A stretch of DNA of 22,026 nucleotides from positions 6,375 through 28,400 of IMG/VR virus record IMGVR_UViG_3300030329_003493. One strand, 5' to 3'. Positions 1-22,026 of this stretch are shown piece by piece. The translations under genes and the position numbers were made by a program. The notes under the pieces are model-generated. The model did no database searches and was not told where the DNA came from. It saw only the letters and a list, made by a program, of their open reading frames with translations. Each line of letters begins with the position of its first letter. Positions within the stretch are counted from its first letter, which is position 1. This DNA comes from a virus.

Positions 1-1969
1 ATTGATTAGCAAGTTTTATACTTCTAATTTCTCTAAGATCAATAGCATCTTCAAGTTCTATAGTTTGTTGTTGAAGAGCCATTTGAATATTATTTTCAAG
101 TATAGCTTTTTCCTCTTCATCTGGTGAAAGTTCTATAAATATACCAAAGTCATATAAATGTAATTCAGACATTTCATTTAATGTGGCTACATTATGACTA
201 CCAATTGCTTGTATAAAAGCATCTGCTGTTGGTGAGTATTCCAGTATATCAGATATTCTAAGTGATAAACATTCAGCCATCTCTGCCGTTAAATATAATC
301 CAGATTGCAATATGTGCCTTGTAGCTGTATTAGAATTAGCTGCTGCTATTTTTTGTATACCTACTAAAGCATTTTTATCTGGCATACTGCCGTCTCTAGC
401 TTCATTTAATCCAGTAGTATCTCTTATCATTTGTAGATAATAATTATAATTAGCTATCAACGCTTGCATTTTATGACCGCCTGCGCTACTTTGTATTTCT
501 TGAATTGGTACTTTACCAGGATTCATATCACCTTCACTCGTAAACGATCTACCTATAATACTACCAGTTTGGAAGAACATGTTTAAAGCTTCTTGTGGAT
601 TATAATTAGTACCATTGCCTAAATCTATTTCAGCAAGTCCATCTGCATCTAAATATACACCATCTGGAACCATTCTTGATAATACTTGTTGTAGTTTTAA
701 ATGTGTTAGTTGAATCATATCAGCAAAACCAGTTATTCTACTTACTAATGATTCTATTTTACCATTATACATTCTAGGAGCAACAATAGCATAACTCATT
801 TTAACTTTTGTAAAATCACTTTTAGGGCGCATCATATTTTTTGCCATCTCCCATTTAAGTAATTTATTAGTACCTAAAACTAAAGCTCCCTCATATAAGC
901 ATTCTATAGATCTTAATACTCTAGTATATCCACCTTCTTTATCTCTTGGAGGATTAAAACTATCATCTTTTGGTATAACTTTTTCAGCACCAGTACTAGT
1001 TTCTTTTATCTTATAAACCTCATTCATGTAAGTTTTATAATTGAAATATAAAATCTGTACTTTGTTATTATCTTCTTTGTCAGCAGAGAATCTACTATTA
1101 TGACTATTTCTAGTTGTTTTTTTATTATTCATTATTTCCTCAAGATCACTTTCTGTTAAATGAGGAAATTGTTTAGCTAATTCATTTACTGGTATAGATT
1201 TAGTTTCACCAACATAATATATATCATCAAAATAAGGGGAGTCTGTATGAGAGTAAACAAGATTGGCTGGATCTACATATTCTACTGTAGCGCCTTCTGA
1301 TGTTGTAAAATTTGTTTTAACTGCGCCAATACCTAAAACAGTTAAATCATAATAAAATCTTTTTTTAGTAAGTTCGTATTTACTACCTTCAAAAAGAACT
1401 TTTAAAGCCTGTTCTTCTGCTAATTCAACAGCTTGTTTATAATTAAGCTGCATATGTAATTGTAGTTCTTCAGTATCTTTTGGAATGTCTAAGTCCTCAG
1501 GAGTTTCTCTCATGTTGATACCAAAATTATCCATAACATCGTTATTAAATTCTTGTAACCGCATGTCATTTATAATACTCTCCATATATTGTGTTCGCTT
1601 TTCAATACCATTAGGAGATTGTGAATACGCTTTTATATCATAAGTTCTTTCAGCTATACCATTTACAACTATATCTACAAATTTAGGGATAATTGGAACT
1701 GGTGTCCAATCTAAATTAAGATAGGATAAATCACCATTTATAGATAACTCATCCTTATACTTTCTTATAGATTGTTCACCTCTAGCGTACAATCTTAATC
1801 TATGAAAATTATTTTGGTTACTTCTATATTTATTATAGTTAACCTTATCGTTATTAAACCACTCTTGCTCAATAGCTTTAGCTACTTTTAAGCCATAATC
1901 ATAACTTAACTTCTCAGCATCACTTACTGTTTGACTAGGAAAATAACTTTTTATAACAGACTCTGCCAT
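1..1969 (-). CDS. Portal protein (C-terminus beyond window edge)
   Basis: The reading frame is open from the ATG at 1969 down to base 1 with no stop, about 656 residues, so only the C-terminal end is missing. It starts MAESVIKSYF. An early segment reads LDWTPVPIIPKFVDIVVNG. The middle has VEYVDPANLVYS and DSPYFDDIYYVGE, and the later part has DTTGLNEARDGSMPDKNAL, followed by a long helical stretch. This layout fits portal proteins of podo- and siphovirus-like marine phages, which form the dodecameric ring through which terminase pumps DNA into the prohead. It begins 5 bases after the large terminase stop, the classic terL-portal order. The call rests on recognition of the sequence style plus position; no single catalytic motif exists for portals. 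Confidence 0.82.
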   Translation of the reverse strand, partial: MAESVIKSYFPSQTVSDAEKLSYDYGLKVAKAIEQEWFNNDKVNYNKYRSNQNNFHRLRLYARGEQSIRKYKDELSINGDLSYLNLDWTPVPIIPKFVDIVVNGIAERTYDIKAYSQSPNGIEKRTQYMESIINDMRLQEFNNDVMDNFGINMRETPEDLDIPKDTEELQLHMQLNYKQAVELAEEQALKVLFEGSKYELTKKRFYYDLTVLGIGAVKTNFTTSEGATVEYVDPANLVYSHTDSPYFDDIYYVGETKSIPVNELAKQFPHLTESDLEEIMNNKKTTRNSHNSRFSADKEDNNKVQILYFNYKTYMNEVYKIKETSTGAEKVIPKDDSFNPPRDKEGGYTRVLRSIECLYEGALVLGTNKLLKWEMAKNMMRPKSDFTKVKMSYAIVAPRMYNGKIESLVSRITGFADMIQLTHLKLQQVLSRMVPDGVYLDADGLAEIDLGNGTNYNPQEALNMFFQTGSIIGRSFTSEGDMNPGKVPIQEIQSSAGGHKMQALIANYNYYLQMIRDTTGLNEARDGSMPDKNALVGIQKIAAANSNTATRHILQSGLYLTAEMAECLSLRISDILEYSPTADAFIQAIGSHNVATLNEMSELHLYDFGIFIELSPDEEEKAILENNIQMALQQQTIELEDAIDLREIRSIKLANQ

Positions 1970-1974
1970 ATTTA

Positions 1975-4188
1975 TTATTTGATTATTTGTGAATTACTTC
2001 CAGTATTTTTATACTTAGAAATATGTATATTTAAATTTGGTTTTTCAATTTTTGCATTTGGTCTATATAGATGTCTATTACATGCCATCACTGCTAATCC
2101 ACTACTTATAGTAGCGTCATGTTTTGTCCTTTTATTTATATCGAACTTAGCCCAATCATTTAACAAATCGTTAAAATATAGACTACCAAATGTCCCATCT
2201 TGTTTCATACCCACGTGATCTTGTATGTACATCTCAATAGCTGCAGCGTGAGCTTGTTTTATATCTTCACTGGAGTTGGGAATACCTCCAATTTCTTTTT
2301 CCGCAACAGATAACTTATTCCAAAGTTTATCAGGTCTATTCATACTAAACCCTCTATAACCCCTTCTTCTAAGATAATACAATAATCTAGGTTTATTATT
2401 CTCTGCAAGTATAGGCATTCCATAAAATACTAACGCCATTAAAACATCTTCAAAAAAAGTTTCTGCTGTTGGTGGTCTAGATAAATATTCTAAAAAGAAT
2501 GTATTAGCTGGAGAATCCTCCATGCTAAATTTAGTTAAACCGTGTAAAGCTCCTTTAGATCCAATACCATCAACAGTTCCTGATATATCATAAGAGTCAC
2601 AACCAAATGCTCCCATATGTTCGTTACCAGGATACTTTATACCGTTTTTTATAATAATTTTATTTTGTAAATTCTGTGGCGGTGTCCAACTTATTTTAAA
2701 TCTACCTTTATTATCTGGATAAAATATAACTTGCGTATCTTTTACCCCATTCACCCATTGAAAATTACCTCTTGTTATCCCTAATGTTCTAGACATTTCT
2801 TCGTTATAATCTATCTGCTCGTATATCTTAACAAGATTAAATATACTATTTTTTGTCTCATCACGAAAAGCGTGTTCTGTAGTTCTTGGAAATTGGCGGT
2901 AAAATTCGTTCAACGCATCTTGATCGCCTTTTAATCCTTCTGCCTCATTATTCCAGTGATCTATTACACCTACATCTATTAGTTCGCCGTCTGGGGCAAA
3001 TATATCTGTGTCAGGAGTAGTAAATACAGGAACTCCGTGTTCATCAATAAAGCCTTCGTAGTTCCATTCCATTGGGATAAACAGAGAGTATAAGCCAGAT
3101 TTTGTTTGACCGTTTCTATTTCTTTGAGTGACATCGGATGCGTTGTATAGTTTTTTAAAATTTTCTCCACCTTTATCTAATGCGTTAGAAGTCGAACCCA
3201 TCATACATTTACCTATAATCCTACTACCTAATCGTAAACATGTTTTGGTTACTCTCCAGTTATTTAATATATTATCAGGCCTCTCCCATTTACCACTTTC
3301 ATCATGTACTAATAATGCTAGTTTTTCACCGTCATAACTATTATCACCAGTATTCTTCCAATCAATAGTTGTATCTAATCCTTGTATATCTTCTAATTTT
3401 TCATTAGCTGTTATTTTCTTTCTAGTAAATTTACTAGCTGGAACCCTATAAGCTAATTCTGTTTTTGGTCGATCCATACCGTCTTGAATCGGTTTAAAGA
3501 AAAATGGATAGTTTATACTAATTGGTACTACTTTATCAGTAAACATTTTCTTAGCATCTGCACCAGTTTTAGAAAGTATCCCATATCTACTATCACTTGA
3601 AATAGTAGCTAAATTAACTGCTTCTGCAGAAGACATAAAAGAAAACCCTGAACGTCTGTTCTTTAGATAACACATTCCATAACATCTTTTATCAGCTTTA
3701 CAAGCTTCCCAAAATATAAAGAATAATCTATTGGCTTCTCTAAAATCTGGAGCTCCTACATCAATTTTACTCCATTGAAGATACATATAGTGTGTACCTG
3801 TTATATATGTCGCCTTACTATTATTAGTAAACCAAAATCCTTCTTCTCTTCTTTTAAACTCTTCGTCTATATAATCAAACCATTGATCTTTAGCTTCTTC
3901 TGGATAACTTCTCCAATCAAATATATTCTTAAGTTTAGCTAAATCTTTAGGTTGATCAATTTTAACCCATTTGTTTTTTTCGTGTTTAAAAACATTAATT
4001 GGTTTAGGTAAGGCTATTCTTAAACCTTGTATTTCATATATTTCACCTATTTGACCAGTTTTAGATATAACAATAATATCATGTTCTTTATTATATCCAT
4101 ACTTCCATTTCTTACCTTTATTCATACGACTTATAGTGGTATGCTTTATAGGTTCAATTATTTTTAGCAGATCTTGCTCGTAACTCAT
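1975..4188 (-). CDS. terL: Terminase large subunit (packaging ATPase-nuclease)
   Basis: This 737-aa protein has the two-domain plan of large terminases, which translocate DNA into the prohead using ATP and cut it with an RNase H-like nuclease. In the ATPase half, KNRRSGFS (176-183) sits where the Walker A loop should be, LALLVHDE (290-297) is a Walker B with the catalytic glutamate, and GST (331-333) is the coupling motif III. In the nuclease half, D531 (GAFGCDSYD), E580/D581 (FFEDVLMAL) and D691 (KHDATISSG) are the likely metal-binding acidic residues. The Walker A loop lacks the usual lysine before the final S/T; R178/R179 upstream may replace it, as in other degenerate terminases. Its ATG overlaps the stop of the preceding 91-aa gene (ATGA), so the two are translationally coupled. 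Confidence 0.93.
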   Translation of the reverse strand: MSYEQDLLKIIEPIKHTTISRMNKGKKWKYGYNKEHDIIVISKTGQIGEIYEIQGLRIALPKPINVFKHEKNKWVKIDQPKDLAKLKNIFDWRSYPEEAKDQWFDYIDEEFKRREEGFWFTNNSKATYITGTHYMYLQWSKIDVGAPDFREANRLFFIFWEACKADKRCYGMCYLKNRRSGFSFMSSAEAVNLATISSDSRYGILSKTGADAKKMFTDKVVPISINYPFFFKPIQDGMDRPKTELAYRVPASKFTRKKITANEKLEDIQGLDTTIDWKNTGDNSYDGEKLALLVHDESGKWERPDNILNNWRVTKTCLRLGSRIIGKCMMGSTSNALDKGGENFKKLYNASDVTQRNRNGQTKSGLYSLFIPMEWNYEGFIDEHGVPVFTTPDTDIFAPDGELIDVGVIDHWNNEAEGLKGDQDALNEFYRQFPRTTEHAFRDETKNSIFNLVKIYEQIDYNEEMSRTLGITRGNFQWVNGVKDTQVIFYPDNKGRFKISWTPPQNLQNKIIIKNGIKYPGNEHMGAFGCDSYDISGTVDGIGSKGALHGLTKFSMEDSPANTFFLEYLSRPPTAETFFEDVLMALVFYGMPILAENNKPRLLYYLRRRGYRGFSMNRPDKLWNKLSVAEKEIGGIPNSSEDIKQAHAAAIEMYIQDHVGMKQDGTFGSLYFNDLLNDWAKFDINKRTKHDATISSGLAVMACNRHLYRPNAKIEKPNLNIHISKYKNTGSNSQIIK

Positions 4189-4460
4189 TTCGATCTTCCT
4201 TCTGCGAATCCTTTAAATACTCTTTCTTTTTTCTCTTCAGGTTCTTTACCATCAAGAATATTCTCTTCTTCTTGGATTCTATTAAGTATTTCAAATGCGT
4301 CAAATATAGCTAGTTTTTTAGTAGCCGCGGCATTCTTTAATCTATCAGCAGATATATCATCATCAGAATCAACAATAGCTTCTTTAGCTACTTTAATTAA
4401 TTCCTCAACTGCTTTGTGTCCAGCTTGGATTATGCGTTTCTTCGTTTCCTTGATATTCAT
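4185..4460 (-). CDS. Small helical protein, possible terminase small subunit
   Basis: A 91-aa, charged, almost wholly helical protein (KAVEELIKVAKEAI, then LKNAAATKKLAIFDAFEIL, then a Lys/Glu-rich tail). It lies immediately before terL with an ATGA overlap, the usual place of the small terminase subunit that recognises the packaging site. No clear helix-turn-helix is visible, so the function is inferred from position and size only. Its first 56 bases overlap the end of the upstream 196-aa gene in another frame. That is long for a phage overlap, but no later in-frame ATG is available. Confidence 0.55.
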   Translation of the reverse strand: MNIKETKKRIIQAGHKAVEELIKVAKEAIVDSDDDISADRLKNAAATKKLAIFDAFEILNRIQEEENILDGKEPEEKKERVFKGFAEGRSK

Positions 4461-4995
4461 AATTGATTGTAATTAAATTTGATAAAATTCTATAAAGTTT
4501 TTGACCATCTATTATAAACTCGCATTGTGTTTTTGGTTTATAACCTATAAGATCTCCAACCTTAACAGTTCCATCTGAATATTTAACGATACCTTGCGAT
4601 GGTTTTTCAGATTTAATATTAAATTGATCTATAGCTTTTAACGGTTTTACAAAACAATAACCTTTTGGTACTTTCCATTCATCGTTCCTTTTATATAAAA
4701 ATATTTGATCTTTTGTTATAAGGTACGTATTTTCGTCAAAATAACATTTACTATTTTTTTCCTCACCCTTAACGTTGTGCCATCTTCTAAAAACATTAAA
4801 ATGTATAATTATTTCGTCTCCAGGTTTTATATCTGTATCACCTATTATTGGAGTAGATATAACTTTTGCTAATCTATTTACAAATTGATGATTAAAAATC
4901 TCAGTATTTAATATAAGATTTTTATCACCAACTTTTTTAGTATTATTATATCTTTCTCCTATTGGTGTTACAACAAAGTTGTAAACGCTTTTCAT
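4405..4995 (-). CDS. Probable tandem GroES-fold protein (two barrels)
   Basis: A 196-aa protein whose two halves can each be laid over the GroES barrel. Half 1 (about 4-104) has YNFVVTPIGER where GroES has its first strand, then LAKVIS, DIKPGDEIII (GroES: DVKVGDIVIF) and FDENTYLITKDQIFLYK (GroES: IDNEEVLIMSESDILAI). Half 2 (about 110-182) repeats this with GYCFVKPLK, QGIVKYSDG, TVKVGDLIGYKP and IIDGQKLYRILSNLITINYE. A short basic insert (HNVKGEEKNSKC, 73-84) lies before the last strand of half 1. The match was made by eye and is structural rather than strongly sequence-based. A separate, more ordinary GroES gene lies at 9061-9318, so this may be an accessory co-chaperonin or a virion protein that reuses the fold. 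Its ATG overlaps the previous stop (TAATG). Confidence 0.65.
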   Translation of the reverse strand: MKSVYNFVVTPIGERYNNTKKVGDKNLILNTEIFNHQFVNRLAKVISTPIIGDTDIKPGDEIIIHFNVFRRWHNVKGEEKNSKCYFDENTYLITKDQIFLYKRNDEWKVPKGYCFVKPLKAIDQFNIKSEKPSQGIVKYSDGTVKVGDLIGYKPKTQCEFIIDGQKLYRILSNLITINYEYQGNEETHNPSWTQSS

Positions 4996-5216
4996 TAGTA
5001 TTCTAAGTTATACTCTACAGATACAGCCATGTTTTTATTAAAGTCTTTCCAAGGTAAAACATCTTTATCCTTTCTAATATAAACAGAAAACTTATCGTCT
5101 TCTTCTATTATATCACAAATAGTATGACCTCCATAAACCTCTTGTCCAACAGCATAGTGCATAGCGTCGTTTTTATAGTCTTTACCTACACTAATCTTTC
5201 TTATCAGTTTCGCCAT
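4995..5216 (-). CDS. Hypothetical small phage protein (73 aa)
   Basis: A 73-aa, lysine-rich protein (MAKLIRKISVGKDYKNDAMHY...) with alternating charged and hydrophobic residues that suggest a small beta-rich fold: YAVGQEVYGG, then TICDIIEEDDKFSVYIRK. I do not recognise a family with certainty. Its stop overlaps the next gene start (TAATG), and its own start lies within the end of the upstream 99-aa gene by 26 bases, so it is part of the compact leftward assembly operon. Gene order places it just upstream of the GroES-like/terminase block. Confidence 0.75.
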   Translation of the reverse strand: MAKLIRKISVGKDYKNDAMHYAVGQEVYGGHTICDIIEEDDKFSVYIRKDKDVLPWKDFNKNMAVSVEYNLEY

Positions 5217-5490
5217 TGTTTTTTGGGTAATTGATTATACCATCATTTATATTGATATCGAAAGTACCGTACTGATCTACAAATTCTGCTTGTAATTTAG
5301 CTAGAGTTGTTCTAGTTTCCGTTGCTTTATGTAAAAGTTCATGTTTTTGAACTTCTAAACCGCCTATTTCAAAATTACATTGATTAAGTCCACTTACTGT
5401 TTCTTGAACCTTTTTAAGTTGTTCGTCAGTAATTTTCTCTGGTTTTAAGTCTACTATCTTTTCTTTTTTTGGTGTTTTTCTTTTTGCCAT
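5191..5490 (-). CDS. Hypothetical coiled-coil protein (99 aa)
   Basis: A 99-aa protein with a basic N-terminus (MAKRKTPKKEKIVDLK), a central helical stretch with heptad character (ITDEQLKKVQETV ... LEVQKHELLHKATETRTTLAKLQAEF, about 21-70), and a short C-terminal beta segment (GTFDININDGIINYP). This is the look of a small scaffold- or tape-like accessory protein, but no function can be assigned. It overlaps the following 73-aa gene by 26 bases. An A/T-rich leader without a Shine-Dalgarno precedes the ATG. Confidence 0.75.
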   Translation of the reverse strand: MAKRKTPKKEKIVDLKPEKITDEQLKKVQETVSGLNQCNFEIGGLEVQKHELLHKATETRTTLAKLQAEFVDQYGTFDININDGIINYPKNNGETDKKD

Positions 5491-5522
5491 TTTATTTAAT
5501 TTAAGTTAATTATTTGTTTTAT

Positions 5523-6116
5523 TTATTCTCCGAAATATACTATAATACCACCATCAGTATCATCTGATTGCATAGATACAGAATCCCATCTACCATATAT
5601 AGTCATACCCGCTGGAAACACATTATCATTTGCTACTGTTAAACCACCAACACCAACACCATTAACGTATTGATCATTTGGTCTTTTAAATACTAAAGTT
5701 TCGTCATTTGTTATAGCTACACTTGCGCTTATTTGTATTTCTTTTGTATTATCTCCATCTGGATCTAAAGCAGCAACAGTACCGTGTAAAACACCAGTAG
5801 CCCCATCATATACCTCGTCACCAACTTTTATTTGACTTTCGTTACTTACATTATTTTCTTGATCAAATATAATTTTATTTGTAGTAGCATTACTTTGATT
5901 TACGGTTCTAGTAAAACTACCAGTTGAATGTGCAGAAGCCGCCGTGTTTATAGTTTTTGTAGAATCTTTCGCTATTAAAGCTGATAACACTGTTGCTCCC
6001 ATAAACTGTATACCTATAATACTTTGTCCTTCTGGAGCTGTTATAGTATTTGCCGCATCACTTACAAAAGCTGATCCTGTTATTCTTGACGAGAAATCTT
6101 GTCCTGTTAATCCCAT
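5523..6116 (-). CDS. Probable virion structural protein, beta-rich (197 aa)
   Basis: A 197-aa, Ala/Thr/Gly/Asp-rich protein with few lysines and many predicted short beta strands. Examples are SIIGIQFMGATVLSALIA, IKVGDEVYDGATGVLHGTV and a final AGMTIYGRWDSVSM ... GGIIVYFGE strand pair. Low-charge, turn-rich, cysteine-free sequences of this kind are typical of phage virion proteins such as head decoration or fibre-base proteins. It lies between the holin-like gene and the packaging genes in the leftward late operon. Which virion part it forms cannot be told from sequence alone. Confidence 0.7.
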   Translation of the reverse strand: MGLTGQDFSSRITGSAFVSDAANTITAPEGQSIIGIQFMGATVLSALIAKDSTKTINTAASAHSTGSFTRTVNQSNATTNKIIFDQENNVSNESQIKVGDEVYDGATGVLHGTVAALDPDGDNTKEIQISASVAITNDETLVFKRPNDQYVNGVGVGGLTVANDNVFPAGMTIYGRWDSVSMQSDDTDGGIIVYFGE

Positions 6117-6120
6117 AATT

Positions 6121-6513
6121 TTATTTTTTTACTTTTTCTAGTGATCTACCGCCAAAATAGGCACCGATCACGGTTATTAATACTAGTTGTAATAAATCCA
6201 CCCATGAAGCTTTAACCTCAAAAGCAATAACTCCAGCATCGATAAATACTAATAATACTGTAGATACTACTAGGAATATTAAAACTAGTGGTCTTATATT
6301 TTTACTTAACCAAGAATCAGATGCCATATCCATTTTCCATCTCTCAGTTATATTTTTTTCCATCTCTATTTCATAACTAGAGATAAGTTCTTTGACTTTT
6401 CTTTCTGCTTCAAGTTTTTCTTCTTTACTAGTAGTAAGATTGTCTATGACACCACCTACTCCTTTTACGAGCTCTGTAGCTCCACTTGAAAATATTTTAC
6501 TTAATACACTCAT
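6121..6513 (-). CDS. Holin of the 3-TM (GTA-type) superfamily
   Basis: A 130-aa protein. Residues 1-60 are amphipathic and charged (KEEKLEAERKVKELISSYEIEME), followed by ERWKMDMASDSWLSKNIRP, then a strong transmembrane segment (about 75-98), a short polar loop, a second hydrophobic segment (about 104-120) and the ending GGRSLEKVKK. The WLSKNIRP...GGRSLEK arrangement is characteristic of the Holin_3TMs / GTA holin family. These proteins form membrane lesions that time host lysis by releasing or triggering an endolysin. No endolysin is recognised next to it. It sits 4 bases after the previous gene in the late operon, fitting late expression. Confidence 0.78.
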   Translation of the reverse strand: MSVLSKIFSSGATELVKGVGGVIDNLTTSKEEKLEAERKVKELISSYEIEMEKNITERWKMDMASDSWLSKNIRPLVLIFLVVSTVLLVFIDAGVIAFEVKASWVDLLQLVLITVIGAYFGGRSLEKVKK

Positions 6514-6523
6514 AATTTAATTT

Positions 6524-6763
6524 TTAATATCCACCACTAGATCCTCCAGTAGGAGGTGTATAAGCGGTTTGTACGTTTTGAGGAACTGGTCCACCATTAA
6601 CAGATGTTACAGCTTGATTATGTGTACTACCTGCCATATAACCTGTTTGTCCTTGAAAAACGTGCGTATGTACTCCCGTTAATCCGTATTGCATACCCCA
6701 GTCCATAGCTTTTTGTGCAGTTGAAAATAAAGGTATACCATCTATTCTTGTTATTATACTCAT
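6524..6763 (-). CDS. Hypothetical His/Gly-rich small protein (79 aa)
   Basis: A 79-aa protein with a folded N-terminal part (RIDGIPLFSTAQKAMDWGMQYGL), a histidine- and glycine-rich middle (GVHTHVFQGQTGYMAGSTHN) and a flexible Gly/Pro/Ser-rich tail ending in tyrosine. The HTH...GxTGYMAG pattern looks like small virion-associated proteins of marine phages, possibly metal-binding through its histidines. No function is known to me. Its start overlaps the stop of the HEXXH protein upstream, so the two are coupled. Confidence 0.7.
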   Translation of the reverse strand: MSIITRIDGIPLFSTAQKAMDWGMQYGLTGVHTHVFQGQTGYMAGSTHNQAVTSVNGGPVPQNVQTAYTPPTGGSSGGY

Positions 6764-7191
6764 GCCGAATGATTTCCGTTATCAGCGTCGTCTTCCCAAG
6801 GAAAACCTTTGTGTCCAGCTTCTTTCCATCTACCTTCTATAAGTATCATATCTTTTCCATTTCTAGTTTCTCTAGGAAAAACTTCACCATTATATTTTAT
6901 GTAATCGTCTCCGTATTCTAATTTTCCAATCTTTATGTCAGTAGCATGTCTCATTTCGTGATTTATAACCTGTCTTTCTTCAAAACTATTAGGTTCTAAT
7001 TTATCACTTATATATATACTACCATCCATATTAGCTTCACCTAAAATTCCAGATGCTAATGGTTTTCTAATAATAGGTGTACCAGGTACAGATACGTCTG
7101 GATTACCAGATTCTCTATGAAATCGAAACTTTGTTTTGATCTCACCGCTTACAGCGTAATTACCTCTTTCTGTTCCTAGTTTAAATCCCAT
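6760..7191 (-). CDS. Possible zinc metallopeptidase-like protein (HEMRH)
   Basis: A 143-aa protein with INHEMRHATD at about 76-85, giving the HEXXH zinc-binding signature (H78, E79, H82) in a helix preceded by the charged segment NSFEERQV. A strand GSIYISDKL precedes it, as in many zincins. A third zinc ligand is not certain; D85 or a downstream glutamate or histidine could serve. The N-terminus (MGFKLGTERG) faintly resembles the FKM-x-G motif of the small proteins upstream. Position among virion genes suggests a virion-borne or assembly protease, but catalysis is inferred from the motif alone and the protein could be a non-enzymatic relative. Confidence 0.6.
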   Translation of the reverse strand: MGFKLGTERGNYAVSGEIKTKFRFHRESGNPDVSVPGTPIIRKPLASGILGEANMDGSIYISDKLEPNSFEERQVINHEMRHATDIKIGKLEYGDDYIKYNGEVFPRETRNGKDMILIEGRWKEAGHKGFPWEDDADNGNHSA

Positions 7192-7200
7192 TATCTATCT

Positions 7201-7662
7201 TTATCTTTTAGGCATAAGATAATCTATAACATTACCTACAGCTTCAGTTACTCCAAGATCTTTCCCAATTCCAAACCAGGTTCCTTTCTTTTTCTTTATT
7301 TTCTCCTTCTTCTTTGTATAAGTTTTGGGGTCTATACTTTCTACAGGATTTACAGGACCCGTTCCTCCTTCCGGCCCCGAGAACGGATCTCCTTCTCCAG
7401 GTGGCACTCCTCCTTCCGATATCTTTCCTAGTTTCGCATCAGGAGATGATTGTTGAGCAAGAACTTCTTTCAATGCTTTTTTCTTTCCTTCACCATTTTT
7501 AGTAACAACTCCTTCACCGTTTTCTACTGGTCCAACCTTTTCTTTTTCCAAAAAGTGTTTTTTCTGTTCTTGTTTTACCGGAGAACTACCCATCATCTTA
7601 AATAATGGTGAGTTACCTGATCTTAACATAAATGGAGATGGATTCTTTTTAAATTCTGGCAT
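7201..7662 (-). CDS. FKM-motif small basic protein (153 aa)
   Basis: A 153-aa, disordered, lysine/glycine/proline-rich protein. Residues 10-30 read PFMLRSGN-SPL-FKMMGSSPVK and align without gaps to residues 5-25 of the otherwise different 154-aa protein at 13697-14161. The middle is low complexity (GVPPGEGDPFSGPEGGTGP), and the C-terminal part has a strong basic stretch (TKKKEKIKKKKG) and a final hydrophobic helix (VTEAVGNVIDYL). No enzyme motif is seen. It is the only clear member of the FKM-motif family located downstream of groEL, close to the holin. A shared targeting or packaging peptide is an inference. Confidence 0.7.
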   Translation of the reverse strand: MPEFKKNPSPFMLRSGNSPLFKMMGSSPVKQEQKKHFLEKEKVGPVENGEGVVTKNGEGKKKALKEVLAQQSSPDAKLGKISEGGVPPGEGDPFSGPEGGTGPVNPVESIDPKTYTKKKEKIKKKKGTWFGIGKDLGVTEAVGNVIDYLMPKR

Positions 7663-7663
7663 A

Positions 7664-8104
7664 TTATCTATCTTTGTCTTTTATCATATCATCTATAGCT
7701 TTATTGTAAACTTTATCTGTATATGATTTATTGTTATAAAATACACTTCGCTCTGAAGTGGGTAAGTCTTCCTCACCTAATAGGATACGATATATCCTAC
7801 TTATCATTTGAGAGCACTTAAAAGAAGTCTTAAATATAGAGTACATTATAGTAGTTCTATTACGATGTCTCCAAGTATCTATCCAACCTCCTTGTCTAAG
7901 TCTATCCCATCTTTGTTTATCCCATGAATAAGTGTAAACTCCGTCCATGAAATCTTTTCGTGTAAATCTTCCTTTACAATCTAAATAAATTAATAATTCT
8001 AAATCTGCGTCTTTTAACCCGTAAGTTTTACAGACCCACTTTCTAGTGAGCCTGTAATACTTAAGGATATTTAATTCACGCAGATCTTGCGCGGTTAATC
8101 TCAT
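7664..8104 (-). CDS. Winged-helix-like protein in virion operon (146 aa)
   Basis: A 146-aa protein whose centre looks like a MarR-type winged helix. A helix DADLELLIYLD (32-42) is followed by FTRKDFMDGV (47-56), a likely recognition helix WDKQRWDRLRQGGW (61-74), and a basic wing IDTWRHRNRTTIMYSI (75-90). A C-terminal helix follows (SQMISRIYRILLGEEDLP). Such domains bind DNA or mediate protein contacts. In this position, among structural genes, a role in the virion or in late regulation is equally possible. The start is set by an ATG 6 bases after the stop of the upstream gene; the stop lies one base before the FKM-motif gene. Confidence 0.65.
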   Translation of the reverse strand: MRLTAQDLRELNILKYYRLTRKWVCKTYGLKDADLELLIYLDCKGRFTRKDFMDGVYTYSWDKQRWDRLRQGGWIDTWRHRNRTTIMYSIFKTSFKCSQMISRIYRILLGEEDLPTSERSVFYNNKSYTDKVYNKAIDDMIKDKDR

Positions 8105-8110
8105 TTAAGA

Positions 8111-8413
8111 TTAAGAACCAGCAGAGTATGCTACAGTGCTAACATCAGCAAAAGGTGCTGTTGAAGCAATACATTTAAGCACGCCACCACTGTGGATTCT
8201 TCCTTCGCCAACTTCTTCCGCTAATCTTAAAGCTACTTCATCAGATTTACCATTTGTAGTTGTAAGAGTAACAAAATGATCAGCTTCGTCTCCACTGTTT
8301 TTAAAGTAGATAATAACTGTAGTTGCAGCTGTTACTGCTATTTGATTACAGTTTTTAGCAGGAAAAAAGTTTTCATCAGATCCTGCAGTATCTACAAAAT
8401 GCATCATTTTCAT
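8111..8413 (-). CDS. Probable small virion protein (100 aa)
   Basis: A 100-aa, Ala/Thr/Ser-rich protein with alternating strand-like segments: NQIAVTAATTVIIYFKNSG, HFVTLTTTNGKSDEVALRLAEEV, SGGVLKCIASTAP. Composition and location, next to another beta-rich protein at 8502-8996, suggest a small virion structural protein. The family name is not known to me. Its ATG is preceded by an A/T-only leader with no Shine-Dalgarno. The 88 bases between it and the upstream gene hold no gene; they are C-free on the plus strand over a short telomere-like GTTTAGGTTTA stretch of unknown meaning. Confidence 0.7.
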   Translation of the reverse strand: MKMMHFVDTAGSDENFFPAKNCNQIAVTAATTVIIYFKNSGDEADHFVTLTTTNGKSDEVALRLAEEVGEGRIHSGGVLKCIASTAPFADVSTVAYSAGS

Positions 8414-8501
8414 AATTGTAATTTTTTTTGATTAATAATTCGTTTTAATTTTTAAGTTTAAGGGGTTTTGGTTTATGGTTTAGGTTTAATCTGTTAAGCT
8501 A

Positions 8502-8996
8502 TTAGTCAGCATCAGTAAATAAAGCTGTACCATCAGCATCACCATCATCAGTATATATTATACCGTCTATCATCCACTCGTTGCTAGCTAACTTGATAAT
8601 ATTAATGTATGATCCTTTACCACCACCTGTGTCAGCAGCGTTATGATCAATAACAATATTACAGTCATCAGCAGCAGGTACAATAAATCTACCATTAGCA
8701 CCGTTAGAAGTACTAGAAACCTGTGCAGCAACTAAAGTTAAACCTCCAACGAAGTCATCACCACCAGAATCAGCATTGTCTCCTGAAAATATAGTTACAG
8801 CATCGTCATTTTCAGTTCCAACAATAACTTTACAGTTCCAACCTTCTAAAGCGTTTGCATCAGTTGGTAGTGTAAGCGTGTACGCTCCTGAAGAAGCGTT
8901 AAGTACAAATACTTTACCAGAGTCACTAGCTAAAGCAGTGTAATCAGCCGATAAGTTGTGTACGTTTTTTCTTGTATCAAAAAATACTCTTCCCAT
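8502..8996 (-). CDS. Probable virion fibre/decoration-like protein (164 aa)
   Basis: A 164-aa acidic protein with many Asp, Ala, Gly and Thr and predicted beta strands: KVFVLNASSGAYTLTLPTD, CKVIVGTENDDAVTIFSGD, NIVIDHNAADTGGG, WMIDGIIYTDDGDADG. The YTLTLP segment followed by glycine-rich loops is common in phage tail-fibre, spike and head decoration proteins. This points to an outward-facing virion part, but not to a specific one. It is the first gene after the groEL-groES pair in the direction of transcription, so it might be a client of that chaperonin; this is an inference. Confidence 0.7.
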   Translation of the reverse strand: MGRVFFDTRKNVHNLSADYTALASDSGKVFVLNASSGAYTLTLPTDANALEGWNCKVIVGTENDDAVTIFSGDNADSGGDDFVGGLTLVAAQVSSTSNGANGRFIVPAADDCNIVIDHNAADTGGGKGSYINIIKLASNEWMIDGIIYTDDGDADGTALFTDAD

Positions 8997-9060
8997 TTTT
9001 TTAATAATTTTTTATAGTTAATAATTTGTTTTAATCGCTATCATCGGGTTGTAATGATAA

Positions 9061-9318
9061 CTAGCACACTAACACAACATCACCATCGCGAATAACCCTA
9101 TAAAGAGTGTCTTGCCACGAAATATCGTGCCCAGCATGTTTATCGTAATATATCATATCTCCATCTTTTAAACCTTCTACAAGATTTCCACATGATATTA
9201 TTTTTCCTTTTAAATAACGGTTATCTACATCTGTATCGTCCGTCATTATAAGACCAGCAACCTTTTTAGGTTCTGTCTTTATTTTTTCTACTATTATATA
9301 TCTATTGATTGCTTTCAT
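9061..9318 (-). CDS. groS: Phage co-chaperonin GroES
   Basis: An 85-aa GroES. It caps GroEL and closes the folding chamber. Residues 1-12 (MKAINRYIIVEK) match the first barrel strand, and PKKVAGLIMTDDT (17-29) is the mobile loop, with LIM (23-25) in the place of the IVL tripeptide that docks on GroEL. LKGKIISCG and LKDGDMIYYDK follow, and TLYRVIRDGDVVLVC is the last strand. Between strands the roof hairpin (long in E. coli GroES) is reduced to GNLVEGLKDGD, as in the T4 co-chaperonin gp31, whose open roof enlarges the chamber for capsid protein. The gene overlaps the end of groEL by 17 bases, so expression is coupled. Confidence 0.9.
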   Translation of the reverse strand: MKAINRYIIVEKIKTEPKKVAGLIMTDDTDVDNRYLKGKIISCGNLVEGLKDGDMIYYDKHAGHDISWQDTLYRVIRDGDVVLVC

Positions 9319-10870
9319 TCATTCTCATATTTGAAATTACACAATCAGCAGATATTATTGTTGATACTACACTTACTGCGTTTTTAAGTGCAGACTTAGT
9401 AACAAGTACAGGATCTATTATTCCTTTATCGATCATATTAACAGCTTTCCCTGTTACGACATCAACACCTAGTCCTTTTTCTGGTCTTGGTGAGGTTTGT
9501 TCTAAACCAGCGTTTTCTAATATAGTATGAAAAGGTGCTGTTACTGCTTTAAATAATATTTCTTCACCTACCGCGTTAGCGGTTAAATTTTGTGAAGCAT
9601 TAAGTAGAGCAACTCCACCTCCTGGTATTATACCCTCTTTCAAAGCGGCTTTAGTAGCCCATATTGCATCTTCCACTCTATCTTTCTTCTCTTTCATTTC
9701 AACTTTAGAATCAGCACCTACTTTTACTATACCTACACTTCCAGATAACATTGCTAATCTTTGTCTATGTTTCTTTTGTATAAGCGGGTTTTTATCCCAT
9801 TTATCTATAGTTTTTTTAATACTCTTAATCCTTTCTTCCATCTTGTCTTCTGGAGGATCTATTGTTAAAACTGTATTTTTATCATCAGTTATAGCTGTGT
9901 ATGCCTCACCTAAACAATCAACATCTATTAAATCAAGATCATCACCTAATTGTTCATTAATTACTTTAGCACCCACAAGAAAAGCAAGATCTTCTACTGT
10001 ATCTTGTTTAGTAGGACCAAAGCCTGGTAAATCAACTATATTAACTTTTATATTACCTTTCACTTTATTCATAAGTAAAGCGGCTTTAACTTGTTGATCT
10101 ACTGGAGCAACTATTAATAAAGAACGTTTATTCTTTATTACATACTCTAGTATTCTTTGTATTTTTCTTATATTGGGAATTTCTGATGATACTATTAATA
10201 TCAAAGGATTATCGAGTTCGCATGTTTGCTTATCCTTATCAGTAACGAGATGTGGAGATGTGAGTCCTGAATCTATTTGCACGCCGTCAACGACCTCAAC
10301 ATATGTTTGTTCAGTTGGAGACTCTTCCATTAATACAACTCCATCTTTACCTACTTTAGTATAAGCTTCTGCTATAATCTTTCCTAGTTCCGCATCATTA
10401 TTACAACTAATTGAACTAACAGATTCCAGCATGTCGCCCTCGATCTTGACAGAAATCTTATCTAAGTGATCATTTATTTTACTTAAACCAGTTTTAATTC
10501 CGTTTTTTATATCTCTAATAGATATATCAGTGTGTTTACTCACTTCTTTCAGTAAGGATTCAGCAAGGACGGTAGCTGTGGTAGTACCATCACCTGCTTC
10601 TCTTACTGTATTTCTAGCAGCTTCTTTAATAAGGGTTGCACCCATATTCTCAACCGGGTCAAATAAGACTACGCTTTCTGCTACGGTTACACCGTCTTTT
10701 GTTATGACCGGGTTTCCTCGCGCATCTTCATAGATTACACATTTACCGGAAGCACCTAAGGTTGATTTTACTGCTTTTGCTAGTTTTTCTACACCAGCAA
10801 TTATTTTGCTTTTAGCTTGATCGCTAAAGTTTAAATCTTTAACAATCTCACTAGGTTGATTGTATTCCAT
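9302..10870 (-). CDS. groL: Phage chaperonin GroEL (60-kDa)
   Basis: A 522-aa group I chaperonin with all three domains. The equatorial ATP site shows TLGASGK (37-43), VITKDGVTVA (55-64, with catalytic D59) and DGTTTATVLA (94-103). The second catalytic aspartate is D401 in RVEDAIWATKAA, followed by EGIIPGGGVALL. The apical domain includes NPLILIVSSEIPNIRKIQ and VDLPGFGPTKQD. Residues matching the E. coli substrate-binding aromatic pair Y203/F204 are H207/L208, and the Gly-Gly-Met C-terminal tail is absent: the protein ends MRMNESNQ. Phage GroELs are rare and are thought to fold virion proteins. The start is the ATG at 10870, 45 bases after the upstream stop. Confidence 0.95.
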   Translation of the reverse strand: MEYNQPSEIVKDLNFSDQAKSKIIAGVEKLAKAVKSTLGASGKCVIYEDARGNPVITKDGVTVAESVVLFDPVENMGATLIKEAARNTVREAGDGTTTATVLAESLLKEVSKHTDISIRDIKNGIKTGLSKINDHLDKISVKIEGDMLESVSSISCNNDAELGKIIAEAYTKVGKDGVVLMEESPTEQTYVEVVDGVQIDSGLTSPHLVTDKDKQTCELDNPLILIVSSEIPNIRKIQRILEYVIKNKRSLLIVAPVDQQVKAALLMNKVKGNIKVNIVDLPGFGPTKQDTVEDLAFLVGAKVINEQLGDDLDLIDVDCLGEAYTAITDDKNTVLTIDPPEDKMEERIKSIKKTIDKWDKNPLIQKKHRQRLAMLSGSVGIVKVGADSKVEMKEKKDRVEDAIWATKAALKEGIIPGGGVALLNASQNLTANAVGEEILFKAVTAPFHTILENAGLEQTSPRPEKGLGVDVVTGKAVNMIDKGIIDPVLVTKSALKNAVSVVSTIISADCVISNMRMNESNQ

Positions 10871-10915
10871 AATATTAAATTGAATTTGATTAAATTGTAC
10901 TGCTTAATGGATTTA

Positions 10916-11680
10916 TTATCCTTTTTTAGCTCTTCTTTCTAACTGTCTTTTATTTCTCTTCGCTTTTAATTTTCCAAAAAATCTAGAAACAACAGTTCCA
11001 GTTTTCTTATTATCTCTACCAGATCTAATTTCTCCTATTTCTTGTTGACTTTTGTCCCTAAGATTTTTTTGTTTAGTTTTTTCAACTTTAGTATCGGCAG
11101 ATTTTATATTACCTTTAGCTTCTTTAACATTTGTTTTTAACTGTTTAATCTTAGCTTTTTCTTCAGTTTTTTGTTCTGGAGTTAAAGTTTTACCTTTTTG
11201 AGCACCTAAACCTTTTACTACAACTTTTTGGTCAGATTTTCTAATAGTTTCACCTTTACCAGGAGTTCGTTTAACACTTGTTGTTTTAGCGTCAGGTTTA
11301 GCATCAGTCTTTTTAATTCTATGTGCGAATTTTTTATTAGATTTTGCATATTTCTGCCCAGCTTCACTACTCCACCATTTTTCAGCATCAGCTACAAAAT
11401 CTGCTTGCGTTGCATACTTCTTTCTAGTCTCCTCTCCTTTTTTAGTTTTCTCTGTATAAGCGGTTTTATAAGTTTTTGTACCGTGTTTAGTTACAGTATC
11501 TCCAGGAGATGATCCTGGTACTTTATAATCATATTTTTTTTGATTTTTTTCCGCTTCTTTTCTTTTTTTGAAATCTTCTACGTTTTTTTCATACTTTAAA
11601 GCAGATTCTTTCATCTTTAAAGCCGAACTATGTGAAGAAGTTCCTTTGTGCATAGGAAACGGTGATTGTTTAAATGCCAT
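10916..11680 (-). CDS. Large basic low-complexity FKM-cluster protein (254 aa)
   Basis: A 254-aa, extremely lysine-rich protein (many KKT, KAK, KGE runs) with an N-terminus MAFKQSPFPMHKG that echoes the SPF/FKM motif of its neighbours. Long charged helices follow (about 30-48 and 170-230), with a C-terminal tail of basic residues (FFGKLKAKRNKRQLERRAKKG). It is probably disordered or coiled coil and nucleic-acid binding, as expected of an internal head protein packed with DNA, but that is an inference from composition. A hairpin at 11703-11721 lies between it and the upstream 97-aa gene and could lower its expression relative to upstream genes. Confidence 0.7.
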   Translation of the reverse strand: MAFKQSPFPMHKGTSSHSSALKMKESALKYEKNVEDFKKRKEAEKNQKKYDYKVPGSSPGDTVTKHGTKTYKTAYTEKTKKGEETRKKYATQADFVADAEKWWSSEAGQKYAKSNKKFAHRIKKTDAKPDAKTTSVKRTPGKGETIRKSDQKVVVKGLGAQKGKTLTPEQKTEEKAKIKQLKTNVKEAKGNIKSADTKVEKTKQKNLRDKSQQEIGEIRSGRDNKKTGTVVSRFFGKLKAKRNKRQLERRAKKG

Positions 11681-11702
11681 AATTGTTATTTTTTTTAAAA
11701 TT

Positions 11703-11721
11703 AGGGGAGATTTACTCCCCT
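11703..11721 (-). terminator. Hairpin terminator or attenuator
   Basis: AGGGGAG and CTCCCCT form a perfect 7-bp GC-rich stem with loop ATTTA. Read on the minus strand, the stem follows the stop of the 97-aa gene at 11729 and is followed by TAATTTT, a modest T-tract. It could end part of the transcripts before the 254-aa/groEL/groES genes, or act as an mRNA stabiliser. The plus strand has TTTATT after the stem, but no convergent gene needs a stop there. Confidence 0.55.
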
Positions 11722-11728
11722 TTATTGA

Positions 11729-12022
11729 TTATTCGAATGTTTTTACAACTTTTGGGCCTTTTGTAGCCTCTAATTTCTTTGAGAAATGGTCAACGCTTCC
11801 ATCAATTGCTGCTTCAGCGCCTTCTATGGTCTCTCTTCGCGTAACATCGTGCCAATCTTTGTTATTTTCTGGATCATTTACTTCCGTTTGGTAAAATCCA
11901 TTCGGTAATTGTGTGATTCTCCAGTTCTTTTTATCAGCTAGATGTGTCCACTGGTTAATAGTTTTTTCATTCGGTTTTGCATTGCTAGTATATGTACTAG
12001 TCTTGTAGTATAAATAAGTCAT
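11729..12022 (-). CDS. Hypothetical protein (97 aa)
   Basis: A 97-aa protein with no N-terminal FKM motif, unlike its neighbours, and with a foldable sequence. It has two strand-rich segments (YLYYKTSTYTS, WRITQLPNGFYQTEV), then DWHDVTRRETIEGAEAAIDGSVDHFSKKLE, which looks like a strand followed by an amphipathic helix. The DVTRR-x-T-x-x-x-AE pattern feels familiar from other marine phage hypothetical proteins, but no function is known to me. It ends 7 bases before the hairpin at 11703-11721, suggesting the end of a transcription segment. Confidence 0.72.
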   Translation of the reverse strand: MTYLYYKTSTYTSNAKPNEKTINQWTHLADKKNWRITQLPNGFYQTEVNDPENNKDWHDVTRRETIEGAEAAIDGSVDHFSKKLEATKGPKVVKTFE

Positions 12023-12066
12023 TTTGGTTTTATTTTTGGTTAATAACTTGGTTTTAGGGTCTTTCC

Positions 12067-12339
12067 CTATCTTTTTATATATTTTCTTTGCTCATCTATT
12101 TCCTTTTGAACTTTTTCGCCTGCTGCGAAAGCTTTATCGCTACTTACATCTAAATTCATTTCAGCATCACTTCTTTTTTTAAGTAATTCTTGTCGCATTT
12201 CATCGCTTATAGCTGGTCCTATCTTTTCGCTTTTCTTCTTTTCGGTTGTGTTTGGCGCCATAGGTGTCTCTAATTTATCTTTCACCGGTGATACTCCAGC
12301 GTGAGCTGGAAATCCTTTCATTTTAAATGGTCCTGACAT
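12067..12339 (-). CDS. FKM-motif small protein (90 aa)
   Basis: A 90-aa protein beginning MSGPFKMKG (FKMKG at 5-9), then FPAHAGVSPVKDK, the same FKM-x-G ... SP-x-K pattern seen in several neighbours. The rest is helical and highly charged: SDEMRQELLKKRSDAEMNLD and AAGEKVQKEIDEQRKYIKR. No enzyme or membrane features are visible. It sits in a run of seven small genes transcribed leftward from 14416, with 14 bases separating it from the next upstream gene. A role as an internal virion or assembly protein is an inference from context. Confidence 0.7.
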   Translation of the reverse strand: MSGPFKMKGFPAHAGVSPVKDKLETPMAPNTTEKKKSEKIGPAISDEMRQELLKKRSDAEMNLDVSSDKAFAAGEKVQKEIDEQRKYIKR

Positions 12340-12353
12340 AGTGTTTATTTTTT

Positions 12354-12779
12354 TTAATATTTATAGTTTTTTCTACGTTTTCCACTTTTATCATATATTT
12401 TAGCGGGAGATTTTTTCGTAACTGGAGTATTTTTTTTAAGTTCTTGTCTCTTTCTATACTCCATAGTGTCTTTATCTTTACCGGTATATTCAACATCTGT
12501 AGTAGGATTCTCAGATATAATATTCATTTGTGCTTTAACCCAATCATCTTGAGATGCGTCTGGATTGTTTTTGCTCCATTCTCGCATTGCTTTATCTTGC
12601 TTATATCTTTGCATTTTATTTGCTTCTTCAGCTTTTATACCTTTTGCTTGCGCGTCTGGTCCTGTACCTATGCTTTCACCATCGATAAGTACATCCATTC
12701 TTTTAGCAGGTGATATACCGAAATTTCTTTGAAAAGGAGTTCCTCTCATTTTAAATCCTGATCCCTTTGTTCTTGCCAT
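12354..12779 (-). CDS. FKM-motif small basic protein (141 aa)
   Basis: A 141-aa protein starting MARTKGSGFKMRGTPFQ, then RNFGISPAKRMD: FKMRG at 9-13 and SPAK at 23-26. The centre is polar and helical (EEANKMQRYKQDKAMREWSKN, DDWVKAQMNIIS), and the C-terminus is strongly basic (KKSPAKIYDKSGKRRKNYKY), where SPAK appears a second time. There is no signal peptide, membrane segment or known domain. It is one of the clearest carriers of the shared N-terminal motif, and like the others its body is unrelated to its neighbours. Confidence 0.7.
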   Translation of the reverse strand: MARTKGSGFKMRGTPFQRNFGISPAKRMDVLIDGESIGTGPDAQAKGIKAEEANKMQRYKQDKAMREWSKNNPDASQDDWVKAQMNIISENPTTDVEYTGKDKDTMEYRKRQELKKNTPVTKKSPAKIYDKSGKRRKNYKY

Positions 12780-12803
12780 AATTTTTTATTTTATAATTAT
12801 TTA

Positions 12804-13073
12804 TTATTTTCTTGCGAAATAATCCGCCACAGGATCACTTTTTATCGCGTTTTTAACTCCTTGTACTAAACCCCCTACTATTTCACCTTTTACACTAGGT
12901 TTTTTCTCATCTCCTTCTCCTTCCTTTCCCTCTCCTTCTTGGTTAGAACCAAATGGGAAGGCAGAGTGATTCCCTTGGTATTTCATTGTAAAAGTTGAAC
13001 TTTTTTTTGCTTTTTCCGCAGCAGCTATACCTTCGGCTGTATACGGATATTTTTTTCCATCTACTTCTGGCAT
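12804..13073 (-). CDS. FKM-cluster small protein (89 aa)
   Basis: An 89-aa protein. After an N-terminal segment (VDGKKYPYTAEGIAAAEKAKK) it carries FTMKYQGNHSAFPFGS at 28-43, which aligns with FKMKYSGGKRSSFPFK (3-18) of the 113-aa gene two positions upstream, with one gap. A Glu/Gly/Lys repeat follows (EGEGKEGEGDEKK), and then an amphipathic or weakly hydrophobic helix (GEIVGGLVQGVKNAIKSDPVADYF). The helix resembles a membrane- or capsid-associating peptide. The motif is internal here rather than at the extreme N-terminus, so the real start might be later, but no in-frame ATG lies just before it except M30. Confidence 0.65.
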   Translation of the reverse strand: MPEVDGKKYPYTAEGIAAAEKAKKSSTFTMKYQGNHSAFPFGSNQEGEGKEGEGDEKKPSVKGEIVGGLVQGVKNAIKSDPVADYFARK

Positions 13074-13091
13074 GATTATCTATATTTAATG

Positions 13092-13319
13092 TTATACACC
13101 TACTTTAGGCATGTTTGTTATTGCTTCTGTTTCTGTTTGACCTGCACTTAATTTTTTTGCATCTTTCTTTTTACCCCAAGTCAATGCTTCTGTTACACCA
13201 CCTTCAACAACACCTCCAATTAGACTAGCTGCCAACGCTCCAAGTTGTAAAGGAGAGTTCTTTTCAGACGCTGCGTGTTTAGCTTTATAATAAGCCATAT
13301 TTTTTATTTCTTTTGACAT
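13092..13319 (-). CDS. FKM-cluster small protein with Gly-rich helix (75 aa)
   Basis: A 75-aa protein. Its centre NSPLQLGALAASLIGGVVEGGVTEALTWGKK combines the SPL motif of the cluster with a long Gly/Ala/Val helix (about 28-48) that could associate with membranes. The second ATG at 13298 (MAYYKAKHAASEK) has an equally A-rich leader and may be the true start, removing seven residues. No function is recognised. The hydrophobic helix resembles the one in the 89-aa neighbour at 12804-13073. Confidence 0.6.
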   Translation of the reverse strand: MSKEIKNMAYYKAKHAASEKNSPLQLGALAASLIGGVVEGGVTEALTWGKKKDAKKLSAGQTETEAITNMPKVGV

Positions 13320-13339
13320 AATATTTTTTTTATTAATTA

Positions 13340-13681
13340 TTATCCAAATACACGCTCAAACCAGGATTGATTCGGTGCATGTAAGTTATCTTTTCTCATT
13401 TTATCAAAATCTTCTTTATGTTTTTGCCTTCTTGCTGAGATTTCTTTTTCTGTTAAATTCCCATCATCTGACATCTGACCTTTATTCATACCGGCCATTT
13501 CTAGCTCTATATTATTACCTGCTTCATTCATACCTGTACCGTCCATTTCTATTGGTCCTGTATTTGAACCTGAAAGAGCACCTAATATTTCTTGTTGTGT
13601 GTGGCTATGAGTATCTGATTCCTCTTCCTTAAAAGGAAAAGAACTTCTTTTACCACCAGAGTATTTCATTTTGAATGCCAT
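13340..13681 (-). CDS. FKM-motif small protein (113 aa)
   Basis: A 113-aa protein that starts directly with MAFKMKYSGGKRSSFPFK, the best example of the FKMKY...FPF version of the shared motif. A His/Thr-rich linker and an Asn/Gly/Met-rich low-complexity region follow (GPIEMDGTGMNEAGNN, MAGMNKGQMSDDG). A charged helix (EKEISARRQKHKEDFDKMRKD) and a short ending NQSWFERVFG complete it. It is mostly acidic in the middle, unlike its basic neighbours. No enzyme motif is present. Confidence 0.7.
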   Translation of the reverse strand: MAFKMKYSGGKRSSFPFKEEESDTHSHTQQEILGALSGSNTGPIEMDGTGMNEAGNNIELEMAGMNKGQMSDDGNLTEKEISARRQKHKEDFDKMRKDNLHAPNQSWFERVFG

Positions 13682-13696
13682 GACTAATATTCTTGT

Positions 13697-14161
13697 TTAA
13701 TTCTTTTTCCAAGCGTCAACTTCTGCTTTTTCTTCTTCTTTTCTTTTTTTAATTTTTTCGCGCTTCTCTGGATTATTTATACCAAATCTTCTTCTATAAC
13801 CTTCTTTATCATAAAGTATTTTATCCCAAATAGTAGCACTCTCTGGATATTTAGGCTCTGAAGATACATTAGGATTATTCTTTTTTGGAGGTGTAGAAAC
13901 TTTTACGGTTTTACCTCTTACTGGAGGAGTTATATTAGGACTAGTAGATTTCTTAACACTTCCTTCTTTACCGAATCCTTTTCCCATCGCATCTTGTTTT
14001 GGGTCAGATTCTCCGTTAGGAGTTCCGGGTCTAGTATAGAGATCAAATGGATTTACCTCTTTTAGTTTTTGTTTCTTTTCGTCTTTACGCATTGGTGAAC
14101 TACCCATCATTTTAAATGGTGTAGTATTTCCTGACCGTAATTTAAATGGTGTCTTTGCCAT
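13697..14161 (-). CDS. FKM-motif small basic protein (154 aa)
   Basis: A 154-aa protein. Residues 5-25 (PFKLRSGN, then TTP, then FKMMGSSPMR) match residues 10-30 of the 153-aa protein at 7201-7662 at nearly every position, while the remainder differs. At DNA level the two genes share GAACTACCCATCAT on the plus strand. The body is proline-, lysine- and serine-rich and predicted disordered (NPFDLYTRPGTPNGESD, GKTVKVSTPPKKNNP). A short foldable segment follows (TIWDKILYDKEGYRRRFGI) and then a charged helix. It has the same composition as other cluster members and no known function. Confidence 0.72.
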   Translation of the reverse strand: MAKTPFKLRSGNTTPFKMMGSSPMRKDEKKQKLKEVNPFDLYTRPGTPNGESDPKQDAMGKGFGKEGSVKKSTSPNITPPVRGKTVKVSTPPKKNNPNVSSEPKYPESATIWDKILYDKEGYRRRFGINNPEKREKIKKRKEEEKAEVDAWKKN

Positions 14162-14164
14162 ATC

Positions 14165-14416
14165 TTAAGTTCTCTCTTTGTGTTTCCACACGTTTCTGTT
14201 ATTTTTTTTACTCATTCTAACAACACTACCATCTGGTTTATGATGAAGATCTTCATTGCTGTTCTGCCCTATACTTTGATTTTCACTCCTTCTATCTATA
14301 CGATATTGTAGCGATGCTGCTTTCACATCTCTAGCTCTCTTATCTTTCAAAGCTTGTGGGTTCAATCCCTGTGAATTTCCCTTTCGTACGATTCCTTTCA
14401 ATGGTGAGTTTCTCAT
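14165..14416 (-). CDS. First gene of leftward operon, small basic protein (83 aa)
   Basis: An 83-aa basic protein starting MRNSPLKGIVRKG, an SP-x-K-G variant of the cluster motif. A lysine/arginine-rich helix follows (LKDKRARDVKAASLQYRIDRRSE), and then a tail with HHKPDGSVVRMSKKNNRN. It is the most upstream leftward gene, so the main leftward promoter should lie in 14417 to about 14700. One copy of the AGTAATAGGCT-N2-TGTCAC element (14455-14473) lies 39 bases before its ATG. Function unknown. Confidence 0.65.
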   Translation of the reverse strand: MRNSPLKGIVRKGNSQGLNPQALKDKRARDVKAASLQYRIDRRSENQSIGQNSNEDLHHKPDGSVVRMSKKNNRNVWKHKERT

Positions 14417-14454
14417 ATTCTATATGATTACATGGAAAAATAAATTTTTACAAC

Positions 14455-14473
14455 GTGACAAAAGCCTATTACT
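14455..14473 (-). promoter_or_regulatory. AGTAATAGGCT element, copy 1
   Basis: On the minus strand this reads AGTAATAGGCT-TT-TGTCAC, 17 of 19 bases identical to the copy at 14661-14681. It points in the direction of the leftward operon and ends 39 bases before the ATG at 14416. It is a candidate operator or late-promoter element. Which protein reads it is unknown; the HTH protein or sigma-like factor at the right end of the window are candidates. Confidence 0.5.
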
Positions 14474-14474
14474 C

Positions 14475-14535
14475 CCTATCTCTAATAACCTATCTCTAAT
14501 CCTAGATATTACCTTAGTAATATCCTTAGGTAGAG
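14475..14535. repeat. 12-base direct repeat plus long hairpin
   Basis: CCTATCTCTAAT occurs at 14475-14486 and again at 14489-14500, a 14-base period. It runs straight into a hairpin whose core GATATTAC/GTAATATC (14505-14512 with 14517-14524, loop CTTA) is a perfect 8-bp stem. The stem extends through CCTA/TAGG across a 2-base bulge and CTCT/AGAG (14494-14535). Direct repeats next to a hairpin are typical of protein-binding control sites or replication start sites. The structure lies 60 bases upstream of the leftward operon and does not end in a T-run. Confidence 0.6.
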
Positions 14536-14660
14536 AGGAAAAATACGGTGAGCATTATAACGATGTATACGATTGGTGATATGTCGAATTTTTGTTTCAT
14601 ATTTACATAGTTGCAAGAGCACGCCTGCATTTAATTAGTATAGTGTTAAGAAATTGTTAA

Positions 14661-14706
14661 GTGTGACACTAGCCTATTACTAAGATTACTTTATAGGCTA
14701 ATGTCA
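14661..14706. repeat. Inverted pair of AGTAATAGGCT elements
   Basis: TGACACTAGCCTA (14664-14676) and TAGGCTAATGTCA (14694-14706) form a 13-position inverted repeat with one mismatch and a 17-base loop. The left arm extended to 14661-14681 is the reverse complement, at 20 of 21 positions, of 21147-21167 at the start of the HTH gene. The right arm carries the same CTAATGTCA context with an ATG at 14701, which opens only a 19-codon frame ending in four prolines. It looks like an operator made of two half-sites facing the two divergent units, or a remnant duplication of the HTH gene start. Confidence 0.6.
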
Positions 14707-14745
14707 TATAAAAAAATATATTATAAATATAGGGGTACTGTGTTG

Positions 14746-14763
14746 CCCCCTCCCCCCTAGCCC
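14746..14763. other. C-rich tract, G-quadruplex-capable on minus strand
   Basis: The plus strand has CCCCC-T-CCCCCC-TAG-CCC, followed by CACCACCTCC, in a genome that is otherwise strongly AT-rich. The minus strand therefore has runs of 3, 6 and 5 G separated by 3 and 1 bases, plus nearby GG pairs, enough for a two- or three-tier G-quadruplex. An AGGGG at 14731-14735 can also pair with the C-run to form a hairpin. It sits at the divergence point of the two transcription units. Confidence 0.5.
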
Positions 14764-14920
14764 ACCACCTCCAACTAAAACGCAAACTAATTCACCCAGC
14801 CCCGTTTACGTTTTTAAATTTGAAAATATATTTATCGCGTTTACATACCCACCCATTCATTCTAATACTATCCATATTCCACCCACTATTTCAGCTTTTA
14901 CTACGGGACTACATACCTAA

Positions 14921-14943
14921 TACGAATCATAATGGATAATATA
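14921..14943 (+). promoter_or_regulatory. T7-like promoter, copy A
   Basis: TACGA (14921-14925), 8 bases, GGATAATATA (14934-14943). With the preceding TAA the left half is TAATACGA, identical to the first eight bases of the T7 consensus. Copies A and B also share ACATACC upstream and GGATAATATATATAAATA downstream. It drives the 31-aa membrane peptide at 14979. Confidence 0.7.
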
Positions 14944-14978
14944 TATAAATAGAATATTAATAATTAAATCAATCTAAT

Positions 14979-15074
14979 ATGTCGAAGCTAATTAAACTAT
15001 ATGAACTCAGTATGATTACCCTGTTCTCACCAATCATCATTACATTCTTAATCATTAATGAATTGATAGATTAA
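14979..15074 (+). CDS. 31-aa single-pass membrane peptide
   Basis: A 31-codon frame (MSKLIKLYELSMITLFSPII, then ITFLIINELID) starting 45 bases after the GG of T7-like copy A. A short charged N-terminus is followed by an uninterrupted hydrophobic stretch (about 12-28) long enough to cross the membrane, and an acidic C-terminus, so the C-terminal end may be periplasmic. Phage mini-proteins of this type often inhibit host functions, modulate lysis or exclude other phages, but nothing specific can be claimed. Evidence for coding is the promoter spacing and the hydrophobic pattern, not length. Confidence 0.5.
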   Translation: MSKLIKLYELSMITLFSPIIITFLIINELID

Positions 15075-15086
15075 TTACATACCAAA

Positions 15087-15109
15087 TACGATAGCAATTG
15101 GATAATATA
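15087..15109 (+). promoter_or_regulatory. T7-like promoter, copy B
   Basis: TACGA (15087-15091), 8 bases, GGATAATATA (15100-15109). It is a close duplicate of copy A including flanks. No convincing coding frame follows before copy C, so its transcript start may yield a leader or small RNA. Confidence 0.68.
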
Positions 15110-15261
15110 TATAAATAACAATTAATAATAATAATATAGTATTAATTACAAATGTAAACAACTATGAATAATAATTTACAATTGTGAACACAGTGAGTGT
15201 GCGGAATAGTAGTCAATACTAAAATAATGAATAAATAAATTATCTACTTTTACAATGTAAA
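15110..15261 (+). other. Non-coding stretch between copies B and C
   Basis: About 150 AT-rich bases. ATGs at 15152 and 15164 open frames of one and seven codons only. A small hairpin ACAC-AGTGA-GTGT is visible near 15188-15200. Nothing else is recognised. It would be the 5' part of a transcript from copy B. Confidence 0.4.
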
Positions 15262-15284
15262 TACGAACTAAATTGGATAATATA
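15262..15284 (+). promoter_or_regulatory. T7-like promoter, copy C
   Basis: TACGA (15262-15266), spacer ACTAAATT, GGATAATATA (15275-15284). It lies 51 bases (counted from GG) before the ATG of the 80-aa gene at 15326. Confidence 0.7.
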
Positions 15285-15325
15285 ATAAAGATAAAAAATA
15301 AATAAATAACTTAAATAAATAAATT

Positions 15326-15568
15326 ATGTCAAAATTAAACAAAGTTGAAGAACTTAAAACTAAAAGATTTGTAATAAGAAAATCATTAATTGGTAAAAAT
15401 GTAGTAATTACATTTGTGAATAAAAAACAAGAAAAAGTTTCTTATAATCATGATGAAGTGTATAATGCACATAAAGAAAGATTTGAAAGTATGAATTGTT
15501 TTCAGAAATATAAGTCATACACTAATAGTAATGCAATTCCAGCTTTCTGTAGAAATTTAACACTATAA
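15326..15568 (+). CDS. Hypothetical small basic protein (80 aa)
   Basis: An 80-aa protein, lysine-rich (MSKLNKVEELKTKRFVIRKS). A strand-rich middle (GKNVVITFVNKKQEKVSYN) is followed by a helix-like EVYNAHKERFESMNCFQKYK and a C-terminal AFCRNLTL. Two cysteines are spaced too far apart for a zinc knuckle. The family is not recognised. It is the first gene of the segment driven by T7-like copy C. An A-rich leader (AAATAAATTATG) without a Shine-Dalgarno fits Bacteroidetes-type translation starts. Confidence 0.65.
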   Translation: MSKLNKVEELKTKRFVIRKSLIGKNVVITFVNKKQEKVSYNHDEVYNAHKERFESMNCFQKYKSYTNSNAIPAFCRNLTL

Positions 15569-15641
15569 TTAGTAGTAATTTCTTGAACAAAAGTCGTAGT
15601 TCCACTTGTTTAGCGACTATAAATAATGCGAATGAGTACAC

Positions 15642-15680
15642 TGTAGTAATGGTTTTTGTGAGTTCGATTCTCACACTACA
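15642..15680 (+). ncRNA. tRNA-derived minihelix (no anticodon arm)
   Basis: GTGAG-TTCGATT-CTCAC (15658-15674) is a perfect T-arm with a consensus T-loop. The next six bases ACTACA (15675-15680) pair perfectly with TGTAGT (15642-15647), as an acceptor stem would. Only AATGGTTTTT separates the 5' acceptor strand from the T-arm. AATGGTT resembles a D-loop with its GG, while the rest of the D-arm, the anticodon arm and the variable loop are missing. It is therefore a mini-tRNA, a deleted tRNA relic, or the tRNA 3'-end part of an attachment site. A full tRNA could not be built from flanking bases. Confidence 0.45.
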
Positions 15681-15708
15681 ACTAATATTAATAAAAAAAT
15701 AAGCAAAT

Positions 15709-15804
15709 ATGAGTGCAATAGGATTAATAGCAACAGCAAATATAGTAGGTATAATACTTTATATAATATATATAATAATAACTGCTGATAGTGACAGATA
15801 CTAA
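15709..15804 (+). CDS. 31-aa membrane peptide, second
   Basis: A 31-codon frame (MSAIGLIATANIVGIILYII, then YIIITADSDRY) with a 22-residue run of Ile, Leu, Val, Ala and Gly (about 3-25) followed by a polar, acidic tail. It is one transmembrane segment, the same length as the peptide at 14979 but with a different sequence. It follows the tRNA-like element and ends 11 bases before T7-like copy D. The stretch is very AT-rich (ATATAATATATATAATA), so chance hydrophobicity from ATA codons is a real alternative. Function unknown. Confidence 0.45.
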   Translation: MSAIGLIATANIVGIILYIIYIIITADSDRY

Positions 15805-15815
15805 TACAAAACAAA

Positions 15816-15838
15816 TACGACAAAAGTTGGATAATATA
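15816..15838 (+). promoter_or_regulatory. T7-like promoter, copy D
   Basis: TACGA (15816-15820), spacer CAAAAGTT, GGATAATATA (15829-15838). The preceding AATACAAAACAAATACGA is identical over 18 bases to copy H. The ATG of the 43-aa gene follows 29 bases after GG. Confidence 0.7.
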
Positions 15839-15857
15839 AATGTAAAAAATAAATAAT

Positions 15858-15989
15858 ATGAAGATAAAATATTTAAAAGTAGGTAAACTATTCATAGTGT
15901 ATAGACCACACTCACAACAAATAGTATACACAAACAAAAACAAAACAAAGTGCTATGAGTACATATTTAAAACAGTAAACTATGCGTAA
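15858..15989 (+). CDS. Hypothetical 43-aa protein
   Basis: A 43-codon frame (MKIKYLKVGKLFIVYRPHSQ, then QIVYTNKNKTKCYEYIF...) ending at 15989. Alternating hydrophobic and charged residues suggest a short beta-hairpin fold. Its end overlaps the start of the next gene by 8 bases in another frame, typical of translational coupling. The start has an A-rich leader (AAAAAATAAATAATATG) and follows T7-like copy D. No family is recognised. Confidence 0.55.
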   Translation: MKIKYLKVGKLFIVYRPHSQQIVYTNKNKTKCYEYIFKTVNYA

Positions 15990-16221
15990 AAGAAATTATA
16001 TACTAACGCCATGCGACTACGGTTACAAAGTTGAAGCGTGGGATGACAATGGTAAGTACACTTGTGTGTACGAACAAACTCGCGAAGCGGCCAGTGACTT
16101 CATAATGAAGTGGTGGGAAATGTCAGAGCAAAACAAAAAAGCTGACGAAATAATGCAAAAAGCAATCGCTCAATGCATAGAATTAGATAAAAAACTAGGA
16201 TTAAAACCAAATTTAGATTAA
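15982..16221 (+). CDS. Hypothetical protein (79 aa)
   Basis: A 79-aa protein. An N-terminal strand-rich part (NYILTPCDYGYKVEAWDDNGKYTCVYEQ) is followed by a long amphipathic helix (TREAASDFIMKWWEMSEQNKKADEIMQKAIAQCIELDKKLG). Base use differs from its neighbours in being less A/T-extreme (GAAGCGTGGGATGAC, CGCGAAGCGGCC), which suggests well-constrained coding. It overlaps the 43-aa gene by 8 bases and is followed after one base by the lipoprotein gene. Function unknown. Confidence 0.7.
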   Translation: MRKRNYILTPCDYGYKVEAWDDNGKYTCVYEQTREAASDFIMKWWEMSEQNKKADEIMQKAIAQCIELDKKLGLKPNLD

Positions 16222-16222
16222 T

Positions 16223-16429
16223 ATGAAAAAGATAATAAAAGAAAACTTAGCAGAATTAATAATAATAACAGTATTTGCATTAGCATTTTCAAGTTGCTCA
16301 CAAACAACTTATTTGCCTTGCGCTGCTTATGCTAATAGTTATGGTGAAACTGAAGGAATCCACGAGGATTTAACTGAAGACGAGTATAATAAACTAATTG
16401 CTTGTGAAAACTGTGACGAAATAGACTAA
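16223..16429 (+). CDS. Small predicted lipoprotein (68 aa)
   Basis: A 68-aa protein with an N-terminal lysine (MKKIIKENL), a hydrophobic core (ELIIITVFALAF) and a cysteine in SSCSQ at residue 25. That makes a type II (lipoprotein) signal peptide of the relaxed Bacteroidetes kind. The mature part (about 44 aa) is acidic and contains three more cysteines (LPCAAY, ACENCDEID). If exported, it would be anchored in the envelope. Phage lipoproteins commonly mask receptors or act as outer-membrane lysis factors. Position in an early-type region favours exclusion or host takeover over lysis, by inference. Confidence 0.6.
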   Translation: MKKIIKENLAELIIITVFALAFSSCSQTTYLPCAAYANSYGETEGIHEDLTEDEYNKLIACENCDEID

Positions 16430-16431
16430 AT

Positions 16432-16548
16432 ATGAAGAAAATAATAACAATATTACTAGTAATGTTTGCATTACAGTCGTGTGGAACGTGGAAATGGGTG
16501 GAACCAATGCCACCAAATGCCGCTAACAACCATAGATTTAATAAGTAA
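16432..16548 (+). CDS. Very small predicted lipoprotein (38 aa)
   Basis: A 38-codon frame: MKKIITILLVMFALQSCGTW, then KWVEPMPPNAANNHRFNK. The lipobox LQSC has its cysteine at 17. The mature peptide is only 22 residues, with Trp and Pro (KWVEPMPPN). It begins two bases after the previous lipoprotein gene ends. Size and proline content recall Rz1-type outer-membrane spanins, but no inner-membrane Rz partner lies beside it, so that idea is weak. It ends 12 bases before T7-like copy E. Confidence 0.55.
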   Translation: MKKIITILLVMFALQSCGTWKWVEPMPPNAANNHRFNK

Positions 16549-16560
16549 TTACAAAATAAA

Positions 16561-16583
16561 TACGAACACTATTGGATAATATA
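16561..16583 (+). promoter_or_regulatory. T7-like promoter, copy E
   Basis: TACGA (16561-16565), spacer ACACTATT, GGATAATATA (16574-16583). Of all copies this is closest to the T7 consensus TAATACGACTCACTATAGG: AATACGA, CACTAT and GG are shared, with one base fewer in the spacer. Confidence 0.72.
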
Positions 16584-16607
16584 AATGTAATAATTAAATA
16601 ATATACT

Positions 16608-16784
16608 ATGCAAAATACAATTAAATTCTTAAAACCAAACATGACCACTGGTCTGCAAAAAATTCAACTAAATGGTATAACTTATAAGCCATATACTATT
16701 TGTCAACTTGCTGATACTAAATTTGGCACAGATGAAGTTACTACTTGGTTTAACTACAAAGGTTTAACTTATATAGCAGAATAA
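16608..16784 (+). CDS. Hypothetical protein (58 aa)
   Basis: A 58-codon frame: MQNTIKFLKPNMTTGLQKIQ, then LNGITYKPYTICQLADTKFG and TDEVTTWFNYKGLTYIAE. It looks like a compact beta-rich fold (ITYKPYTI, VTTWFNYKGLTYI). The start lies 34 bases after the GG of T7-like copy E. Its stop overlaps the next start (TAATG at 16782-16786). No family is recognised. Confidence 0.6.
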   Translation: MQNTIKFLKPNMTTGLQKIQLNGITYKPYTICQLADTKFGTDEVTTWFNYKGLTYIAE

Positions 16785-17104
16785 TGAAGTGTAAATGTAA
16801 TAATATAATACCTCAAGGCAGAGTCGATCTTGGTTACTCAGTGTGCGTAGACTGCTCCACGACCGAGCAATACGGTTGCGCACCACTAATCAACCACAAG
16901 ACCGGTAATTCCATACAGATTATGTCAAGCAGTGACGCTGCGCGTTTAGCTAAGATGACTCGCCGAAGAGGTTACGGTACAATGTTAGGTGTATTGGTGG
17001 CATTAGTAATGTTAACTAGTTCTTGTAGTGAGCCAAAAACTTGTAATATACAAGGTCCTCATTATCATGGTGATGAATTAGTTGTGCCACCAAATACAAA
17101 ATAA
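16784..17104 (+). CDS. Zinc-ribbon protein joined to a lipoprotein-like tail (106 aa)
   Basis: Residues 1-32 (CKCNNIIPQGRVDLGYSVCVDCSTTEQYGC) carry paired cysteines as in DksA/TraR-type zinc fingers, followed by NHKTGNSIQIMSSSDAARLAKMTRRRGYGTM. This part resembles complete small zinc-finger proteins of other marine phages. In frame with it, residues 67-82 (MLGVLVALVMLTSSCSE) form a lipoprotein signal with a cysteine at 81, then a short tail with Pro and His. ATG codons at 16955 (MTRRRGYGTM) and 16982 could start a separate lipoprotein in the same frame. The gene is therefore either a fusion or two proteins from nested starts. The stop TAA falls inside T7-like copy F. Confidence 0.65.
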   Translation: MKCKCNNIIPQGRVDLGYSVCVDCSTTEQYGCAPLINHKTGNSIQIMSSSDAARLAKMTRRRGYGTMLGVLVALVMLTSSCSEPKTCNIQGPHYHGDELVVPPNTK

Positions 17105-17105
17105 A

Positions 17106-17128
17106 TACGATTACTAATGGATAATAAT
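17106..17128 (+). promoter_or_regulatory. T7-like promoter, copy F
   Basis: TACGA (17106-17110), spacer TTACTAAT, GGATAATAAT (17119-17128). It abuts the upstream stop codon and is only 13 bases from the ATG at 17132, so transcripts from GG would have a very short leader. Confidence 0.65.
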
Positions 17129-17131
17129 AAT

Positions 17132-17326
17132 ATGAAATACATAACAATTTTAGACTTTGAAGATGGTAAAGTATACCAATATTCAATAGATTATGAGAAT
17201 TATTTTAAAAGTGACCATGAAGATTTTTGTCCTTATGAAACGTTTATGGAAAGTAAAGGACACAAAGTAAATAACTGTGAGTGGATGGTCCACGAGAAAG
17301 CAGGAGTAGAATTTAATATACAATAA
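17132..17326 (+). CDS. Hypothetical protein (64 aa)
   Basis: A protein of 64 aa from the ATG at 17132. An in-frame ATG at 17117 exists, but it lies within T7-like copy F, upstream of its GG, so it is unlikely to be used. The sequence is acidic and aromatic (MKYITILDFEDGKVYQYSID, then HEDFCPYETFMESKGHKV), with strands at both ends (ITILDF, MVHEKAGVEFNI). It resembles small uncharacterised phage proteins with an ILDFEDG-x-VY pattern. It is followed after one base by the 170-aa gene. Function unknown. Confidence 0.6.
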   Translation: MKYITILDFEDGKVYQYSIDYENYFKSDHEDFCPYETFMESKGHKVNNCEWMVHEKAGVEFNIQ

Positions 17327-17327
17327 T

Positions 17328-17840
17328 ATGAAACAAAATAATAAATGGAAATACCAAGGTGATAGTAGATACGAGAAGGTATATGAGAAGATGCAACTAC
17401 TTGATATACAAGATGTTACCACAGAAAGACAACATAAAAATGGTACAATAGTATGGCGATTACCAATTAAAAATGAGTGGGGTGGAAAACTTATTGAAGT
17501 AGCTAGTTTTAAAGCTGGTTATGTACGTAATCAGAATAGTGGATATAGTAATTATCAACTAAATAAAACTAAGAAAAACTTTGAAAAAGAGTGGCCAAGT
17601 GGTTATAGATATTACTCAACTGAAAGAATATTAATACCAATAGAAATAGATAGATTAGAATATTTAATAAGCTATTGTCTTAAAAATTATTACATCAAAC
17701 GTGCTAATCAAGTAGCAAATGGTGAGTTTATACCTAAATGGAAGTATAAATCTGAAGTAGAAAAAAGAATTGACGAAATTAATAATTTTGTTACAGAAGT
17801 AAGTGTAACAGTAAACGGAGTAAAACATAAAATACTGTAA
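17328..17840 (+). CDS. Hypothetical protein (170 aa)
   Basis: A 170-aa basic protein with a foldable mixture of strands and helices: YEKMQLLDIQDVTTERQHKNGTI, WRLPIKNEWGGKLIEVASFKAGYV, GYRYYSTERILIPIEIDRLEYLISYCLKNYYI, and a C-terminal charged helix with VSVTVNGVKHKIL. There is no signal peptide, zinc site or nucleotide-binding motif. It lies in the segment driven by T7-like copy F and is followed one base later by the 45-aa gene. I do not recognise a family. Confidence 0.65.
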   Translation: MKQNNKWKYQGDSRYEKVYEKMQLLDIQDVTTERQHKNGTIVWRLPIKNEWGGKLIEVASFKAGYVRNQNSGYSNYQLNKTKKNFEKEWPSGYRYYSTERILIPIEIDRLEYLISYCLKNYYIKRANQVANGEFIPKWKYKSEVEKRIDEINNFVTEVSVTVNGVKHKIL

Positions 17841-17841
17841 T

Positions 17842-17979
17842 ATGGGAAAACAAAACGAAAAACTACTAAAAAATATAAAAATATATGAAAAAGAAAAAGC
17901 TGAACAGCAAAAATCCAAAGTATATGGACAAAAGCCTATTAAAGGAAAGACCAATAAAGAAAAGAGTACTGTACAATGA
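17842..17979 (+). CDS. Hypothetical Lys-rich 45-aa protein
   Basis: A 45-codon frame: MGKQNEKLLKNIKIYEKEKA, then EQQKSKVYGQKPIKGKTNKE and KSTVQ. About a third of the residues are lysine, with a short helical first half and a disordered end. It starts one base after the previous stop and is the last gene before the structured-RNA candidate at 18018. A 15-base string here (17927-17941) also occurs at 14457-14471, probably by chance. Coding is supported by spacing only. Confidence 0.45.
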   Translation: MGKQNEKLLKNIKIYEKEKAEQQKSKVYGQKPIKGKTNKEKSTVQ

Positions 17980-18017
17980 GGTAAAAGGAGTCAAAGTGTA
18001 CGGAGTATGGTACGAAT

Positions 18018-18180
18018 AACGAGGTGAGGGTGGTAATGATACACAAAGAGGTTTGGGATAGACGTTTTACGAAATCTCCTATAGAATAAAACTTTGTGTA
18101 CAAACGGCAGGATAAAGCGAGTTCCGAAACTCGGCTCACCGAAACTCGGAGAAGAACCACACCTGCCCGACCTCGTTTTA
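18018..18180 (+). ncRNA. Structured RNA candidate, about 160 nt
   Basis: A non-coding island with GC near 46% by hand count, in surroundings near 30%. A perfect 8-bp closing stem pairs 18018-18025 (AACGAGGT) with 18170-18177 (ACCTCGTT) and is followed by TTTTATT like an intrinsic terminator. Inside are a perfect 9-bp stem TACACAAAG/CTTTGTGTA (18040-18048 with 18092-18100), an inner AGGTTT/AAATCT stem, a 6-bp stem GGCAGG/CCTGCC (18106-18111 with 18162-18167) and a CGAGTT-CCGA-AACTCG hairpin (18118-18133). CCGAAACTCGG occurs twice, at 18124 and 18139, offering alternative pairings. GTGGT (18030-18034) with ACCAC (18156-18160) would be a pseudoknot. No class is recognised. Confidence 0.68.
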
Positions 18181-18192
18181 TTACAAACTAAA

Positions 18193-18215
18193 TACGAATA
18201 ACTACGGATAATATA
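18193..18215 (+). promoter_or_regulatory. T7-like promoter, copy G
   Basis: TACGA (18193-18197), spacer ATAACTAC, GGATAATATA (18206-18215), preceded by TTACAAACTAAA. It lies just after the structured-RNA candidate and 29 bases (from GG) before the ATG at 18235. Confidence 0.7.
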
Positions 18216-18234
18216 AACAATAAAATTAAATAAT

Positions 18235-18633
18235 ATGACAGAACTTGAAAACAAAATGGCAGCACTAAAACTGCTACAAAGCGAAACTAACGATAAAGTT
18301 AGAGATTATCAACAGCAAATAGCTGATTTACAAAAACAAATAGATGACTATAATAAACCAGAGTTAACGCCAGCTCAACTAGATGATATACAAGAAGCTA
18401 TTGAAAAAGCTGTTGAAAACTATAGCTTCAGTGACTGTGACAACTATGAAGTTGAGTATGGTCTTGACTATGATGGTAGAGTACACTTAGAATCTATAGA
18501 TTTATCTTGTTCTTATGAGTTAATTGAAATGATAGTTAATAAAGTACACAACTTATTTAAAGAAGCTGAGTGTCCTGAAGAATTAGATACAACAGAACCA
18601 GATAATCACCCAGTAGAAAAATTACAACAATGA
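18235..18633 (+). CDS. Coiled-coil hypothetical protein (132 aa)
   Basis: A 132-aa acidic protein. Residues 1-40 are a coiled coil with clear heptads (LENKMAALKLLQSETNDKVR, then DYQQQIADLQKQIDDY). A compact middle follows (LDDIQEAIEKAVENYSFSD and YEVEYGLDYDGRVHLESIDL), and then an amphipathic helix (YELIEMIVNKVHNLF) and a disordered acidic tail. Proteins of this plan are common in marine phages without known function; oligomerisation through the coiled coil is likely. Its stop overlaps the next start (ATGA). Confidence 0.7.
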   Translation: MTELENKMAALKLLQSETNDKVRDYQQQIADLQKQIDDYNKPELTPAQLDDIQEAIEKAVENYSFSDCDNYEVEYGLDYDGRVHLESIDLSCSYELIEMIVNKVHNLFKEAECPEELDTTEPDNHPVEKLQQ

Positions 18634-18917
18634 AATTAACTAGTAAAAAAGTAAAAGACTATATGTCTTACAGAACAGATGAAGAATTAAGGCATTGTCC
18701 TGAAGCTATTGCTGCTGCTTGTAACGATATGGCAGATGAATACTCTCATACTGAGTTTGGTAAAGCAGCTAAAGCAAAAGACTATATGAAACTATTGTTT
18801 TTTAACGATCCTATTAAAGGTTTGTTTACACATAGCTATGGTTTTCATACAGCAACAGGTAGAATGTTAATAGAAAAATTAAAAAATAAATATTATGAGC
18901 ACAAGAGCGCAGATTAG
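18630..18917 (+). CDS. Hypothetical helical protein (95 aa)
   Basis: A 95-aa protein, mostly helical: SKKVKDYMSYRTDEELRHCP, then EAIAAACNDMADEYSHTEF, GKAAKAKDYMKLLFF and GRMLIEKLKNKYYEH. The two halves share a K(A)KDYM string, which may mark an internal repeat. No catalytic motif is visible. It starts inside the previous stop codon and overlaps the next gene by 23 bases, so it is tightly coupled to both. Function unknown. Confidence 0.65.
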   Translation: MKLTSKKVKDYMSYRTDEELRHCPEAIAAACNDMADEYSHTEFGKAAKAKDYMKLLFFNDPIKGLFTHSYGFHTATGRMLIEKLKNKYYEHKSAD

Positions 18918-19260
18918 ATTTGCAACAAGAGAAGCCGGTGTAACTTTTAATGATCACCCTAAAGTTATACATGCACAGTTTTACAACCACTCTGATGGTT
19001 ATCCAGAAGGATTAGGCGTAGAAATAGCTGAATCACTTACTAAATATAAAAAAATAGAAGGATGGGAAATAGAACCATTACATTTAAGACACGGGGACTT
19101 AGAATATATATATTATATATGGCAACATCCTATGAAAAGTACATTTATAAGTATATTTGCCTTAACTCCTTTTGATGATCAATCAGGTGAATGTATCTTT
19201 GTAGGTACACCAGATAAATTAATAAAAAAATACAAAACAAATACGAACTATGACGGATAA
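18895..19260 (+). CDS. Conserved phage protein, MSTRAQIRF / HSDGYPEG type (121 aa)
   Basis: A 121-aa protein beginning MSTRAQIRFATREAGV, with YNHSDGYPEGLG at about 44-55. This combination recurs in small conserved proteins of many phages and some bacteria, but its function is not known to me. Further segments are LRHGDLEYIYYIWQHP and STFISIFALTPFD, suggesting an alpha/beta fold. The C-terminal residues YKTNTNYDG and the stop TAA are encoded by T7-like copy H, so promoter and reading frame are superimposed. Confidence 0.7.
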   Translation: MSTRAQIRFATREAGVTFNDHPKVIHAQFYNHSDGYPEGLGVEIAESLTKYKKIEGWEIEPLHLRHGDLEYIYYIWQHPMKSTFISIFALTPFDDQSGECIFVGTPDKLIKKYKTNTNYDG

Positions 19261-19264
19261 TAAA
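19242..19264 (+). promoter_or_regulatory. T7-like promoter, copy H (inside coding sequence)
   Basis: TACGA (19242-19246), spacer ACTATGAC, GGATAATAAA (19255-19264). It lies entirely within the end of the 121-aa gene and spans the ATG (19250) of the 114-aa gene. A transcript starting at GG would lack that ATG. Confidence 0.6.
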
Positions 19265-19594
19265 CGTGTAACAAACAAACAAATATTAGATAAGATAGAT
19301 GCACTAAAAGTCGGTGATGAAGGTCTTAACGCATTGGCTATCAAGATAGTAAGCCGTATGGTTAAACTAAAATCTATGGAAGACTGGTTTCACCATGTAA
19401 ATAAATCACAACTGGCGTGGTCAACATCTTACGAAGATTTAGAAGTATCAGAAGAATATAATGCGTTAGGCGAAGCTGCAAAGCTTATGACACTATTAAA
19501 TATATATCAAGAAGATGAAGAATACGAAAAATGTGCTATTATAAAAAACAGAATGGACGAAGTAAATAAAGTATTAAAAAAATATAATAAATGA
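19250..19594 (+). CDS. Hypothetical helical protein (114 aa)
   Basis: A 114-aa protein, mainly helical and acidic: TNKQILDKIDALKVGDEGLN, then ALAIKIVSRMVKLKSMEDWF, EEYNALGEAAKLMTLLNIY and IIKNRMDEVNKVLKKY. Its ATG overlaps the 121-aa gene by 11 bases. No other in-frame ATG comes before codon 36, so full-length translation requires mRNA that began upstream of T7-like copy H. No domain is recognised. The stop overlaps the start of the ligase gene. Confidence 0.62.
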   Translation: MTDNKRVTNKQILDKIDALKVGDEGLNALAIKIVSRMVKLKSMEDWFHHVNKSQLAWSTSYEDLEVSEEYNALGEAAKLMTLLNIYQEDEEYEKCAIIKNRMDEVNKVLKKYNK

Positions 19595-20457
19595 TGAGAA
19601 AAAAACCAATGCTAGCTTATCCAGTAAGCGATAAACCAATTAACTACGATAATAAAATATCTATGCAACCAAAATTAGATGGTGTTAGATGTGTAATACA
19701 AGCTGAACGAGACTTTCCAAGTACAAATCTAGCTTCTGTAACTATAAAAGCTTATTCGCGTACAGGTAAACAATGGAAAAATATAGATCATATCTTATGC
19801 AACCTTAGGCCTTGGTTTATACTTAATCCAGATGTGATACTCGATGGCGAATTATATAACCACGCGTTTAAAGACGATTTCGAGTCTATCATATCTATGG
19901 TCAGAAAAACAAAACCAACAGACGAAGATAAATCTATATCAGCTGAGAATGTACAATTTCATTGTTATGATATAATAGATGAAACTAAAACATTTGAAGA
20001 ACGTAATAGATTTATTACACAAGTTGTACCAAGTAACCATTGTGTTAAACATGTTAAAACTCAAGCTGTGGATAGTGAAACTCTAGCTAAAGTTGTACAT
20101 CAACAAAACTTAAATAATGGTTATGAAGGTTCTATATTACGTACTAATGATGTGTATGCTTGTAAACGTTCTCACAACTTACGTAAGTTCAAAGACTTTA
20201 GTGATGCTGAAGCTCTTATTGTTGGCTGGGTTGAAGGTATTGGTAAGCGTAAAGGTACTATCGGTAAGTTTATGGCACAAGATGAAGATGGTAATTTATT
20301 CGGTATGCCTGTTATGGATAAGTTTAAGTATTTACAAGATAACTTTAAGAAAATGCAAGGTTATGTAGGTAAAACAGCTACGTTTACATACTTCGAGCGT
20401 ACAAAGGCAAATAGCTACAGACACCCATTATTTAAATGTATTAGAGATTATGAATAG
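19591..20457 (+). CDS. ATP-dependent DNA ligase
   Basis: A 288-aa compact ligase that seals nicks in duplex DNA through an enzyme-AMP intermediate. Motif I is QPKLDGVR with the adenylated lysine K28, motif III is ILDGELYN (83-90), motif IIIa FHCYDIID (123-130), motif IV GYEGSILR (177-184) and motif V LRKFKDF (197-203). Residues about 204-288 make the OB-fold half. There is no separate N-terminal DNA-binding domain, as in the small T7- and Chlorella-virus-type ligases. It would act in replication or repair in the cytoplasm. The start may be the ATG at 19591 or the next codon (both M). It is coupled to its neighbours by overlaps at both ends. Confidence 0.92.
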   Translation: MMRKKPMLAYPVSDKPINYDNKISMQPKLDGVRCVIQAERDFPSTNLASVTIKAYSRTGKQWKNIDHILCNLRPWFILNPDVILDGELYNHAFKDDFESIISMVRKTKPTDEDKSISAENVQFHCYDIIDETKTFEERNRFITQVVPSNHCVKHVKTQAVDSETLAKVVHQQNLNNGYEGSILRTNDVYACKRSHNLRKFKDFSDAEALIVGWVEGIGKRKGTIGKFMAQDEDGNLFGMPVMDKFKYLQDNFKKMQGYVGKTATFTYFERTKANSYRHPLFKCIRDYE

Positions 20458-20554
20458 AAATCAACAACAAATGTATAAGGACATTAGCGACTTAACTAAA
20501 GCCTTAACTAAACTAGTAAAAGTAATAGAAAAATTAGCAAAACAACAACAATGA
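20450..20554 (+). CDS. 34-aa coiled-coil mini-protein
   Basis: A 34-codon frame: MNRNQQQMYKDISDLTKALT, then KLVKVIEKLAKQQQ. Leucine, isoleucine and valine recur with heptad spacing (ISDLTKALTKLVKVIEKL), so it probably forms a short amphipathic helix or coiled coil. It overlaps the end of the ligase gene by 8 bases and the next gene by ATGA, filling the gap exactly, which is the main argument that it is translated. Function unknown. Confidence 0.5.
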   Translation: MNRNQQQMYKDISDLTKALTKLVKVIEKLAKQQQ

Positions 20555-21036
20555 ATATATTTTATTTAGATGAATGCCCTGACAAAGCGGCTAGACTACA
20601 ATACAATAAGCATGTGGTTAAGATGATACTTGAGTCAGCTCAAATGCTATGTACAGCTCATCATTGTTATGGTGACAAATACCAAGTAGAAAATGTACCA
20701 TATAAACAAGCTCATTTAAACCACCCATCAACAATATGGACTAGACGTTCAAAGTCTACATATATGTGGCTATATGATCACATGATGGCTTTAGGTGATG
20801 AGTATACAAAACGATATGGTAAAACACATTTGAGTATAATTAAATGTAAAGACTTTTTAGCTATACCACCTAGACATATTCAAGGTGACGATTGGTGTCA
20901 ACCGCCACAAGCTATGCCAGATGAATACAAAGATGAGTGTAGTATACAAGCTTATTGGAATTATTACATAGGCGAAAAACACATAGTAGCAAACCCTAAA
21001 ACCGAAAAAATATATGAGCGAAGACCTAATAAATAG
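20551..21036 (+). CDS. Conserved phage protein, DKAARLQYNKHVVKMILESAQ type (161 aa)
   Basis: A 161-aa protein beginning MNIFYLDECPDKAARLQYNK, then HVVKMILESAQMLCTAHH. YKQAHLNHPSTIWTR, YMWLYDHMMALGDEYTKRYG and PPQAMPDEYKDECSIQAYWNYYI follow. This pattern is widespread in marine phages and is usually left as conserved hypothetical; I cannot name a reaction with confidence. Invariant-looking His, Asp, Asn, Trp and Tyr residues suggest an enzyme, perhaps acting on nucleic acid given the ligase neighbour. It overlaps both flanking small genes. Confidence 0.72.
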   Translation: MNIFYLDECPDKAARLQYNKHVVKMILESAQMLCTAHHCYGDKYQVENVPYKQAHLNHPSTIWTRRSKSTYMWLYDHMMALGDEYTKRYGKTHLSIIKCKDFLAIPPRHIQGDDWCQPPQAMPDEYKDECSIQAYWNYYIGEKHIVANPKTEKIYERRPNK

Positions 21037-21142
21037 AATAAAAATATTTAATGAAATTAAATATGGTAATAATGATAATGAAACAAGAATTATTTTTACA
21101 ACATTAAAACCACAGGGGACTGTGACAACAGCCCCTAAATAA
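21014..21142 (+). CDS. Hypothetical 42-aa protein
   Basis: A 42-codon frame (MSEDLINRIKIFNEIKYGNN, then DNETRIIFTTLKPQGTVTTA and PK) overlapping the previous gene by 23 bases. The 3' end of the frame contains a hairpin, AGGGG-a-CTGT / ACAG-CCCCT (21114-21136, loop GACA), that could also act as a weak terminator or translation block just before the HTH gene. Its coding status is uncertain, supported only by the fitting overlap and an open frame. Confidence 0.4.
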   Translation: MSEDLINRIKIFNEIKYGNNDNETRIIFTTLKPQGTVTTAPK

Positions 21143-21146
21143 CTAG

Positions 21147-21167
21147 AGTAATAGGCTAATGTCACAC
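21147..21167 (+). promoter_or_regulatory. AGTAATAGGCT element at HTH gene start
   Basis: AGTAATAGGCT-AA-TGTCAC spans the ATG (21159) of the 206-aa HTH gene. It matches the reverse complement of 14661-14681 at 20 of 21 positions. A protein bound here would cover the translation start region in DNA, as expected of an autoregulatory operator; alternatively it is a promoter-type element shared with the leftward operon. Confidence 0.5.
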
Positions 21168-21779
21168 GAAAGAAATTTAAAATATTTAAATAATAACCGC
21201 ATCGTATACCGTCAACACCCAATAACAGATATACCAGATCAACAAAACGAAGTATATATGTTTTATGAAAACGGTACACATGAGTGTTATGAATTATTTA
21301 GATCATCAGCAAAAATAACTACATACAAATCGCTTAAATGGCATTTGCTTGTATTATGGTATTTAAACCCGCAACTTGATCAAGATCAGTTTATGCAATT
21401 AGCGGAAGTAATATGTCACAAACCTAATGGCTTTGTTTCTTTTGCAATACATGCTGAGTTATTACGTAAAATAGTATATGAAGTTAGCATGTTAGATTTA
21501 GATGAACCACCTAAAAATAAGTTGCGTAAAGTTATATTTAAACCATTTACTAGAATTAGTAAAGAAGAAAAACTACGTATTGTAGGTGAACTAATAGGCA
21601 GAAGTAAACGTATACATAAAGATGATATTTATGAGTGCATGTTAGATTTAAACGATATGAATAAAAAAATAACAATAAGTAAAATAGCAGGTTTGTTAAA
21701 CTGCTCTAGCAGAACTATACATAGAAATATGTGTGAAAATTTAAAACGAGAAAAAGAATTATTAAACAAACAACTATGA
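21159..21779 (+). CDS. Helix-turn-helix DNA-binding protein (206 aa)
   Basis: A 206-aa protein. The N-terminal half contains aromatic, strand-like segments (NEVYMFYENGTHECYELF) and a helical part (LKWHLLVLWYLN, FMQLAEVICHKPNGFVSFAI). The C-terminal region ITISKIAGLLNCSSRTIHRN (171-190) is a classic helix-turn-helix of the type that recognises DNA in regulators and sigma region 4. Its stop overlaps the start of the sigma-like gene (ATGA), suggesting the two work together: one supplies a sigma region 2, the other an HTH. The conserved element at 21147-21167 covers its start, so autoregulation is plausible. Confidence 0.65.
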   Translation: MSHERNLKYLNNNRIVYRQHPITDIPDQQNEVYMFYENGTHECYELFRSSAKITTYKSLKWHLLVLWYLNPQLDQDQFMQLAEVICHKPNGFVSFAIHAELLRKIVYEVSMLDLDEPPKNKLRKVIFKPFTRISKEEKLRIVGELIGRSKRIHKDDIYECMLDLNDMNKKITISKIAGLLNCSSRTIHRNMCENLKREKELLNKQL

Positions 21780-22026
21780 AACATTATAATGTACAAAATT
21801 ATATTAGATATAAAAAAGATTTAGAACAAACAATAAAAAGAATAAAACGAAAAGAACATTATTCTTTATATGATAGAGATACATTAGTAACTTTATTTAT
21901 GCCACTTGTAGAAAATATAGCTCGTAAGTTTGCTACATCACAACAAGCTAGCGGTGTAATGAGTATAATGGATTTAATACAAGAAGGTCACACGAACTTA
22001 ATAAAAGCAGTTGATCGTATTGATTG
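21776..22026 (+). CDS. Sigma-70-like factor (partial, C-terminus beyond window)
   Basis: The frame is open from the ATG at 21776 to the window end, 83 residues. After a basic helical N-terminus (YKKDLEQTIKRIKRKEHY), the segment TLFMPLVENIARKFATSQQ, then SIMDLIQEGHTNLIKAVDRID (39-83), matches sigma-70 regions 2.1-2.2: LVxxIAxK, DLIQEG and LxKAVDRxD. This is the part that binds the RNA polymerase clamp. Phage sigma factors redirect host polymerase to phage promoters. The rest of region 2 and any region 4 lie outside the window. It is coupled to the HTH gene by an ATGA overlap. Confidence 0.78.
   Translation, partial: MKHYNVQNYIRYKKDLEQTIKRIKRKEHYSLYDRDTLVTLFMPLVENIARKFATSQQASGVMSIMDLIQEGHTNLIKAVDRID

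Follow-up and report, generated by a model that had tools for sequence, protein, structure and literature searches.

The stretch at positions 18018-18180 (plus strand) of the window (the whole analysed stretch of 22 kb, out of a virus record of 28.4 kb) is a member of a modular family of phage structured RNAs that belongs to no Rfam family. With Rfam 15 and a set of open-access papers as the yardstick, the family is previously undescribed, and its carriers are a group of uncultured phages whose hosts are probably Bacteroidota. Two sockets in a core of about 40-54 nt take either minimal loops or folded modules from a pool common to other phage RNAs, with about 20 modules counted by eye. An earlier sequence-only reading of this DNA had missed this plug-in architecture.

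A structured RNA and its relatives

The RNA lies in an island of 45% GC within a window of 32%, equally rich stretches making up 1.1% of 163-nt windows, and its minimum free energy (MFE) of -46.3 kcal/mol (z = -2.6) was equalled by 3 of 200 shuffles. The structure goes beyond chance because compensatory changes are seen in homologues, among which no reading frame is conserved through the stretch. The sequence-only reading had proposed a novel structured RNA some 160 nt long in a gene-free, GC-rich island between gene segments and just ahead of a promoter-like motif, and in this it was right. The 8-bp closing stem, the 9-bp and 6-bp inner stems, the possible pseudoknot GTGGT/ACCAC and the terminal T-run that it named are likewise all in place (Table 1).

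At the gathering threshold, the Rfam 15 covariance models matched neither the window nor the surroundings of the RNA in its relatives, the sole hit being a tRNA elsewhere in locus L003. The unmatched models include those of RNase P, tmRNA, hammerhead ribozymes, riboswitches, GOLLD and ROOL, and ARAGORN called no tRNA or tmRNA gene in the window. Matches at a relaxed threshold (mir-724, mcrA and Plastid-ycf2) all fell far under the gathering threshold. A hammerhead had also been considered from the motif CGAUGAG..CGAAAC in one module (A3, see below), and was rejected since the three-way junction is absent and other copies read, by eye, CGACUAG or CGAUUAG.

When the downstream 132-aa gene was used as a query, without any use of the RNA, 12 viral-contig loci were recovered, seven with the same core upstream of the gene, three with a related RNA (M1) and two with neither. 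These 12 loci are the only RNA-independent sample; the others were mostly picked by core or M1 sequence, and frequencies among them are biased. A search with ACGGCAGGATAAAGC returned 74 stretches, many of which are the RNA. We parsed 38 copies of the core from about 37 phage records, normally one per phage, which come down to 24 distinct copies once the arms are removed; the alignments used arm-trimmed or excerpted sequences, with the register set by hand from conserved flanks. The terminases of the carriers are 66-89% identical to that of the window, with the exception of one record (G025, locus L047) at 27%, and the core thus spans a wide phage distance with about 40 of its positions nearly fixed.

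By terminase, the nearest cultured relatives of the window are podoviruses of Flavobacterium, Cellulophaga, Tenacibaculum and Maribacter, with about 46% identity among the Flavobacterium matches listed, while an uncultured spring phage reaches 63%. The RNA had no match in the cultured phages and plasmids searched and is absent from phage MW202828 (terminase 63% identical). The cellular genomes searched contain no core and a single M1 match, on a phage contig of the same clade (L274, JAAXIF010000025.1) that was assigned to a Sphingobacteriales MAG; this terminase occurs on two contigs of the MAG, a weak pointer to a Bacteroidota host. A loose pattern scan for M1 gave mostly chance matches.

Table 1. 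Features of the RNA and its immediate surroundings (window coordinates).
Feature	Position	Strand	Remarks
44-aa lysine-rich ORF MKKKKLNSKNPKYMDKSLL..YGVWYE	17885-18019	+	Ends where the RNA begins; read from sequence
P1, 5' strand AACGAGGT	18018-18025	+	8 bp with 18170-18177; overlaps stop codon of the 44-aa ORF
Invariant GGGTGGT	18028-18034	+	Kept in 24 distinct copies except for a single G-to-C change outside the stem
P2, 5' strand GTGGT	18030-18034	+	Pseudoknot stem (putative); 3' strand ACCAC at 18156-18160
Socket 1 with plug	18035-18104	+	AAYG-helix-CAAA type; 9-bp helix carrying module A1
Socket-1 helix TACACAAAG / CTTTGTGTA	18040-18048 / 18092-18100	+	9 bp; covaries
Module A1 ACAAAGAGGTTTGGGATAGACGTTTTACGAAATCTCCTATAGAATAAAACTTTGT	18043-18097	+	98-100% identical in L002, L030, L068, L263, L270-L272
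Invariant CGGCAGGATAAAGC	18105-18118	+	Contains P3 5' strand GGCAGG, 18106-18111
Socket 2 with plug, module A2	18119-18153	+	Two CCGAAACTCGG copies paired together
Doubled CCGAAACTCGG	18124-18134, 18139-18149	+	Long-range helix, AAC/AAC internal loop
Invariant GAACCACACCTGCCC	18154-18168	+	P2 3' strand ACCAC, 18156-18160; P3 3' strand CCTGCC, 18162-18167
P1, 3' strand ACCTCGTT	18170-18177	+	Pairs with 18018-18025; covaries
T-run	18176-18179	+	After P1; probable transcript end
Promoter-like motif AAATACGA-N8-GGATAATAT	18190-18216	+	Next transcription unit; repeated motif
132-aa gene	18235-18633	+	Downstream; query for relatives; not tied to the RNA

Anatomy of the core

The family consensus reads P1 - GGGUGGU - socket 1 - AACGGCAGGAUAAAGC - socket 2 - GAACCACRCCUGCCC - P1'. 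In P1, all six aligned pairs are changed on both sides across the 24 distinct relatives, with 19 double-sided-change cells against 4.4 in shuffles, cells which, here and for the stems below, are not independent events given that many records are fragmentary and share ancestry; the signal is lost when the partner strand is slid. P2 (GUGGU:ACCAC, 5 bp) and P3 (GGCAGG:CCUGCC, 6 bp) interleave on paper with a 1-nt linker and are present in 24 of 24 distinct copies, the sole change being one G-C to G-U. Since their bases are invariant, covariation is silent on the pseudoknot. The nested fold with P3 enforced equals the free MFE, a fold with P2 lies within 0.5 kcal/mol of it and the stems are sterically compatible, so that P2 and P3 could plausibly form together. 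The core is likely an H-type pseudoknot whose two long loops are the sockets. A search for cores with an altered P3 (GTGGTTTAA-N7-ATAAAGC) found no convincing variant.

The putative topology S1-S2-S1'-S2', with its short linker and A-rich loop, would be that of the SAM-II and preQ1-II riboswitches, from which the core differs in its conserved sequence, in leaving their Rfam models unmatched, in its inconstant downstream gene and in its plug-in sockets. The motifs UUUAAC and GAUAAA, which recall SAM-II, are topologically misplaced.

The sequence-only reading had also suggested a switch, whose pairing partners turn out to lack conservation among the relatives. For example, CGAGTT (18118-18123), to which it gave two mutually exclusive pairings, is replaced by CAAAAA in some relatives with the same module. 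The proposed competitor of the closing stem, GGTGAG/CTCACC, exists on paper, with CTCACC lying in an optional arm, and is lost wherever socket 2 carries another arm, as it does in most relatives. The duplication of CCGAAACTCGG is real; the alternative pairings drawn from it find no support. Between L024-type and L013-type copies ACCGA/UCGGU becomes UCCGA/UCGGA, an A-U to U-A change beside CCGA/UCGG, which argues for one long-range A2 helix and against alternative hairpins, and the MFE fold likewise pairs both copies in a single long-range helix.

Modules shared between sockets and scaffolds

Each socket holds either a minimal loop or a folded module. In socket 1 we find a minimal UUAA, a helix framed as AAYG-helix-CAAA, M1 (a junction module) or some other large module, and in socket 2 a minimal CAAGA or an arm. 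The socket-1 helix, which is of the framed type in the window, has 13 double-changed cells against 3.4 in shuffles. Module A1, found in only 8 viral stretches, sits in socket 1 in the window, in socket 2 in L002, in slot b of M1 in L030 and in separate RNAs in the remaining loci (L068, L263, L270-L272). Module A2 recurs in L012, L015, L021, L024, L026, L049 and L084, with different inner arms in L021 and L084. Module A3 occupies slots a and b of M1 as well as socket 2, there both directly and nested inside another module; its closing stems differ and are compensated (ACAG/CTGT, ATGG/CCAT, GTAG/CTAC, GTGG/CCAC), and closing and inner stems together have 10 double-changed cells against 4.1 in shuffles.

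M1 is also a second stand-alone scaffold (ACGAGYGUGGCGCGUGAGAYGUGUA..AUCUURC..UCACUUGGCCACCUCGU), whose outer and arm stems covary with 48 double-changed cells against 13.4 in shuffles. When the 87 arms of core and M1 were compared, 58 pairs scored at least 27 bits, against a mean of 0.15 in dinucleotide shuffles, and 26 of the 58 join different slots; a few of these 26 are one arm of L030 or L238 counted within a larger socket, which leaves the conclusion unchanged. Arm ends fit their own partner far better than swapped ends at the arm positions L1, L3 and M1a (L3, 25 of 31 against 19% with swapped ends; M1a, 28 of 31 against 31%), while at M1b own and swapped ends score alike because the arms share nearly one closing stem. 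We take this as our best argument that the modules are RNA plugs which fold and connect by way of helices, as opposed to DNA repeats. In two loci, L233 and L248, M1 lies inside another outer frame (CCACGAWA-M1-AAGCTCGTAC..GTACGGGCTTTTCGTGG), a third chassis.

To our knowledge, an exchange of folded modules among the fixed sockets of several scaffolds, with the joining helices rebuilt on each occasion, has not been described for any other natural RNA family. The RNA resembles GOLLD, ROOL and OLE (PMC12286853), structured non-coding RNAs of unknown role with intricate, covariation-supported folds, some of them in phages; those RNAs are several hundred nucleotides long with a fixed architecture, whereas the present family combines a small core with exchangeable modules. 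Like the phi29 pRNA, it is a phage structured RNA in the range of about 120-170 nt, but it lies in an early-type region and not beside the terminase (positions 1975-4188, on the opposite strand), and no sequence similarity to pRNA was seen.

Genomic setting, possible role and neighbouring RNAs

The left half of the window carries late genes (portal, terminase, GroEL) on the minus strand, and the right half, on the plus strand, small early-type genes that include a DNA ligase and a match to sigma-70 region 2, the latter at 21776. The motif downstream of the RNA, which had been called a T7-like promoter, does resemble the 5' part of the T7 promoter and is in fact a repeated phage motif, ATACGA-N8-GGATAATA, present eight times on the plus strand of the window (14920, 15086, 15261, 15815, 16560, 17105, 18192 and 19241). 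Its copies precede plus-strand transcription units, and it is probably the phage's own promoter. A search for a T7-type RNA polymerase gave no match, with control genomes equally silent. In L014 and L017, minimal cores follow right behind a Bacteroidota-type TATCTTTG promoter, downstream of the end of an ssb-like gene (..DLPF*); the arrangement suggests that the RNA can have a promoter of its own.

The explanation that we favour, and hold to be reasonably probable, is that of a stable, trans-acting modular RNA with a pseudoknot core whose arms bind varied partners. The RNA would be transcribed at the 3' end of the upstream operon, as part of its transcript, would end at P1 and the U-run, and would persist as a stable non-coding RNA acting in trans. 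The invariance of the core hints at a single conserved partner and the fast change of the plugs at partners that vary with host or situation, a variation that would account for rapid arm swapping by recombination. Our best guess is a scaffold that presents exchangeable binding modules, perhaps against host factors.

Placement at the end of operons would also suit a 3' UTR element, a structure that terminates the transcript and shields or processes the mRNA of the upstream operon, with only P1, the U-run and the knot of importance and the arms as filler. Pseudoknots are able to block 3' exonucleases, the RNA runs from the stop codon of the 44-aa ORF to a T-run immediately ahead of the promoter-like motif, and 29 of the 38 copies have a T-run after P1. 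However, in arrays of two or more RNAs (L012, L015, L024, L028) the T-run is missing ahead of the next member, modules in different sockets keep their sequence even at unpaired bases, which filler would not do, and the genes upstream vary among relatives (an ORF resembling the 44-aa ORF is found in many, not all). We regard such an element as a rather doubtful account.

A cis-acting leader or riboswitch controlling the downstream gene appears improbable. H-type pseudoknots are a common riboswitch architecture, as in SAM-II and preQ1-II, and a single family accounts for 21 of the 33 downstream genes. A cis-regulatory riboswitch would, however, keep a fixed place before related genes on the same transcript, and the RNA precedes at least seven gene families, the 132-aa gene lies 5' of it instead in L026, L028, L084 and L086, and the promoter-like motif stands between RNA and next gene in 22 of 38 copies. 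No expression platform was seen and the Rfam riboswitch models were unmatched. Since the RNA sits where transcription units end and its neighbouring genes are unrelated, a trans-acting RNA is likelier than a riboswitch.

Insertion of mobile DNA hairpins (REP- or MITE-like) into the loops of an ordinary RNA could explain identical arm sequences at unrelated places, yet it is very unlikely, as module borders coincide with helix ends, closing stems are rewritten pair by pair, the plugs keep to fixed sockets and occur in several scaffolds, and A1 is found in so few viral stretches. We give equally little credence to a guide- or RT-associated RNA (omega-RNA, retron, Y RNA) of a phage-encoded RNP: the likeness, which consists of arms that vary on a conserved scaffold and of tRNA-like RNAs in the vicinity, is superficial, and 15 phage records, many of them fragmentary, contain no RVT_1 (PF00078, for retrons), no Ro60/TROVE (PF05731, for the phage-encoded partner of a Y RNA) and no OrfB/TnpB zinc-ribbon (PF07282, for the IscB/TnpB of omega-RNA or reRNA), domains for which control genomes were positive. 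The partner of a Y RNA could, though, be supplied by the host.

A more speculative proposal, to which we attach a low probability, is that the plugs are aptamers or decoys for different host factors, such as a nuclease, a signalling molecule or a translation factor, forming a counter-defence or host-takeover repertoire. If so, the pseudoknot core, the M1 junction and the tRNA-like RNAs would be interchangeable display chassis, an RNA counterpart to the way phage anti-defence proteins shuffle their domains. The architecture points to an RNA-based tool kit. Should transcripts and partners be confirmed, shuffling would emerge as a mode of evolution that RNA domains share with protein domains, workers in structural biology and in RNA design would gain a natural parts list of stand-alone modules and compatible joints, and new RNA-mediated phage-host interactions would probably be found in Bacteroidota phages.

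The same islands hold true tRNAs and tRNA-like RNAs with T-arm and acceptor and without a standard anticodon arm, some of which bear modules from the same pool; the core RNA shares these islands with phage tRNAs but has neither acceptor nor T-arm and is called by neither ARAGORN nor the Rfam tRNA model. One tRNA-like RNA lies in the window itself (15592-15682, plus strand), where a hairpin AGTCG..CGACT is followed by TGTAGT..T-arm GTGAG-TTCGATT-CTCAC..ACTACA; it has no standard anticodon arm and ARAGORN makes no call. In its relatives (L001, L030, L045, L059) the hairpin is compensated (ACTCG/CGAGT, AAGACG/CGTCTT).

Another class with acceptor and T-arm conserves (C/T)TGACGA(G/A) just 5' of the T-arm (L012, L015, L020, L052, L075, L076, L084, L086, L231, L236, L239, L244, L271, L274), and module GTARACGTTTTCACGAGCT often occupies the position of its anticodon arm. 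A third class, of about 160 nt, follows the plan GCCCAAGTACAAGGTGAACAGTAAATCTATGGTAATGTGGGAA...T-arm..CTTGGGC with an exchangeable inner arm, and was seen in L152 and L241 and also in L231 and L240.
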